DNA of 64,000 bases from Catenuloplanes indicus (GTDB taxonomy: Bacteria > Actinomycetota > Actinomycetes > Mycobacteriales > Micromonosporaceae), in NCBI RefSeq assembly GCF_030813715.1, contig NZ_JAUSUZ010000001.1:2232001-2296000 (forward strand), written 5' to 3'. The notes beneath the pieces are model-generated. The model was not told the DNA's origin, made no database searches, and saw only the letters and a list, made by a program, of their open reading frames with translations. Shown one piece after another: positions 1-64,000 of the stretch. Within the stretch, counting starts at the first letter, position 1. Each line of letters begins with the position of its first letter. A program made the translations under genes and the position numbers.

Positions 1-828
1 CTCCAGGAAGTAGTCGAACGTGGTGGCCGCGCCGATGTGCGCGTCCACGCCCGCGGACTGCCGGTTCGACTGGGTGCCGTCGCCCCAGACGTTGTCCGCG
101 TCGGTGAACGTCACGCACGTACCGCCGGTGGTGTTGTTCATGTCGCAGGTCCGGCCGTTGCCCCGCTCCGGGTCGATCATGCTGAACGTGGACCCGGACT
201 GCGTGGTGTCGATCTCCACCTCGCCCGAGTAGACGCCGTGTCCCTCGCCGGTCACGGTCTTGAACTCGTCGAACGAGCGGATCCCGGCGCCGGTGCGGGC
301 ATCCGTGATCACGTGCAGCCGGGACGGCGTCTGGCCGTCCGCGCCGAATCCGGTCAGCACGGTCTCCCAGGCCAGCCGCCCGGTGCCGTCGCTGGCGTCG
401 ACGAACAGCTCCGGCGCCGCGGTCTCGCGGACCGTGCCCTCGAACGCGTCGATCGCGGCCTGCTTCGCCCGCCCCGCGGTCACCGCCGGCGTGGTACCGA
501 GCGTGAGCGGCGCGGCCAGGCCCGCGGAACTGCCGGTGTAGTCGCCGCGCGCGTCGGTCCGGATTATCACATCGCCGCCGGAGACGCGCAGGCCGGCGTA
601 GGTGCGGGTGTACCGGACGACCGCGCCGCCGGTCCGGTCGGTCTTGCTGCTGTAGACCGTGTAACGGTCCCGCGCCGACCCCTTGATCGCGGCGGCGTGC
701 GTGACGAGCGCGCGGGACGCGCCGGCGGACGGATCGGGTGCGGGGGCGGCGGACGCGCTCGTGGCGACGACCGCGAGACCGCTGCCGGCCAGCAGGGTGA
801 CGCCGGCCAGCGCGAGGGCTGATCTCAA
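1..828 (-). CDS. Secreted M4 (thermolysin-like) metalloprotease, N-terminal part
   Basis: The gene runs off the left edge; 276 codons are present. A TTG start at 828 is chosen because GGAGG lies four bases upstream and an Ala-rich signal peptide (ending near ATSASAA, residues 25-35) follows at once. The next ~150 residues resemble the FTP/PepSY propeptide of M4 peptidases (Y-T-V-Y-S-S, VVRYTRTYAGLRVSGGDV, then G-T-G-R-L-A-W-E-T). The last visible residues, TTFDYF, match the conserved segment just before the HExxH zinc site, which falls outside the window. The enzyme should be exported as a proenzyme and cleave extracellular protein. Family call is firm; activity cannot be judged without the catalytic part. 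Confidence 0.82.
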   Translation of the reverse strand, partial: MRSALALAGVTLLAGSGLAVVATSASAAPAPDPSAGASRALVTHAAAIKGSARDRYTVYSSKTDRTGGAVVRYTRTYAGLRVSGGDVIIRTDARGDYTGSSAGLAAPLTLGTTPAVTAGRAKQAAIDAFEGTVRETAAPELFVDASDGTGRLAWETVLTGFGADGQTPSRLHVITDARTGAGIRSFDEFKTVTGEGHGVYSGEVEIDTTQSGSTFSMIDPERGNGRTCDMNNTTGGTCVTFTDADNVWGDGTQSNRQSAGVDAHIGAATTFDYFLE

Positions 829-973
829 TGTGCCTCCTCGGTCAGAACATCGATGGCTCTGATCATCAGGCGGCGCAAAGGCGTGCGGAACACGCTCTCC
901 CGGCTTTATTCATACCGATCACGTCATACCGCCACCACGCTTGACATGACGGAAACGAGAGAGTGGTCATTTA

Positions 974-994
974 GAAACTTCGATGTATCGTTTC
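974..994. promoter_or_regulatory. Imperfect palindrome, LacI-type operator candidate
   Basis: GAAAC at 974 is mirrored by GTTTC ending at 994, with TCGAT/ATCG inside. LacI-family regulators of carbohydrate genes in actinomycetes often bind GAAAC-GTTTC dyads. It sits immediately before a CAZyme relic that would have been its target, between that relic and the divergent M4 protease. A TTGACA hexamer lies at 941-946. No binding evidence; the assignment rests on symmetry and place. Confidence 0.35.
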
Positions 995-1019
995 AAGGTT
1001 CCCCGGAGAAAGGCAGTCC

Positions 1020-1447
1020 CCACATGGCTCCCGACGTCACCGCCGCGCGTACGCCCACGCGCACGGCCTCCACACCGGCCCGCCGCCGCTGTCCGGCGGT
1101 CTCGGCGTGCGCGTCGACAACCGTGGCGACACCTCGCAGTGGACCCGCAACGTGCGGCTGGACAGCGCGTACGTCTCCGGTGCCGCCTCGCACGCGGTGG
1201 AGACCTACGGCGTGGACGGCCTCACCGCCGGCTCCGTCACCGCCCGCAACGTCGGCGAGTCGGGCCTGCTGCTCAACCAGACGATCAACGCGACGGTCGG
1301 CACGGTGGACGCGGAGAACGCCGGCACCGGCACCGGTTACGCCGCGTTCCGGATGGCCAACCGCAACGGCCGGGTCGGCAGTTCCTACCCCGACAACATC
1401 AGGGTGGGTACGGTCAAGCCGCGCGGCGGCGGCCGCGGCGTCTTCTG
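1020..1447 (+). pseudogene. Relic of a right-handed beta-helix (pectate-lyase-like) secreted protein
   Basis: In the frame containing position 1107, an uninterrupted stretch reads like the middle of a parallel beta-helix carbohydrate-active protein: GVRVDNRGDTSQWTRNV, AVETYGVDGLTAG, GESGLLLNQTINATVGTV, GYAAFRMANRNGRVG, and finally GRGVFCV. The alternating short strands with stacked N/V/T and the AAFRMANRNG turn are typical of that fold. There is no signal peptide, no proper start and no continuation: after GRGVFCV the frame becomes low-complexity Arg/Pro/His codons running into the ankyrin gene. It is therefore a fragment missing both ends. Longer reading frames on both strands through this stretch look like shadows. 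Confidence 0.6.
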
Positions 1448-1677
1448 CGTGCCGGGTGCGGCCGCTCCGCGTCCAGCGGCCGGGCGCCGGCGGCACCGCT
1501 TCCGCTACGCTCCGGCCGCGCGACGGCGTTGCCCCGATGCCGTGCCGCACCGCGAGAACCGCGCGCCACCCACCCGCGGCCACCCCGCACGTCCCGGCAC
1601 GCCGCACCCCCGCCACCGCGCCGCACGTCGCGGCGCCGCATACCGCGCCACACGCCGTGGCGCCGATCGGAGACGAC

Positions 1678-2847
1678 ATGGGTCAGGATGCCGACCAGCG
1701 GCTGGTCGAGGCGGTCCACCGCGATGACGGGGCCGCCGTCGAGAAGGCGCTCGCGGACGGCGCCGACCCGGATGCCGGGTATGACCGGTTCCGGTCATCG
1801 GTGCTGGCCGTGGCCGCCCACCGCGGGAACGGCGAGATCGTCGACCGGCTGCTGCGGGCGGGTGCCCGCGTCGAGGCGATCCGGCCGCGCGGTGCGACGC
1901 CGCTGCGCGTCGCCGTGGCATACGGGCTTGCGGACATCGTGCGCTCTCTCCTACGGCACGGCGCGCTCACGGTGGAGCCGGCCGGCCGTGGAAGCGTGCT
2001 CACCACGGCCGTGTCCGTCACGTCGCACCGGTCCGGGCCGGCGCACCTGGCGGTGCTGCGGCTGCTGCTGGAGGCGGGGGCGGCGCCGGCACCGGGCGAG
2101 GAGGAGCCGCTGCTCACCGCGGTGATGCTGCCGCACGTACCGCCGGCGGTACTGCGCCTGCTCCTCGCACACGGCGCGAATCCGGACCAGCGGCGTTCCG
2201 ACGGCGCACCGGCGATCGTCGTCGCCGCCCGCCGCGGCGACCACGCCCAGGTGGACGTGCTGCTGACGGCCGGAGCCGCGGTGGACGCCCGGGACCGGCA
2301 CGGCCGGACCGCGCTGATGCACGCAGCCGAGCGCGGCGAGCAGCGCGTCGTCGCCACGCTGCTGCTCGCCGGCGCCGACCCCGGCGCGACCGGCCCGGAC
2401 GGCACGACCGCGCCGCACCTGACCCGCGGCTGGCCGGAGCCGCACGAAGGCATCAAGCCGGGTGGACCCCGGAACGCGTGGGACGAGGTCCCGGTCGTCC
2501 GCAGCGCGGTCCGCGTCACGCCGGCCGGCGTCCGCCTCGACGCGGACCAGCGCCTGTTCCGGCTGCTGGCCGACGTCATCGGCCGCGCCGTGGCGAGCCT
2601 CGGCGACGAGGAGTGGACGGTGCGGACCGGCATGGACGCGGACCTGGCCAGGGCGTTCGCCACGCGACTGCGCGACGGGGGCATTCCCTCCGCCGACCGG
2701 GCCTGGCACCGGCTGGACATCACCGCGGACGAGCACGCGACGATACACAGCGCACTCGACGCGCTCGCGCACGGCCGGGCGGACGTCCCGGACCGGCTGG
2801 AGCTCGTCGACCTGCTCGACGAGCTGCGGCGGCAGCACCGCCGGTAG
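1678..2847 (+). CDS. Ankyrin-repeat protein
   Basis: 389 residues. The first ~265 form six or seven ankyrin repeats, with recognisable helices such as GNGEIVDRLLRAGA, GLADIVRSLLRHGA, AVLRLLLEAGA, DHAQVDVLLTAGAAVDARD, and GRTALMHAAERGEQRVVATLLLAGADP. The last ~110 residues are a non-repeat helical tail (LFRLLADVIGRAVASL ... ELVDLLDELRRQ) that I do not recognise. No signal peptide or membrane segment, so a cytoplasmic protein-protein scaffold is likely. The ATG at 1678 has GGAG upstream; the frame is open much further 5', but that part is the decayed beta-helix region in another frame and Arg/Pro-rich noise. Monocistronic, with a hairpin immediately after the stop. Confidence 0.85.
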   Translation: MGQDADQRLVEAVHRDDGAAVEKALADGADPDAGYDRFRSSVLAVAAHRGNGEIVDRLLRAGARVEAIRPRGATPLRVAVAYGLADIVRSLLRHGALTVEPAGRGSVLTTAVSVTSHRSGPAHLAVLRLLLEAGAAPAPGEEEPLLTAVMLPHVPPAVLRLLLAHGANPDQRRSDGAPAIVVAARRGDHAQVDVLLTAGAAVDARDRHGRTALMHAAERGEQRVVATLLLAGADPGATGPDGTTAPHLTRGWPEPHEGIKPGGPRNAWDEVPVVRSAVRVTPAGVRLDADQRLFRLLADVIGRAVASLGDEEWTVRTGMDADLARAFATRLRDGGIPSADRAWHRLDITADEHATIHSALDALAHGRADVPDRLELVDLLDELRRQHRR

Positions 2848-2866
2848 TCCGCGCCGACGGCGCGGA
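2848..2866 (+). terminator. Hairpin terminator after the ankyrin gene
   Basis: TCCGCGCCG and its exact complement CGGCGCGGA flank a single A, beginning at the base after the stop codon. It is GC-only without a T-run, as is usual for actinomycete terminators. Confidence 0.55.
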
Positions 2867-3034
2867 ACGTCCCGTGCCGGGCGTGCCGGAGCAGGCCGGC
2901 CGCCCCGGGCGACCGCAACACGCACACGCACGCGAACCGGGTGTTCGGCACGCCCGGCGCCTACCCGGCCGCGCCGGACGTGACCGCGGAGCCGGCCGGC
3001 GGCCGGGCACCGCGACCGCGAGCACGGCGTCCGG

Positions 3035-3064
3035 CCTGCCGCGCCGCCGGTGCGGCGCGGCAGG
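3035..3064 (-). terminator. Hairpin terminator of the 3080-3841 gene
   Basis: A perfect 12-bp stem (CCTGCCGCGCCG at 3035-3046, complement at 3053-3064) with loop CCGGTG lies 15 bases beyond the stop of the minus-strand gene. With the 2848 hairpin it separates two convergent genes. Confidence 0.65.
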
Positions 3065-3079
3065 GTGGTGGACGGCGCG

Positions 3080-3841
3080 TCAGCGGAACAGGCCGACCAG
3101 GGCCTTCTTCAGCGAGTTGTCGTGCCGGTCGCCGGCCCACAGCGCGGTGTCCAGCGCCCGGCCCTCGCGGCGGGCCTGCGAGCAGTACGCCAGCACGTCG
3201 TCCGCGGCCGGCAGGTCCGTGATGGCCAGCGCCGCGTGTGCCCGGTGGTGGTAGGCGGCCTCCTCGGCGTCGCGGACCGCGACCCGGCCGTCGTCGCCGT
3301 GCCGGGCCGCGATCGCCACCCGGCGGCCGAACAGCGGCACCAGCAGTACGCCGCCCGGGCCCGAGTGCGGGATCATGACCTCGGTGTTCGCCCTGGCCAG
3401 TGCGTCCGCGACGGCGCGCTCGTAGTGCGGCGCGACCGCGGCCTGAGCCTGGCGGGGGTCGAGCTTCGACAGCACGTCCGGCTGGACCGCGGAGGGCAGC
3501 GAGCCGAACAGCGCGCTGGACACCGGGCCGGGCAGCCGGTCGACGATCGCGACGAGCCGGTCCTCCGGCAGCGTGCGCAGCGCCGCCGCCGCGGACTCCG
3601 GCGGCACCTTCCCGGCCAGGCCGACCAGCTGGGCGTCGGACAGCATGCCGACGACCCGGTCGCGATAGTCGCCGGCCATCGCGGGCAGCAGACGCGCCAG
3701 GTCCGCCGGGGTCAGCTCCTTGACCACCACCGGCAGCCGGTCCGGCGGCATGCCTTTCATCAACGTCACGCCGTTCGCCGGCGGAGAATTCCGGATCATG
3801 ACTATCAGCTGGTTAACGGGCATCATCCCGCCCATCAGCAT
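3080..3841 (-). CDS. Helical protein of unknown function with MgtE_N-like repeats
   Basis: 253 residues, no signal peptide. Residues ~40-150 hold repeated short helices of the pattern LP-x-D-R-L-hhh-h-x-x-L-P (MPPDRLPVVVKELTPADLARLLPAM, VPPESAAAALRTLPEDRLVAIVDRLPG), which resemble the superhelical N domain of MgtE magnesium transporters; the transporter's CBS and membrane domains are absent. The C-terminal ~100 residues (SGPGGVLLVPLFGRRVAIAARH, then YHHRAHAALAITDLPAADDVLAYC) are not recognised. A similar stand-alone arrangement occurs in actinomycetes, but I cannot assign a function. Monocistronic; hairpins flank it on both sides. Confidence 0.6.
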   Translation of the reverse strand: MLMGGMMPVNQLIVMIRNSPPANGVTLMKGMPPDRLPVVVKELTPADLARLLPAMAGDYRDRVVGMLSDAQLVGLAGKVPPESAAAALRTLPEDRLVAIVDRLPGPVSSALFGSLPSAVQPDVLSKLDPRQAQAAVAPHYERAVADALARANTEVMIPHSGPGGVLLVPLFGRRVAIAARHGDDGRVAVRDAEEAAYHHRAHAALAITDLPAADDVLAYCSQARREGRALDTALWAGDRHDNSLKKALVGLFR

Positions 3842-3980
3842 GGTGCTCTCCCTGTGGTCGCCCAGCCGCCGAGACAGGCCGTGGAGGACCTGCTTACCTT
3901 TTGCTCAGGACTGGATAGCACGACCAGGTTACGAGCGCCATCGCCGAACGGCGCTGATCACACCTCGTTCGACCAGCAGC

Positions 3981-4006
3981 GGCGGCCCGGCCGTCGCCGG
4001 GCCGCC
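3981..4006 (-). terminator. Hairpin terminator of the lysozyme/ricin gene
   Basis: Perfect 11-bp stem, GGCGGCCCGGC at 3981-3991 and its complement at 3996-4006, loop CGTC, eight bases past the stop at 4015. Confidence 0.65.
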
Positions 4007-4014
4007 ACGCTGTG

Positions 4015-5649
4015 TCATTTCTTGACGGTCCAGGACTGCTTGTCGTGGTGGACGCACCACCAGATGACGACCGGCAGGCCGGCCTCGCTCTGGTTCAGGT
4101 CCAGGCAGTAGTTGCTGTCCAGTCCGGTGTAGAGCGTGTTGTCCGCGATCGTCCACTGCTGCGCCGCCGTACCGTTGCAGTTGGCGGTCTGGACCTTGAC
4201 GTTGTTGTCGACCTTGGCCCACGCCACGTCCAGGCAGAGACCGGTCACGTACGACCGGATCGTGCCGTCCGAGCGGACGTCCCACCGCTGTGCGGCGCGC
4301 GACGTCGGGTTGCAGTCCGTGACCGTCATGATCACGCCGTCGGTGGCCGCGCCGGCGTCGACGCACTTGCCGGTCTTCCAGTGGGTGATCTGCTGACCGG
4401 GCAGCACCGGCGGCTTCGGCGCGGCCGTGGTGCCCTGCGGCGCCGGTGCGACCGGTGCGGGCGCGGCGGCCTGGGCGGGCGTGCCCGGCGTCGGGCTGGG
4501 CGTCGCGGACGGCGTCGCCTTCGCACTCGGCGACGCGCTCGCGGACGGCGAACCGGCGACCGGGGACGGCGCCACCGGCGTGCCGAGGCGCGAGTCGAGC
4601 CGGTAGTACTCGGTGTAGTCGGTGACCTTCTTCAGGAACGCGCGGGTCATCACGTCCGGCAGGCCACCGGCCCGGCGTACCGTGTCCGGCCCGGCGTGGA
4701 ACGCGGCGAGCGCGGCCGCATACGGGTCGCCCTCCAGCCCGTCGAGTTCGTCGGTCAGCGCGCACAGCACCCGGCCGAGCGCCGGGATGGCGGAGCCGGG
4801 CTCCCACGCGGACGCGCCGGCCGGTGCGTACCGCGTCCAGACGTCCGTGCGGAACTGCGCCACGCCCTGGCGGCCGGCCTCGCCCAGCTTGCCCTCGTCG
4901 AACGCGGACGCGGCCATCAGCTCGGCCGCCACCGCGGCCGGCGTCACCTCCGGGCAGACCCGGCCGGCCTCGGCGACCAGCGCGACGTACGCATCCGGCA
5001 GCGGCTGCGCCTCCGGGACGTCCCCCGCCACCGTGTCCACCACCTCGACCGCGCCGGCGCCGCCGAACTGCGGCAGGTCCGCGTAGTAGGCCGCGTACCC
5101 GGCCGACTCGTCGACGTAGAGCTGCGCGGACTCGGGCACGCCACCGGCCTTGGTCACCGCGTCCAGCCCCAGGTGGTACGCCGCGAGCGAGAGCCGCCAC
5201 GGGTCGCCCTGCACACCGGCCTGCCGCAGCTCACCGCTGAGCCCGCACATCCGGTGGGCCAGCGCGAGCGCACCGGCCGTGGTGTCGGTGCGCGGCGCGC
5301 CAGGCCACGGCGCCCACTTCTTCCAGTCCTCGTCGGTCAGGCCGGCCAGGCCGGAACCGCCCGAGGCGGTGCCGGTCGCGGTGGAGTCGAAGCCGGACTC
5401 GGCCATCAGCTGCCCGGCGATCCGGTGCGAGCCGAGCATCGGGCAGGAGTGCGCCGCGCGGAGGATCGCCGAGAGCTGCACGTCCGAGACGGCATTTCCG
5501 GTGATCTTCTCGTCGTCCGCGCGGGCCACCCCCCAGCCGAGGACCGCGGCGGTCAGGACCACGATCGCCAGGGCCGTGCACATGGCCGCGGTGATCCGCC
5601 CGGATCTGTCCGCCGGAAGCCGGAGACTGATGTTCGGCACGACTCGCAC
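4015..5649 (-). CDS. Membrane-anchored tandem lysozyme-like protein with ricin-type lectin domain
   Basis: 544 residues. A hydrophobic segment at 22-43 anchors or exports the chain. Two lysozyme/transglycosylase-like domains follow: residues ~66-172, with LMAESGF (candidate catalytic Glu84), and ~230-330, with LMAASAF, where the equivalent position 247 is Ala. Each has a paired Cys and the AAYHLGLDAV/AAFHAGPDTV helix. A Pro/Ala/Ser linker (~336-415) leads to a C-terminal ricin B-type beta-trefoil (~418-544) with QRW and QSWTVKK ends of Q-x-W repeats and paired Cys. Likely acts on peptidoglycan or another glycan outside the membrane. Its stop is followed by a strong hairpin and it lies 53 bp downstream of the conservon, in the same direction. 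Confidence 0.78.
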   Translation of the reverse strand: MRVVPNISLRLPADRSGRITAAMCTALAIVVLTAAVLGWGVARADDEKITGNAVSDVQLSAILRAAHSCPMLGSHRIAGQLMAESGFDSTATGTASGGSGLAGLTDEDWKKWAPWPGAPRTDTTAGALALAHRMCGLSGELRQAGVQGDPWRLSLAAYHLGLDAVTKAGGVPESAQLYVDESAGYAAYYADLPQFGGAGAVEVVDTVAGDVPEAQPLPDAYVALVAEAGRVCPEVTPAAVAAELMAASAFDEGKLGEAGRQGVAQFRTDVWTRYAPAGASAWEPGSAIPALGRVLCALTDELDGLEGDPYAAALAAFHAGPDTVRRAGGLPDVMTRAFLKKVTDYTEYYRLDSRLGTPVAPSPVAGSPSASASPSAKATPSATPSPTPGTPAQAAAPAPVAPAPQGTTAAPKPPVLPGQQITHWKTGKCVDAGAATDGVIMTVTDCNPTSRAAQRWDVRSDGTIRSYVTGLCLDVAWAKVDNNVKVQTANCNGTAAQQWTIADNTLYTGLDSNYCLDLNQSEAGLPVVIWWCVHHDKQSWTVKK

Positions 5650-5702
5650 CCTTCTACCCGCCGGAGTTCGCCGAACTAAGACGTACGCCGGCGGGGATCA
5701 GT

Positions 5703-6269
5703 TCAACGCGCGGCCGAGGTTCCCGCCGGCAGCCGGGTCATCGCGTGCTTGACCAGCGCGATCAGTGCCTGCTTGCTGGACTGCCGGTCCCGTGCGTCGC
5801 ACCAGACCAGCGGCACGGACGGGTTGAGCTTGAGCGCGCCGCGGATCTCGTCCTCGGTGTACGGGCACTCGCCGAAGAACATGTTGACCGCGGCCACGAA
5901 CGGAATGCGGCGCCGCTCGAAGTAGTCGATCGCCGGGAAGCTCGCGTCCAGCCGGCGCGTGTCGACCAGCACGATCGCGCCGATCGCGCCGACCGCCAGC
6001 TCGTCCCAGATGAACCAGAACCGGTCCTGGCCGGGCGTGCCGAAGAGGTAGAGCACCACGTCCGAGTTGACCGTGATCCGGCCGAAGTCGAGCGCGACCG
6101 TGGTCTTGGACTTGTCCTCGATGCCGGTCAGGTCGTCGACGCCCTCGCTCGGCGCGGTCAGCACCTCCTCCGTGGTCAGCGGCGCGATCTCGCTGACCGA
6201 GCCGACGAGCGTGGTCTTCCCGGTGCCGAACCCGCCCGCGACCACCACCTTGACCGATTTGCGATTCAC
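5703..6269 (-). CDS. cvnD: Conservon small GTPase-like protein CvnD
   Basis: 188 residues with the P-loop GGFGTGKT at 12-19, the FGTPGQDRFWF segment (switch II equivalent), and VNMF (NKxD position altered). This is the actinobacterial MglA/CvnD-type ATP/GTP-binding protein. In conservons CvnD is the output GTPase of a four-gene unit resembling G-protein signalling: a sensor kinase-like CvnA, the roadblock protein CvnB and the DUF742 protein CvnC. It is last in the operon here, 18 bp after cvnC. Expected at the cytoplasmic face of the membrane. The signal and target are not evident from sequence. Confidence 0.9.
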   Translation of the reverse strand: MNRKSVKVVVAGGFGTGKTTLVGSVSEIAPLTTEEVLTAPSEGVDDLTGIEDKSKTTVALDFGRITVNSDVVLYLFGTPGQDRFWFIWDELAVGAIGAIVLVDTRRLDASFPAIDYFERRRIPFVAAVNMFFGECPYTEDEIRGALKLNPSVPLVWCDARDRQSSKQALIALVKHAMTRLPAGTSAAR

Positions 6270-6287
6270 GAAGCAGAGTCCTTTGTA

Positions 6288-6653
6288 CTAGAGGCGCTGG
6301 AGTCGATCGAGAATGGTTTCCAGGAGCCGGTAGTCGGCCACGGTGCGCTCGGCGGGATCGCCCAGTGCCAGGAAGCCGCGCTCCAGTAGCACGTCCACCA
6401 GCAGCTTGACGACGGTGAGCTGCTTGTTCAGGTACGCGGCGAGCTCGGCGACGGAGATCCAGCCGGAACAGCAGGCGATGATCTCGCGGTACTCCGGCTC
6501 CAGCGCCGACGTGTCCACCGGCAGCGCGGTGACCTGGGTGGCGAGGTTCAGGCTGGTGTTGCGCGGCGTGGTGCGCCCGTTGACGAGCATGTAGAGCGGG
6601 ACCAGCCGGCCACCGGGCTCGCCGTCGTCTCCGTACCAGGTCTCGTCCGGCAT
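6288..6653 (-). CDS. cvnC: Conservon DUF742 protein CvnC
   Basis: 121 residues: MPDETWYGDDGEPGGRLVPL then a winged-helix-like region (EYREIIACCSGWISVAELAAYL, TVVKLLVDVLLERGFLAL) ending LLETILDRLQRL, diagnostic of DUF742. The ATG at 6653 overlaps the TAA of cvnB by one base (TAATG), so translation is coupled. The longer open frame upstream is only a shadow of cvnB. Thought to be a regulatory partner in the conservon complex. Confidence 0.9.
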   Translation of the reverse strand: MPDETWYGDDGEPGGRLVPLYMLVNGRTTPRNTSLNLATQVTALPVDTSALEPEYREIIACCSGWISVAELAAYLNKQLTVVKLLVDVLLERGFLALGDPAERTVADYRLLETILDRLQRL

Positions 6654-7057
6654 TAGGCGGCTCCCTGCGGCACGCGAAGTGTGGTCCCCAGGTACTGACC
6701 GATGCGGGTGACCAGGCGGCCCATCTCGTAGGCGACCGTGCCCATGTCGACGTCCTGGCCGCAGAGCACCGCGAGGCGCGCGTGCGGGCCGGCCGCCGCG
6801 ACGAACAGCGTGTGCCCCTGGTACTCCACGATCACCTGACCGACCGGGCCGCTCTCGAACCGCCGGCCGGTCCCGGCCGCCACGCTGTGCAGCGAGGATG
6901 CGCCGGCCGCGAGCAGCTCCGCGGCGTCCTGCTGCAGCGCCGTGGACTTCTGGATGATCAGGCCGTCCGCGCTCAGGACCACCGCGTGATGCACGTCGGG
7001 GACCTGCACCAGCTCGTCGAGCATCCAGGTGAGATCGTTCTGCGATGTCGGGTCCAT
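6653..7057 (-). CDS. cvnB: Conservon roadblock/LC7 protein CvnB
   Basis: 134 residues with the roadblock/LC7 fold: LTWMLDELVQVPDVHHAVVLSADGLII, DAAELLAAGASSLHSVA, then GQVIVEYQGHTLFVAAAGPHARLAVLC. Roadblock proteins act as partners or GAP-like regulators for MglA-type GTPases; CvnD two genes downstream is the likely partner. Start ATG at 7057 shares its A with the TGA of cvnA, another coupled junction. Confidence 0.92.
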   Translation of the reverse strand: MDPTSQNDLTWMLDELVQVPDVHHAVVLSADGLIIQKSTALQQDAAELLAAGASSLHSVAAGTGRRFESGPVGQVIVEYQGHTLFVAAAGPHARLAVLCGQDVDMGTVAYEMGRLVTRIGQYLGTTLRVPQGAA

Positions 7058-9561
7058 CAGGCTTTCCTGTCTCCGTCGGTACGAGGTCCGTCCCCCTCGT
7101 CGGCGGCGCGGCCGGCCTTCCAGCCTCGCTGGTACTGCGAGAGGCGGGAACGGGCCTGCTCCGGCGAGCGGGTGGTATCCGGTGCCTGCGGCTCCGGCGC
7201 GGGGCCCGGCGGCTCGTCACGCAGCTGCTGCGCGAGGTGCTCCTGCGGGCGGCGGACCGGCAGCGGCGGGCGGGACGCGGGCCGGGGCGTCGGCGGTGCG
7301 TGCGTGGGTGCGATCGTCTGACCTCCTACGGCGGGGATCCCGTCCTTGATCGCCGGCATCTCGGCGGTGGGGTACGAGTCGTCCATCGGCGGTTCCGCCA
7401 CGGCCACCGGGGCGGCCGTGGTCGCGGGGGTCTGCGGTGCCGGCGGCTCCGGTGCGCGCCGCGGCACGGCCGGTGGCACGGCCGCCGGCGGCGTCATCCG
7501 CTCGCGCGGGCTCGGCGGGGTCGCGGCCGCGTCCGGCGCGGTCAGGATCAGCCGGGTGGGCAGCAGCACGATCGCCATCAGGCCGCCGTACGCGCTGGTC
7601 CGCAGCGACACCTGGATGCCGCCGCGCTTGGCCAGCTCCGCGACGACCCAGAGGCCGACCTGCGCGCCGTCCCGCAGCGCGGTCACGTCCGGCGTGGGCG
7701 CGTCGGCGAGCAGCGCGTTCGCCTTCTCCAGCGCGTCGTGCGGCATGCCGACGCCGGCGTCCTCGATCTCGATGACCACGCCGTGGCTGGCCTGGCCGCA
7801 GCTGATGAAGACCTCGGACTCCGGCGGTGAGAACGTCAGCGCGTTGTCCAGCAGCTCGGCCAGCAGGTGCGTGGTGCCCGCGACCGCGGCCGCGGCCAGC
7901 GACAGGTCCGGCGTGTTCCGCAGCGTGACCCGGCGGTACTTCTGCGTCTCCGCGATCGCGCCGAGCAGCACCCGGCGCAGCGGCACCGGCTTGTGGAAAC
8001 GGCGGCCGATCTGCCCACCGGCGAGGATGACCAGGTTCTCCAGGAAGCGCCGGGTCTGCGCGAGCTGGTGGTTGACGTCGAACAGCTCGGCCAGCACGTC
8101 CTCGTCGCCGAGCTTGTTCTGCAGCTCCTCGATGGTGCGCAGGCCGCGCTGCAACGGGCGCTGCGGGCGGCGGGCGACACCCATCAGCATCGCGGTACCG
8201 GCGGCCCGGGTCGCGGCCTCGTCGACGGCCGCGCCGACCGCGACGCTCAGCGAGCGGTTCAGCACGTCCGCGAGCCGGCCGATCTCGTCCTGGCCGTAGT
8301 CGCGGGTGGCCAGCTCGACCCGGGTGTCCACCTTCTCCCGGCGGCGCAGCCGGTCCATCATCTCCGGCAGCCGCTTGTCCACCATCGTGGCCGCGTCCGC
8401 ACCGAGCTGTTCCAGGCGGACGGAGAGCGCGCGGTCGACCAGGATCCGGGACTGGCGGACGGCCCAGACGATCGCGGCGATCGCGACCGCGATCGCCGCG
8501 AGGCCGACCAGCAGCGCGTAGAGCAACGTGGCGTTCGCGGCGTCGAGCGTGCGCTTGGAGACCGCGTCGGCCTGCGTGATCGACAGCTCCAGCAGCGCGT
8601 CGGAGACCGCGACGCTGGATGCCTCCCAGGACGCCGCGTCGACGTTCAGCCCGGTCGGTGGCGTGGTGCCCCACGGACCGGCCGCGATCAGCTCGTTCTC
8701 CGCGGCGATCAGGCGGGACCAGGCGTCGCTCTTCAGCAGCGCCTCGTACCGCTCGGCGGCGGCCGGCTCCAGCGACTCGGAGACCTCGTCCAGCTCACCG
8801 TGGTACGCGCCGATCAGGCCGGCGAACGTGCGGTGTTCCTCCGCCGTGAGCGACTTCGCGCCGTACGCACTGACGATCACCGAGGCCGAGCGGGACATCA
8901 GGTCGGAGACGCGGAACGCCTCGGTCGCGGTGTTGCCGCCGATCGCGCCGTCCTTTGACGGCACCACCCGGGACTGCTCGTCGAAGAGCGAGGTCGCCGC
9001 GTCCAGGATGCCGTCGTAGAACTCCGCGACCTTCTCCCGCGACGTGGCCCGGTAGTCGATCGCGCCGCGCTGCTGCGGCAGCTGGTCCAGCCGGGCCACC
9101 AGGTCGTCCCACCGCGTGGTGATCGAGTTCGGCGCGGCGGCGAGCGCGCCCTCGGCGGTCGCGCGCAGTTCGCCGACCGCGGCGTCGGTGCGGGCCCGCT
9201 GCTCCTGCAGCTCCTGCGCGGCGGCGCCGGACTGGGCCGCGAAGTCGATGCTCAGGCGGCGTTCCCGCTGCACGTCCGCGAGCGCGGTGGCGGCCGGGAT
9301 GGACACCTCGCGCACGCTGGTCGCGACCGCGCGGGTGTAGTACCCGTTGAACACCAGGTATCCGGCGACGACGAGCGCCAGGATCAGCGCCACGACGCTG
9401 GGGATGAGGACGAGCCGGATGACCCGCCGGCTGATCGACTGCTGTCGTCCGCCCTTCGCCTGCGCGGCGCGGGGATCGGGTCGCTTCGTCACGATGCTTC
9501 GAGGTTCCTGACCGAGTGCGGGCATGCGGGCATGCGAAGAGGAGCTGACGGCCCTCCCCAT
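7057..9561 (-). CDS. cvnA: Conservon sensor kinase-like membrane protein CvnA
   Basis: About 834 residues. Two membrane segments (LVLIPSVVALILALVVAGYLVF, and LLYALLVGLAAIAVAIAAIVWAV around residue 355) bracket an extracytoplasmic region with the nitrate/nitrite-sensing (NIT) pattern: IPAATALADVQRERRLSIDFA. A HAMP-like segment and a HATPase_c domain follow (LLAELLDNALTFSPPESEV as the N box, EDAGVGM, DGAQVGLWVVAELAKRGG). The DHp histidine is replaced by the degenerate LRTIEELQNKL region typical of CvnA. A Pro-rich cytoplasmic tail with TPATTAAPVA ends the protein. The start is uncertain: ATG 9561 is used, while GTG 9576 and GTG 9492 are in frame and none has a clear Shine-Dalgarno. Confidence 0.88.
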   Translation of the reverse strand: MGRAVSSSSHARMPALGQEPRSIVTKRPDPRAAQAKGGRQQSISRRVIRLVLIPSVVALILALVVAGYLVFNGYYTRAVATSVREVSIPAATALADVQRERRLSIDFAAQSGAAAQELQEQRARTDAAVGELRATAEGALAAAPNSITTRWDDLVARLDQLPQQRGAIDYRATSREKVAEFYDGILDAATSLFDEQSRVVPSKDGAIGGNTATEAFRVSDLMSRSASVIVSAYGAKSLTAEEHRTFAGLIGAYHGELDEVSESLEPAAAERYEALLKSDAWSRLIAAENELIAAGPWGTTPPTGLNVDAASWEASSVAVSDALLELSITQADAVSKRTLDAANATLLYALLVGLAAIAVAIAAIVWAVRQSRILVDRALSVRLEQLGADAATMVDKRLPEMMDRLRRREKVDTRVELATRDYGQDEIGRLADVLNRSLSVAVGAAVDEAATRAAGTAMLMGVARRPQRPLQRGLRTIEELQNKLGDEDVLAELFDVNHQLAQTRRFLENLVILAGGQIGRRFHKPVPLRRVLLGAIAETQKYRRVTLRNTPDLSLAAAAVAGTTHLLAELLDNALTFSPPESEVFISCGQASHGVVIEIEDAGVGMPHDALEKANALLADAPTPDVTALRDGAQVGLWVVAELAKRGGIQVSLRTSAYGGLMAIVLLPTRLILTAPDAAATPPSPRERMTPPAAVPPAVPRRAPEPPAPQTPATTAAPVAVAEPPMDDSYPTAEMPAIKDGIPAVGGQTIAPTHAPPTPRPASRPPLPVRRPQEHLAQQLRDEPPGPAPEPQAPDTTRSPEQARSRLSQYQRGWKAGRAADEGDGPRTDGDRKA

Positions 9562-9595
9562 CCGCTGACCGGCCACACAGGATCACCGGGCCCGG

Positions 9596-10090
9596 TCAGC
9601 GAGGGCGATTCGACGACCCTACCGAAGGCGCCCGGTTTGCACCAGCCTGAGTGGACGGTCGGTGGTCCACGGGCAACAGGTCCTGAGCTGCGGCGCCGCG
9701 TTCGAGACCGTCCAGGATCAGGGCAAGCGTGAATTCGAACTCAGTCTGGCCGTCACACCATCCGAGGACCGGATCGGCCACGTCGTGCGACTCCGCCGTC
9801 ACCATCGCAGTGAGGTGCGGCAGCGTCGCCGCCATCGCGGCCAGGCCGGCCTCGGCTGCGGCCCACGTCCGCGACACCACCGGCCGCGGCGGGCCGGAAC
9901 AGCTCCTGGGTGAAGCCGAGCGCCATGGTCCCGAACGCATGCACGGCCCGGTGCGCCAGCCGGTGCGACAGTCCCCCGCCGGTCATCGTCCCGACGATGC
10001 CGTCGTAATAGGCGAAGAGCCGCGGCGGTACGGCCGGGCGCGCGCCGAGCAGCGCGGGTCCCCACGGGTGACGCAGCATGACCACGCGCG
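9596..10090 (-). pseudogene. TetR-family regulator relic (C-terminal domain only, frameshifted)
   Basis: Minus-strand text VVMLRHPWGPALLGARPAVPP, LFAYYDGIVGTM, HRAVHAFGTMALGFTQELF is the ligand-binding half of a TetR regulator. The frame is then lost around 9885-9900 and continues in another frame as AAAEAGLAAMAATLPHLTAM and LGWCDGQTEFEFTLALILDGLERG. The N-terminal helix-turn-helix is missing: upstream of about 10090 the DNA instead encodes a plus-strand DUF4386 remnant. Two lesions (5' loss and frameshift) make function unlikely. Confidence 0.75.
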
Positions 10091-10711
10091 CGGCCGGCGG
10101 CGCCGGCTTCCTCGCCATCCGGCCGATTCTCTTCGTGGCCGGCGACCCCGCCGGCACGCTCGCCCGGCTGACCGCGGACCCGCTCCTGACCCGCACCGGC
10201 ATCACACTGGAACTGCTCGTGGTGCTGACCCACGCGCTCTGGCGCGGTCTGGTTCTTCCGGCTGTTCCGCGACACCGACGCGTTCGCGGCTGGCTGCATC
10301 GCCGCGTTCGGACTGATCAACGGCATCGCGGTACTGGTCAGCGCGGCCGCGCTGGCCACCGCGCAGCAGATCGCGGCGAACCCGTTCGGCGACGCGGCCG
10401 CGCTGGTGCAGACCGCCTACCTGCTGTCCGGCAACCTGTGGGCGGCCGGCACGATCTTCTTCGGGCTCTGGCTGATCCCGATGGGCGTGTGCGTGCTGCG
10501 CTCCGGCCGCATGCCGGCGATGCTCGGCCGGCTCCTGATCGTGGGCGGCCCGCTCTACGTGCTGAGCGCGTTCACACCCCACCTGCTCCCCGGCCTGCCC
10601 CAGCTGACCGGCCTGCTGGCACTGCCCGCGTCGGCCGGCGAGTTCTGGATGATCGCCTGCCTACTGATCCGCGGCGTACGCACCCCGGCGCCGGCCGCGG
10701 CGTCCGCATGA
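10078..10711 (+). pseudogene. DUF4386 membrane protein relic, 5'-truncated and frameshifted
   Basis: In one frame, FLAIRPILFVAGDPAGTLARL and LTRTGITLELLVVLTHALW; after a shift near 10247 the second frame continues WFFRLFRDTDAFAAG, LSGNLWAAGTIFFGLWLIPMGV, YVLSAFTPHLLPGLPQLTGLL and EFWMIACLLIRGVR. These are hallmarks of DUF4386 multi-pass membrane proteins, which are often divergently paired with a TetR regulator. The first transmembrane part is missing and the 5' end collides with the TetR relic on the other strand. The combined lesions suggest the pair was inactivated by one deletion. Confidence 0.7.
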
Positions 10712-10720
10712 CGTCCCTGG

Positions 10721-10738
10721 TCGCGGCGTCGGCCGCGA
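10721..10738 (-). terminator. Possible hairpin downstream of the GT-C gene
   Basis: TCGCGGC and GCCGCGA (7 bp) around loop GTCG, about 37 bases beyond the stop at 10775. Short stem, so only a weak call. Confidence 0.3.
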
Positions 10739-10774
10739 TGTTCCGGTCGCCGCTGCGCGGCGCGCGGCGCCCGC

Positions 10775-12553
10775 TCAGCCGTTCACCGCGATGACCTTCA
10801 GGCAGTCGTCCTTGGTGAGCGGGACCGCGGCCACCGGGCCGGGTGCGGCCGGGCCGGGCGTGAGCGTGTAGAGCGCGCCGGCGCCGAACCGCTCCGGGCC
10901 GGTCACGGTGCCGTGCCGGGCCAGCATGGTGGCCACCTTCGCCTCACCGGGCGTGCCGCCGGCCTGCATGCCGAGGTAGACCAGCACCCGCGCGTAGTCC
11001 GGCGCGACCTGCTCCAGCACCGGCCCGGACCGCATGCACGTGGTGTGCAACAGCAGCACCCGGCCGAACGTGGTCGCGCCCGCATACCACTCCACGGCCG
11101 GCCAGGACGACGGCGTGACCACGACCAGATCCCCCGGCCGGTACGCGGCGGTCAGCGCCGCGATCGCGGCCCGGTCGTCGACGCCGTTGGTCAGCGGGGC
11201 CGGCCGGGCCGCGGCGACCGCGGCGGGCGCGACGGCGAAGACCGCGAGCGCGGCCAGCACCACCGCACCGGCCGCGGCGAGCAGCGCGCGGACCGCGTCG
11301 GCGAACCGGCGCGGGGCTGCAGGGCGCGGGCCCGGCGGACGCGGGGCTGACGGGCGCACGGCTGACCGGCGCAGCCCGGCCCGGGAACGCACCGCGGCCG
11401 TCAGCACGGACGCGATCACGTCGGTGGCGATCGCGACCGCGAGGAACAGCGGCGGCAGCAACTGCACCGCGAACCGCCCGTAGAGCGGCACCGCGTGCAC
11501 GGCGGCCGCGCCGAACGCGGTCACCACCGGCGCGGCCAGAAGCAGCCCCAGCACCCACCGCTCCCCACGCCGCCACCCGGCGAAGCCCGCGGAACCCGCG
11601 GAACCCGCGGAACCCGAACCGGACGCGGCGGGCGCATCGGGTGGCGAGCCGGGCGTGCCGGTGGCGGTGGGCCCCGGGGCCGGGGTGGTGCCGCGTGGCG
11701 GTAGGGCCGCGGCGATCGCGCCGGCCAGCGCGAGCAGCCAGAACGCCACACCGAGCCACCACGGTACGCCGATCGGGTCGCCGGCCAGCGTCAGCGGGCG
11801 GGCCAGCAGCCAGCGCGCGGTCGGCACCAGGCCGTCCGGCGGGAAACCGAGCCGCGCGTTCAGCGCGGCCAGCGTGTCGTCGCCGAGCGCGTACCGCAGC
11901 GCCAGCAGGTAGTGCGCGCCGAGCGACACCGTCCACAGCACGACGCCGACCGCGTGCCGCCGCGCGGTGGCGAGCCAGCCGGTGCCGCGCACCGCGACCA
12001 CCAGCACGACCAGCGCGATACCGGGCGTCGCCATGATCGCGGCGGTGCTGAACAGCCCGGTGACCGCGGCCGTGCCCCAGAACAGCCAGGCGCGGCGGGC
12101 GGACGCCGGCCGGCGAACCGCGGCGACGGCCAGGACCAGCAGCGACAGCACCGTGAACGCGTCCGCGGAGTACTGCTTGAGCTCGGTGGCGTACCGGATC
12201 AGTGAGCCGTTCACCGCGAGCAGCGTGACCAGTGCGAGCGTGCCGGCGGGGCCGAGCAGGCGGCGGCCGGCCCAGTACGCCAGCACCAGCGTGCCGACAC
12301 CGAACAGCAGCGGGACCAGCCGCAGCGCCAGGCCGCCGTCGCCGAGCGCGAGGTACACCACCCGTTGCAGCCAGAGCCAGCCGATCGGCGCGCTCTGGTC
12401 GTGGGCGAGGTCGGTGGCGAGACCGGCGAACCCACGGTCCCGGATGTTGATAGCGATCATCTGCTCGTCGAGCCACAGCGGTTGGTCCGCCAGCCAGCGG
12501 ACGATGCGGGCGGCCGAGCCGAGAACGACGACGAGGAGAGCCAGTATGCGCAC
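10775..12553 (-). CDS. GT-C fold membrane glycosyltransferase (GT39/DUF-type)
   Basis: 592 residues with ten or more hydrophobic spans. The N-terminus has the GT-C signature: a first membrane helix, then WLADQPLWLDEQMIAINI with an acidic WLDE in the first extracytoplasmic loop, and later IRYATELKQYSADAF, a segment typical of ArnT/PMT-like enzymes. Such enzymes transfer sugars from polyprenyl-phosphate donors outside the membrane. A Gly/Ser/Ala linker (GSAGSAGSAGFAG, coded by 9-bp CGGAACCCG repeats near 11590) separates membrane blocks; the C-terminal part (VVVTPSSWPAVEWYAG) is an exposed domain. Start is GTG 12553, with no clear ribosome site. Acceptor unknown. Confidence 0.72.
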   Translation of the reverse strand: MRILALLVVVLGSAARIVRWLADQPLWLDEQMIAINIRDRGFAGLATDLAHDQSAPIGWLWLQRVVYLALGDGGLALRLVPLLFGVGTLVLAYWAGRRLLGPAGTLALVTLLAVNGSLIRYATELKQYSADAFTVLSLLVLAVAAVRRPASARRAWLFWGTAAVTGLFSTAAIMATPGIALVVLVVAVRGTGWLATARRHAVGVVLWTVSLGAHYLLALRYALGDDTLAALNARLGFPPDGLVPTARWLLARPLTLAGDPIGVPWWLGVAFWLLALAGAIAAALPPRGTTPAPGPTATGTPGSPPDAPAASGSGSAGSAGSAGFAGWRRGERWVLGLLLAAPVVTAFGAAAVHAVPLYGRFAVQLLPPLFLAVAIATDVIASVLTAAVRSRAGLRRSAVRPSAPRPPGPRPAAPRRFADAVRALLAAAGAVVLAALAVFAVAPAAVAAARPAPLTNGVDDRAAIAALTAAYRPGDLVVVTPSSWPAVEWYAGATTFGRVLLLHTTCMRSGPVLEQVAPDYARVLVYLGMQAGGTPGEAKVATMLARHGTVTGPERFGAGALYTLTPGPAAPGPVAAVPLTKDDCLKVIAVNG

Positions 12554-12653
12554 GATCGGCAGATGATAACGCCGTTTTGTCGGTGTTCCACAGTAGGGCC
12601 GACCGGGTCACCGCACGTCATCGGACGCCTGCCGACAGCTTCATTCGCGCTGG

Positions 12654-13172
12654 TCAACCCTCCCGCACGGAGCGTCGGTCGGCGAGTTCCCGCAGCGTCG
12701 CGTCGAGCGTGGTGAACATGGTGTCGTCGCCGCCCTCCCAGGCCGGCACCGGGTCCGGCCGGCCGGGCGCCGGCGACCACAGCCACCAGAGGTTCCCCCA
12801 CGGGTCGAGTACCCGGGCCAGCGTGGTCTCGCCGTAGAACGGGACCGGCGGGGTGACCGGCCGGGCGCCGCGCGCGACCGCGCGTTCCAGCACCGCGCCC
12901 GCGTCCCGCACCCAGACCTGGAGCAGCCCGTGCCGGGCCGGCCAGCCGGCCAGCCGGTCGGCCAGCATCAGGTCGACGGTGCCCAGCCGCACCTGCGCGT
13001 GGATCAGCCGCCCGTCCGGCATCGGCGTCCGCGCCTCGACGGTCTCGGTCACGTCGAATACGCCGCAGACGAACTCGATCAGCCCGGCCGCGCCGTCGAC
13101 GATCACGAACGGGTTCAGCACGGCGGCACCGGCGGGCACGTCCCCGGCCGGCAGCAGCATTGTCTCGCTCAT
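12654..13172 (-). CDS. VOC (glyoxalase/PhnB-like) family protein
   Basis: 172 residues. LNPFVIVDGAAGLIEFVCGVF and the GRLIHAQVRLGTVDLMLADR stretch form the first beta-alpha-beta-beta-beta unit, and GLLQVWVRDAGAVLERAVARGARPVTPP with LDPWGNLWWLW the second. The LDPWGN-x-W ending is typical of PhnB-like VOC proteins. Start ATG 13172 (MSETMLLP) has GGTGGG upstream; an in-frame extension to 13346 exists but reads like noise through promoter DNA. Substrate unknown. Confidence 0.8.
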   Translation of the reverse strand: MSETMLLPAGDVPAGAAVLNPFVIVDGAAGLIEFVCGVFDVTETVEARTPMPDGRLIHAQVRLGTVDLMLADRLAGWPARHGLLQVWVRDAGAVLERAVARGARPVTPPVPFYGETTLARVLDPWGNLWWLWSPAPGRPDPVPAWEGGDDTMFTTLDATLRELADRRSVREG

Positions 13173-13333
13173 GCCGCCCACCCTGCCGCCCGAACAGGTC
13201 AGTTCCCGTCCTAGATCTATCTTCACGCTGCCGCCGGACCGAACCGGGCACCCCCGCCCGATATTTCTAAACAAATCGTGTTTCACCCGGTCGCCCGCCG
13301 CGCCTAATGGATCTCTCCGACGCCGTCGCCGCG

Positions 13334-13416
13334 CCTGAGTGATCAATCAGTGGAGCAAAAAGGAGGTCATCCGGCGATGTGGATCGCCTTTTCGCTCCAC
13401 TGATTGATCACTCAGG
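13334..13416. repeat. 83-bp near-perfect nested palindrome
   Basis: A 30-bp left arm (13334-13363, starting CCTGAGTGATCAATCAG) is complementary to 13387-13416 with one mismatch. Inside the 23-bp loop, GGCGAT and ATCGCC (13374-13389) form a second hairpin. AT content is higher than the surroundings. It lies 160 bp upstream of the VOC gene and 520 bp beyond the stop of the Gfo gene. Could be a strong terminator, a miniature mobile element or a protein-binding cruciform. Confidence 0.85.
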
Positions 13417-13461
13417 GCACCCGGCAGCGTCGAACGGGGACAGGCTGGCCGCCGGGGAGGT

Positions 13462-13495
13462 AAATATCGTGATATTTCGGGCGCGGAGCGCCCGA
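13462..13495. repeat. Two adjoining palindromes, with a related inverted copy at 30069-30093
   Basis: AAATATC-GT-GATATTT (13462-13477) is followed directly by TCGGGCGC-GGA-GCGCCCGA (13477-13495). The segment 13469-13493 matches 30069-30093 on the opposite strand at 22 of 25 positions. Confidence 0.6.
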
Positions 13496-13520
13496 TCATC
13501 GCAATGCCAGCTCCAATCGG

Positions 13521-13765
13521 CGCGCAACCGCACCCGGCCGGCACAGACTCCGCGCGCAACCGCACCCGGCCGACACGGACTCCGCGCACAACCGCACCCG
13601 GCCGACACGGACTCCGCGCACAACCGCGCTCGGCCGGCACGGACTCCGCGCGGAACCGCACCGGGCCGGCACGGACTCCGCGCGGAACGCACCGGCCCGG
13701 CACAGACTCCGCAGAGAACCGCGCCCGGCCGGCACGGGTTCCGCGCGGAACCGCGGTCGGCCGGC
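13521..13765. repeat. 32-bp tandem repeat, about eight copies
   Basis: The phrase ACCGCACCCGGCCGGCACAG and variants recur with its ACCG at 13527, 13559, 13591, 13623, 13655, then 13687 (as ACGC, one base lost), 13718 and 13750. Units are contiguous, with no spacers, so this is a minisatellite, not CRISPR. Copies differ by a few substitutions. Confidence 0.9.
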
Positions 13766-13831
13766 GCGGCGGCGTGCCTGGTGGGCCGGGTGGGAGGGGG
13801 CGGGGGTTGTGGTGACCACGGCGTCACCGGA

Positions 13832-13878
13832 AGGGAGGCCGCCCGCGGCCGACCGGTGCCCGCGGGAGCATGCGGAAC
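13832..13878. repeat. Dispersed 47-bp repeat, copy 1
   Basis: Begins AGGGAGGCCGCCCGCGG and ends AGCATGCGGAAC; identical to 30556-30602 except for one base. It is Pu/Py-balanced with internal CCGCGG symmetry. Both copies end some 40-60 bp beyond the stop of a minus-strand gene. Confidence 0.85.
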
Positions 13879-13936
13879 CCGGCCACGCCGGGAGCGGGAA
13901 AATGGAACCGCCGCTCTTGATCGTGGTTTTCCGGGG

Positions 13937-15034
13937 TCAGCGGCGCCAGCTGGCGGCCGGGGTGAGCGGGACCGGGGACGGGCGGTCGGTGGTGGTGGTG
14001 AGTGGGATGCGGCGGCCGTCGGCGGCGGAGCGGAGCAGGGCGGTCATCGCCTCCAGTACGTGCAGCGCGAGCGTGCCCCCGGCGCGGGGCTCGGCGGACG
14101 TGGTGCTCAGCATGTCGAGCAGGCCGATGCCGCGTGCGGAGTCGGCGTAACCGGCGGACGGCGGCAGCGTCCGCCAGTCCTCGCCGCCGAGCGGGAAGAG
14201 CCGGACGTCGCCGCCGAACGTGTTCGGGTCCGGTACGACCAGCGTGCCGGACTCGCCGTGCACCTCGATCGGGACCGCGCTGGTGCGGACGCCGTCGAAG
14301 CTGGTGGTGATCGTGGACAGTGCCCCGCCGGCGTGCTCCAGGACGCCGCTGACGTGCGTGTCCACGCCGACCGGGATGCGTTCGCCGGCCCGGGTGCCGG
14401 ACCCGATGGTCCGCCAGTCCCGCAGCCGCGCACCGGCGCCGGTGACCGCGCGGATCGGGCCGAGCAGGTGGACCAGCGCGGACAGGTAGTACGGGCCCAT
14501 GTCCAGCAGCGGGCCGCCGCCGGGCGCGTAGTAGAAGTCCGGGTTCGGGTGCCAGCGCTCGTGCCCGGGCGTCACCATCACGGCCAGCGCGGACAGCGGC
14601 CGGCCGATCGTGCCGGCGTCGATCGCGGCGCGCGCGGTCTGCGTGCCGGTGCCGAGCACGGTGTCCGGCGCGCAGCCGAGCGCGACGCCCCGCCGGGTGG
14701 CGGCCGCGACCACGTCCGACGCCTCCTCGAACGTCGCGGCCAGCGGCTTCTCGCCGTAGACGCGTTTGCCCGCGGTCACCGCACGCAGCGCTATCTCCGC
14801 GTGCGCGGCCGGGATCGTGAGGTTCAGGACGGTGTCCACGTCCGGGCTGTCCAGCAGCGCGTCCACGCTGAGTGCGCGGGCGCCGGGCAGCTCGGCCGCG
14901 ACCGCGGCGGCCCGGTCCGCGTCCAGGTCGGCGACCGCGGTGATCCGCGCGGCCGGGTGCCCGGCCAGCGTGTCCAGGTACGCGCGGGAGATGTAACCGG
15001 TGCCTACGATGCCGATGCCGTGCGGGTCGCCCAC
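13937..15034 (-). CDS. Gfo/Idh/MocA-family oxidoreductase
   Basis: 365 residues. N-terminal Rossmann motif GIGIVGTGYISRAYL, the DLDAD acidic end of strand 2, and the family hallmark VYGEKPLA with its Lys. The C-terminal Gfo domain carries GGPLLDMGPYYLSALVHLLG and VDTHVSGVLEHAGGALSTITTSF. These enzymes oxidise or epimerise sugars or inositols with NAD(P). Start is GTG 15034, seven-plus codons inside the end of the ThuA gene with GAGAGGGG just upstream; the two overlap by 31 bp and are surely co-translated. The long frame beyond 15034 is a shadow of ThuA. Substrate cannot be read from the sequence. Confidence 0.88.
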   Translation of the reverse strand: MGDPHGIGIVGTGYISRAYLDTLAGHPAARITAVADLDADRAAAVAAELPGARALSVDALLDSPDVDTVLNLTIPAAHAEIALRAVTAGKRVYGEKPLAATFEEASDVVAAATRRGVALGCAPDTVLGTGTQTARAAIDAGTIGRPLSALAVMVTPGHERWHPNPDFYYAPGGGPLLDMGPYYLSALVHLLGPIRAVTGAGARLRDWRTIGSGTRAGERIPVGVDTHVSGVLEHAGGALSTITTSFDGVRTSAVPIEVHGESGTLVVPDPNTFGGDVRLFPLGGEDWRTLPPSAGYADSARGIGLLDMLSTTSAEPRAGGTLALHVLEAMTALLRSAADGRRIPLTTTTDRPSPVPLTPAASWRR

Positions 15035-15705
15035 ACCATGCCCCTCTCGATGATCGTCCGTACGCTCGGGTGTTCCAGCACGTCCAGGCTGTGCCCCGGG
15101 GTCGACACCACGATCCGGCCCGCGCCCCAGAGCCGCGTCCACACCGCCGGCGAGGTGACCGGCCGGGGCCACGGATGCCACGGCGGCGCGGGGTGCGTGG
15201 TGGTGGCCAGCACGTCGCTGAGGTCGTCGTGCAACACCCAGTACTGCTCGGTCGTCAGCGCGAAGTCGCCGAGGCCGGCCGTGACCGGGTGTTCCCGGCC
15301 GAGCGCGGTGAACTCGATCGTGTGCGGCAGGAAGTTGTCCTCCGGCCCGCCCGCGCACGCCGCCGGCTCCTTGCTCGGGTGCGTCGCGAACTGCCCGCCG
15401 ACCAGTTGCAGGTAGTCCGACGACGCACGGAACGAGTCCGCGATCCCGCCGTGCCATCCGGTGAACCCGGTTCCGGCCGCGACCGCCGCGCGCAGCCCCT
15501 TCACCTCGTCGCCCTTGATCTCCGACATGGTCACGCACTGCACGATCAGATCCGTGCGCGCCATCTCGTCCGCGTCCGCGTAGACCGCGGTGTCCTCGGT
15601 GACCCGTACGTCGTACCCGTTGACCTTCAGGAACGGCAGGAACATGTCGGTCGCCTCGACCGGCCGATGTCCCTCCCAGCCACCCCGCACCACCAGTGCT
15701 CTCAT
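15004..15705 (-). CDS. ThuA-domain protein
   Basis: 233 residues with the ThuA/class-I glutamine-amidotransferase-like fold: MRALVVRGGWEGHRPVE, TDLIVQCVTMSEIKGDEVKGL, GTGFTGWHGGIADSFRASSDYLQLVGGQFATHPSKEP, EHPVTAGLGDFALTTEQYW. ThuA was named for trehalose utilisation and is typically coupled to a Gfo/Idh/MocA enzyme, as here. ATG 15705 is chosen; upstream codons in frame are antisense of the next gene. The pair probably modifies a carbohydrate. Confidence 0.88.
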   Translation of the reverse strand: MRALVVRGGWEGHRPVEATDMFLPFLKVNGYDVRVTEDTAVYADADEMARTDLIVQCVTMSEIKGDEVKGLRAAVAAGTGFTGWHGGIADSFRASSDYLQLVGGQFATHPSKEPAACAGGPEDNFLPHTIEFTALGREHPVTAGLGDFALTTEQYWVLHDDLSDVLATTTHPAPPWHPWPRPVTSPAVWTRLWGAGRIVVSTPGHSLDVLEHPSVRTIIERGMVWATRTASAS

Positions 15706-15774
15706 ACATCCATTGTCACGCATAAGTTTGCATGCGCGAAGATCCGCCGGCGGCGGGCGTGGGAGGCTGGGGAC

Positions 15775-16260
15775 ATGTGGGAGACCGCCCGGATGGCCGG
15801 GTACTTCGCGGCGCACGCGGTGTGGAGCGTGTCCGACGGTGCGACGCTGGTGCCGATGTACGGCTACGAGAAGCCGGACGGGAAACGCGGCCTGGACCGG
15901 TTCCCCGGCGATCTGCAGACCGGCGCCACCGCGGTGCAGGCCGCGCTGCGGGACAACCCGCACGGCGCGGTGCACGCGGTGACGGTGCTGGACGCGTTCA
16001 TCGACCTGCCGGACGGCAAGACCGACGCGCTGATCGTCGAGGCGGCCGGCCACACCGACGGCTTCCTGCTGCGGATGGCGATCCCGTACCGCCCGCAGGA
16101 CGCACCGGGCGGCTTCGCCGTCCACCGGCCGAAGTTCCTCGGTGTCACCGGTGCGCCCCAGGAGCAGTACCAGAAGGTGGCGGAGGCGTTCTTCCAGGGC
16201 GTCGACGCCCACGAGAAGGCCGGCCCGATCTGGGCCGCCCACCTGGACGAGTCACGCTGA
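15775..16260 (+). CDS. Conserved hypothetical protein, 161 residues
   Basis: Start ATG 15775 (MWETARMAGYFAAHAVWSV) with GGGAGG ten bases upstream. Soluble alpha/beta protein with no signal or membrane segment; recognisable phrases are TLVPMYGYEKPDG, GDLQTGATAVQAAL, VTVLDAFIDLPDGKTDALIVEA and the C-terminal YQKVAEAFFQGVDAHEKAG. I do not recognise a named domain. It is divergent from the ThuA/Gfo pair with 69 bp between starts, and is followed by a hairpin. Confidence 0.65.
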   Translation: MWETARMAGYFAAHAVWSVSDGATLVPMYGYEKPDGKRGLDRFPGDLQTGATAVQAALRDNPHGAVHAVTVLDAFIDLPDGKTDALIVEAAGHTDGFLLRMAIPYRPQDAPGGFAVHRPKFLGVTGAPQEQYQKVAEAFFQGVDAHEKAGPIWAAHLDESR

Positions 16261-16279
16261 CCGGGTGAGCTCCCCGGCC

Positions 16280-16318
16280 AGCACCCGGCGGAACGTCTCC
16301 CGGCGGTCGCCGGGTGCT
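16280..16318 (+). terminator. Hairpin downstream of the 161-residue protein gene
   Basis: AGCACCCGGCG (16280-16290) pairs exactly with 16308-16318 around a 17-base loop, 20 bases after the stop. Confidence 0.5.
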
Positions 16319-16622
16319 GGTGTCCCGGCTGACCGACGACCTGACCTGGTCGATGCCGCCGATGCCGGCCTGGTACCGGGGGCGGGACGCGGTGGCTGAC
16401 TTCGCGGTCACGGTGCCGCTGACCAGCTGCGGCGAGTGGCGGCACCCCGGCCCGCTGGACGCGAACGGGCAGCCGGCGGTCGGGCCGTACCTGGCGGGCC
16501 GGGCCTGGTCGATCAACGTGTTCACGCTGCGCGACGAGCGGATCAGCGCGATCACGTCGTTCCTCGGCGCGGCGCACTTCGCCGCGTTCGGCCTCCCGGC
16601 GACGGTCGCGGGTCTCGACTGA
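16314..16622 (+). pseudogene. SnoaL-like tail of an ECF sigma factor, 5'-truncated
   Basis: The frame encodes DDLTWSMPPMPAWYRGRDAVADF, CGEWRHPGPLDANGQPAV, AWSINVFTLRDERISAITSFLGAAHFAAFGLP, which is the C-terminal SnoaL-like domain attached to SigJ/SigG-type ECF sigma factors. The sigma-2 and sigma-4 regions are absent; upstream DNA belongs to the preceding gene and its hairpin. There is no ribosome site before the GTG/CTG candidates near 16314. Could be a free-standing 100-residue SnoaL protein, but those are normally longer at the N-terminus. Confidence 0.6.
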
Positions 16623-16626
16623 CGAA

Positions 16627-16663
16627 GCGGTGCGGCGGCGGAGAACCTCCGCCGCCGCACCGC
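16627..16663. terminator. Strong bidirectional hairpin
   Basis: A perfect 17-bp stem (16627-16643 with 16647-16663) and a 3-base loop AAC, located between the convergent ends of the SnoaL relic and the sigma-partner gene (stop 16670). Confidence 0.75.
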
Positions 16664-16669
16664 GCGCCC

Positions 16670-17947
16670 TCAGTCGCAGGTGGCGACGAAGGCGTGGCTG
16701 CTGCCGGCGCCCGAGGCCTCCGAGGAGGCCGCCTCGCTCGACGGGAGCGGACCGTTCGCCGGTGCCGGCGGCATGACGTAGCCGATGACCTCGTGGTCGT
16801 CGGTCAGGCCGGCCAGCTCGTAGAGCGAGTCCGTGGCGTCGTCCGGCCGCAGCGGCCGCACCTCGCCGCCGTCGAGCAGCACCGCGCCGGTACCCCGGGC
16901 GAACACGGCCGGCAACTGTACGGTGGTGCCGGCCACCGCGCCGTCCGAGGCCACCGCGGCCGGCCAGAGGATCTGCGACGGTAGCCGCTCGATCTTCTTG
17001 TCCGCGATGTTGTAGCGGAACGCGGACCCGTCCGAGACCAGGCCGACCACCCAGTCGCCGCGCATCGCGGTCGGGCGCACCCACTCCGCGCCCGCGGGCA
17101 GCGGCAGGAGCTCCGGCGCCGCGTCCGCGGACGGCCAGATCGCGCCGGTCCCGCTGCTGCCGACCGTGGTGATGTCCGTGGTCTCGCCGGTGCCGATCGT
17201 GCCGAGCACCAGCTTGCCGTCGTCGCCGATCGCCACCACCTCGCCGGACCTGTACGAGGCCGGCAGCCGCAGCGAGGTCGGTTCCGGCTTCGCCACGTTC
17301 CAGACCACCGGTTTCTCGCCCACCTTGCCGCCGGCCAGGTCGCCGCTCTCGGAGATCGCCAGCGCCTGCGCGTCGTCGCCGGCGAGCCGCTTCGGCGTGG
17401 TGCCGGTGAACACCCACGCCTTCGACGCCTCGCTGGACCCGTAGGACCAGGCGGTGAAGGTACCCGAGGAGTTGATCTGAGTCGGGATCAGCACAGCGTT
17501 CTCGACGGTGCCGTCCATCGGCAGCTCGCCCACGCGGGCGCCGTTGTCGAACAGCGTCGGCGCCTGATACTTGCCGTTCATGCCGACCACCCACCGGCCG
17601 CTGCGGTCGACCGCGAGCGGCACGACGGTGCGCGCCGCGAAGTCGGCCGTGACGCAGCCGGCACCGCGCGGCACCGACGACCCGTTCGGCGGGACGACCG
17701 CCGACGGCGCGGCCGCGAACGGCGACCCGGGCCCACCGCCGGTGCCCGGCAGCGACGCGAAGCCTACGCCGGCCGTCACCGCCAGCACGGCCGCGAACGT
17801 GGCGCCGCCCGCCACCATCCGGGTGCGCCGGCGGCGGGTGCCGACGACCATCGTGGCCGCCACGTCCACCCGTGCGTCCGCGGGTGGCTCCTCGGCCAGG
17901 GGCGACATCATTCGCCGGGCCTCCTCTTCCTCTGTGTCGAAGTTCAT
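16670..17947 (-). CDS. Single-pass membrane protein with extracytoplasmic propeller-like domain, partner of ECF sigma factor
   Basis: 425 residues. A ~43-residue acidic cytoplasmic part with R-R-R-R-T-R-M precedes one membrane span (VAGGATFAAVLAVTAGVGFA). The outer ~355 residues show repeating beta-rich units ending in GD/GRWVVGM, GDLAGGKVGEKPVVW, DDGKLVLGTIG, RGDWVVGLVSDGSAFRY, SDGAVAGTTV, like YVTN/WD-type or HAF-repeat propellers. The gene starts inside the sigma gene's stop (ATGA overlap), the position usually held by an anti-sigma factor, but no zinc-binding anti-sigma motif is visible. Regulation of the sigma factor is therefore inference. Confidence 0.7.
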   Translation of the reverse strand: MNFDTEEEEARRMMSPLAEEPPADARVDVAATMVVGTRRRRTRMVAGGATFAAVLAVTAGVGFASLPGTGGGPGSPFAAAPSAVVPPNGSSVPRGAGCVTADFAARTVVPLAVDRSGRWVVGMNGKYQAPTLFDNGARVGELPMDGTVENAVLIPTQINSSGTFTAWSYGSSEASKAWVFTGTTPKRLAGDDAQALAISESGDLAGGKVGEKPVVWNVAKPEPTSLRLPASYRSGEVVAIGDDGKLVLGTIGTGETTDITTVGSSGTGAIWPSADAAPELLPLPAGAEWVRPTAMRGDWVVGLVSDGSAFRYNIADKKIERLPSQILWPAAVASDGAVAGTTVQLPAVFARGTGAVLLDGGEVRPLRPDDATDSLYELAGLTDDHEVIGYVMPPAPANGPLPSSEAASSEASGAGSSHAFVATCD

Positions 17948-18459
17948 CGCGATACCTCCAGGGTCAGGCTCGGCATCCGATCGCCGAGGATCCTGCGCAT
18001 GGCGGTCAGGGCGTGCTTGGTCTGGGACTTGACGGTGCCCTCGGACACGCCGAGGACCTGCGCGGTGTCGGCCACGCTCTGGTCGCAGAGGAACCGCAGC
18101 ACCAGCACGGCCTGCTGGTTCGGCGTGATCCGGGCCAGCGCGGCCCGCAGCAGCTGCCGGTCCTCCACGTCCGCGGCGTCCGACTGCCGATCGGGGGCGG
18201 TCTCGCCGAACAGGCGCACCTTCCACCACCCTCGGCGGCGCTCGTTGAGGAACGTGCGCACCAGGATCCGGTGCACGTACCCGTCGATGTTGTCCGCCCG
18301 CGACACTCGGTGCCATCGCGAGTACACGGTGGTCAGCGTCTCCTGCACCAGGTCGTCCGCCTGGTGCGTGTCGCCGCTGAGCAGGTACGCCCAGCGACGC
18401 AGCGCCGCCATCCGCCCGTGTACGTACGCGAGGTAATCGGCGTCCGTATCGTCGCTCAT
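17944..18459 (-). CDS. ECF RNA polymerase sigma factor, SigE-family (actinobacterial)
   Basis: 171 residues. Region 2 holds ADYLAYVHGRMAALRRWAYLLSGDTHQADDLVQETL and YVHRILVRTFLNERRR; region 4 holds LRAALARITPNQQAVLVLRFLCDQSVADTAQVLGVSEGTVKSQTKHAL. ATG 18459 is preferred over the longer frame because AGGAG lies five bases before it. Directs RNA polymerase to a small regulon, likely in response to envelope or extracellular cues sensed with its co-translated membrane partner. Confidence 0.9.
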   Translation of the reverse strand: MSDDTDADYLAYVHGRMAALRRWAYLLSGDTHQADDLVQETLTTVYSRWHRVSRADNIDGYVHRILVRTFLNERRRGWWKVRLFGETAPDRQSDAADVEDRQLLRAALARITPNQQAVLVLRFLCDQSVADTAQVLGVSEGTVKSQTKHALTAMRRILGDRMPSLTLEVSR

Positions 18460-18736
18460 GTCCGCTCCTGTCGACATGTCACGAACGAGAGACACCACCT
18501 CGCCGCGCCCGGTTGTAGGCGGGCCGAAAGTTTTTCACACCAAAATCACGATCAAAATCAGGCGAGAGTACGAGCGCCACCTCCCCGGCCCGCTCCGAGA
18601 CCGTCGGCTCATGCCGTCGACCAGCGCTTTCGCCAATCCCGGGGCCGGTTCCCGGCGGACGCTGTCAGCCTCATCACTGTCTATATCGACCGAATCTCCC
18701 TAGCATGACGAGGCTGCCTAGACAGGGAGGAATTCC

Positions 18737-20959
18737 TTGATATCGGTACGAAGAGGCCTCGCCGCCGCGGTCGCCACGCTGCTGGCCGTCGGCGCGAGCG
18801 CTCCCGCGACCGCCGCCGAACCGGAGGGCACGGTGCTCGGCACCGGCACCCCGCAGTCGATCGCCGGTTCCTACATCGTCTTCCTGAAGGACGCCGCGGT
18901 CGCCGCGGACGCGGTCCCCGGCACCGCGGACGCGCTGGCCGGGCGGCACGGCGGCACCGTCGTCCGGACTTACCGGCACGCGATCCGGGGCTTCGAGGCG
19001 CGCCTGACCGAGCGCGCGGCACGCCGGCTGGCCGCGAACCCCGTGGTCGCGTCCGTCACCCAGAACGCGACCGTGACCGGCTCGGACGTGCAGTCCCCCA
19101 CGCCGTCCTGGGGCCTGGACCGGATCGACCAGCGCGCGCTGCCCACGGACGGCAGCTTCACCTACCCGGGCGGCGTGCCGCGGGTGACCGCGTACATCAT
19201 CGACGGCGGCATCAACCTCACGCACACCGAGTTCACCGGCCGGGTCCGCTCCGGCTGGGACTTCGTGGACGACGACGCGCAGGCGGACGACTGCCGCGGC
19301 CACGGCACGCACGTGGCCGGCACGGTCGGCGGCACCACGTACGGCGTGGCCAAGACCGTCGAGCTGGTCGCGGTGCGCGTGCTCAACTGCGAGGGCAGCG
19401 GCTCGGTAGCCTCGGTGATCGCCGGCATCGACTGGGTCACCGCGGACCACGAGGCGGGCACCCCGGCCGTGGCGAACATCAGCATCAACGCGGCACGCCG
19501 CTTCCCGGCCGAGGAGGCCGCGGTCAGCCGGTCGATCGCGGACGGCGTCACGTACGTGATCTCGGCCGGCAACGACAACGGCGCCAACGCCTGTGACCGG
19601 ACGCCGGCCGGCGTGCCCGAGGCGATCACCGTGGGCGCGACCGGCCCGGACGACGCCCGCGCGCCGTTCTCCAACGTCGGCACGTGCGTGGACGTGTTCG
19701 CCCCCGGCGTCGACATCCTCTCCGCGAACATCGGCGACGACACCGCGACCCGGCTGTGGAGCGGCACGTCGATGGCCGCGCCGCACGTCACCGGCGCGGC
19801 CGCGCTGATCCTGGCCGGCCACCCGACGTACACCCCGGCCGAGGTCGCGGGCGAACTGCTGGCCGAGGCCACGCCGGGCGTGGTCGGCGACGCCGGCACC
19901 GGCTCACCGAACCGGCTGCTCTACGTCGACTCCACCGCGCCCGCGAACGACTTCTCGCTCGCAGCCACGCCCACGGACGGCGACGTGGTGGCCGGCGGCA
20001 GCGCCACTGCCACGATCACCGGCACCGTCACCCGCGGCGCGGCACAGCAGGTCACGCTGAGCGCACGCGGGCTGCCGGCCGGCGCGACCGCCACGTTCGC
20101 GCCCGCCACGATCGGCTCCGGCGGCAGCACCGAGCTGACCGTCACCACCGGCACGCGGACCGCGCCCGGCACGTACGACGTGCTGGTGGTCGGCACCGGC
20201 CCGAGCGCGACCCGGCCGACCTGGTTCACGCTGACCGTCACGGCCGCGGCCGGCTGCGTCGGCGCGAGCGACCGCGACGTCTCGCTGGAGAGCGACCACG
20301 CGGTCGAGCTGCCGATCACGATCGCCGGCTGCGGCGTGCACGCGGCCGCGAACAGCACGGTCGAGGTGCACATCGACCACACCTACGTCGACGACCTCGA
20401 GGTGAAGCTGATCGCGCCGAGCGGCCGGCAGTACAACCTGCTCGACCGCACCGGCGACGACGCGCAGGACATCGACTACACGTTCACTCACGACCTGTCC
20501 GCGGAGCCGGCCGACGGCGTGTGGAAGCTGTCCGTGTTCGACAACGCGCCGAGCGGCACCGGCATGACCGACTCCTGGGTGCTCAACCTGGCCGGCGAGG
20601 ACCTGCCGGTGCCGGTCTGCGGTGGCGTCTCCACCACGGATCACACGTTCGCGGACATGGAGACGGCACGGAGCCCGATCACGGTCACCGGCTGCGACCG
20701 GACCCCGTCGAACAGCAGCTACGTGGAGGTGCGCATCCGGCACCCGCAGGAGCGGGACCTCGCCGTCTACCTGGTCGCGCCGGACGGTGAGCGGATCGAC
20801 CTGCAGATCAACCAGGCGTACTACTCGCCGGACTCGTTCCGCACGCACATCGCGCGCCTGACCGGCAAGCCGGCGAACGGCACATGGACGCTGCAGGTGT
20901 CGGACGACATCTGGGGCAACGAGCCGGGCACGCTGGAGGGCTGGAAGCTCACCCTGTAG
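18737..20959 (+). CDS. Secreted S8 subtilase with two C-terminal P domains
   Basis: 740 residues from TTG 18737 with GGGAGG seven bases upstream. Signal peptide 1-27 (ending ATAA), I9 propeptide ~40-105 ([31 protein letters not shown]), peptidase domain ~115-395 with Asp156 (IIDGG), His189 (RGHGTHVAG), Asn of the oxyanion hole in SAGNDNGAN, and Ser345 ([17 protein letters not shown]). A Thr/Gly-rich Ig-like region (~400-505) is followed by two P/homoB domains (~510-615 and ~625-740), each with [28 protein letters not shown] and a GTW-x-L-x-V-x-D end. Exported protease. Its stop overlaps the convergent GNAT gene by 11 bp. Confidence 0.93.
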
Positions 20960-21539
20960 CGCGGTCCCCGGCGTGCGAGGCGAACCATTCGGTGGCGAGC
21001 ATCGCGAAGTCCAGCTCCGTGGTCCACTCGCCCTTGAAGAACTCGTTCTCCACCAGGCGCGCCTCCTGACGCATGCCCAGGCGGCGTGCCAGCCGGGCGG
21101 AGGCGACGTTGCGCTCGTCGATCCGCGCGGTGATCCGGCGCAGGCCCAGCTCCTCGAAGCCGAGCCGGAGCATCGCGCGGGCCGCCTCGGTCGCGTACCC
21201 GTGGCCGCCGTAGGCCGGGTTGAGCATCCAGCCGACCTCGCCGCCCGCGTGCAGCCGACTGTGATAGAAGAGGATCACGTCCCCGATCAGCTCGCCGGTC
21301 GTGACCAGCTGCACGCCGAGCGTGAGGTTCTGCCCCTCGTCGGTCAGCGCGTGGTTCGCGAAGACGCCCTTGATGCGGGCCTGGATGTCGTCCCGGTTCT
21401 GCGGTTGGAACGGGACGAAACGACAGAGATCGGGAATGCTGCGGTACGCGACGAGCGCGTCGGTGTCCGCCAGGGTGAGCGGCCGGAGGAGCAGCCGTTC
21501 GGTGCGGACCGGGTAGCTGGGGCGCAGTTCGGTTGGCAT
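20949..21539 (-). CDS. GNAT-family N-acetyltransferase (RimJ-like)
   Basis: 196 residues: [18 protein letters not shown], the acetyl-CoA loop in [25 protein letters not shown] (a Q/R-x-x-G-x-G/A variant), and [27 protein letters not shown]. This is the GNAT_3/RimJ type that modifies protein N-termini, antibiotics or small molecules; the acceptor is unknown. Start ATG 21539. Its last codons overlap the end of the subtilase gene on the other strand. Confidence 0.88.
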
Positions 21540-21675
21540 CGACTGCGATCCTGCCAGCTGCCCCGGCCCGCTTCACGGTATTTCTCGCTCGCGAGACGAC
21601 GGACGCCCTCCCGTCGCGCGCTGCGCCCCCTCCACGGCGGCGACGGCACCGACGGCCGAGGCTGCGGGCCCCGGT

Positions 21676-22290
21676 TCAGGCGGGCACCGGTCCGGCGCCG
21701 GCCGACACCGTCGTGGTCACCCGCACCAGCGCCGGCCGGGACGGCACCGACCCGAACCCGAACCGCACCGGCGGCGTCACGTCCGCGAGGCCGCCGAGAT
21801 CCGTGCCGGCCCAGGTCGCCCGCGCCCTCGTGATCGGGCGCAGGTCCTGTGCGCCGTACCATTCCCGGCGGCCGTTGCCGGCCGAGCCGCGGGTGCGGAC
21901 GCCGGGCAGCACCAGCCGCGCCGGGTGGTCGATCGCGGCGATCCAGGCGGGCGTCCGGGCCAGCGGTGGCGGCACCAGGCGCAGCAGCAGTCCCAGTGGG
22001 CCGCGCCGGCCGGGCCGGAAGGACAGCCGCAGCGGTCCGGCGTCGACCCGCCACTCCACGCCGGTGGTCACCCGCACCGGTACCGTCCGCACCTCGTCGA
22101 ACCGGTAGGTCGCGCCGACGAAGGCGGCCACCTCACCGGACGGGGCGAGCAGCAGCCGGTGGCCGTCCGGCCGCTCGGCCATCACGTCCGAGAACGGGCC
22201 GAGCGGCGAACGGGGCCAGTGCCCGAGCACGATCCGCGTACCGGAGGTGGTGCCCAGGCCCGCGATCCACCCGTCGAATCTCCATCGCAT
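21676..22290 (-). CDS. Conserved hypothetical protein, 204 residues
   Basis: MRWRFDGWIAGLGTTSGTRIVLGHWPRSPLGPFSDVM, RPDGHRLLLAPSGEVAAFV, then YRFDEVRTVPVRV and RFGFGSVPSRPALVRVTTTV. Beta-rich soluble protein resembling a family common in actinomycetes with the opening WxxGxGTxxGxRxVVGxW; no catalytic motif known to me. GAAGGG precedes the ATG at 22290. Divergent from the RidA gene with only 18 bp between the two start codons. Confidence 0.7.
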   Translation of the reverse strand: MRWRFDGWIAGLGTTSGTRIVLGHWPRSPLGPFSDVMAERPDGHRLLLAPSGEVAAFVGATYRFDEVRTVPVRVTTGVEWRVDAGPLRLSFRPGRRGPLGLLLRLVPPPLARTPAWIAAIDHPARLVLPGVRTRGSAGNGRREWYGAQDLRPITRARATWAGTDLGGLADVTPPVRFGFGSVPSRPALVRVTTTVSAGAGPVPA

Positions 22291-22308
22291 CCGTCATACC
22301 CTTCCCCG

Positions 22309-22695
22309 ATGGCAGAGCGACGCACCATTCTCAGCGGATCCACGTTCGAGGAGCAGATCGGCTACGCCCGCGCGGTCGTGCACGGTGACCACGTCTACGT
22401 CTCCGGCACCACCGGCTTCGACTACACCACCATGACGATCGCGGACGACGTTGCCGCACAGGCCGAGCAATCCCTCCGCAACATCACCGCCGCGCTCGCC
22501 GAGGCCGGCTGCACCGCCGCCGACGTGGTGCGCGTCCGCTACTACCTCACCGACCGCGCCGACTTCGCGCCGTGCTGGCCGGTCTTCCGCCGCTACTTCG
22601 CCGGCGCCCGCCCGGCCGCGACCATGCTGGTCTGTGGCCTCGCCGACCCCCGGATGAAGCTGGAGATCGAGGTCGACGCGCGCCGGACGCGCTAG
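22309..22695 (+). CDS. RidA-family protein (enamine/imine deaminase-like)
   Basis: 128 residues: SGSTFEEQIGYARAVVHGDHVYVSGTTG, QAEQSLRNITAALAEAGCTAADVVRVRYYLTD, PAATMLVCGLADPRMKLEIEVDARR. The YjgF/RidA fold is clear; the usual R-P-A-R-T-x-V is RPAATMLVCGLADPRMKLEIEV. RidA proteins hydrolyse reactive enamine intermediates of amino-acid metabolism. ATG 22309 lacks a Shine-Dalgarno and sits nine bases after CATACC, so the mRNA may be leaderless. Confidence 0.9.
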   Translation: MAERRTILSGSTFEEQIGYARAVVHGDHVYVSGTTGFDYTTMTIADDVAAQAEQSLRNITAALAEAGCTAADVVRVRYYLTDRADFAPCWPVFRRYFAGARPAATMLVCGLADPRMKLEIEVDARRTR

Positions 22696-22702
22696 CGCGG
22701 CG

Positions 22703-27508
<4,806 letters not shown>

Positions 27509-27813
27509 CGACGTCCCGATCGGCGGCCAAGCGCCGTTCGTGAGAGAAACCGCAGCGCCGGGAACACACGGTCGGCAAGGAACGCGGTGCCACCCGGTGA
27601 CCGGCATGGCCGGCGGCCGGCCGGCACGCCGACGCCACGCTGATCGCCCAGCCGGCGCCACGCCCGCCCGTGCGGGGCGGGCGTGGCGCAACCGGCGCGG
27701 TCGCTGATGCGGCCGGGTGGCTTTCCGGCGGCGCCGCGGCTGAGTCGCGAACCGGTTCTGCCGGACTGAGTGGTCAACCACCCGCCCGAGTGGTCAGGCG
27801 GCGGAGTGAGTGC
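27509..27813. other. Intergenic stretch with terminator and short repeated motif
   Basis: No gene seen in ~305 bp. It contains the hairpin at 27655-27689 and, between 27768 and 27832, three spaced copies of GAGTG-x-TCA (CTGAGTGGTCA, CCGAGTGGTCA, GTGAGTGCTCA), a sequence also present at the tips of the 13334 palindrome (CTGAGTGATCA). Confidence 0.6.
27655..27689 (-). terminator. Strong hairpin after the F420/NADP oxidoreductase gene
   Basis: Perfect 15-bp stem (27655-27669 with 27675-27689), 5-base loop GTGCG. It lies 125 bp past the stop at 27814 and 147 bp upstream of the kinase gene start. Confidence 0.6.
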
Positions 27814-28392
27814 TCAGTTGGTGACGGCGAAGCCGCCGGCCCAGGTGATCTTCTCGCCGGCGGCCAGCGTGATCTGCAGGAAGGCGAGCGCCTCAAGCTC
27901 CCGGGCGCGCTTCAGGCTGCCCGCGTCGATCGCCGTGAGGCCGCCGCCCTGCACGAGCGCGGAGACCGCGGACTTCGCGTCCGCGTCGTCGCCGGCGATC
28001 AGCACGGTGGTGGTCGCGACGCCGCCGACCGAGCCGGACACCAACGTACCGCCGAAGTTGGTGTTGAAGGCCTTGACCACGTGCGAATCCGGCAGCGCGG
28101 CCGCGATCTCGGCGGCGGCGGAACCGTCGGCCGGCGTGACCAGGCCGTCGAACGTCTCGAAGTTGACCGGGTTGGTCAGGTCGACCACGATCTTGCCGGC
28201 CAGCTCGGCGCGGCGGGCCTCGACGATGCCGGCGACCGCCGCGTACGGCACGGCCAGCACCACGATGTCACCGGTGACCGCCTTGCCCGCGTCCGAGCTG
28301 TTGAACAGCTCGACCGAGTTGCCGCCCTTGGCCGCGAGTCCCGAGACGGCCTGACCCATGTTACCGCTGCCGATGATGCTGACGTGTGCCAT
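27814..28392 (-). CDS. NADPH-dependent F420 reductase-like oxidoreductase
   Basis: 192 residues: N-terminal GSGNMGQAVSGLA dinucleotide loop, DIVVLAVPYAAVAGIV, VDLTNPVNFETFDGLVTPADGSAAAEIA, HVVKAFNTNFGGTL, and VLIAGDDADAKSAV. This matches the F420H2:NADP oxidoreductase/NADP-binding (YadH/Npd) family. Divergently transcribed from a MarR regulator, with two operator-like dyads in the 87-bp gap, so it is the likely target of that regulator. A role in redox or quinone/electrophile stress is inference. Confidence 0.85.
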   Translation of the reverse strand: MAHVSIIGSGNMGQAVSGLAAKGGNSVELFNSSDAGKAVTGDIVVLAVPYAAVAGIVEARRAELAGKIVVDLTNPVNFETFDGLVTPADGSAAAEIAAALPDSHVVKAFNTNFGGTLVSGSVGGVATTTVLIAGDDADAKSAVSALVQGGGLTAIDAGSLKRARELEALAFLQITLAAGEKITWAGGFAVTN

Positions 28393-28415
28393 GACGCTCT
28401 CCCTCGACGTGCTTG

Positions 28416-28429
28416 GTTGTTGCTACAAC
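28416..28429. promoter_or_regulatory. MarR operator candidate 1
   Basis: GTTGT-TGCT-ACAAC; the arms extend to TGGTTGT/ACAACCA (28414-28431). Same dyad as at 28444, 28 bp apart centre to centre, i.e. under three helical turns, within the divergent promoter region. Confidence 0.65.
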
Positions 28430-28443
28430 CATTGCACATTCAA

Positions 28444-28457
28444 GTTGTCGCTACAAC
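28444..28457. promoter_or_regulatory. MarR operator candidate 2
   Basis: GTTGT-CGCT-ACAAC, differing from copy 1 by one spacer base. It ends just before a possible upstream ATG (28459), which supports translation starting later, at 28480. Confidence 0.65.
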
Positions 28458-28479
28458 CATGCGTGGCACAATTGTGCGT

Positions 28480-28968
28480 ATGGACACCCGCTGGCTCACC
28501 CGCGAACAGCTGTCGACCTGGGTGCGGCTGCTCGCCGTGATCGAGCTGCTGCCCGGCGTCCTCGACTCACAGCTGCGGCGCGACTCGCAGCTCACCCACT
28601 TCGACTACTACGTGCTCGCGATGCTCTCCGAGGCCGACAAGCGCACGCTGCGGATGACCGCGCTGGCCGAACTCACCGCCGCCACGCTGGCCCGGCTCTC
28701 GCACGTGGTGCAGCGTCTGGAGTCGCGTGGCCTGGTCGAGCGCTTCCCGTGCCCGCACGACAAGCGGGCGACCAACGCGCGCCTCACGGACGCCGGCTGG
28801 GCGAAGGTGCGCGAGGCCGCGCCCGGCCACGTCGAGACCGTGCGCCGGAACGTGATCGACGCGCTCACGCCGGAGCAGATGTCCCAGCTCCACGACATCG
28901 CCGAGGCGATCATCGGCCGCCTCGACCCGGAGGGCCGCCGCGCCGTCCTGCACCGGCACTACGACTAG
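28480..28968 (+). CDS. MarR-family transcriptional regulator
   Basis: 162 residues. Winged helix: LTHFDYYVLAMLSEADKRTLRMTALAELTAATLARLSHVVQRLESRGLVERFPCPHDKRATNARLTDAGWAKV, with the DKR wing typical of MarR. Flanking helices provide dimerisation. ATG 28480 (MDTRWL) is preferred; ATG 28459 is in frame but abuts the operator dyad. Probably represses itself and the divergent F420/NADP oxidoreductase until a ligand binds. Confidence 0.9.
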   Translation: MDTRWLTREQLSTWVRLLAVIELLPGVLDSQLRRDSQLTHFDYYVLAMLSEADKRTLRMTALAELTAATLARLSHVVQRLESRGLVERFPCPHDKRATNARLTDAGWAKVREAAPGHVETVRRNVIDALTPEQMSQLHDIAEAIIGRLDPEGRRAVLHRHYD

Positions 28969-29020
28969 GTCCTGTCTCGCCCCTTGCCCGACGGCGCGCA
29001 CCCATGAACCATCGACGAAC

Positions 29021-29230
29021 ATGACACTGTACGAGTCCATCGGCGGCGAAGCCGCGGTAGGTGCCGCCGTCGACGAGTTCTACCGGCGGGTCGTGAACGA
29101 TCCGGACCTGGCCGGGTGCTTCGCCGGGGCCGGCCTGGCCCGGCTCACGGCACACCAGCGCGCGTTCATCGCGGCCGCGCCGGCCCCGCTGCGCGCCGAC
29201 ATTGTCGATAATCGGATGAACACCGGGTGA
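29021..29230 (+). pseudogene. Truncated-hemoglobin (trHb) fragment, 3' part lost
   Basis: The first ~52 residues (MTLYESIGGEAAVGAAVDEFYRRVVNDPDLAGCF, LTAHQRAFIAAA) are the N-terminal half of a group I truncated hemoglobin, including the B-helix Tyr region. After FIAAA the frame goes to APAPLRADIVDNRMNTG and stops, so the E-to-H helices with the proximal His are absent. It cannot bind heme normally. It lies between the MarR gene and a LysE exporter. Confidence 0.7.
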
Positions 29231-29267
29231 GCTGGCGGCCGGGCGGCGGGCGGCGCACGCTGGTCTG

Positions 29268-29891
29268 ATGATCGACTGGGTCGGCTTCATCCCCGCCGCA
29301 CTGCTCGTTTCGCTGATCCCCGGCGCGAACCAGCTGCTCGGCCTCAGCAACGCGGTCCGCCACGGCCCGCTCCGCGCACTGGCCGGCGTGGGCGGCCGGC
29401 TCGCCGCGTTCGTCGTGCTGATCGGCCTGGTCGTGGCCGGCCTCGGCGCGATCCTGGCCGCGTCCGCGACCGCACTAGAAGTGATCAAATGGGTCGGCGT
29501 GATCTACCTCGCCTGGCTCGGCATCACCAGCCTGCACGGCGCGATGCGCGCCGAGGCGCAGCACGCCGAGGCGACCACCCAGCACGGCACCTGGCCGATC
29601 GTCGCGCACGAGTTCGCGGTCGCGATCAGCAACCCGAAGGCCCTGCTGCTCTTCGCCGCGCTGCTCCCCCAGTTCACCGACACCACCGCCCCCGGCGCCG
29701 ATCTCAACATTGCGCTGCTCGGCGCCGCATACCTGCTGATCGAACTGCTGGTCGGCCTCCTCTACATCGCCGCCGGCCGCCGCATCGGTGCCACCGGCAT
29801 CCCGGCCCGCACGCAGCGCCGCGTCGCCCTCGGCACCGGCGTCACCTTCCTCGGCATGTCCGCCCTCCTCGCCGTCGACGACCTGGCCTGA
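29268..29891 (+). CDS. LysE/RhtB-family exporter
   Basis: 207 residues, six hydrophobic segments. Family marks: LVSLIPGANQLLGLSNAVRHGPLRALAGVGGRLAAF (P-G-P/A motif of LysE as PGAN), WVGVIYLAWLGITSL, FAVAISNPKALLLFAALLPQF and a C-terminal ARTQRRVALGTGVTFLGMSALLA. Exports amino acids or related small metabolites. Start ATG 29268. Confidence 0.9.
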   Translation: MIDWVGFIPAALLVSLIPGANQLLGLSNAVRHGPLRALAGVGGRLAAFVVLIGLVVAGLGAILAASATALEVIKWVGVIYLAWLGITSLHGAMRAEAQHAEATTQHGTWPIVAHEFAVAISNPKALLLFAALLPQFTDTTAPGADLNIALLGAAYLLIELLVGLLYIAAGRRIGATGIPARTQRRVALGTGVTFLGMSALLAVDDLA

Positions 29892-30641
29892 CCGCCACCG
29901 CCCAGCCCACCGCACACCACATGCACGCACCCGGCACCGGCGGCTGACCGCCGCCGGTCCGCCGGCACGCGACCGGGCGTGCCGGCACACGGCGACTGCC
30001 ACAGCGTGGAGCGCACGAGAGATGACCGAGCTCTCGGTGGCCGATCTCGCTCGGCGGACCGCGCGCCTGGGCGCTCCGCGTCCGATATTTCACCATTTAC
30101 GCGACGTCAGCAGCCGATCACGCCCGCCACCGCGACCCCGAATGCCCGGCGCGGCGCTTCGGCATCCAACATGCGGACATGATCTTCCAGGCATCGAGAC
30201 CGGAGATCCTGTCAGACCTCAGCGCTGTTTCGCGGGGCCGGAAACAGCAATGCGGACTGGAAGGGGCCTGGCCCGCCGGACGGCGGACCCGTGCGGCGGA
30301 GACCTGTGGCCCGCGGGCCCTGAAGCCGCAGGCGAAACTGCGATCCCCCGCGGCCCCGATCACTCTCAAGACACAACACGCCGCAGGTCGCGGGCCCGCA
30401 GCGCCCCGGCCCCCAGCCGCTTCGCGGAAACCGGACGCCGGAAGGATCGCGTCCGCAGCGTCCGGTCCCTGGCCGCCTCGCAGAAACCACACGCCGGACG
30501 TCGTAGCTGCGCGAGTGCCCGGTTCGGTGGTGTGGTGACCGCCCACGCGACTGACAGGGAGGCCGCCCGCGGCCGACCGGCGCCCGCGGGAGCATGCGGA
30601 ACGTAACCCCGCCGGAAGCGGGCAGACGAATGAAATGGTCT
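29892..30641. other. Gene-free stretch with two dispersed repeat copies
   Basis: No credible gene in ~750 bp: frames on both strands are short and Arg/Pro-rich. It holds an inverted partner of the 13469 segment (30069-30093), a GCTGTTTC/GAAACAGC hairpin near 30224-30248, two diverged copies of a CGC-x-GAAACC-x2-ACGCCGGA phrase (about 30420 and 30478), and the 47-bp repeat at 30556. Confidence 0.6.
30556..30602. repeat. Dispersed 47-bp repeat, copy 2
   Basis: Matches 13832-13878 at 46 of 47 bases in the same orientation, and like that copy is preceded by GTGGTGACC and followed by a CGCCGG-AGCGGG phrase. It lies 39 bp from the stop of the DUF72 gene. Confidence 0.85.
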
Positions 30642-31487
30642 TCAGAACAGCGTCGGCGGGCCCACCGGTTCCGGCGCCGGCAGGGGGATCAGGTCCGGTA
30701 CGCGTGCGCGGACCTCATCGTGGAAGCGGCGGGCCAGTTCCGGTGCGTCCGCGTTGTCCGGGGTATGGATGAAGACCGTGGGTGAGCGGCCCTCGCGCAG
30801 CCACGTCACGGTGGCCTCGACCCAGCGCTGCCAGCCCTCGGCCGTCTCGCCCGGCTTGTCGCGGCCGAGGTAGCGCACGATCGGGTGGCCGGTCAGCGCG
30901 GTGGTCCGCAGCGGCATGCGCGGTTTCCTGGTCCACGCCTCGCGCTCGGCGTCGCTGGTCGGACGTTTCGCGAAGAACGCGGTGGTGTCGAACGGGACCC
31001 ACTCGACGCCGAACGGTGCCAGCGCCGCCTCCAGTGGCGCGGGATCATCGAAGAAGGCCTGGTGGCGCACCTCGACCGCGTACCGGTACGCGGTCGGCAG
31101 TCGGCGCAGGAAGGACGACAGCGCGGGTACGTCCGCGGGGGTGAACGAGCCGGGCAGCTGGATCCAGAGTGCGTGGACGCGCGGGCCGAGCGGCTCGATC
31201 GCGGTGAGGAACTGTGCCAGCGGTGCGAACGCGGCGGCGGAGAGGCGGTGTTCGTGGGTGACCGGCTTCGGGAGTTTGAGCACGAACCGGAACGACTCGG
31301 GCGTCTCCGCGGCCCACACCTCGGTCGTCTCCCGTGCGGGCGTGGCGTAGAACGTGGTGTTTCCCTCGACCGCGTCGCACCACCCGGCATAGGCGCGCAG
31401 CCGCTCGCCCGCGGTGGACGGGTGCGGCAGGAACCGGCCCTGCCAGGGCTTGAGGGTCCACATCGCGCACCCGACCGAAAGACGCAT
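30642..31487 (-). CDS. DUF72 domain protein
   Basis: 281 residues: MRLSVGCAMWTLKPWQGRFLP, LRAYAGWCDAVEGNTTFYATP, FRFVLKLPKPVTHEHRLS, ALWIQLPGSF, RYAVEVRHQAFF, and a C-terminal RWVEATVTWLREGRSPTVFIHTPDNADAPELARRFHDEV. These are the signatures of the TIM-barrel DUF72 (YecE) family. Start ATG 31487; an in-frame extension has no ribosome site. Biochemical role unknown. Confidence 0.88.
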   Translation of the reverse strand: MRLSVGCAMWTLKPWQGRFLPHPSTAGERLRAYAGWCDAVEGNTTFYATPARETTEVWAAETPESFRFVLKLPKPVTHEHRLSAAAFAPLAQFLTAIEPLGPRVHALWIQLPGSFTPADVPALSSFLRRLPTAYRYAVEVRHQAFFDDPAPLEAALAPFGVEWVPFDTTAFFAKRPTSDAEREAWTRKPRMPLRTTALTGHPIVRYLGRDKPGETAEGWQRWVEATVTWLREGRSPTVFIHTPDNADAPELARRFHDEVRARVPDLIPLPAPEPVGPPTLF

Positions 31488-31509
31488 GGGTTGCACCGTA
31501 ACAACGGGC

Positions 31510-32472
31510 TCAGAGCACGCCGCGGGTGCCGGGCACCTGGGTGGTGAGGCCGCGGCGGGTGCGCTCGGCACGGACCGTGATCTCCACGATGTCCCACACC
31601 GTGGCGATCGCGAACGTCGCGATCACCACCATGGTGGCGATGTAGAGCGCGTCGCTGCCGGGCGCGAGGCCGGGGAACTCCGGGTTGAAGATCCGGTCCT
31701 GCGCCGCCAGCCAGATCACCGGCACGGCGGTGAGCAGCGCGAGCACGGCGTTCGCGGCCGCGGCCGCCCGGGTGTAGGCGCCGGCGCGGAAGACCTGGAT
31801 CGCCCAGGCGATCTCCAGGATCAGGACCACGATGAGGTACGGCCACCAGGACGACCAGTTGGCCGGGTTCAGCACCGGCACGTCGGTGAACGTGAACTGC
31901 TGCAGCACCAGACCGGCGATGAGCAGCACCGGCCAGACCACGTTCGGCACGAGCTGGGTGTGCGCCAGGCGGCCGGACTCGTACTCCGGGAGGTCGTCCA
32001 GCGTCCACGGCCGGCGCAGCACCCGGTCGGTCAGGCCGAGCCGTTCCAGCAGCGCGAACGTGGCCGTGGCCCAGAAGCCCAGGTGCGCACCCACCGTGAT
32101 CACCGAGGTGACGAGGCCGCCGATGACCCGGCCGATCGCGGGGTCGTCGATCAGCTGCACCACCGTGGTGACGGCCACGACGATCGGGAGCACCACGGTG
32201 TAGAGCGCGATCATCGTGCGGCGCCAGGCGGGGTAGATCTCCGGGCCGATCAGGTAGTTCCGCCGGCCGCTGTATCGGTCGGCGAGCCGGTCGGGGTCGC
32301 CGAGCTCTATCAGCGCCCCTCGGGTGGCGGCGTCGCGTTCCTGGCCCGCGTCGACGCGTGCCTCCACCGCGTCCTCGATGGAGGCACGCAGCTCACGGTC
32401 GATGTCGGCGCGCTGACCCTCCGGGATGCGGCGCAGCGCGGTGCTCACGTAACGATCGATGAGGGTGGTCAT
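31510..32472 (-). CDS. Membrane protein with permease-prefix domain
   Basis: 320 residues. The first ~75 (MTTLIDRYVSTALRRIPEGQRADIDRELRASIEDAVEAR, RGALIELGDPDRLADRYSGR) are the permease-prefix domain 1 that precedes ABC permeases; the rest has six or seven hydrophobic spans but no transporter signature. The gene is 12 bp downstream of a PadR gene, a pairing common to this family, so it is likely controlled by that regulator. Function unknown; probable envelope stress or transport role. Confidence 0.8.
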   Translation of the reverse strand: MTTLIDRYVSTALRRIPEGQRADIDRELRASIEDAVEARVDAGQERDAATRGALIELGDPDRLADRYSGRRNYLIGPEIYPAWRRTMIALYTVVLPIVVAVTTVVQLIDDPAIGRVIGGLVTSVITVGAHLGFWATATFALLERLGLTDRVLRRPWTLDDLPEYESGRLAHTQLVPNVVWPVLLIAGLVLQQFTFTDVPVLNPANWSSWWPYLIVVLILEIAWAIQVFRAGAYTRAAAAANAVLALLTAVPVIWLAAQDRIFNPEFPGLAPGSDALYIATMVVIATFAIATVWDIVEITVRAERTRRGLTTQVPGTRGVL

Positions 32473-32484
32473 GCCCGGCTCCTT

Positions 32485-32808
32485 CTAGAGGTCGTTGATG
32501 GCGGTGTCGAGGCGGGACCACTCGGTGCGCAGCGCCTCGGCGACCGCGTTGCCCTGCGGAGTGGTCGTGTAGAACTTGCGCGGCCGGGCCTCGTCCGTGT
32601 TCCACGCGCTGGTCAGCAGGCCCTGCGCCTCCAGGCGGCGCAGCAGTGGATAGAGCGTGTTCGCCTCCACCTCGAAGCCGGCCGCGGCCAGCGTCTCCAG
32701 CAGCGAATATCCGTAACCCGGCGTGCGCAGAACGGTGAGGCTCGCGACGACGACCGTGCCACGGCGCAGCTCCTGCAAGTGGCTCGCGAGCGTCGGATCC
32801 ATTGTCAT
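32485..32808 (-). CDS. PadR-family transcriptional regulator
   Basis: 107 residues from ATG 32808: LQELRRGTVVVASLTVLRTPGYGYSLLETLAAAGFEVEANTLYPLLRRLEAQGLLTSAW, RPRKFYTTTPQGNAV. The GYxL and LYPLLRRLEx-GLL motifs are diagnostic of PadR. A start at 32832 would place the first codons inside the operator palindrome, so 32808 (or 32802) is preferred. Expected to repress its own operon with the membrane protein downstream. Confidence 0.9.
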   Translation of the reverse strand: MTMDPTLASHLQELRRGTVVVASLTVLRTPGYGYSLLETLAAAGFEVEANTLYPLLRRLEAQGLLTSAWNTDEARPRKFYTTTPQGNAVAEALRTEWSRLDTAINDL

Positions 32809-32818
32809 GCCACCAACG

Positions 32819-32839
32819 ATAGTGTGTGTCACACACTAT
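32819..32839. promoter_or_regulatory. 21-bp perfect palindrome, PadR operator
   Basis: ATAGTGTGTG-T-CACACACTAT, ending ten bases before the PadR start. Complete symmetry and its place directly upstream of a PadR gene make autorepression likely. Confidence 0.75.
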
Positions 32840-32982
32840 GGCAACCCGGCACAGCATGACGGCTTGGCTTTCCGCCGCCATATGTAGATACTTGTCGATG
32901 TTCATGAGCCGGGAGCGGCGGGCGCCGGGCAGCCCCTCGCCGCGCGCTTCGCCATGTCCTCGACCGAGAAGGAACCCCACCG

Positions 32983-34275
32983 ATGAGAATTCGCCACGTC
33001 CTGGCCGTCGCGCTGGTCGCGCTGCTGGCCGCGGTCGGCCTGGCCTCGCCCGCGTCGGCGGCCTCGCTCACCGAGATCACGTCTTTCGGAACGAACCCCA
33101 GCAATCTACGGATGTACGTGTACGTGCCCGACAACCTGGCCGCACGGCCGGGCCTGCTGGTCGCGGTGCACTACTGCACCGGCACCGGGCCCGCGTTCTT
33201 CAACGGCAGTCAGTTCGACGAGCTCGCCGAGCGCCACGGCTACATCGTGATCTACCCGTCGGTGACCCGGTCGAGCCAGTGCTTCGACGTCGCGTCGCCG
33301 CAGGCGCTGACCCGCGGCGGCGGCAGCGACCCGGTCGGCATCAAGTCGATGATCGACTATGTCCGGGCCCGCTACCCCGTGGACGCCGCGAAGATCGCGG
33401 TGACCGGCGTGTCCAGCGGCGCGATGATGACGAACGTCCTGCTCGGCGTGTACCCGGATGTCTTCACTGCCGGTGCCGCGTTCTCCGGCGTGCCGTTCGG
33501 CTGCTTCGCCACCACGAACGGGTCGGAGTGGAACAGCGACTGCGCCAACGGGCTGATCACCAAGACCCCGCAGCAGTGGGGTGACCTGGCGCGCAACGCG
33601 TACCCGGGCTATACCGGGCCCCGGCCGCGCATGCAGACGTGGCACGGCACGAACGACGAGGTGCTGCGCTACCCGAACTTCGGCGAGCAGATCAAGCAGT
33701 GGACGAACGTGCTCGGCGTGTCGCAGACGCCCGCGTACACGGACACGCCGCAGTCCGGGTACACGCGCACGCGCTACGGGGGTACGGGCGACCGGGCGCC
33801 GGTCGAGGCGATCAGCATGAGCGGGGTGTCGCACAACCTGCCGGTGAACGCGGCCGCCGCGATCCACTTCATGGGCCTGGACACCACGACCCCGGCGTCA
33901 CCCACCCCGACCACGCCGGGCCCGACCACGCCGGGGCCGACCACGCCGGCTCCCGCCGGCCCCTGCCAGGTCACCTACGCGGTCAACTCGTGGAACAACG
34001 GGCTCACCGCATCGGTGTCGATCAAGAACACCGGCACGGCCACGGTCGACGGCTGGACGCTCGCGTTCACGCTGCCCACCGGCCAGACCGTGACGAACTC
34101 CTGGAACGCCACGATCAGCCCGGCGACCGGCGCGCTCACCGCCCGGAACGTCTCCTGGAACGGGACGCTCGCCGCCGGGGCCACCCAGACGTTCGGCTTC
34201 CAGGCCACCCACACCGGCAGCGCCGCGAAACCCGCGTCGTTCACGCTCAACGGCGCGGCCTGCACGGTCGCCTGA
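32983..34275 (+). CDS. Secreted PHB-depolymerase-type esterase (CE1-like) with CBM2
   Basis: 430 residues. Signal peptide 1-27 (ASPASA). Esterase domain ~28-300: RPGLLVAVHYCTGTGPAFF, FDELAERHGYIVIYPSV, nucleophile elbow GVSSG (Ser144), MQTWHGTNDEVLRYPNF, and the His in GVSHNLPVN. A PTTPGPTTPGPTTPAP linker leads to a family-2 carbohydrate-binding module (~327-430; NSWNNGLTASVSIKNTGTATVDGWTL, SWNGTLAAGATQTFGFQA). This layout is that of acetylxylan or feruloyl esterases tethered to cellulose or xylan. Start ATG 32983. Ends in a strong hairpin. Confidence 0.9.
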   Translation: MRIRHVLAVALVALLAAVGLASPASAASLTEITSFGTNPSNLRMYVYVPDNLAARPGLLVAVHYCTGTGPAFFNGSQFDELAERHGYIVIYPSVTRSSQCFDVASPQALTRGGGSDPVGIKSMIDYVRARYPVDAAKIAVTGVSSGAMMTNVLLGVYPDVFTAGAAFSGVPFGCFATTNGSEWNSDCANGLITKTPQQWGDLARNAYPGYTGPRPRMQTWHGTNDEVLRYPNFGEQIKQWTNVLGVSQTPAYTDTPQSGYTRTRYGGTGDRAPVEAISMSGVSHNLPVNAAAAIHFMGLDTTTPASPTPTTPGPTTPGPTTPAPAGPCQVTYAVNSWNNGLTASVSIKNTGTATVDGWTLAFTLPTGQTVTNSWNATISPATGALTARNVSWNGTLAAGATQTFGFQATHTGSAAKPASFTLNGAACTVA

Positions 34276-34288
34276 CGCGCATCGTCTC

Positions 34289-34324
34289 ACCGGGGCGGCA
34301 CCGTTCCACCGGTGCCGCCCCGGT
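34289..34324 (+). terminator. Hairpin terminator of the esterase gene
   Basis: Perfect 15-bp stem (34289-34303 with 34310-34324), loop TTCCAC, 14 bases after the stop. Confidence 0.75.
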
Positions 34325-34346
34325 CCGCCGGGGAAGATGTCAGCTC

Positions 34347-34934
34347 ATGAGAACGTCCGCGCTCGTCTCCTCCGCCGCCGCGCCCGCGCTGCTGATCGGC
34401 GGCTGGCTGCTCGCCGAGTCCCGCCAGCCGGCCGGCTTCGACCCGCTCCGCGACGCGATCAGCGACCTGGCCGCACTCGACGCGGCCGACCGGCAGATCA
34501 TGACCGCCGCGCTGATCGGCGTCGGCCTCGCCCACCTGGTCACCGCGTACGGGCTGACCGAGGTCTCCCGCGCCGGCCGCCTGCTGATCGCCGTGGGCGG
34601 CGCCGCCACCGCCCTGGTGGCCGCGTTCCCGCTACCGGCCGGCGACGGCGGTTCGGCCGCGCACACCACGGCGGCGACGGTCGCGTTCACGGCCCTCGCG
34701 GTGTGGCCGTTCACCGGCGGCTCCCGCACCACGTTGCTGCGCAGACCGGCCACCGTCATCGCCGGTACGGTGCTGCTCTCCCTCGTCGCGTGGTTCGGCG
34801 TCACGCTGCACACCGGCGGCCCACTCGGCCTCGCCGAACGCGTCGCCGCGGCAGCCCAGGCGCTCTGGCCGTTCGCGGTCGCGGCCGGCCTCCGCCCGGA
34901 ATCCCCCCGGCCGGGCGGGGTCGCTCCCGAATGA
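34347..34934 (+). CDS. DUF998-family membrane protein
   Basis: 195 residues with about six membrane spans: LVSSAAAPALLIGGWLLAE, FDPLRDAISDLAALDAADRQIMTAALIGVGLAHLV, LIAVGGAATALVAAFPLP, HTTAATVAFTALAVWPF. The xPLxxxISDLA segment and the later H-x-x-A-A membrane helix are DUF998 marks. Start ATG 34347; upstream open frame is antisense noise over the esterase. Function unknown. Confidence 0.8.
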   Translation: MRTSALVSSAAAPALLIGGWLLAESRQPAGFDPLRDAISDLAALDAADRQIMTAALIGVGLAHLVTAYGLTEVSRAGRLLIAVGGAATALVAAFPLPAGDGGSAAHTTAATVAFTALAVWPFTGGSRTTLLRRPATVIAGTVLLSLVAWFGVTLHTGGPLGLAERVAAAAQALWPFAVAAGLRPESPRPGGVAPE

Positions 34935-35021
34935 CTCATCGGCGGATACCCTCCACATAGCACTACCGTTAGCGACGGTCGAGTTACTGTAGAGACACCA
35001 CAATCCGTGCTGGAGGAGCCG

Positions 35022-36638
35022 GTGGCAGGGAGCACACGGGTTTCGTTCGGTGTCTGGAGCAATCGTTTTCCAGCCGCCGAACAGCTCCGGTCAGATCTGC
35101 GGGAGTCCGGCGAGTACGCAATCACTGTCACCGAGGACTGCGGGCCGCCGATCGACTGTCTGGTCGTCCTGACGCAGAAGCGGCACTTCGACCTCAACGA
35201 ACTGGCAACACTCGTCCGGCTGGCGAACCGGGCGAGGATCACCGTTGCGGTCGACCGGTACCGGCCGAGCGCGGGTGACCAGCCACCCTGGCCACGGGAT
35301 GCGACGCTCTACTGGGGCGGCCGATACTCTGAACTGCCGCAGGTGGCCGACACATTGGTCGATCTCATCCGGCCACCGGACCTGCTCTCCAGCGGGATAC
35401 CGGCTCTTCTGCCGACGGACACACCGCTACCCGACATTCCGCTGGCCGCCGGCACACACGACTTGATCGAGCAATTGCGGATGCCGGAGGTGCCCCGGAT
35501 CGTCGCGGTCACTCACCGGCTACTCCGAGAACTGTTGCATTCTGCGCCGGCCCGCAACCGTAGCGAGTACAACCTGTCCCGGTTGGCGCGGTGGTCGGCT
35601 GACGCACAAAGCCAGCCGTTCATCAACTTGCGTCTGACCCGCTCAGACAAGCCGTCGAGCAACCCGCAGCCGCGACTGTCGCTGGAGAACATATCGGCGG
35701 ATCTTCGTACTCGTCGGCTGGTGATGCTATTCGGCGATCCCGGAACCGGGAAGACCCGGCTACTGCGATATTTCGACGCACAGTCGGCCTTGCGTTCGGT
35801 CCGGCCGCCGGACGGCGGACCGGAACGACCCGATTCGTTTTACGTGTCCCTCGCTCGGCAGCCGCTCAACCCAGACATCTCTATCGACTGGCTGTCTCGG
35901 CAGTGGACCGCCGCAGTTGATCCCGGCTGGTGCGACCTTCGTACATTCCTCACGGACGGTGGCGTGGTGCTGCTCGACGGGCTTGACGAGGGCAACGTTC
36001 GGAGTGCTCCGCTACGTGACTGGTTGTCGCAATGGCGCGACGTGATCACACAGCTCTGCGATGCGGGCGCGGCGAGAGTGGTGGTGAGCTGCCGCACCCG
36101 GGACCAGCAGCTTCCGATGCGAGAGCCTGCGACCGAGGTCAGTCTGCAGCCATTGTCCACGGAGGAGATCGTGGCGATCGCGGCTCAGGCGGACGCACGG
36201 CTGGCACAGCGCTTCAAGACCACTCTCGCCACTAACGGGAGAACCGCAGATCTGTACGCAAACCCTTCCCACCTGCGTCTCTTCCTGGGGACCGGAATGG
36301 AAGGGATCCCGCACACCAGCGCCCGGCTCTTCGGCCTGGTCGTGGCGGGTGCGATCCTGCGCGCCCCGACCCAGCTCCATGACCATCAGCTTTCGAATCG
36401 GTCAGCCGCCGAGCTGCACACCGTAACCGCATCGGACGACGGCGACCCGTGGCAGGTACTGGAGACCATTCCGAGATCAGAGCACTGGCCGCACTCGCCA
36501 AAAAGCTCACCGTGCCGACGGCGCTCGGAGGCGATGCCCGAGCGCGACCACGCCGGCCCGTTCGTGACCCGGCTGCGGGCCGCACTGGACGACGTCTCCT
36601 CCACGCCGACCGGCCCGCCCACGCTGGCGTCGGTGTAA
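35022..36638 (+). CDS. STAND/NACHT-type NTPase with N-terminal TIR-like domain, 3' end disrupted
   Basis: 538 residues from GTG 35022, chosen because GGAGGA lies five bases upstream. Residues ~1-120 alternate strands and helices in a TIR-like order (VSFGVW, AEQLRSDLRESGEY, DCLVVLT, RITVAVD, ATLYWGGRYSELPQVADTLVDLI), a tentative call. The NTPase has FGDPGTGKTRLLRYF (Walker A) and GGVVLLDGLDEG (Walker B), then RVVVSCRTRDQQL, all NACHT-like. After about 36470 the sequence stops resembling protein; a parallel frame reads SEIRALAALAKKLTVPTALGG, indicating a frameshift, and the C-terminal sensor repeats are absent. G+C is visibly lower than neighbours, suggesting transfer. Such NTPases are often immune receptors, but defence is inference. 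Confidence 0.65.
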   Translation: MAGSTRVSFGVWSNRFPAAEQLRSDLRESGEYAITVTEDCGPPIDCLVVLTQKRHFDLNELATLVRLANRARITVAVDRYRPSAGDQPPWPRDATLYWGGRYSELPQVADTLVDLIRPPDLLSSGIPALLPTDTPLPDIPLAAGTHDLIEQLRMPEVPRIVAVTHRLLRELLHSAPARNRSEYNLSRLARWSADAQSQPFINLRLTRSDKPSSNPQPRLSLENISADLRTRRLVMLFGDPGTGKTRLLRYFDAQSALRSVRPPDGGPERPDSFYVSLARQPLNPDISIDWLSRQWTAAVDPGWCDLRTFLTDGGVVLLDGLDEGNVRSAPLRDWLSQWRDVITQLCDAGAARVVVSCRTRDQQLPMREPATEVSLQPLSTEEIVAIAAQADARLAQRFKTTLATNGRTADLYANPSHLRLFLGTGMEGIPHTSARLFGLVVAGAILRAPTQLHDHQLSNRSAAELHTVTASDDGDPWQVLETIPRSEHWPHSPKSSPCRRRSEAMPERDHAGPFVTRLRAALDDVSSTPTGPPTLASV

Positions 36639-36966
36639 CCGGCTACGCGGCACCTCCGGCCGGTGGACGCCGCGGGGGCCGCGGCCGGGGCCGGGTGCGA
36701 CGCCGGCCGGCTTTGAAACACCGCGCGCCGAGACTTCGCCGGTACGTTCGCTGCCACACCCCGGCCGTGTCGTCCGTGCGATCCGCGAGAGCCACGGTGA
36801 GTAGCCGTGGTCGCGACTGCTGCCCGCCGGCCGCGCCGTACCAGCCTCCCTCCCGCCGCCGGGTCTCGTCGATCATGCGCCCTGCCAGGCACGTCGCGGT
36901 CACGCTGCGATCATGTGGAGTCACTGCTAGGTTCGGCTGAGCGGTATCGATTCCTACGGGAGAGGG
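36639..36966. other. Gene-free 330 bp after the disrupted NTPase
   Basis: No coherent frame on either strand. It may contain decayed remains of the NTPase's missing 3' part. The last bases (GGGAGAGGG) are the ribosome site of the next gene. Confidence 0.4.
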
Positions 36967-38685
36967 ATGATCGGCACAAGCCGGCTTACACACCAGGCGA
37001 TCCGTCGCCTGCTGCTCAGACTCGCCATCCTCACCCTCGGCCCGGCCGCCGGCTGGCTCTTCTTCCTCCTCCTCTCCCCCTCCCCCGCCCACGCCGCACC
37101 CGGCTCCGACACCGCACTGCCGCTCACGGTGAGTGATGCCGCGGCGGGGGTGACGACCCTCGTGGAAGCCGCGGCCGACGCGCCCACGACGACTGCGGAC
37201 GGCGAGGACGCCGAGGACCCGCCGGGCGGTGGCGGTGAGACGGCAGCGAAGCCGGCACCGATCGAGAGCCGGACGACGACCGCGCCGGCACGAGCCGCCG
37301 CAGAACCGGCCCGAGCCGTGGCCGGGACGGTCACAGAGGCCGCCGCACCGTCCATGGAAGCGGTCGCGCCGGTCAAGGAGATGACCGCGCCGGTCTCGGG
37401 ATCGGCTGCGCCGGTCGCGGAGGCTGCCGCGCCGATTGTGGATGTGGTGGAGACGGTCCCGGACGCGGCCGCATCCACCACGAACGTGGCCGGTACCGCC
37501 GCGAACGTGACCGCATCCACCACGAACGTGGCGGTTGCTGTGACCGAGACCGCCACAGAAGTAGCGCCCCTCGCGAGTGAGGCGGTTGCGGGAGGCGGTT
37601 CTCAGGTGATCACGGACCTGGAGAACGTGGCCGGTGCCGCGATCGAGGCGACGAGCGGGGCCGCCGCACCGGCGCCGGCCGGCACCGGTGCCGACGCGGC
37701 GGTGGAGACCGCCGCCGTACCGGCCGCGTCGCTGGTCGCCGCGACGAAGAATGCCTCGAGCGCACCCGCCGCCACAGGACCGGTCAGGTCGCTCGTCACC
37801 ACGACGACAGTCGATGTCGTCGGAGCCGCCCGGGCGCCGGTCGAGCCGGTGCTGTCCATCGTGGTGACGCCGTTGCGCCCGGCTGCCGGGACGCCGGGCG
37901 CACCCGTGACCGACACGGTCACGGCAGCGACCGGACCGGCAGCCCAGGAACCGGTACCGGCCGCCGCAATCGGCGAGGTCACGGCGATGGCCGCAACCAT
38001 GCTCGGGCAACCCGTGGTCGCGCCGGTGATCGACGCGGTCGTGGTCGTCACGCGGACCGCATACGCAATCCAGGCCACACACGCGGTCCAAGCAGCACAC
38101 GGCGCCCGCGCCGCCTACGCGGCGCAAGCCGCCTACACCGCACAGGCTGTCCATGCCGCACGGGCCGCTCACGCAGCCCATGTCGCCGTTGCAGCTCAGG
38201 CCGCCCACGCCGATCACACGGTGCAGCGTGCGGCGGAGGCCGCCACGCTGCCCGGGGCGAACCCCCGGGCCGGCGCGGCACCGCGGCTCGTCGTGCCGGC
38301 GGCGCCCCACCCGGCCGTAGCCGGGCCACCGGCACCGGGCCACCGGCGGTGGCCGCCGCAACCGCGCCGGCCGGACCCGGCCGGTGGTGCGCGGACAACC
38401 GCCCGCCCCACCTGCGATCCCGGTGCGCCCGTCACCGCGGCCGGGGGCGGCGGCACCGTACCGTCGGATGGTCCTGGTGGTGACGAAGGCCCGGCAGGGC
38501 CTCGAACCGGTGGTGAGGCGTCCGGTCCGGTGCACGGTGTGCGCGGTGGTGAACAGCCCGGCTCACCGCAGGCCGACGCCACGCCCGGGCCGGCGGTGCT
38601 CGGCATCCGTGCCGAGATCGCGCCCCGCCCGGCCGACCAGCACCGCGACTCGCGGGTGATCGAGGTTCCCGACTCCCCCGGGTGA
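36967..38685 (+). CDS. Secreted Ala/Pro/Thr-rich low-complexity protein
   Basis: 572 residues, ATG 36967 directly after GAGAGGG. A basic N-terminus and a long hydrophobic segment end in SPSPAHAAP, a clear signal peptide. The mature part is ~35-40% Ala with runs of AAPVAEAAAPIV type and a His/Ala tract at ~360-430 built on an A-A-H-A or A-A-Y-A beat (VQAAHGARAAYAAQAAYTAQAVHAARAAHAAHVA). The tail is Gly/Pro-rich. No Cys after the signal peptide except one near 480, no anchor motif. I recognise no family. It precedes two regulators of the lanthipeptide locus on the same strand, so a surface or aerial-hypha role is possible but unproven. Confidence 0.65.
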   Translation: MIGTSRLTHQAIRRLLLRLAILTLGPAAGWLFFLLLSPSPAHAAPGSDTALPLTVSDAAAGVTTLVEAAADAPTTTADGEDAEDPPGGGGETAAKPAPIESRTTTAPARAAAEPARAVAGTVTEAAAPSMEAVAPVKEMTAPVSGSAAPVAEAAAPIVDVVETVPDAAASTTNVAGTAANVTASTTNVAVAVTETATEVAPLASEAVAGGGSQVITDLENVAGAAIEATSGAAAPAPAGTGADAAVETAAVPAASLVAATKNASSAPAATGPVRSLVTTTTVDVVGAARAPVEPVLSIVVTPLRPAAGTPGAPVTDTVTAATGPAAQEPVPAAAIGEVTAMAATMLGQPVVAPVIDAVVVVTRTAYAIQATHAVQAAHGARAAYAAQAAYTAQAVHAARAAHAAHVAVAAQAAHADHTVQRAAEAATLPGANPRAGAAPRLVVPAAPHPAVAGPPAPGHRRWPPQPRRPDPAGGARTTARPTCDPGAPVTAAGGGGTVPSDGPGGDEGPAGPRTGGEASGPVHGVRGGEQPGSPQADATPGPAVLGIRAEIAPRPADQHRDSRVIEVPDSPG

Positions 38686-38797
38686 TCGTTCCTCACCGGT
38701 TCCGGCCCGCAGGTGCGCGGCCGGTGTCCGGTCTCGCCTGACGGACCTTCCCGAAACCGGCGCGTGCCGCCGGTGAGGCGTGATGGGAGCGAACGAC

Positions 38798-39397
38798 GTG
38801 ATTCGCACGATGATTTTCTCGAACCATGTGCTGCTGCGTGAGTCCCTGCATGCGGTGTTGTCCACGGAGCTTGAGGTGACGTCCGTGGGTGGGGACGACG
38901 GTGAGGTGCTGACCGCGGCGCACAAGATCCGGCCGGACGTGATCGTGGTGGATCTGGACGGGCCGGGGCGGCACGGTCTGCGGACGGTGCGGCTGCTGGT
39001 GGCGGAGCTGCCGGAGTGTGCGGTGGTGGCGCTGACCGGGCGGCACACGCCGCACGCGTTGCGGGCCGCGCTGACCGCTGGGGCGCGCGGGTTCGCGTCT
39101 CGGCAGCAGCCGCCGGCCGAGCTGGTCGATCTGATCCGGCGGGTCGGCCGCGGCGAACGGATGATCCATCCGGGGACCGCGCTGGCCACGCTGGCGGCGA
39201 TGCACAATCCGCTGTCCGCGCGCGAGCGGGACGTGCTGCGTCGCGCGGCGCGCGGGATGCCGAGCGCCGCGATTGCGTCCGAACTTTTTCTGTCCGAAGG
39301 AACAATTCGGAACTATCTATCTTCCGCGGTGCGGAAACTGAACTGCAGAAATCGGTTGGAAGCGGCCCGTCTCGCCGAGGAGGCGGGCTGGATCTGA
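38798..39397 (+). CDS. NarL/LuxR-type regulator with atypical receiver, near the ram locus (1)
   Basis: 199 residues from GTG 38798 with GGGAG eight bases upstream (GTG 38780 and ATG 38783 also in frame). The receiver reads VIRTMIFSNHVLLRESL, so the paired acidic residues after strand 1 are Ser-Asn; Asp47 in IVVDLDGPG is present at the phosphoacceptor place. The LuxR HTH is intact: LSARERDVLRRAARGMPSAAIASELFLSEGTIRNYLSSAVRKLNCRNRLEAARLAEEAGWI. The RamR regulator of SapB synthesis is likewise a NarL-type protein. Likely controls the convergent ram genes. Followed by a clear terminator. Confidence 0.82.
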   Translation: MIRTMIFSNHVLLRESLHAVLSTELEVTSVGGDDGEVLTAAHKIRPDVIVVDLDGPGRHGLRTVRLLVAELPECAVVALTGRHTPHALRAALTAGARGFASRQQPPAELVDLIRRVGRGERMIHPGTALATLAAMHNPLSARERDVLRRAARGMPSAAIASELFLSEGTIRNYLSSAVRKLNCRNRLEAARLAEEAGWI

Positions 39398-39414
39398 CGC
39401 ATCGACGCAGCTCA

Positions 39415-39447
39415 CCGGCCGGGTCGCGACAAAAACGACCCGGCCGG
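39415..39447 (+). terminator. Hairpin between the two regulators
   Basis: Perfect 12-bp stem (39415-39426 with 39436-39447), loop containing AAAAA, 18 bases after the first regulator's stop. The two regulators are therefore probably separate transcripts. Confidence 0.7.
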
Positions 39448-39557
39448 GCGACGGCCATCCGACAGTTGCGCTAACGAGTTACCTACACGTTTGGGCGCGC
39501 TCCCAGCCGATCGTCTGTGCTTGAATGTGGACGGGTATTGCCATGTGGTTAACCGGT

Positions 39558-39573
39558 TGTGTCGATCTGTCGA
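39558..39573. promoter_or_regulatory. Tandem octamer TGTCGATC-TGTCGATA upstream of regulator 2
   Basis: Two adjoining octamers lie just upstream of the AAGGGG ribosome site of regulator 2. One more TGTCGATA occurs on the minus strand about 50 bp before the ramC start (46422-46429). A shared regulator site is possible. Confidence 0.35.
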
Positions 39574-39586
39574 TAAGGGGCCCGGT

Positions 39587-40201
39587 GTGGTGCGCATTCT
39601 GCTGGCGATGCCGCAGGGGCTGCTGCGTGGCGCTCTGAGATACGTGCTGTCCACGCATCCGGACATGGACGTGATAGCGGAGCGTGACGCGGTGGACGCC
39701 ACGATCGAGGCGGTCCGGTCCGACGCGCCGGACGTGACCGTGCTCGACCTGGAGCTGCTCAACGGGCCGGGGCGGGACCCGGCGGGCGCGGCCCGCGCCG
39801 CCCACTCGGAGCTGCCGGACAGCAAGATCCTGGTGCTGGTCGACCCGCGCCGGCCCGGGGTCGGCGCGCACATCGCGTCGGGTCCGCCGACGATCGGTTT
39901 CCTGGCGCAGACCGCGTCACCGGAGCGGGTGGTGGACGCGGTGCGCCGGCTGGCCGCGGGCGAGCCGGTGGTGGACGCGGATCTGCTGGTCGCCGCGCTG
40001 ATGCCGTCGTCGCCGCTGACCGATCGGGAGTTGCACGTGCTGGAGGTGGCCGCGCTCGGCACACCGGTGAAGGAGATCGCGCGCACGCTGTCGCTGTCAC
40101 CGGGAACGGTGCGCAACCACCTGTCCCGGATCATCGCGAAGACCGGCGCGCGCAACCGGATCGAGGCGATCCACCTGGCCAAGGAGAAGGGCTGGATCTG
40201 A
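39587..40201 (+). CDS. NarL/LuxR-type regulator with atypical receiver, near the ram locus (2)
   Basis: 204 residues from GTG 39587, six bases after AAGGGG. The receiver begins VVRILLAMPQGLLRGAL, lacking both acidic residues that bind Mg2+, while the strand-3 Asp survives (VTVLDLELL). HTH: LTDRELHVLEVAALGTPVKEIARTLSLSPGTVRNHLSRIIAKTGARNRIEAIHLAKEKGWI, very like regulator 1, so the pair looks duplicated. The last 105 bp overlap the 3' end of ramB on the other strand. A phosphorylation-independent mode is inference. Confidence 0.82.
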   Translation: MVRILLAMPQGLLRGALRYVLSTHPDMDVIAERDAVDATIEAVRSDAPDVTVLDLELLNGPGRDPAGAARAAHSELPDSKILVLVDPRRPGVGAHIASGPPTIGFLAQTASPERVVDAVRRLAAGEPVVDADLLVAALMPSSPLTDRELHVLEVAALGTPVKEIARTLSLSPGTVRNHLSRIIAKTGARNRIEAIHLAKEKGWI

Positions 40202-41803
40202 CATCTCGCGGTAGGCGCCAGACGTCCGCAGCAGCTCCGCGTGCGTGCTGAGCACCGGGGCGGCGCCGTCGAGGAGCAGCACGTGCCGGCCGCGCGCGGC
40301 GGAGGCCAGCCGGTGCGCGATCACCACGAGCGCGCCCGGCCGCGCCGCGAACGCGGCTTCCGCGCGGGCCTCGGCGGCCGGGTCGAGGTGACAGGTCGCC
40401 TCGTCCAGAATGGCCAGCGGCTCCGGTGACAGCCACGCCCGGACCAGCGCGATCAGCTGTTTCTCCCCGGCCGAGAGGGTGGCCGGGTCGATCCGGCCGT
40501 CGAGCCCGCCGAGCCGGTCGATCAGCGGCCAGGCACCGAACGCGGCGATCCCGCGCAGCACCGGCGCGTCCGGGGCCAGGTAGCGCAGGTTCTCCAGGAC
40601 GGTGCCGGTGAAGACGTACGCCTCCTGCGGCAGCAGCACGCGCCCGGCGCAGCGCACGTCGCCGTGCTGCGGCACGATCAGGCCGGCCATCAGCGCGGCG
40701 AGCGTGGACTTGCCGATGCCGCTGGCCCCCACGATCACGAGGTGCTCACCCGGGCCGACGTCCAGGTCGAAGCGGTCCAGCACGGGCGCGGCGGCCGGGC
40801 CGTACCGGAACGTCACGCCGCGCATGCGCAGCAGGCCACGGTCCGGCGCGCGGAGCGGCTGCGGCTCCGGCGCGGGTTCGGCGAGGATCCGCCGGAGCGT
40901 CACGCCGTAGCGCAGGCCGCCCTGGGCCAGGCCGTGCATCAGCAGGTGCAGCGCCGGCACCAGCGCCTGCCGCACGTAGACCATGGCGCCGAGCAGCACG
41001 CCCGCGCCGATCCCGCGGCCGGTCAGCCAGGGCGCGGCGACCAGCAGCACGACCAGCGGTCCCCACCCGCCGACCGCGAGGCAGGCGCCGCGCAGTGCCC
41101 CGGCGGTGCCGAGCGCGTGTTCCGCCCGGGACTGGGCGTCGACCGCGTCCGCGACCACACCGGCCGCCCAGTCACCGGCACCGGCCGCGGCCACGTCCCG
41201 GTGCGCGCGCAGCATCGGCTCCGCGGTCGCGGCCAGGTCCTCGTCGGCGCGCACATAGGACAGCTGGCGCCGCGCCAGGCGCGGCAGGAGCAGAGCGAAC
41301 AGACCAAGACCGAGCAGCAGCGGTACGGTGACCAGCCCGGCCAGCACCGGCGCCAGCGCGAGCAGGCCGGCGATCGCGGCGACCAGGCTGAACGCGAAGC
41401 CCCGCACGGTGGTGAGCAGCCCGGCGAGCGTGTCCCGGACCACCTCGACCTGCCGGGTCAGCTTCGCCACGGCCGCGCGGTCCGGCGAGGCCGCGCCACG
41501 CAACGCGCCGGTCACCACGCGGCGCACCAGCCGGTCCCGGAACGGCTCCACGACATCACCGAGCCGCCGGTACGCGCCGCGCGCACCGATCGCGCCCACG
41601 CCCGCGGCGACCGCGTAGCCGCCGAGCCAGGCCAGCCCGGTGGCGACGTCACCGGCGAGGAAGCCGTCGTCGATCGCGCGGGCGGTGGCGTACCCGCTGA
41701 TCAGCGCGGGCGCGGTCTCGACCAGTGACCACACCGCGAGGCCCGCGACCGCACGCCGGTCCCGGCGCAGCTCGCGCAGCGTGTAGCGAGTGGCCGCGCC
41801 CAT
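40097..41803 (-). CDS. ramB: ABC exporter half-transporter RamB
   Basis: 568 residues: membrane domain ~1-300 (six spans) and ATPase domain with VGASGIGKSTL (Walker A), LSAGEKQL (signature, Ser-Ala-Gly variant), PLAILDEATCHLD (Walker B) and IAHRLASA (H loop). The ATG at 41803 overlaps ramA's TGA. It should pair with RamA to export the modified RamS peptide. The final ~35 residues, after SGAYREM, have no counterpart in the family as I know it and are encoded antisense to the end of regulator 2. Confidence 0.88.
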   Translation of the reverse strand: MGAATRYTLRELRRDRRAVAGLAVWSLVETAPALISGYATARAIDDGFLAGDVATGLAWLGGYAVAAGVGAIGARGAYRRLGDVVEPFRDRLVRRVVTGALRGAASPDRAAVAKLTRQVEVVRDTLAGLLTTVRGFAFSLVAAIAGLLALAPVLAGLVTVPLLLGLGLFALLLPRLARRQLSYVRADEDLAATAEPMLRAHRDVAAAGAGDWAAGVVADAVDAQSRAEHALGTAGALRGACLAVGGWGPLVVLLVAAPWLTGRGIGAGVLLGAMVYVRQALVPALHLLMHGLAQGGLRYGVTLRRILAEPAPEPQPLRAPDRGLLRMRGVTFRYGPAAAPVLDRFDLDVGPGEHLVIVGASGIGKSTLAALMAGLIVPQHGDVRCAGRVLLPQEAYVFTGTVLENLRYLAPDAPVLRGIAAFGAWPLIDRLGGLDGRIDPATLSAGEKQLIALVRAWLSPEPLAILDEATCHLDPAAEARAEAAFAARPGALVVIAHRLASAARGRHVLLLDGAAPVLSTHAELLRTSGAYREMSDPALLLGQVDRLDPVARAGLRDDPGQVVAHRSR

Positions 41804-43551
41804 CAGCCCGCACCGCCCCGGACCGCGGCCGGCCGCCGGCCGTGGCCGGCGGCTCCGTTCGCGCGGGCCGGCGCCGCGGACGGTGCGAACACCGCGCGAT
41901 AGCCGGGATCGGACCAGAGCGCGTGGTGCGGGGCGCAGGCGCGCAGCCGGCCGCCGTCGAGCCAGGCGACCAGGTCCGCAGCGGCGGCCGTGGCCCGGCG
42001 GTGGGTGACGACCAGGCGGGTGACGCCCCGCGCGTGGCGGGTCAGGGCCGCGCCGATCCGCGCCTCGGTCACGCTGTCCACGCTGGACGACGCGTCGTCG
42101 AGCACCAGCAGCCGGGCGGCATGCAGTGCGCGGGCCAGGCCGAGGCGCTGCGCCTCGCCGCCGGACATCGGCGCGTCCGCCAGCGGCGTGCCGTACCCGC
42201 CGGGGAGCCGCCGGACGTAGTCGTCGATGGCGGCGACGCGCGCGGCCTCGGCCACGAAGCCCGGGTCGCGGCCCATCGCGATCGCGTCGCCGACGGTACG
42301 GCCGGCCAGCGCGGGCCGTTCGAAGCCGTATCCGACCGCGGCGGCCAGCGACGCCCGGTCCAGCGCGGGCAGCGGCACGCCGTCGAGCGTGACCGTGCCC
42401 TCGTCCGGGTCGCGCAGCCGCCCGGCCACGGCGGCGAGCGTGGACTTGCCGGAACCGGACCGGCCGACGACCGCGATCACGGTCCCGCCGGGCACGGTCA
42501 GCGTGAGCCGGTCCAGCAGCGGCCGGCCGTCGGCGGACCGCACGCTCACCTCCGTCAGCCGCAGCGTGCCCACGCCGCCGGACCGTGCCGGCGGCGGATC
42601 GACGAGCCGGACGGTGCCGTGGGCGCGGGGCCGTTCGGCGATTATGCCGGCGGCGCGTTCAGCGCCGCTGCGGGCGCGGACCAGGCGGTTCAGCGTGCCC
42701 AGGATCGCGCCGAGGCCGGCGCCGAGCGCCGCGTACTGCAGCGCGGCGATCAGTTCGCCGGGCGTGAGCCGGCCCGTGGTGAGCAGCGTCCCGGCGGTCG
42801 CGACCACGGCGATCTGGGTCAGCGGCGCCAGCACGGCGGTGCGCCCGGCCGCGACCGCGAGCGCGGCCCACGTACCCCGGCCGTGTTCTTCCAGCTCGGG
42901 CAGGGGCCGCAGGACGCGGCGGATCTCGGCCGCCGCGGTGCCGGCCGTCGCGATCGTGCGGGCGCCGGTCATCGCCTCGGCGAGCAACGCCGCGATCCGG
43001 CCCTGGACCCGCTGGTATCCGGCCGCGGACGCGGACGCGCTGACCACGAACCCGCGCAGCAGTGCGGTGAGCAGCAGCAGCCCGGCGACCAGCGCGACCG
43101 CGAGCCACGGGTCGAGCAGCGCGAGCGCGATCAGGCTGCCGGCCGGCGGCAGCACGGAGACCAGGCCACCGACGAGGGCGCCGACCGCGGACCCGGCGTC
43201 CGCGGCCTGCGTGCCGAGCCGCGCGACCAGGTCGCCGGCCGGGCGGCCGATCGGGTGCGGGAGCGTGAAGAGGCGGGTGAGCAGCGCGCGGCGCAGATGT
43301 GCGGTGGCGCGGGCGGTGCCGGTGGCGGTGGCCAGGTCGGTGAGCACGTCGGCGCCGGCCGCGATCACGACCAGCGCGGTGGTGACGACGATCCAGCGGT
43401 GTGCGGAGCCGTCGAGGACCGCGTCGACCGTACGGCCGATCGCGGCCGGGACGAGCAGCGCCGCGACCGCGCCGGTGAGCGACGCGACCGCCAGCAGGAC
43501 CGCGTGACCGCCGGCCGCGCGCACACAGCCGAGCAGGATGCGGTTCGTCAT
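41803..43551 (-). CDS. ramA: ABC exporter half-transporter RamA
   Basis: 582 residues. Membrane domain (TNRILLGCVRAAGGHAVLLAVASLTG ... LPHPIGRPAGDLVARL) and ATPase with VGRSGSGKSTLAA, MSGGEAQRLGLARAL (signature), LLVLDDASSSVD (Walker B with Asp for Glu) and VTHRRATA. The ramCSAB order (modifying enzyme, peptide, two half-exporters) matches the SapB locus of Streptomyces. Start ATG 43551, 81 bp after ramS with a strong hairpin between. Confidence 0.88.
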   Translation of the reverse strand: MTNRILLGCVRAAGGHAVLLAVASLTGAVAALLVPAAIGRTVDAVLDGSAHRWIVVTTALVVIAAGADVLTDLATATGTARATAHLRRALLTRLFTLPHPIGRPAGDLVARLGTQAADAGSAVGALVGGLVSVLPPAGSLIALALLDPWLAVALVAGLLLLTALLRGFVVSASASAAGYQRVQGRIAALLAEAMTGARTIATAGTAAAEIRRVLRPLPELEEHGRGTWAALAVAAGRTAVLAPLTQIAVVATAGTLLTTGRLTPGELIAALQYAALGAGLGAILGTLNRLVRARSGAERAAGIIAERPRAHGTVRLVDPPPARSGGVGTLRLTEVSVRSADGRPLLDRLTLTVPGGTVIAVVGRSGSGKSTLAAVAGRLRDPDEGTVTLDGVPLPALDRASLAAAVGYGFERPALAGRTVGDAIAMGRDPGFVAEAARVAAIDDYVRRLPGGYGTPLADAPMSGGEAQRLGLARALHAARLLVLDDASSSVDSVTEARIGAALTRHARGVTRLVVTHRRATAAAADLVAWLDGGRLRACAPHHALWSDPGYRAVFAPSAAPARANGAAGHGRRPAAVRGGAG

Positions 43552-43572
43552 GACGCCCCCAGATATGGGCCC

Positions 43573-43596
43573 GCCCCGGCGCGTGTGCGCCGGGGC
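43573..43596 (-). terminator. Hairpin between ramS and ramA
   Basis: Perfect 10-bp stem GCCCCGGCGC/GCGCCGGGGC around GTGT, 37 bases after the ramS stop and 22 before the ramA start. Likely an attenuator or transcript-end stabiliser that gives more peptide mRNA than transporter mRNA. Confidence 0.65.
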
Positions 43597-43632
43597 AGGA
43601 CCGTGCGGGTGTGTGGTGCGTGAGCCGGAGGC

Positions 43633-43755
43633 TCAGTTGCAGGTGGTGACGCTCAGCGAGCTGTCGCCGCAGAGCAGCAGGCTCGCCTGGCTCCCGCCGC
43701 CACCGCCGCCGGTCGCGTCCTCGATGTCCATGCCCTGGAGGTCGAGCAGCGTCAT
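43633..43755 (-). CDS. ramS: SapB-like class III lanthipeptide precursor RamS
   Basis: 40 residues. Leader MTLLDLQGMDIEDA carries the LxLQ-like motif (LLDLQ) used by LanKC enzymes; a six-Gly run follows. The core has two S-x-x-S-x3-C units, Ser22-Ser25-Cys29 (SQASLLLC) and Ser32-Ser35-Cys39 (SSLSVTTC), ending in Asn. From memory of SapB, the core differs at about three positions. Ser would be phosphorylated and eliminated by RamC and joined to Cys as lanthionine or labionin. SapB coats emerging aerial hyphae as a surfactant. ATG 43755 is chosen; an in-frame extension to 43824 has no family likeness. Confidence 0.93.
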   Translation of the reverse strand: MTLLDLQGMDIEDATGGGGGGSQASLLLCGDSSLSVTTCN

Positions 43756-43820
43756 GCTCAACACCTTCTCTCTCTGTCGTACTGACGGGTGACTGTTCTT
43801 TCTTCCGCGCGCCGGAAGTC

Positions 43821-46373
43821 TCATGCCGGTGCCCCGGCGGGTACGGCCGTGCGCGGCGCGGGCGCAGCGGCGGTGGTCGGTGCGAGCAGCGGCAGCGCGG
43901 TGCGCTCCGGGTCGCGGGCCATGGTGAGCGCGAGCAGCACGCCCGCGGACCCGGTGGCCAGGTCGGTGGAGAGCCGCAGCAGCTGCTCGCCGAGGAAGGT
44001 GAGGTGCTCGCCATACGGCAGCGCGTGCCAGACCAGCGCACCGGCCTGCCGGGCGAGCGCGGGCGCGTCCGCGACGATCCCGGCGGCGACCCGCGAGGCC
44101 AGGTAGGCGACGATCCCGGCACGCCCGGCGAACAGGCCGGACTGCGCGTAGAACGGTGACCGGGCGGCGAGCCGGATGGCGGCGGACGCGTCCCGGAACT
44201 CGGCCACGTCATCGTGCCGGAGGTAGCGGTCCAGCGCGATGCCGATGCCCACGCTGCCGTGCGCGAGGTACGGCATGGTCCGCCAGCCCTCGTTCACGTG
44301 CATGGTGCCGTCCTCGGTGAGCACGCAGGCGTGCAGGTCGCGGCGGAGGGCACGGGCGGCCAGGTCGAGCAGGGCCGGGTCGCGCGTGGTCTCGTACCGG
44401 TGCAGGAAGAACAGGGCCGGGCCGGTCCAGCCGCGGGTCAGGCCCGCGTAGGGATTCGTCCGCCCGCTGGTCTCCGCGGGTGACGGTGCTCCGTCGAGCC
44501 GGTCCGCGAGCAGTTGCAGCACCTCGTCGGCGCGGTCCCGCACGCCGAACCGGTCCAGGCTCAGGCCGACGCCGGCGAGGCCGCTGACCAGGTCGTGGTT
44601 GAGTTCCCGCCACGGTTCGTCCAGGCAGATCCCGAGCAGCGACCGGGCCTCTCCGGTACGGCCCAGCGCGTCCAGCGCGAACGCGACGCCGTGCAGCCCG
44701 TCCCACAGGCCGAGCCGGCTGCCGGACGGCGGTGGCGCGACCCGGTCGGCCAGCCACTGCTCGTGCTCCGGGAAGCGGCCGGCACCGCAGGTGTGCAGCG
44801 TCCACAGCACACCCGCCGCGCCGTACCCGAGACTCAGCCCGCCGCTGCGGAACTGCTCGATGTCGCCCGGGAACAGCCGGTCGACGCGGGCCGGGGTGGC
44901 GGTGGCGAGGATGCCGGTGGCGATCCGGTCCCGGTCCAGCGTGAGCGGCCGGGCCGGGGGCGCGTCCGCGCCGCGGATGATCCGCACCGCGTCGTCCAGG
45001 TACGTGTCCGGTACGTCCGGGAACCGGGACCGGATGATCGTGGCGAAGTGCGCGGCCTTCTCCGGCGCCAGTCGCAGCACCGCGGTGAGCGGCAGGAACA
45101 GTGCGAGTCGCAGGCAGGCCAGCGCGTACTCGTCGACCGCGAACCCGGTCCGGTCGCGCGGCGCCGCGAACGCCTGGTTGCGCAGCGCCGGCCGTGCGTC
45201 CTCGGCGACGTCCCGGGCCGCCTCGAAGTCGAGCAGCGTGATCCGGTCGTCCGGGCGCACCATCACGTTGAACAGGTGCAGGTCCCCGTAGACCACGCCG
45301 TGCCGGTGGATCTCGCGGATCACGCGTTCCACCTGCGCGTGCACGTCCAGCGCCCAGTTCGTGAACTCGCGCAGGCCGTCGCCGGTCGCGTCCGGCCGGG
45401 TGAGCGGGTACCGCCGGACCAGCGCCTTGTTCAGCGGCTCGCCCTCGATCAGGTCCAGGGCCAGGAAGTAGTGGTCACCGAGGCGGAACTCGTCGTGCAC
45501 CCGGGCCAGCTGCGGCACGTCGGCCAGCCGGCGGAGCATGTCGCGTTCCCGGCGCAGGCGGGTGACCGCGTCCGCGCCGGTGGCGTCCAGCCCGGCGTGC
45601 GGACGTGCCTCCTTCAGCACGACGCTGTCGCCGGTGCGGGTGTCCCGGCCGGTGTAGAGCCCGCCGCCGTTGGAGAAGTGCAGGACCTTCTCGATCGCGT
45701 ACGGCACGGAGGCGACCTTCGCGGCGCCGCGCGCCTCGAGGTGCGGGCGGAGGAACGTGGGCAGCTCCACCCAGGCCGGGACCGTGAAGACCGGTTCGCG
45801 GCGGTCCGGGACGAGCGTGCCGGTGGCGTCCGCGATCGCCGGGACGACCTTGCCGGACTCGTCCAGGCAGTAGCGGGCCGCGAATCCGCCGTAGCGGACG
45901 TAGACCGGGCCGTCGCCGTAGCGCAGGTCGGAGAGGATGTACGGCCCTTCGCGGCCGGCCAGCAGCGCGTTCAGGTCCGTGCAGACCGTCTCCAGCTCGG
46001 TGTCGTCGTGCGGGTAGACGGTGACGAACTTACCGCTGCTGCCCCGGCCGGCGTACTTGCTGTTCCGCATGAGCAGCATCTGCGGGCCGCGCAGGAACTT
46101 GAACCCGATACCCCGGGCGGTGCAGTAGTCCCAGACGAGTGCGAGCACCTCGGCCGCGTCCTCACGGCGTGCGGAGATGTGCACCTTCCAGCCCTGGGCC
46201 GGCAGCCGGTCGCCGTCCGGCCCGACCACGGTCCAGTCGTCCTGCGCGGCGCGCTTCCAGCCGTCCGGGAGGACCAGCTCCTCGCCGTACTCGGTGGTGC
46301 GGGCCTTGGTGTTGGTGAGGGCGTCGTAGAAGAGCGGATCGACAGCGCAGTAGGAGTCGTATCGCTCGTCCAT
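43821..46373 (-). CDS. ramC: Class III lanthipeptide synthetase RamC (LanKC)
   Basis: 850 residues from ATG 46373 with GAGGGG upstream. N-terminal lyase region ~1-220 (YDSYCAVDPLFYD, WKVHISARREDAAEVL, GFKFLRGPQMLLMRNSKYAGRGSSGKFVTVYP), kinase ~240-520 (GDSVVLKEARPHAG, HRHGVVYGDLHLFNVMV, ITLLDFEAARD), and a C-terminal cyclase-like domain ~540-840 (GAAGVLWTLH, GLWDGLHGVAFALDAL, GLAGVGLSLDRFG, GWTGPALFFLHRY, HGSVGIGIALDRY) lacking zinc ligands, as in class III. Phosphorylates, dehydrates and cyclises RamS. First gene of the operon, 66 bp before ramS. Confidence 0.94.
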   Translation of the reverse strand: MDERYDSYCAVDPLFYDALTNTKARTTEYGEELVLPDGWKRAAQDDWTVVGPDGDRLPAQGWKVHISARREDAAEVLALVWDYCTARGIGFKFLRGPQMLLMRNSKYAGRGSSGKFVTVYPHDDTELETVCTDLNALLAGREGPYILSDLRYGDGPVYVRYGGFAARYCLDESGKVVPAIADATGTLVPDRREPVFTVPAWVELPTFLRPHLEARGAAKVASVPYAIEKVLHFSNGGGLYTGRDTRTGDSVVLKEARPHAGLDATGADAVTRLRRERDMLRRLADVPQLARVHDEFRLGDHYFLALDLIEGEPLNKALVRRYPLTRPDATGDGLREFTNWALDVHAQVERVIREIHRHGVVYGDLHLFNVMVRPDDRITLLDFEAARDVAEDARPALRNQAFAAPRDRTGFAVDEYALACLRLALFLPLTAVLRLAPEKAAHFATIIRSRFPDVPDTYLDDAVRIIRGADAPPARPLTLDRDRIATGILATATPARVDRLFPGDIEQFRSGGLSLGYGAAGVLWTLHTCGAGRFPEHEQWLADRVAPPPSGSRLGLWDGLHGVAFALDALGRTGEARSLLGICLDEPWRELNHDLVSGLAGVGLSLDRFGVRDRADEVLQLLADRLDGAPSPAETSGRTNPYAGLTRGWTGPALFFLHRYETTRDPALLDLAARALRRDLHACVLTEDGTMHVNEGWRTMPYLAHGSVGIGIALDRYLRHDDVAEFRDASAAIRLAARSPFYAQSGLFAGRAGIVAYLASRVAAGIVADAPALARQAGALVWHALPYGEHLTFLGEQLLRLSTDLATGSAGVLLALTMARDPERTALPLLAPTTAAAPAPRTAVPAGAPA

Positions 46374-46653
46374 CTCTGCCCCCTCTCGGCCGTTCGGCTG
46401 TTGACATGAAACAGATTGGCCTATCGACAGGGGCGTCCTGAAGTGCTGCGCGTCATGCGATGCGGGTCCGATCTGCACCGGAAGTCATGACAAAACGCTG
46501 GTTTAAACGGTCCGGTTCTGGCTATGGGCGCACCGGACGGGGCGGCGCGATCATGCCCGTGGCCAGGCAACCGTCCGCGGTGGCGCTTTTTGTCGTACCC
46601 GTTGGATAGGTTCTCGGGGTCTTCGTTCCTCACCTTCGACGGAAGGGCCCCCG

Positions 46654-48087
46654 ATGCCGGCCGACACCACGTACCTCGAGCTCTCCGAAGACTCCGGGAG
46701 CGCACACAAGTTCTACGAGGTGACCGTCGACGGCACCGACCTGACCGTCCGCTATGGACGGATCGGTGATCACGGCCAGGTGAAGAGGTCGTCGTTCCCG
46801 ACCGAGGACAAGGCGAAGTCCGAGGCCGCGAAGAAGATCGGCGAGAAGGTCCGCAAGGGTTACGCGCCGGCCGTCGTCGGCGGCCGGCAGAAGCGCTCGG
46901 TCACCCGCCGCCAGATCATCAGCACCCGCTCCACCGCGAAGGCCGCGCCGATCCTCTGGCGTTACTCGTCCGGCAGCGCCGCGTTCGGCATCTTCGTCGA
47001 CGACGACGTGTGCATGGTCGGCAACGAGAGCGGCCTGATCACCACGCTCGGCCACGACGCCTCGGTGCAGCGCCAGTTCCGCCTGCCGGACGGTGTGAAG
47101 TGCATCGTCGCCGACGACGGCTGGATCTACGCGGGCTGCGACGACGGCAACGTCTACGACCTGTCCGGCAAGATCCCGCGCCTGGCGTACGCGATCGACC
47201 CCGGCATCGACATCTACTGGCTGGACATCCACGACGGCGTGCTCGGCGTGTCCGACGCGCGCGGCGGCATCTCCGCCATCGACCACGAGGACGAGTTCCT
47301 CTGGCAGCGCCCCGGCCGCGGCAGCTCCGCCTGGATGGTCCGCTGCGACGCCGACGCGCTGCACCACGGCCACTCCGCGGGCGTGACCAGCTACGACTGG
47401 CGCACCGGCGCGGAACTGTGGCACACCGGTACCGGCGGCCCGGTCCTGTTCGGCTGGCAGGAGCCCGGCAAGCTGTACGCGGGCACCGCTCGCAGCCAGG
47501 TCGTCGAGCTCGGCAAGAACGGCGCCCGCCACCGGACGTACCAGTGCGACGCCGCCGTCTTCTCCTGCGCCGCCTCCCCCGACGGCCGTTTCGTCTTCGC
47601 CGGCGACAGCGCCTCCTCCGTCTACTGCTTCACCGCGGACGGCACCCGCCTGTGGAAGCTCGCCACCGGCTGCGGCTCCGCCTACTCCATGCAGTACCAC
47701 GACGAGCGCCTCTACATCGTCACCACGAACGGCACGCTGGCCTGCGTCGACGCCAGCGAGGCCGCGATCACCGCCGCGATGGGCGGCACCGTGCCGCAGC
47801 CGGTCGACGTCAAGGCACCACCGGCCATGCCCACGGTCGCCCCGTCCAGCACCGTCGAGATCGTCCACGACCTCGCCGACGCCCCCGGCGACGTCATCGT
47901 CGAGTGCATCGAGGACGCCGGCCGCCTCCGGATCCGGGTGGTCTCCGCCGGCTACCACCAGAACTGGCAGGTCCAGTTCCCGAAGGGCATCCGCGAGGCC
48001 GGCGCGCGCTACGTCGTCTCCGGCATCCGCGAGGCCGCCCGCGGCGGCTTCTACCGCGCCTACGGCGACATCCGCCGCCTCCGCTGA
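46654..48087 (+). CDS. WGR-domain protein with beta-propeller
   Basis: 477 residues. WGR domain ~1-72 (TYLELSEDSGSAHKFYEVTVDGTDLTVRYGRIGDHGQ, FPTEDKAKSEAAKKIGEKVRKGY), a basic linker (GGRQKRSVTRRQIISTRSTAK), then a PQQ-like/WD-type propeller ~95-395 with blades such as DGWIYAGCDDGNVYDLSGK and DGRFVFAGDSASSVYCFTADGTRLWKLATG. The C-terminal ~90 residues repeat AGRLRIRV and YRAYGDIRRLR. WGR is known from PARP and helicase-associated proteins; here it is fused to a propeller. No signal peptide. Divergent from ramC with a 280-bp gap; function unknown. Confidence 0.82.
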   Translation: MPADTTYLELSEDSGSAHKFYEVTVDGTDLTVRYGRIGDHGQVKRSSFPTEDKAKSEAAKKIGEKVRKGYAPAVVGGRQKRSVTRRQIISTRSTAKAAPILWRYSSGSAAFGIFVDDDVCMVGNESGLITTLGHDASVQRQFRLPDGVKCIVADDGWIYAGCDDGNVYDLSGKIPRLAYAIDPGIDIYWLDIHDGVLGVSDARGGISAIDHEDEFLWQRPGRGSSAWMVRCDADALHHGHSAGVTSYDWRTGAELWHTGTGGPVLFGWQEPGKLYAGTARSQVVELGKNGARHRTYQCDAAVFSCAASPDGRFVFAGDSASSVYCFTADGTRLWKLATGCGSAYSMQYHDERLYIVTTNGTLACVDASEAAITAAMGGTVPQPVDVKAPPAMPTVAPSSTVEIVHDLADAPGDVIVECIEDAGRLRIRVVSAGYHQNWQVQFPKGIREAGARYVVSGIREAARGGFYRAYGDIRRLR

Positions 48088-48098
48088 CCTTCCCGTTC

Positions 48099-48138
48099 GC
48101 CGCAGGTTGCCGCGCCCGGTCTCGCGGCAGCCTGCGGC
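48099..48138 (+). terminator. Terminator of the WGR gene
   Basis: 16-bp stem (48099-48114 with 48123-48138, one G-T pair) followed by CCTTTCCC, 11 bases after the stop. Confidence 0.7.
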
Positions 48139-48452
48139 CTTTCCCGCGCCGCGGACCGCGCCTGCGTTGCGGTGGTATTCGCCCGGCGGCGACGGCCTGC
48201 GTGCTCACGGGTCCGGATCGCGGGCGGTGTTTCGCTGTCCAGGACCAGCGGCGATGTGACCTCCCGGTGGGGTGGATCCGTCGCGGTGGCTTTCCCGCGT
48301 GAACCAGCCGCCGGCCGCGTGAGAATCTCGGCACGTGCTGCCGGCGACGGGCATGCGATCGTGGAACGGGCCCGCTGCCGCCGCTTCTCGTGTCCGAGAT
48401 CTCGTGATGTCTCGCTGGTTCGTCAGCGGCGCTGGATGCGTCCCGGACCGAA

Positions 48453-48492
48453 GCGGCCGCCGCTCGTACCGGAAGGCACGAGCGGCGGCCGC
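48453..48492 (-). terminator. Terminator of the HhH-protein gene
   Basis: Perfect 15-bp stem (48453-48467 with 48478-48492) and 10-base loop, 15 bases past the stop at 48508. Confidence 0.75.
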
Positions 48493-48507
48493 AGGTGGTG
48501 ACGCAGG

Positions 48508-50220
48508 TCAGGCGTTCTTCTGGTCAGCCAGCGCCCGGGCCTGAACCGGCCAGTTGGGCACGCTGGCGGTGGCGCGGATACCGGCTGCGGTCAGCGCGGC
48601 ACGAACCCCGGCCTCACCGGCCGCCGCAAGCTCCGCGTAGGTGGTGATCCCCGCCGCCTGCAGCGCCTGCGCGGACTTCGGCCCGAGGCCCGCGATCTTC
48701 GTCAGGTTGTCCACCGACGCCGACGCCGGCGGCGCGGGCACGACCACCGGCTCCGGGTCGGCGGCAACCACCGGCTCGGAAACGGCAACCGGCGCGATCT
48801 CCGGCTCCGCGACAACCGCCGGCACCGCCTCCGGCGTGGAGGCAACCGGCGCCGCCTCTGCGGCCGCGGTCGGGGCCGCGTTGGCGGCGGCCGGTTCGAC
48901 GGCGGGAGCCGGCTCGGTTACGGCCGGTGCGGCTACCGGCTCAGCCGCGGTGATCGGCTTCGGCGGCTCGGCGGCGGCCGGGGCGGCCTTCGCCGCGCGC
49001 GTCGCCTTCGTGGCCGGAGCGGCCTTGGCGGCAGGCGTCGCCTTCGCGGCCGGGGCCGCCTTCTTGGCGGCGGGTGCCCGCTTCGCGGCGGCCTTCCGCG
49101 CCGGCGCCGCCTTGGTGGGTGCCGCGACCGGTGCGGTCTCCGCAGGGGCCGGCTCCTCGGTGGTGGCCGGTGCCACGACCACGGTGGTCTCCACGCCGGA
49201 CGCTTCGGCAGGCCCGTTCACCGGCGTGATCGGCTCGTCACCGGCAGCGGAATCCGCACCACCGGAGACCGGCGCCGCCACGGATCCGGCGCCGACGGCC
49301 GTCGCGGGCTCCGCGTCCGACGTCACGGACACCGTACGCTCGCCGGCCGCCGATGCCGCAGCCGGAGTGGCCGCGGTCTCGGCGACAGCCGGAGTGGCCG
49401 AGGTCTCGGCGACAGCCGGAGTGGCCGAGGTCTCGGCGACAGCCGGAGTGGCCGAGGTCTCGGCGACAGCCGGAGTGGCCGAGGTCTCGGCAGCGGCCGG
49501 AGTGGCCGAGGTCTCGATGGCGGCCGACGTGTTCGCCTCGGTCTCCGGGTCGGCGGCGATGCCCGCCACCGGCAGCGGCGACGTCACGCTGTCCGCGGAC
49601 CCGGAACTCTCGGCCGGCGAGGAGGTACCGGCAGAGACCGGCTCCGTCGCAGGCGTGGAGTCGGAGTCGGCGGCGATTCCCGCCTCCGGCAGCGGCGCCG
49701 TCTTGTTCTCGCCGGGCGCCGCGGCCTGGTCGTTCACGGCCGCGGATCCGGTCTCCGGCGCGTCCGCGCCGGCCGGCGCGGTGACCGCAGGCTCCGCCCC
49801 CGCCGTCGCCGAGGTCGATTCACTGATCACCATCGGCTTCGAAGCCGGAGCCTCGGACACGCCGGAAGCCTCCGTGGCCGCCGATGCCGGCGGAGCCGTG
49901 TCGGTGCCGGCCGAGGTGGTGCCGGCCGAGGTGGAGCCGGACGAGGTGGTGCCGGACGAGGTGGAGCCGGACGAGGTGGAGCCGGCCGAGGTGGAGCCGG
50001 CCGAGGTGGAGCCGGACGAGGTGGTGTCGGCCGACGCGGTGGCATCGGTTATGGTGGCGGTCGAAGCCGACGAATCCGAAGTGTCCGAAGAATCCGTCTT
50101 GATAGGCTTGGCGGCCGGGGGCACAGCGCCGGAGCCCGAAGGCTTGCGGAGCCGGCCCACCAGCCACCAGGCAATGAGAACGCCCGCGATTCCCAGGGCG
50201 AGGTAGATGAGATTCCGCAT
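48508..50220 (-). CDS. Membrane-anchored, repeat-rich protein with H1-like tract and C-terminal HhH domain
   Basis: 570 residues from ATG 50220. Residues 4-25 (LIYLALGIAGVLIAWWLVGRL) form one membrane span. Then come Ser/Thr/Gly repeats (GSTSAGSTSSG units), Ala/Thr/Glu repeats (TPAVAETSA, five to six copies), a Lys/Ala/Pro tract (~395-445; KAAAKRAPAAKKAAPAAKATPAAKAAP) like bacterial histone-H1-like proteins, and finally a helix-hairpin-helix domain (~510-570; LTKIAGLGPKSAQALQAAGITTYAELAAA). The last resembles HhH/DUF4332 domains that bind DNA or fold as ribosomal-protein-like modules. The parts suggest a tether between membrane and nucleic acid. Repeat length is likely variable between strains. 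Confidence 0.8.
   Translation of the reverse strand: MRNLIYLALGIAGVLIAWWLVGRLRKPSGSGAVPPAAKPIKTDSSDTSDSSASTATITDATASADTTSSGSTSAGSTSAGSTSSGSTSSGTTSSGSTSAGTTSAGTDTAPPASAATEASGVSEAPASKPMVISESTSATAGAEPAVTAPAGADAPETGSAAVNDQAAAPGENKTAPLPEAGIAADSDSTPATEPVSAGTSSPAESSGSADSVTSPLPVAGIAADPETEANTSAAIETSATPAAAETSATPAVAETSATPAVAETSATPAVAETSATPAVAETAATPAAASAAGERTVSVTSDAEPATAVGAGSVAAPVSGGADSAAGDEPITPVNGPAEASGVETTVVVAPATTEEPAPAETAPVAAPTKAAPARKAAAKRAPAAKKAAPAAKATPAAKAAPATKATRAAKAAPAAAEPPKPITAAEPVAAPAVTEPAPAVEPAAANAAPTAAAEAAPVASTPEAVPAVVAEPEIAPVAVSEPVVAADPEPVVVPAPPASASVDNLTKIAGLGPKSAQALQAAGITTYAELAAAGEAGVRAALTAAGIRATASVPNWPVQARALADQKNA
49361..49522 (-). repeat. 27-bp coding tandem repeat, six copies
   Basis: GCCGGAGTGGCC recurs at 49361, 49388, 49415, 49442, 49469 and 49496, encoding nine-residue TPAVAETSA units in the HhH protein. 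Confidence 0.9.
49906..50040 (-). repeat. 15-bp coding tandem repeat, about nine copies
   Basis: GCCGG-m-CGAGGTGG-w units at 15-bp steps encode five-residue T/S-S-x-G-S/T units in the linker of the HhH protein. Confidence 0.9.
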
Positions 50221-50362
50221 GAAAAGCCTCCCGATATACGGAGGCGGCATTGTAGCAACGGCGACGCCGGACCCCGACACGCAGAGGGCATCCCGGTCCA
50301 CCCGGCCTGACCAGGCACGGGAGCGGAAACGAACGGGAAACACGGCGTTGTAGCGTGACCGG

Positions 50363-51052
50363 ATGCCATTCCGGGTCCTCGGTGCCGACGCATACAAGGG
50401 CGGCTGGGTCGGCGTCCTGCTCGACGGCGACGGCGACCGCCTCCAGGTCCATGCCGCGCCGACGATCGCGGCACTGGTCGCGCAGGCCGGTCCGGTCGAC
50501 GTGGCCGGCATCGACATCCCGATCGGCCTGCCGGACCGCACGCGCCGTCGCGCCGACCAGGACGCCCGCGCTCTCCTCGGCCCGCGTGCGTCGTCCGTGT
50601 TCTACACGCCGGTGCGCGCCGCGCTGACCTGCCCTGACTACGCCGCCGCCAACGCCGAGAACCGGCGGCTGGCGGGTGAGGGAATATCCGCGCAGGCGTA
50701 CCGGCTGGGTCCGAAAATCCTGGACGTGGACGCGTGGCTGCGCGCCGGCGCCCACCCGCGGACGATCGAGGTCCACCCCGAACTCTCCTTCGCCCGGATG
50801 GCCGGCGGCCCGCTGCCGGACAGCAAGAAAACCTGGTCAGGCACGGTACGCCGGGAGGAGCTGCTCCGGCAGCACGGTGTCCTCCTCCCCCGCGACATCG
50901 GCCCGGCCGGCCGCCTGGTGCCGGTCGACGACGTACTGGACGCGGCCGCGGCGGCCTGGACCGCGCGCCGTGCCGCAGCCGGTGCGGCAGAGTGCGTACC
51001 GGCGGATCCCGAGTTCTTCAGCGATGGCCTCCCCGCCGCGATCTGGAGCTGA
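50363..51052 (+). CDS. DUF429 domain protein
   Basis: 229 residues: VLGADAYKGGWVGVLLDG, VDVAGIDIPIGLPDRTRRRADQDARALLGPRASSVFYTPVR, GISAQAYRLGPKILDVDAWLR, TIEVHPELSFARMAGGPL and DVLDAAAAAWTARR. These match the RNase-H-like DUF429 family (predicted nucleases), with acidic residues at the core positions (GAD, GID, EVHPE, DVLDA). Start ATG 50363, divergent from the HhH gene. Function unproven. Confidence 0.87.
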   Translation: MPFRVLGADAYKGGWVGVLLDGDGDRLQVHAAPTIAALVAQAGPVDVAGIDIPIGLPDRTRRRADQDARALLGPRASSVFYTPVRAALTCPDYAAANAENRRLAGEGISAQAYRLGPKILDVDAWLRAGAHPRTIEVHPELSFARMAGGPLPDSKKTWSGTVRREELLRQHGVLLPRDIGPAGRLVPVDDVLDAAAAAWTARRAAAGAAECVPADPEFFSDGLPAAIWS

Positions 51053-51244
51053 TACCGGAACGCCGCGACCAGCGTGTGCGGGTCGCTGGACATCCGGGCC
51101 AATTCACCGGTGGCCGCCTGCGGGTCCGCGACGCCCCGGCTGGTGGTGAGCGCGGCCCGGGCGACCACCGTGACGATCCGGGCGATCTCGTCCGTGCCGC
51201 TGGAGGCCGCGCTGATGCCGCGGTTCCGACCCGGTGCGGCGAAC
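51053..51244 (-). other. Possible minus-strand gene remnant
   Basis: The minus strand reads GTDEIARIVTVVARAALTTSRGVADPQAATGELARMSSDPHTLVAAFRYQL before entering antisense of DUF429. The balanced composition looks coding, but there is no start, no stop at a sensible place and no family that I recognise. Confidence 0.25.
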
Positions 51245-52423
51245 TCAGCCGATCCGGACCACCCGAGCCCAGGGCGGCGTCGCCACCCACTCCTCGGACG
51301 GCCGGGGGAACAGTCCGACCACCGTACGCGCGGCCGGACGCACGGACGGCCACGGTGTCTGGCCGTCGGTGAGCATCACGACCACGTCCGGGCGCCTCCG
51401 CAGCGCGGCCGCGAAGCCTTCGCGCATGTCCGTACCACCGCCGCCGGCCAGTGGGATGTCCTCCGCCCGGCAGAGCCGCCCGACCGTGGCCACGCGCGCG
51501 TCGCAGGACATCACGGTCACCAGGTCGCGCCGGCCGCCGAGCGCGCGGCCGATCGCGGTCACCTCGAGCAGCGCGCTGCCCAGTTCCGCGTCCGAGACCG
51601 AGCCGGACGTGTCGACCACGACGCACACGGACGGCGGGCTGCGGCGCAGCGCGGGCAGCACCACGCCGGGCAGGCTGGTAGCGCGCCGGCCCGGCCGCCG
51701 GTACGTGTAGTCCTCGCCCGCACCGGCCGCGCTCGCGGCCGACCGCAGCGCGTTGCCGAGCAGGGCCCGCCACGGCTGCGGCGGGTGGAACACCCGCTCG
51801 GCCCAGCGCTTCCAGCCGTCCGGCGCGTCGCCGGGCGCGCCCGCGATGCCGTGCGCGACCCGGAACCGGACCGCGTCACGCTCCTCCTTCGTCAGGCCGT
51901 GCGCCCCGTCCGGGCCGAGGTCCCACGGCCGGGCGCCGCCGTCCGCGCCGCTGCCGCAGTCCAGCCACGCGAACGGCTGGGTGCGCGCCCCGAGCGTGAA
52001 CCGACGCAGGTAATACTCCATCACCTGGCCGGAACGCAGCCCGAGCGAATCCGGGCGCACCGCGTCCCGCGGCATCGGCAGCGCCGTGTCGTACACGTCA
52101 TCGTTGATCTCGGCGTCCGCCGCGATGTTCATCCGCAGCCGTTCGCCGGGGCCGTCCACGCCGTGCTCCGCCGCGTAGGCGTCGCCGCGGCCGTGGTGGT
52201 CGCGCAGCAGGTGCGACACCTCGTGCACCCAGACACCGGCCAGATCACGCACGGTACGGCGGTCCACGAACGCGGGCGAGACATAGCAGCGCCAGTGCCG
52301 GTCCACCGCCATCGTCGGGGTGGCCGGTGACTCCACCACGTGCAGCGCGAACAGCGCGGCCGCCAGGTAGGGCCGCTCCCGCGCCGCGTGCAGCCGCGCC
52401 GCGTACAGCTTCTCCAGGTCCAT
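51245..52423 (-). CDS. VWA/metallopeptidase-like protein (DUF2201 type) of a MoxR cluster
   Basis: 392 residues. N-terminal half: DLAGVWVHEVSHLLRDH, an HExxH zinc site, and MNIAADAEINDD. C-terminal half: VWA-like domain with VCVVVDTSGSVSD (MIDAS DxSxS), GGGGTDMREGFAAALRRRPDVVVMLTDGQTPW. This is the DUF2201 arrangement that partners MoxR ATPases. Its ATG at 52423 overlaps the MoxR gene's TGA, so the two are co-translated. Thought to work with the ATPase in metal insertion or complex remodelling. Confidence 0.88.
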   Translation of the reverse strand: MDLEKLYAARLHAARERPYLAAALFALHVVESPATPTMAVDRHWRCYVSPAFVDRRTVRDLAGVWVHEVSHLLRDHHGRGDAYAAEHGVDGPGERLRMNIAADAEINDDVYDTALPMPRDAVRPDSLGLRSGQVMEYYLRRFTLGARTQPFAWLDCGSGADGGARPWDLGPDGAHGLTKEERDAVRFRVAHGIAGAPGDAPDGWKRWAERVFHPPQPWRALLGNALRSAASAAGAGEDYTYRRPGRRATSLPGVVLPALRRSPPSVCVVVDTSGSVSDAELGSALLEVTAIGRALGGRRDLVTVMSCDARVATVGRLCRAEDIPLAGGGGTDMREGFAAALRRRPDVVVMLTDGQTPWPSVRPAARTVVGLFPRPSEEWVATPPWARVVRIG

Positions 52424-53622
52424 CAGGCCGCCACCGCCCGGCGGGACAGCGCGACCGTGCCGGCCAGCCGGTCGATCAGCGCGGGCACGTCCCACTCCTC
52501 GCGGCGCAGCGCGGCCAGCGTGGTCGCGGGCACCACCACCAGGTCCGGCGGCCCGGTCTCGGCGGCGCGGGCCAGCAGCGACCAGGCCGCGTCCCAGCGT
52601 TCCCGCTCCGGCCGGTCGCGGACCGCGGAGATCACGCCGTCCAGCACGGCCTGGCGCAGGTCCCCGCGCTCCGGCAGCGGCGTGCCCACCGGGTCGGCGA
52701 GCAGCGTCTCCGGGTCGGGCAGGTCGAGCCGGTCCAGGCCGGCCAGCAGCTCCAGGCCGGGCCCGTCGCCGACCGCGCCGCGGACCAGCATCGACAGCAC
52801 CTCCCGGGACGTGCCGGCCGCGGTCCCGAACGCGATCAGCCGCAGCGCCATGTCCCAGCTGCGCGGCGACGGCCAGGCACCGCCGCGGGCCTGGTCCGCG
52901 CCGGGCATGCGGTGCACCAGGCCCGGCCGCGCGGTGAGGAACGTCTGCACGGCCCGCCGCGCGTACGCGACCGCCTCCCGCAGCCGCGCCCGGTCCAGCC
53001 GGGGCAGCACCGCGCGCGGCCACACACCGCCGAGCCCGCGTACCACCACCGCGGCGTCGTGTGTCCACTGCAGATGAACGAACCGGTTCGCCAGCGGCGG
53101 GCTCAGCTCCCAGCCGTCCGCCGCGGAACCGCGCGGGTTGGCCGCCGCCACGATCCGCACGCCGGGCGGCAACGTCAGCGCGCCCACCCGCCGTTCCAGC
53201 ACCAGCCGCAGCAGCGCGGCCTGCACCGCGGGCGGCGCGGTCGACAGTTCGTCCAGGAACAGCAGCCCCCGCCCGGCCGCGGCCAGCCGCACCGCCCAGT
53301 CCGGTGGCGCCATCGGCACGCCGTGCACCGCCGGATCGTCCCCCACCACCGGCAGCCCCGCGAAGTCGGACGGCTCGTGCACGCTCGCGATCACCGTGGT
53401 CAGCGGCAGGCCCAGGTCCGCGGCCAGCTGCGTCAACCCCGCGGTCTTCCCGATCCCCGGCTCGCCCCAGAGCAGCACCGGCAGATCCGCCGCGACCGCC
53501 AGCGCCAGCGCGTCCAGCTGCGCGTCCCGCCGCTCCTCCGTGTCCGTGTCGCCGAGCAGCGACAGCAGTTCCGCCGCCGTGTCCAGCTGATTCCCGTTGC
53601 GCATCCGCGTCATCACCCTCAT
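52423..53622 (-). CDS. MoxR-type AAA ATPase
   Basis: 399 residues: VLLWGEPGIGKTAGL (Walker A), GLLFLDELSTAPPAVQAALLRLVLERRVG (Walker B and helix), VRIVAAANPRGSAADGWELSPPLANRFVHLQW (sensor 1 and Arg finger region), then an extended helical C-terminus. MoxR-family chaperone-like ATPases act with VWA proteins. Three in-frame ATGs (53622, 53613, 53604) compete; GAGGG is too close to the second, so 53622 is kept. Middle gene of an unknown-MoxR-VWA set. Confidence 0.9.
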   Translation of the reverse strand: MRVMTRMRNGNQLDTAAELLSLLGDTDTEERRDAQLDALALAVAADLPVLLWGEPGIGKTAGLTQLAADLGLPLTTVIASVHEPSDFAGLPVVGDDPAVHGVPMAPPDWAVRLAAAGRGLLFLDELSTAPPAVQAALLRLVLERRVGALTLPPGVRIVAAANPRGSAADGWELSPPLANRFVHLQWTHDAAVVVRGLGGVWPRAVLPRLDRARLREAVAYARRAVQTFLTARPGLVHRMPGADQARGGAWPSPRSWDMALRLIAFGTAAGTSREVLSMLVRGAVGDGPGLELLAGLDRLDLPDPETLLADPVGTPLPERGDLRQAVLDGVISAVRDRPERERWDAAWSLLARAAETGPPDLVVVPATTLAALRREEWDVPALIDRLAGTVALSRRAVAA

Positions 53623-53759
53623 CTCTCAAAAGATCAAATTCCGTCGTCGGTACGGCGCGGTAACTCTCGATCCGCCGGACACCCACGATCCGGGGCCGCC
53701 GGGCCGCCGGGCCGCACCCGAGGCGCTGCGCGCCGTTCTTCTCTCGGCACGCCGGCCGG

Positions 53760-55292
53760 TCACCGGCGCCGTCGACGCGGGCGGTGGCGGGACCGGGCCG
53801 GGTCGTCCGCGCGGCGCCAGTCGGAGCGGGGCCGGGTCTGGTGCGTGGGATCGCCGAGGTCGGCCGGGCCGGGGGCGGTGCGGTAGCGGGCGTGGAGCGC
53901 GCGCTGTTCCACGGCCGCGGCGAGTTCGTCCCGCAGCGGTCCGCCGGGCAGCACCGCGGCCGGGCCGAGCAGGTCCTCGATGCCGCGGAGCGCGCCTTCG
54001 GTGTCGCCGTGATCGAGGCGGGCCCGTACGTCGTCGAGGCCCGCCGGGTGCCGGTGCAGTTCGTCGATGACGCGCAGGCAGGGCAGCGGTGTGCCGGTCA
54101 GCGCGGCCAGCGTCTCCTCCCGGCGGAGCTCCACCTCGTCGTGGTCGAGCGGCCGCAGCACGCCGTCCACCAGGCCGACCCGGTGGTCGGCGCCGCGGCA
54201 GCGCACCACCCGTACCCGCGAGGAGTCTGCCGTTGCTCCGCAGACCGGCACGTCGGGGACCCGGCCGGGGACGAGCGCGGCCGCGACCAGCGGATGCAGC
54301 TCCGCCGGGGTGATCAGGTCGGCCCGCAGCAACGCGAGGTCCGGCGGCTCCCAGACCGCGGCGTCCGGAAGTACCGGCAGCCCGCGGCCGTCTCCCTCGG
54401 TCAGCCGCGGTGGCGCACCCGCGGCGAGCTGCAGCACCAGTCGCGCGCGGGCCCCGGCCCGGATCGCGACCGCACCGTCGGCGCCGAGACCCTCGGCCCG
54501 CAGCAGGATCGCGGCCTCCACCGCCCATCGATCGACCGCGCACCCGCGCGCCCGCAGCCGGTCCGGCAGCCCCGGGTCGAACGACTCGATCCCGCCCACG
54601 GCGAGCGGGGCCGGGCCGCCCGGCAGCGCAGCCGCGGTGCGCACGCCGCCGCACAGCGCAGGCCCGCCATCGGCCGCCGCGGGCACACCGCCGACCGCCG
54701 CGATCACGTCGTCCGGCACCACCGCCGTGCCCGCGGGTTCCGCGGTGCGCGAGGCGGCGGGCGGCGGTGGAGTCGCCGGGAGACCGGCGCGGGTGCGCAA
54801 ATCCGGCGCATGCCGGGTGTCCCAGAGATGGCGGTGCAGGTCGAGGCGGAAGCGCCGGTGGGGGTGCGGATGCGGGTGCCGGCCGGTGTGGCCGCCGGGC
54901 CAGACCGCGAGGCTGATCCGCTGCCCGGCGTCCGCCCACGCCGGTGCGGTACGTGCGACCAGCCACACTGGACCGGATGCGGACCGGTAGCGGGCCAGGC
55001 CGATCGTCAGCGCGGGCCGGAGCAGGCCGTCCGGGGCGATCCGGGGCAGGTGCCAGCGGAGCAGGTCGGGGGCGAGATGCCGAAGGTCGGCGCGGATCTC
55101 CGCGGCGAGGTCCGCACCGTGGGCGCGGGTGATCTCGAGGAGGTCGCAGTCGACATCGGCGCGGGCCGCCGCGCAGGCGCCCGCCCAGTCGCCGGCGCGG
55201 CGGCGCGCGCCGGCGGACGTGATCATCGAGGGCGGCACCGCATAGGACCGGATGTGCCGCCAGAGGTCCGTGTTCACCCCGTGGGAGCGCAT
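53760..55292 (-). CDS. Hypothetical protein associated with the MoxR/VWA pair
   Basis: 510 residues, no signal peptide or membrane span. Begins MRSHGVNTDLWRHIRSYAVPPSMITSAGARRRAGDWAGAC, AARADVDCDLLEITRAHGADLAAEIRADL; a His-rich turn GRHPHPHPHRRFRLDLHRHLWD follows at ~135-155, and a long Ala/Gly/Asp-rich domain. The first ~60 residues look like a helical substrate- or partner-binding unit. I recognise no family. Same strand as MoxR, 137 bp upstream, and likely the first gene of the operon, so it may be the substrate or adaptor. Coding is supported by length and codon pattern; the opposite-strand frame of similar length looks like a shadow. Confidence 0.65.
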   Translation of the reverse strand: MRSHGVNTDLWRHIRSYAVPPSMITSAGARRRAGDWAGACAAARADVDCDLLEITRAHGADLAAEIRADLRHLAPDLLRWHLPRIAPDGLLRPALTIGLARYRSASGPVWLVARTAPAWADAGQRISLAVWPGGHTGRHPHPHPHRRFRLDLHRHLWDTRHAPDLRTRAGLPATPPPPAASRTAEPAGTAVVPDDVIAAVGGVPAAADGGPALCGGVRTAAALPGGPAPLAVGGIESFDPGLPDRLRARGCAVDRWAVEAAILLRAEGLGADGAVAIRAGARARLVLQLAAGAPPRLTEGDGRGLPVLPDAAVWEPPDLALLRADLITPAELHPLVAAALVPGRVPDVPVCGATADSSRVRVVRCRGADHRVGLVDGVLRPLDHDEVELRREETLAALTGTPLPCLRVIDELHRHPAGLDDVRARLDHGDTEGALRGIEDLLGPAAVLPGGPLRDELAAAVEQRALHARYRTAPGPADLGDPTHQTRPRSDWRRADDPARSRHRPRRRRR

Positions 55293-55409
55293 CAGCGCTC
55301 ACCTTCGGTGAAACGGGCCCCCAATCTGCGAAGAGTAGAGGTCTTCATCGCCGCGAACGCTATCAGCGCCCGCAAGCGGTTTTCCGGCCGGCCACCACAC
55401 CCGCCCATA

Positions 55410-55460
55410 TACCTCGACCGCCTAAGTACCCCGACCGTCTAAGTACCTTGACTGTCACAG
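55410..55460 (+). promoter_or_regulatory. Three 17-bp direct repeats overlapping the PadR promoter
   Basis: TACCTCGACCGCCTAAG, TACCCCGACCGTCTAAG and TACCTTGACTGTCACAG are contiguous, and a fourth TAC follows. The third overlaps the -35 hexamer. Candidate array for a regulator, plausibly PadR itself. Confidence 0.6.
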
Positions 55461-55476
55461 TACATCGCCATACATT
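55448..55476 (+). promoter_or_regulatory. Sigma-70-type promoter of the PadR-pentapeptide-ABC operon
   Basis: TTGACT (55448-55453), 17-bp spacer, TACATT (55471-55476). The start codon ATG begins at 55483, seven bases past the -10 box, where transcription would start. No Shine-Dalgarno precedes it. Confidence 0.7.
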
Positions 55477-55482
55477 GGTCTC

Positions 55483-55812
55483 ATGAGCACGAGCAAGGTC
55501 ACCTCCGATCTGCTGCGTGGCAACACGGACACGATGATCTTGAAGCTGCTGACCGAGTCGGATCGGTACGGCTACGAGATCGTCAAGGTCATCGCGGAGC
55601 GCTCGCAGGGTGAGTACCAGCTGAAGGAAGCCACGATGTACTCGAGCGTCCGGCGGCTCGAGGCGGACGGCGACATCACGTGGTACTGGGGCGACGAGTC
55701 GCAGGGCGGCCGCCGCAAGTACTTCCGGATCACCGACAAGGGGCGCGAGACCTACGCCCGCAACAAAGCCAACTGGGAGTACGCGAAGCGCGTGCTCGAC
55801 ACCCTGATGTGA
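55483..55812 (+). CDS. PadR-family transcriptional regulator
   Basis: 109 residues: DLLRGNTDTMILKLLTESDRYGYEIVKVIAERSQGEYQLKEATMYSSVRRLEADGDITWYWG, GGRRKYFRITDKGRETY. Classic PadR winged helix with a short dimerisation helix. First gene of a four-gene operon (14 bp to the next), probably repressing it. The transcript appears leaderless. Confidence 0.93.
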   Translation: MSTSKVTSDLLRGNTDTMILKLLTESDRYGYEIVKVIAERSQGEYQLKEATMYSSVRRLEADGDITWYWGDESQGGRRKYFRITDKGRETYARNKANWEYAKRVLDTLM

Positions 55813-55826
55813 GGCGACGACCACCG

Positions 55827-56684
55827 ATGACAGACAAGATCGACGAGTACGTGAACGGCGTCTTCGCGCCGTACCAGGGTGCGAAGAGCGTCGACGAACT
55901 GAAGCACGACCTCCTCGCCGACCTGCACGAACGATTCCGTGAACTGCGCGCCGAGGGACACGGCGAGGCCGCCGCGCTGGCGCTGACCATCGACAGCATC
56001 GGCGACATCGAGCAGACCGTCCGTGAGGTGTCCAACCTGTCCCGGGTGCTCGAACGGCAGACCGTGACCCGCTTCGACGGCACCGACTCGGCCGGCGGCG
56101 ACTTCTCCGGTGTCACCACCCGCAACGGCCGGTTCGACGGCAGCGCGCTGCGCGGCGCCGACTTCTCCCGCGCCGACCTGACCGGCAGCACGTTCCGGGG
56201 CAGCGACGTGGCGGAGGCGAACTTCGACGGTGCGAACCTGACCGACGTCACCATGACGGCCAGCGAGTTCAGCCGGGCCACGTTCCGCGGCGCGATCCTG
56301 GTACGCACCGATTTCAGCACGTCCGGCCTCAACGACATCGTGATCGCGGACAGCGCGCTGACCGACGTCAAGTTCCGGTCGACGGACGTGCGGCGCGTCG
56401 TCTTCCAGCGCTGCACGTTCACCGGCGTCGACTTCACCTATTCCGACCTGCGCCGGCTGAACTTCGACGGCGCGGCGCTGACCAGCGTCCGATTCGACCG
56501 GGCCGGGCTGGAGGGCGCCACCTTCCGCGGCGCGATCCTGCGCGACGTCTCGTTCCGGGCCTGGTCCCGCAAGTACCGCAACGCGCTGCGCACCGTGGAC
56601 TTCACCGGCGCGCGGATGGACAAGCTCACCTTCGCCGGTCTCAAGGGCTACGGTTTCGAGCCCGCCGGCGTGATCGTCGAGTAG
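55827..56684 (+). CDS. Pentapeptide-repeat protein with permease-prefix domain
   Basis: 285 residues. The first ~75 (MTDKIDEYVNGVFAPYQGAKSVDELKHDLLADLHERFRELRAEGHGEAAALALTIDSIGDIEQTV) form the permease-prefix-type helical domain; from ~90, A(D/N)LxX pentapeptides run for ~170 residues (LRGADFSRADLTGSTFRGSDVAEANFDGANLTDVTM, LRRLNFDGAALTSVRF), giving a right-handed quadrilateral beta-helix. No membrane span. It sits between a PadR gene and an ABC exporter; pentapeptide proteins can shield gyrase, but a role with the exporter is only inferred. Confidence 0.85.
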   Translation: MTDKIDEYVNGVFAPYQGAKSVDELKHDLLADLHERFRELRAEGHGEAAALALTIDSIGDIEQTVREVSNLSRVLERQTVTRFDGTDSAGGDFSGVTTRNGRFDGSALRGADFSRADLTGSTFRGSDVAEANFDGANLTDVTMTASEFSRATFRGAILVRTDFSTSGLNDIVIADSALTDVKFRSTDVRRVVFQRCTFTGVDFTYSDLRRLNFDGAALTSVRFDRAGLEGATFRGAILRDVSFRAWSRKYRNALRTVDFTGARMDKLTFAGLKGYGFEPAGVIVE

Positions 56685-56692
56685 GGGCGACC

Positions 56693-57445
56693 ATGATTCG
56701 AGTCAGCGGACTGCACAAGTCCTACGGGCCACTGGACGTGCTCCGGGGCGTCGACCTGGAGGTGGCGCGGGGCAGCGTCTTCGCGCTCCTCGGCTCCAAC
56801 GGCGCCGGCAAGACCACGATCGTCCGGATCCTCGCCACGCTGCTGAGGCCGGACGCCGGTACCGCGACCGTCAACGGGTTCGACGTCGTCGCGCAGCCGG
56901 CCCGGGTACGCGAGTCGATCAGCCTGACCGGCCAGTTCGCCGCGGTCGACGAGATCCTGACCGGCCGGGAGAACCTGGTGATGATCGCCAGGCTGCGGCG
57001 GGTGGCCGCGCCGCGGAAGGTCGCCGACGACCTGCTGGCCCGGTTCAGCCTGACCGACGCGGGCGGGCGGCCGGTCGGCACGTATTCCGGCGGCATGCGG
57101 CGCCGGCTGGACATCGCGATGAGCCTGATCGGGGACCCACCGGTCATCTTCCTGGACGAGCCGACCACCGGCCTGGACCCGGAGGCCCGGATCGAGGTGT
57201 GGGACGAGATCCAGAAGCTGGCCGGCGTCGGCACCACGGTCTTCCTCACCACGCAGTACCTGGAGGAGGCGGAGCGGCTGGCCGACCGGATCGCGATCCT
57301 GCACCGGGGCACGATCGTGGTCGACGGCACGCTGGCCGCGCTGCGCGAGCTGCTCCCACCGGCCACCACCGAGCTGGTGGAACGCCAGCCCTCGCTCGAG
57401 GAGATCTTCCTGTCCGTCGTCGGCAGCGCGAAGGAGCGGTCATGA
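56693..57445 (+). CDS. ABC transporter ATPase (DrrA/CcmA-type)
   Basis: 250 residues: VFALLGSNGAGKTTIVRIL (Walker A), TYSGGMRRRLDIAMSLI (signature), PPVIFLDEPTTGLDPEARIEVWDEI (Walker B, D loop), TTQYLEEAERLADRI (H loop). Daunorubicin-type exporter ATPase. ATG 56693 is 8 bp after the previous stop; its TGA overlaps the permease ATG. Provides energy for the permease that follows. Confidence 0.94.
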   Translation: MIRVSGLHKSYGPLDVLRGVDLEVARGSVFALLGSNGAGKTTIVRILATLLRPDAGTATVNGFDVVAQPARVRESISLTGQFAAVDEILTGRENLVMIARLRRVAAPRKVADDLLARFSLTDAGGRPVGTYSGGMRRRLDIAMSLIGDPPVIFLDEPTTGLDPEARIEVWDEIQKLAGVGTTVFLTTQYLEEAERLADRIAILHRGTIVVDGTLAALRELLPPATTELVERQPSLEEIFLSVVGSAKERS

Positions 57446-58203
57446 CCACACACGTCCTCGGTGACACCTCGGTGCTGCTCGGCCGCTCGATGCGGCACAT
57501 CACCCGCAGCCTGGACACGATCATCACGGTCACCGTCATGCCGATCGCGTTCCTGCTGCTGTTCCGCTACGTCTTCGGCGGCGCGATCCAGACCGGTACG
57601 GACAACTACGTCAACTACCTGATGCCCGGCATCCTGCTGATCGCGATCGCCAGCGGCATCTCGTACACCGGGTTCCGGCTCTTCAACGACATGCGCAGCG
57701 GGATCTTCGAGCGGTTCCACTCGATGCCGATCGCCCGGTCCGCCGCGCTCTGGGGGCACGTGCTGACGTCGCTGGTCTCGAACGGCATCTCGGTGGCCGT
57801 GATCCTGCTCGCCGGGCTGGTGATCGGCTTCCGGTCCTCCGCCGGGGTGCTCGCCTGGCTCGCCGTGGTGGGCATCCTGGCGCTGTTCACGCTGGCGCTG
57901 ACCTGGATCGCGGTGATCGCCGGGCTGTCCGCGTCCACGGTGGACGGTGCGAGCGCGTTCTCGTACCCGATCGTCTTTCTGCCGTTCGTCAGCTCCGCGT
58001 TCGTACCGACCGGCACGATGCCCGGCCCGGTCCGCGCGTTCGCCGAGCACCAGCCGGTCACCGCGATCGTGGACACGATCCGCGCGCTGCTGAACCGGCA
58101 GCCGGCCGGCGACGACATCTGGGCCGCGCTGGCCTGGTGCGCCGGCATCACGCTGGTCGCCTACCTGGCCGCGACCCTGGTGTACCGCAGGAAGATCGGT
58201 TGA
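57442..58203 (+). CDS. ABC transporter permease (DrrB-type)
   Basis: 253 residues with six spans: ITVTVMPIAFLLLFRYVFGGAI, YLMPGILLIAIASGISYTGFRLFNDMRSGIFERFHSMPI (the family's ABC-2 signature), LALFTLALTWIAVIAGLSA, FSYPIVFLPFVSSAFVPTGTMPG. ATG 57442 overlaps the ATPase stop (ATGA). With the ATPase it should export a drug-like or lipid substrate. Followed by a clear hairpin. Confidence 0.93.
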   Translation: MTTHVLGDTSVLLGRSMRHITRSLDTIITVTVMPIAFLLLFRYVFGGAIQTGTDNYVNYLMPGILLIAIASGISYTGFRLFNDMRSGIFERFHSMPIARSAALWGHVLTSLVSNGISVAVILLAGLVIGFRSSAGVLAWLAVVGILALFTLALTWIAVIAGLSASTVDGASAFSYPIVFLPFVSSAFVPTGTMPGPVRAFAEHQPVTAIVDTIRALLNRQPAGDDIWAALAWCAGITLVAYLAATLVYRRKIG

Positions 58204-58207
58204 CGGC

Positions 58208-58237
58208 CCGCGCGGGGATCATCCGATCCCCGCGCGG
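58208..58237 (+). terminator. Operon terminator after the ABC permease
   Basis: Perfect 12-bp stem (58208-58219 with 58226-58237), loop CATCCG, four bases after the stop. Confidence 0.7.
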
Positions 58238-58318
58238 TCCACGCCGACCGGCCGGCAGCGGCGGGCCCGGGAACGGGCGCATGCGCGACGCGGGGCCGCT
58301 CCGGATGGTCCGGGGAGG

Positions 58319-59200
58319 TCAGCCGGGACGGCCTCCGGAAAGAGCGTCCTCCCGCCGTGCCGTGACGCCGCGCAGGTGGCCGGCTGCCAGGGTCGCCGCC
58401 AGCGCGTCCGGGGCGGAGAGGAACGGGGAGTGCGAGGTCTCCAGCTCCACGACGGTCGTCGGGCGGGCGGAGATCGCGTCGATCTCCCGGACGAAGCGGC
58501 GCTGGAGCGCGACCGGGACCGCGCGGTCCTCGGTGCAGATCACGTAGGTGTGCGGCACCCGGCCGTACCGTGCCGGTGTCACCTGGAACGTCTCGGCCGG
58601 GATGCCGAAGCTGCCGTCCGTGCTGAGCAGCGCGATCGCCGCGTCCGCGGTCGCGGTGTCCACGTCGTGGTAGAAGCAGTCGCGGATCGCGGCACGCCGG
58701 GCCGGGTCGGCCGGGTCGATGCGCAGCGCGCCGGTGGCCACCGGGTCCGCGCACAGCAGCCCGCCGACCTGCTCGCCCGCGTTCTCCGGCAGGCCGATGC
58801 CGGCCACGCCGGGCAGTCCCGCGACCGGCGCGAACGCGGTCACGTAGACCAGTTCGGCGAACAGTTCCGGCGCCAGCTCGGCCGCGCGGGTGGCGACGAT
58901 GCCGCCCATGCTGTGCGCGGCCACCACGGCCGGGCGCCGGAGTTCCCGCAGCTGGGCGATCAGGCGGTGCGCGGCGGACGTGGCGGTGACGTCCGCGACC
59001 GGCGACGGTGCGACGGCGAACGCGGCCGGGTCGAACGGACGTGCCCAGCGCGCCTCCGGCGACCGGCTCCGCAACCCGAAACCATCAAGATCAACGGCCA
59101 GCGAGGGTACGCCGAGGCGGGCCAGCCGCTCCGCGACGGCACTCCAGGCCCAGGGGCCGTGCCAGAAACCGTGGACGAGAACGATCGGAGTGTTGTTCAC
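58319..59200 (-). CDS. Alpha/beta hydrolase
   Basis: 293 residues: IVLVHGFWHGPWAWSAVAERLARLG (oxyanion HGFW), AHSMGGIVATRAAE with Ser in the nucleophile elbow, VPHTYVICTEDRAVP (acid region), and the His in LETSHSPFLSAP. Resembles esterases of the SABP2/AB hydrolase_6 type. Start ATG 59200. Substrate unknown. Confidence 0.9.
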   Translation of the reverse strand: MNNTPIVLVHGFWHGPWAWSAVAERLARLGVPSLAVDLDGFGLRSRSPEARWARPFDPAAFAVAPSPVADVTATSAAHRLIAQLRELRRPAVVAAHSMGGIVATRAAELAPELFAELVYVTAFAPVAGLPGVAGIGLPENAGEQVGGLLCADPVATGALRIDPADPARRAAIRDCFYHDVDTATADAAIALLSTDGSFGIPAETFQVTPARYGRVPHTYVICTEDRAVPVALQRRFVREIDAISARPTTVVELETSHSPFLSAPDALAATLAAGHLRGVTARREDALSGGRPG

Positions 59201-59239
59201 GCGGCCACGCTAGGGACGGCCGCGCGCGGTAACCACGCA

Positions 59240-59935
59240 CTACCGGGACGGGGCTAACGCCGCCAGCCGGGCGTCCGTGCCGGTGCCGGGGACCGGGTGC
59301 AGCAGGAGCAGCCGCTGGCTGGAGTGCGGGCTGGTCACCACGACGCATCGCAGGTGCAGGCCGTCCATGTGCTTGTCGGAGCAGTGCAGCGCGGACACGT
59401 CGTGCTCGTCCCACATCCGGGTGAACTCCGTGCTGGCCGCGCGCAGGTCGTGGACCAGCGCGACCGCGGTCTCGTCGTGCCCGCGGCGTGCCGCCACGGC
59501 GCGCAGGTCCGTCACGTACGCCCGCGCGGTCCCGGCGTGGTCCTCGCCCGGCTCCAGCAGCTCCCGCCAGGCGGGCGAGGTGAACCAGCGCCAGACCAGG
59601 TTGCCGTCCCAGCCGGGCAGGCCGGTGAACGGGCCGAACAGCGCGACGTTCAACGGGTTCTGCGCGAGGACGGTGCCGAGGTCGTCGGCGAGGTAGCCGG
59701 GCGTGAGCGCGTTCGCGTGCAGCAGCGACAGCAGCCCGGGGTCCGGCGTCCCGTCCGCGCCCGGGCTGCCCGGCGCGGCCTGGCCGGCCAGCCGGAACAG
59801 GTGCTCGCGCCGTTCGCCGGTGAGCCGCAGCGCACCGGCGATCGCGGTCAGCGTAGCGGCCGACGGGTGCGGGCCGCGACCCTGTTCCAGCCGCTCGTAG
59901 TAGGTGACGGACAGGTGCGCGAGCGCGGCAAGGGC
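59240..59935 (-). pseudogene. HTH/MmyB-type regulator, 5' end lost
   Basis: Minus strand reads VALAALAHLSVTYYERLEQGRGPHPSAATLTAIAGAL, the second half of an XRE helix-turn-helix, then LLSLLHANALTPGYLADDLGTVLAQNPLNVALFGPF and the MmyB-like ligand domain up to LLLLHPVPGTGTDARLAALAPSR. The first ~25-30 residues, with HTH helix 1 and the start codon, are replaced at about 59930 by antisense of a flavoprotein gene. A long open frame beyond is antisense noise. Likely non-functional unless a cryptic start is used. Confidence 0.7.
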
Positions 59936-60735
59936 AACTTCGGCGTGGTGACCGCGGTGGAGATCGCGCTGTTCCCGGTCGCGCGCTTCTACGGCGGTGC
60001 GGCGTTCGCGGCCGGTGCGGACGCGCCCGCGCTGCTGCACGCGTGGCGCACGTGGGCGCCGGCGCTGCCGGAGTCCGCCACCACGTCCGTGGCCGTGCAG
60101 CGGCTGCCGCCGGACCCGGCGCTGCCCGAGCCGTTGCGCGGCGCGTTCGTGGTGGCGCTGCGCTTCGCGCACGTCGGCGACCCGGCCGACGGCGAGGCGC
60201 TGTTCGCGCCGATCCGCGGCACCGTGCCGCTGCTGGCCGACGACGTGCGCGACCGGCCGTACGCGGAGGCCGGCCTGATCCACGGTGATCCGCCCGGCCC
60301 GCTGCCGTACGCGACCGCACGACCGGCCTGCGCGAACTCCCGGCCGAGGCGGTCGACGCGCTGCTCGCGCTGGCCACCCCGGGCACGGACTGCCCGCTGG
60401 TCAGCGTGGAGCTGCGTGCACTCGGCGGCGCGCTCGACCGGCAGCCGGAGCCGCCGAACGCGGTCGCCACCCGCGGCATGCCGTTCGTGCTGTTCGGGTT
60501 CGGCGCCGGTGGCCCGGAGGCGCTGCCGGAGCTGCGCGGCTACCTGGCCCGGGTGATGGACTCGGTGGCGCCGTGGGCGCACGACCGCCAGATGGTCAAC
60601 TTCATGTCCGCATCGGACGAGAACGACGTGCGCGGTGCGTACGGCGACGAGATCTTCGACCGTCTGGTCAAGATCAAGCAGGTGTACGACCCGCAGAATC
60701 TTTTCCGGGCGAATCACAACATTCCGCCGACGTAA
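59926..60735 (+). pseudogene. FAD-linked oxidase (BBE domain) relic, 5' end lost and frameshifted
   Basis: Begins in mid-domain with GKGNFGVVTAVEIALFPVARFYGG, a stretch that in full-length berberine-bridge-type oxidases lies after the FAD-binding region, so that N-terminal part is missing. The frame runs to PPGPLPYATAR, shifts near 60310, and continues TTGLRELPAEAVDALLALATPG, FVLFGFGAGGPEALP, then the C-terminal BBE end YGDEIFDRLVKIKQVYDPQNLFRANHNIPP. Head-to-head with the truncated HTH regulator on the other strand. Confidence 0.78.
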
Positions 60736-60856
60736 AGAGGGCCGGACGGGTGAAGCTACCGGACACAACGTACTAGTTTGGCCGATTTTGCGAATTTGAT
60801 GGCTGAAGGCGGGGTAGACCGGACGTGATCGTCCGTGTCCCACGTCAGGAGTTGTC

Positions 60857-61330
60857 ATGATCCGCCACCTCGCGACCGCCGCACTCGCCGCGGCCGCCAC
60901 GGTTGCACTGCTGCCCGGCACCGCCACCGCCGCGTCCGCCGCGTTCACCCAGCCCGGCGGGCGGCCGGGCGTGGCTCCGGCCGCGGTGCGCCCGGCGCCG
61001 GCCGCCGCGCCGTTCGCCCGGCTCACGCTGAAGGTCACCGGTGACCCGGCGACCGGCCGCGCCGCCACCACGCTCACGCTGACCTGCGGCCCGGTCGGCG
61101 GCACCCACCCGGCCGCGCCCGAGGTGTGCGCCGCGCTGAAGAAGACCGGCGGGAACGTGTTCGGCCTGCCGCCGCGCGACGGCGTGCTGTGCACCGCCGA
61201 CTACCGCCCGGTCACCGCGTCCGCCACCGGCCACTGGGGCCAGCGGCCGGTCAACGACCGGCGCACGTTCGGCAACGCCTGCCAGCTCGGCATCCAGGCC
61301 GGCACGGTCTTCACGCCCACCCGCGGCTGA
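60857..61330 (+). CDS. Secreted subtilisin-inhibitor-like (SSI) protein
   Basis: 157 residues. Signal peptide 1-27 (GTATAASA). The mature part has FARLTLKVTGDPATGRAATTLTLTCGPVGGTHP, AAPEVCAALKK, CTADYRPVTASATGHWGQRPVNDRRTFGNACQL, with the four Cys and the TFxNxC segment of SSI-family serine-protease inhibitors. ATG 60857 follows AGGAGTTGTC. SSI proteins inhibit extracellular subtilisins and set the timing of mycelial proteolysis; the S8 protease at 18737 is one possible target class. Reactive-site residue not verified. Confidence 0.88.
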   Translation: MIRHLATAALAAAATVALLPGTATAASAAFTQPGGRPGVAPAAVRPAPAAAPFARLTLKVTGDPATGRAATTLTLTCGPVGGTHPAAPEVCAALKKTGGNVFGLPPRDGVLCTADYRPVTASATGHWGQRPVNDRRTFGNACQLGIQAGTVFTPTRG

Positions 61331-61490
61331 CCGCCGGCACCGCCGCGGCCCGCGCACACGGCCGGCCGGCGGCACCGCCGGCACTGGCGGCCCCGCGCGC
61401 GGCCGACCGCCGGCACTGGCGGCCCCACGCGCAGCCGGTCGGCCCATGCGCAGCCGGCCGGCCCATGCGCAGCCGGCCGGCGCTGCGAAA

Positions 61491-62681
61491 TTACGCCCGC
61501 GCGAAGCTGACCGGCAGTCTCTCCGGACCGAACGTGCCGAGCGCGGGCCGCCAGGGCAGCGGCTCCGGTGGCAGTTCCGGCGGGCCGAAGCGCGCGGCCA
61601 GCACCGGCAGCGCCTCGGTCAGCTCGGTGCGGGCCAGCGCGGAGCCGAGGCAGTAGTGCGGGCCCGCGCCGAACTGCAGCAGCGGTACGTCGTAGCGCGC
61701 CCGGATGTCGAAGACCCGGCCACCCGGGTACGCCCGTGGGTCGCGCTGCGCCGTGGGCACCGCGGTCGTGAAGATCGTGCCGGCCGGCACGTCCACGCCG
61801 TGGAAGGTCAGGTCGGCCGACGCGCGGCGGATCAGCGCGCCCGCGGACGGCCGCCAGCGCATGCACTCCTCCACGGCCGGGCCGGCCAGCGACGGGTCCG
61901 CGCGCAGCCACGCCCACTGCTCCGGGTGCTCGGCGAACGTGACGACCGCGTTGGACAGCTGGTGCCGGGTGTTGTCGTGCGCGCCGAACACGAGCGTGAC
62001 CAGCAGGTTCCGCACCTCGTCGCGGCTGGCCGTGCCGTCCTCCGCCATCGCGGCGAGCAGCACGGAGATCACGTCGTCGCCGGCCGGCCCACCGGCCTTG
62101 CGGTCCATCAGCGCGGACACGTACGCGTCCAGCCCGGCCACCGCGCGCTCCACCCGCGCGGCCGTGTCACCGCCGTTGGCCAGACCGAAGATCAACCCGA
62201 TGTCCGAGGACCACTGGCTGAACTCGTCGTAGTCCTCCGCGGGCACGCCGAGCAGCTCGCACATCACGGCCAGCGGCAGCCGGTTCGCGAACGCGTCCAC
62301 GAACTCGACGCTGCCCGCACCGGCCATCTCGTCCGCCAGTTCGGCGGCACGCCGGTGGATGAACGGGCGCAGCGACTCGACCATGCGCGGCGTGAACGCG
62401 CGCCCGACCAGCCCGCGCAGCCGACGGTGGTCCGCGCCGTCGTGGTTGCTGATCATCGGGACCCACCAGTCGTAGACGGGCCCGGACGTGACGCCGTTGT
62501 TGCGCAGGAAGTCCTCGCCGCCGTGGTCGAAGCGCTTGTCCCGGAGCAGCTCGTTCGCCTCCGCGTAGCGCACCGCGACCGGGCCGATCGGACTGTCCGC
62601 GAACCAGTTGTCGTCCTGGGCGGCGAACGCCTCCGGCGACGTGAAGCTGAACGACGGTGCGAGCACGTCGAGGTAGGACAT
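61491..62681 (-). CDS. Cytochrome P450
   Basis: 396 residues: HDGADHRRLRGLVGRAFTPRMVE (C-helix HxxHxxLR variant), I-helix LVFGAHDNTRHQLS (AGxDTT replaced by GAHDNT), K-helix EECMRWRP (ExxR), heme loop FGAGPHYCLGSALARTEL with Cys344. Soluble actinobacterial CYP. Needs ferredoxin partners not present nearby. Start ATG 62681. No biosynthetic neighbours, so the substrate is unknown. Confidence 0.95.
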   Translation of the reverse strand: MSYLDVLAPSFSFTSPEAFAAQDDNWFADSPIGPVAVRYAEANELLRDKRFDHGGEDFLRNNGVTSGPVYDWWVPMISNHDGADHRRLRGLVGRAFTPRMVESLRPFIHRRAAELADEMAGAGSVEFVDAFANRLPLAVMCELLGVPAEDYDEFSQWSSDIGLIFGLANGGDTAARVERAVAGLDAYVSALMDRKAGGPAGDDVISVLLAAMAEDGTASRDEVRNLLVTLVFGAHDNTRHQLSNAVVTFAEHPEQWAWLRADPSLAGPAVEECMRWRPSAGALIRRASADLTFHGVDVPAGTIFTTAVPTAQRDPRAYPGGRVFDIRARYDVPLLQFGAGPHYCLGSALARTELTEALPVLAARFGPPELPPEPLPWRPALGTFGPERLPVSFARA

Positions 62682-63238
62682 TCACGCAGTGTGCCGCAGC
62701 GCACACCATGAACGGAATGCCGGCACAAAGGTCATCATGGGCTCCGCACTGACCGCGCGCCGCCGGGACTGGCCCGGCCCGCGCTGACACCCGGGCCGGC
62801 GAGACGCGCTCCGCCGGCGGCCCGGGCCGCCGGCGCGTTCCCCGGCCTGTGCGCGCGACCGGGCCGACGGTGGTGCTGCGGATCGGCCCGCGGATCCGTG
62901 GACGGCGCGGGGACGTTGCCCGGGCGGGCCGCGGGACGTTCGGGTTCGCCTCCTGGCACCGGCCGCACGCGCCGCCGCCCACCTACCGGCGCGGCCGGTT
63001 CACTGTGGACGGTATGGTGTTCCCGTCGCGGCCGGTGGACATCCCGGCCGGAACGCTGGCGCGGTGGCCGGTCGGGCTGGACGTGGCGGGCGTGCGGATC
63101 GACCGGGCCACCGCGTCCGTCCTGACGCTGCTCCCCGGTCCGCAACGAGCTGCGCTCGACGCGGTGCACGCGGAGATCCGTAGCCGGTCCCGGAGTGACG
63201 GTGCACCGGCCGGTCCGCCGGGGCACCGCCGTCCGGTG
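62682..63238. other. Stretch with a GH35-like gene relic and no intact gene
   Basis: Between the P450 start and the propeller stop there is only the relic at 62849-63190. The rest shows no coherent frame. Confidence 0.5.
62849..63190 (+). pseudogene. Fragments resembling a GH35 beta-galactosidase
   Basis: Plus-strand frame with TVVLRIGPRIRG (compare the VVLRxGPYIxxEW start of the GH35 catalytic barrel) followed, after a missing centre, by TYRRGRFTVDGMVFPSRPVDIPAGTLARWPVGLDVAGVRIDRATASVLTLLPG, reminiscent of a later GH35 domain. No start, no catalytic Glu, no end. Assignment is from memory of the family and tentative. Confidence 0.4.
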
Positions 63239-64000
63239 TCAGGAGATCTCGGAGATCCTGCCGACGTGCAGCGTTCCGTCGGTCAGCGGCACGGCGAACG
63301 CGTCCAGCGCGCTCGCGTCGCCGTCGATCCGGACCGGTGACGGCCAGGTGCCGCCGGTGCGGGTCTGGTGCCAGACGCCGAGCCCGGAGCGGACCGTGAC
63401 CAGCTCCAGCGCCGTGCCCGGCCAGCCGGCCGCGGCGAGTGCGGTGACCTGACCGGTGCCGGTCCGGGTGGGTACGGTCGCGGACCCCTGCCAGGAACCG
63501 GCCGCGGTGCGCACGCGGTGGAAGACGCTGCCCCAGTGGGTGACCGTGAACGCGTGCACCGTACCGTCCGGCAGCGCGGCGGCCGCGACGTCGCCGAGCG
63601 TACCGTTCTCGTCGATCTTCGCACTGGGCTGGAAGACACCGGCGGTGGTGCCGGTCCGGTGCCAGACGCCGCTGCCGGGCACGACCGTCAGCACGTGCAC
63701 CGTGTTCGCGGACGGGCTGACCGTGGCCGCGATCGCGGCGACCGACCCGTTCTGGTCGATCTGGGTGGAGTGGTCGGCCCAGACGCCGCCGGTGCGCTTG
63801 CGATACCAGACGCCGCTGCCCGGAACCAGCGTGAAGGCGTGCAGGTTGCCGCTCGCGTCGGCCGCGAGCGCCACGTCAGTGATCTTGACGCTGTCGTCGA
63901 TCTTCACGGCGCTGTTGATCGTGCCGTTCGCCTCCCGGCTCTTGTACCAGAGGCCGCTGGCGTGCACGAAGCTCACCGCGTGCAGGCGACCGTCCGGCGT
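63239..64000 (-). CDS. Repeat (sialidase/tectonin-type) propeller protein, C-terminal part
   Basis: 254 codons, open to the right edge; the GTG at 63976 lies inside the frame (TPDGRLHAVSFVHASG), so the real start is beyond the window. About five blades of ~45 residues share LHAFTLVPGSGVWYRKRTGGVW, VHVLTVVPGSGVWHRTGTTAG, VHAFTVTHWGSVFHRVRTAAG and ALELVTVRSGLGVWHQTRTGG. This is a lectin-like or sialidase-like beta-propeller, often secreted; the N-terminus is not visible. Ends TLHVGRISEIS. Confidence 0.75.
   Translation of the reverse strand, partial: TPDGRLHAVSFVHASGLWYKSREANGTINSAVKIDDSVKITDVALAADASGNLHAFTLVPGSGVWYRKRTGGVWADHSTQIDQNGSVAAIAATVSPSANTVHVLTVVPGSGVWHRTGTTAGVFQPSAKIDENGTLGDVAAAALPDGTVHAFTVTHWGSVFHRVRTAAGSWQGSATVPTRTGTGQVTALAAAGWPGTALELVTVRSGLGVWHQTRTGGTWPSPVRIDGDASALDAFAVPLTDGTLHVGRISEIS

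Follow-up and report, generated by a model that had tools for sequence, protein, structure and literature searches.

How is a SapB-type lanthipeptide operon controlled if two regulators lie beside it and neither has a complete phosphotransfer site? This question is raised by a locus of Catenuloplanes indicus, found in a stretch of 64,000 nucleotides (contig NZ_JAUSUZ010000001.1, positions 2,232,001 to 2,296,000), which is the window in the following. The answer argued for below, to which we give a probability of roughly 60% as a whole, combines an intact SapB locus, two orphan regulators that would no longer perform phosphotransfer, a two-part element upstream of ramC, and control that would not involve a kinase. 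The genes concerned, and one block adjoining them, are:

43821..46373, minus strand: ramC, class III lanthionine synthetase LanKC, 850 aa (NF038151 1041.6 bits, Pfam RamC_N 269.9 bits)
43633..43755 (including stop), minus strand: ramS, SapB/AmfS-type precursor, 40 aa (Pfam RamS 64.0 bits, NCBIfam SapB_AmfS NF033212 67.2 bits)
41803..43551, minus strand: ramA-like ABC half-transporter, 582 aa (ABC_membrane and ABC_tran)
40097..41803, minus strand: ramB-like ABC half-transporter, 568 aa (ABC_tran)
39587..40201, plus strand: reg2, regulator nearer ramB, pseudo-receiver and LuxR-type HTH, 204 aa (GerE 58.2 bits)
39515..39566, plus strand: block upstream of reg2, conserved in an alignment of 5/5 Catenuloplanes, probably the reg2 promoter or control region
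38798..39397, plus strand: reg1, distal paralogue, pseudo-receiver and LuxR-type HTH, 199 aa from GTG 38798 (GerE 63.1 bits, Response_reg 44.4 bits)

The locus is a complete SapB-type (class III lanthipeptide) gene set of a member of the Micromonosporaceae. The synthetase gene adjoins the precursor gene, and two ABC half-transporters and convergent LuxR-type regulators complete the SapB/AmfS set. The original prediction that ramC, ramS, ramA and ramB are all present and intact is borne out (40097-46373, minus strand); the score of RamC compares with an NCBIfam cut-off of 575 bits for the class III LanKC model. The two S-x-x-S-x3-C units proposed for the RamS core are seen in the translated sequence. 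A mature surfactant peptide with a role in aerial growth would be the expected product. The 3' end of ramB overlaps reg2 by 105 nt. Control via bldA was considered and dropped, as a TTA codon is absent from all six genes. The Streptomyces SapB/AmfS locus (ram/amf) is alike in its LanKC, SapB-type precursor, two ABC half-transporters and convergent LuxR-type regulator downstream; unlike Catenuloplanes, which has two such regulators, the loci of our Streptomyces set have one in 42 of 46 cases (in the remaining 4 the contig stops before this point). We consider it extremely improbable that this strain carries an ordinary locus that is silent or in decay: the six genes are open, RamS is 92-100% identical to its counterparts in four other Catenuloplanes, and the five large genes are under purifying selection among the five species, with dN/dS values of 0.10-0.25 for reg1, 0.16-0.30 for reg2, 0.16-0.33 for ramC and 0.21-0.40 for ramA and ramB.

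The two downstream genes (38798-40201, plus strand) had been described as convergent, paralogous NarL-type regulators, and their products, Reg1 and Reg2, are indeed 36% identical over 206 aligned positions. If ATG 38783 were the start, Reg1 would comprise 204 residues; however, in the alignment 3/4 of the other Catenuloplanes have an in-frame stop no more than six codons after this ATG, so that GTG 38798, the start assumed originally, is preferred. Pfam PF00072 (Response_reg) does not match Reg2. The conclusion that Reg2 is not a response regulator was nevertheless rejected, since its AlphaFold model and full-length PDB sequence matches show the fold. This model (mean pLDDT 86) has five receiver strands and the HTH, with a weaker alpha-4 region; the Reg1 model reaches a mean pLDDT of 93, and both were computed as single chains. 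Among solved structures, DesR (4ldz) is the closest in sequence to both proteins. DesR and NarL have the same domain order and are canonical response regulators, which possess phosphotransfer residues and partner kinases. In contrast, neither the acidic pair nor the lysine is present in Reg1 and Reg2. As originally noted, Ser-Asn occupies the place of the acidic pair in Reg1, and no acidic residue (Met8-Pro9) is found there in Reg2. The five canonical receiver residues thus read SN-D-T-R in Reg1 (Asp52 if counted from GTG 38798) and MP-D-V-Q in Reg2 (Asp54, Val85, Gln108), the lysine being replaced by arginine and glutamine, respectively. The phosphoacceptor aspartate is kept in both proteins, an observation absent from the original prediction.

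In order to judge these residues against their background, we compared regulators of the same genome: from 76 GerE matches, 30 loci were kept and 25 full-length NarL-type regulators were read. Both acidic residues are present in 24 of them, and the 25th has one plus an alignment gap; therefore, Reg1 and Reg2 are outliers and no chance variants. Among RamR-type regulators, judged by their aligned residues, atypical receivers are the norm. The complete acidic pair occurs in 0/42 RamR proteins of the Streptomyces set (gap in 1), which includes the Actinobacteria bacterium OV450 record (L207) and from which S. coelicolor itself is absent, and in 0/45 Reg2-type proteins (gaps in 3). RamR of this set resembles Reg1 and Reg2 in being NarL-type, in its incomplete acidic pair and in the kept aspartate; it differs in forming its own clade and in keeping the lysine (41/42). 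Reg2-type proteins have kept the lysine in 0/45, the threonine or serine in 0/45 and the aspartate in 42/45 cases. Reg1-type proteins keep the aspartate in 35/45, and in 10/45 pair loci all five residues are present, so that phosphorylation may matter in some relatives. In the five Catenuloplanes, acidic pair and lysine are missing from both regulators.

Kinase searches point in the same direction. The window contains no HisKA_3 match, and the nearest one in the genome is 36.8 kb away, although 39 of the 76 GerE matches have a HisKA_3 match within 3 kb (genome total 40). Likewise, Pfam detected no kinase among 10 ORFs flanking the pair loci L069 and L056, and within the scope of these searches an adjoining kinase partner was dismissed. 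One could argue that the retained aspartate still accepts phosphate in these receivers, with altered metal ligands and from a distant or cross-talking kinase, given how often this residue is kept and given the 40 HisKA_3 matches. We consider this very unlikely: the acidic, metal-binding pair and the lysine are missing from both proteins, and on the Reg1 tree the aspartate was changed three times while the gene was kept. Moreover, according to a 2025 review, RamR of S. coelicolor is an intrinsic dimer that is not phosphorylated, and its aspartate is reported to serve dimer formation by a route other than phosphorylation (PMC12632262). Phosphorylation independence, which the original prediction had raised as a possibility, is thus likely for Reg1 and Reg2. 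The expectation that such control would be unusual did not hold, neither for the atypical receivers, which are typical of the RamR family, a phosphorylation-independent RamR being already in print (PMC12632262), nor for the duplication, as the tandem pair is found clade-wide in one branch of the Micromonosporaceae.

The history of the pair was traced in further loci (one scan for RamS contributed the best 80 of 201 confirmed loci). After removal of six duplicates (L151, L155, L156, L183, L194, L196), the regulators are in tandem in 45/45 non-redundant pair loci, and the RamC tree requires a single origin of the pair, in a clade of several genera forming one branch of the family. We read the locus as vertically inherited, and Reg1 and Reg2 are an old, conserved pair; a recent local duplication was rejected due to the identity of only 36% and the depth of the single origin. 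The regulator tree was thinned (14 Streptomyces-set and 8 Micromonospora loci taken, five Micromonospora-type loci left out). In it, Streptomyces RamR forms its own clade of 14 rows (support 100), which lies side by side with the Reg1-containing and the Reg2-containing groups in one 113-row set (support 91). Within the pair clade, the receiver chemistry of Reg1 was lost repeatedly. Such repeated loss, alongside purifying selection on both genes, is new here.

Which DNA element could the regulators recognize? Upstream of ramC, two motifs are conserved in 9 aligned genomes:

46488..46504, minus strand: El1, ramC-distal half of the candidate operator, with the sequence AAAC-N8-TGTCA in C. indicus
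46442..46456, minus strand: El2, ramC-proximal half of the candidate operator, with the sequence ATGAC-N6-CACT

Together they occupy the interval between 69 and 131 nt ahead of ramC. The starts of the TGTCA and RTGAC cores are 36 bp apart here and 35-38 bp in the ram loci measured; in some relatives El1 has the fuller form AAACN-TGAC-N4-GTCA. Promoters were counted in 133 of 140 loci; a locus was left out if the ramC start was missing or if fewer than 150 nt preceded the gene. The composite of both elements occurs in 43/45 pair loci and in 4/4 contig-cut Micromonospora loci, in contrast to 0/33 upstream regions of other Micromonosporaceae and 0/45 of the Streptomyces set (0/78 together). The 9.25-Mb genome of C. 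indicus contains one exact match; 150 genomes of the family yielded 35 matches, 24 at ram loci and 11 elsewhere, versus 3 for the reversed control. On the RamC tree, pair and element each trace back to a single branch, so that their association at ram loci counts as one event and not as 45. El1 alone is weak, since TGTCAY (45/45 pair loci) also occurs in 4/33 and 7/45 control loci, and a score of at least 10 of 13 in the El1 register, whose consensus was derived from the same data, is reached by 40/45 pair loci but also by 8/33 and 5/45 controls. Nor is El1 strictly specific for the pair: the loci L106 and L076, with one Reg1-related regulator each, have El2 and a near-matching El1, and L082, with Reg1-like and Reg2-like genes, has El2 and no El1. 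These three loci also break a strict assignment of El1 to Reg1. A direct repeat of GTCATGA at 31 bp was considered as operator; it is found within 3 mismatches in only 19/45 pair loci, and the two-part element is preferred. Beyond the El2 site of ramC, the window contains no RTGAC-N6-CACT, and autoregulation via this element was discarded.

El2 is supported as an operator half by a second, independent setting. It precedes the gene of an unrelated, probably secreted protein in 8/8 cases with a RamR-like neighbour and in 0/14 without one (Fisher 3e-6, kinship ignored). El1 plus El2 would probably be the ramC operator bound by Reg1 and Reg2.

The mechanism we propose is as follows. Reg1 and Reg2 would be orphan NarL-type DNA-binding proteins, whose receivers may have turned into surfaces for dimerisation or for a ligand, the aspartate being retained for a structural role. 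Both would turn on ramCSAB through El1 and El2, and their activity would be set by the level of the regulators or by some ligand. Binding, activation, joint action and the suspected control of aerial growth are all predictions of this model.

A special case of it, which we regard as possible but tentative, is an obligate Reg1-Reg2 heterodimer that switches on ramC only if two developmental inputs coincide. The tandem arrangement in all pair loci, the mirrored sub-branches of Reg1 and Reg2 in the regulator tree and the repeated loss of Reg1 receiver chemistry would fit, and BldM and WhiI offer a precedent: these orphan atypical response regulators of Streptomyces development form a heterodimer (PMC4125116; PMC12632262). 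The likeness is one of description; BldM and WhiI have many targets, whereas Reg1 and Reg2 belong to a single locus, and the genome has a single exact composite site. Against obligate pairing, some single-regulator loci bear El2, two of them (L106, L076) with the near-matching El1; evidently, a homodimer can serve such promoters.

Equally doubtful is a division of labour in which one regulator, most likely Reg2 as the pseudo-receiver found family-wide, is the activator and Reg1 a modulator, an antagonist or the regulator of another target. Many single-regulator loci of the Micromonosporaceae use proteins grouping with Reg2 (21 rows inside a 60-row set, support 98), El2 occurs without a strict El1 in 13/33 other Micromonosporaceae loci, and at two pair loci Reg1 is strongly divergent (end branch 1.1 in L148, 0.9 in L093). 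However, in Catenuloplanes purifying selection on reg1 is at least as strong as on reg2, and the genome offers no second exact composite site. The joint action of both regulators remains our preferred reading.

A wider generalization is speculative, and we would rather bet against it than for it. The RamR-type pseudo-receivers of Micromonosporaceae might constitute a phosphorylation-independent family of regulators that recognizes an operator of its own, AAACN-TGAC-N4-GTCA plus RTGAC-N6-CACT. Its cores are spaced at about 36 or about 14 bp, values that differ by ~two helical turns. Such a family might govern cell-surface products generally, namely SapB-type peptides at ram loci and, in an Actinoplanes-like genus, a family of hydrophobic, probably secreted proteins. 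The heterodimer would be obligate in the pair clade, and Reg1, once paired, would have lost phosphotransfer repeatedly and in different ways.

Our search of open-access papers turned up none that treats tandem RamR-type regulators in Micromonosporaceae or an El1/El2 operator. How pseudo-receiver regulators are switched is named a major unknown in the 2025 review (PMC12632262). The locus presents a compact system for this problem, with two regulators, one predicted target operon and a single exact match to the candidate operator in the genome. Related genera supply many natural variants of the receiver pocket, and the system is a practical place to test pseudo-receiver control. With a candidate operator and a possible second target, the probably secreted protein family, the RamR-type regulon of non-Streptomyces actinomycetes would become directly testable.

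The window covers positions 2232001-2296000 of contig C1 in the 9.25 Mb genome of Catenuloplanes indicus (Micromonosporaceae). Its ram locus with two atypical regulators, noticed in the original prediction, was observed correctly, and the gene set is of an already known kind. It consists of the following genes:

43821-46373, minus strand, ramC, open and family-confirmed
43633-43755, minus strand, ramS, open and family-confirmed
41803-43551, minus strand, ABC half-transporter (ramA-like), open and family-confirmed
40097-41803, minus strand, ABC half-transporter (ramB-like), open and family-confirmed
39587-40201, plus strand, Reg2, the NarL-type regulator nearer ramB, tail to tail with it
38798-39397, plus strand, Reg1, its distal paralogue, upstream of Reg2

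The 3' ends of ramB and reg2 share 105 nt (40097-40201); Catenuloplanes and Actinoplanes also have such overlaps (71-171 nt), as do genome G020 and many loci within a single Micromonospora branch, and the remaining loci with both regulators (pair loci) have small ramB-reg2 gaps or gaps of up to 5.5 kb. In an alignment of five Catenuloplanes, a block of about 52 nt 5' of reg2 (region 39515-39576) is near-invariant; it is directly followed in four of the five by GTCGATAA, which resembles a -10 element of the WhiG/FliA type. A putative 572-aa ORF immediately 5' of reg1 (36967-38685, plus strand) appears rich in Ala, Pro and Val and had no match in a Pfam search.

Canonical receivers possess five phosphotransfer residues: an acidic pair, the phosphoacceptor Asp, a Thr/Ser and a Lys. 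At these positions, Reg1 has Ser-Asn, Asp, Thr and Arg, and Reg2 has Met-Pro, Asp, Val and Gln, which confirms that the acidic pair is Ser-Asn in the former and contains no acidic residue in the latter. The AlphaFold models comprise a five-stranded receiver and an HTH (mean pLDDT 93 for Reg1 and 86 for Reg2); despite this fold, the Pfam receiver model did not match Reg2. Both proteins are outliers among the NarL-type regulators of this genome: 25 other full-length ones were read from 30 loci kept out of 76 GerE matches, and 24 of them have both acidic residues, the 25th having one plus a gap. Judged by HisKA_3 matches, Reg1 and Reg2 also look like orphan regulators. A kinase of this class lies within 3 kb of 39 of the 76 GerE matches; the closest one is 37.6 kb from Reg1 and 36.8 kb from Reg2.

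RamS-type precursors above the cut-off occur in 57 of 150 Micromonosporaceae genomes (58 at E <= 0.001). Annotated were 60 regions covering those 58 genomes and 80 named loci. In this set, whose named loci are the best 80 of 201, one convergent regulator is present in 42 of 46 Streptomyces-set loci (the contig ends first in the other four), RamR-like regulators, orthologues or not, are frequent at Micromonosporaceae ram loci, and the tandem pair is a feature of one Micromonosporaceae clade (Catenuloplanes, some Actinoplanes and Paractinoplanes, Micromonospora and several further genera). On the RamC tree (97 rows), the tandem pair needs one change. In a thinned regulator tree (135 rows, SH-aLRT support), Reg1 belongs to a group of 34 rows (support 89), two of which, L082 and the non-ram protein L228, stem from outside tandem-pair loci; the group of Reg2 has 36 rows (support 96), with L068, L082, L089 and L091 from outside convergent-pair loci. 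The sub-branches of both groups mirror each other. Within a 60-row set (support 98), the Reg2 group is joined by a further group of Micromonosporaceae regulators (21 rows), and 14 Streptomyces RamR form a separate clade (support 100). Three loci of genus g10 (L058, L074, L080) contain ramC, ramS and both regulators; no ramA/ramB-like ORF was found within their fetched stretches. Two or three tandem copies of ramS were seen in Micromonospora and some other genera (L054, L063, L084, L087, L149, L177 and others).

In 45 non-redundant pair loci (from the regions and the best 80 of 201 named loci), Reg2-type proteins have kept the Asp in 42 cases and in none both acidic residues (gaps in three), the Thr/Ser or the Lys. 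Reg1-type proteins have both acidic residues in 21/45, Asp in 35/45, Lys in 31/45 and all five residues in 10/45 loci. For Streptomyces-set RamR, the values are 0/42 (gap in one) for both acidic residues, 42/42 for Asp and 41/42 for Lys. Based on these counts, missing phosphotransfer residues are typical of RamR-type proteins, which agrees with the account of S. coelicolor RamR in a 2025 review (PMC12632262). In Reg1, the loss occurred several times: on the Reg1 tree (48 rows), the presence of all five residues needs at least six changes, the acidic pair three, Asp three and Lys five. Ser-Asn...Arg is common to Catenuloplanes, Actinoplanes KI2, A. xinjiangensis and Paractinoplanes rishiriensis; in one Micromonospora branch, Asp was lost instead. 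Among five Catenuloplanes, both reg1 and reg2 are under purifying selection.

The alignment of nine ramC upstream regions gave two islands, the halves of a candidate operator:

46488-46504, El1, AAAC-N8-TGTCA
46442-46456, El2, ATGAC-N6-CACT

The composite pattern TGTCAY-N28..32-RTGAC-N6-CACT is present upstream of ramC in 43 of 45 pair loci (absent from L093 and L148), in 0/33 other Micromonosporaceae and in 0/45 Streptomyces-set loci, the named loci being the best 80 of 201; it also occurs in all four Micromonospora loci whose contig ends before the regulators. El2 alone was found in 13/33 and 0/45, TGTCAY alone in 4/33 and 7/45 of these control regions. L106 and L076 contain a near-match, L082 none. 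With no mismatches allowed, the composite matches once in the whole genome of C. indicus. Across the 150 family genomes, the composite matches 35 times in 34 genomes, versus three times for the reversed control pattern. Ram loci account for 24 of the 35 matches, with one in each genome concerned, and the other 11 lie elsewhere; the G112 match is on a separate contig, 5' of a ramC N-terminal half. A related pattern with gaps of 22-30 and 4-7 matched 0/9000 mononucleotide shuffles of pair upstream regions. The composite requires three changes on the RamC tree, which are interpreted as a single gain plus two losses, so that its presence at ram loci is one evolutionary event. In L093 (genome G113), Reg1 is stripped of nearly all receiver residues (EA-G-C-A) and El2 is degraded, which by sequence would be a natural partial loss of the system.

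One of the 11 non-ram matches, in G118, lies 5' of a gene for a 181-aa protein that has a signal-like N-terminus on visual inspection and matches nothing in Pfam or NCBIfam; this gene faces that of a RamR-like regulator. The arrangement constitutes a module:

L241:6044-7380 (G118), L244-L251 and L140:17516-18332, RamR-like regulator and gene for a protein of about 180 aa

A search with the 181-aa protein gave 22 matches in 21 of the 150 family genomes. ATGAC-N6-CACT is located 78-103 nt upstream in 8/8 matches with a RamR-like ORF nearby (scored within fetched flanks of about 1.5 kb per side) versus 0/14 without one; the background, which includes ram sites, is about 0.006 per 350-nt window. 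Since all eight modules share one genus code (g29), the Fisher test (3e-6) treats them as more independent than they are; the genus is termed Actinoplanes-like because Actinoplanes sp. KI2 (L140) has the same module. This distribution links El2 to the regulator and not to the ram genes. A full El1 (AAACN-TGAC-N4-GTCA) is present in four of the eight modules. From TGTCA to El2, four modules span 37-38 bp and the other four 14-15 bp. The two spacings differ by roughly two helical turns, and the longer one alone agrees with the composite spacing of ram loci. The regulators that were read have Glu-Pro at the acidic pair and Asn at the phosphosite. The module protein is hydrophobic, of no known family and probably secreted. 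Actinoplanes sp. KI2 possesses both the module and the ram pair.

Most likely, Reg1 and Reg2 would both bind El1/El2 and activate ramCSAB with no requirement for phosphorylation; their activity would be set by their amount or by a ligand. They might act as a heterodimer, for which BldM-WhiI, described as such in PMC4125116, serves as model, side by side, or as activator and modulator. An open-access literature search found neither paired pseudo-receivers of this kind nor the candidate operator in print; what is new here is the conserved pair of pseudo-receivers with a defined candidate operator.
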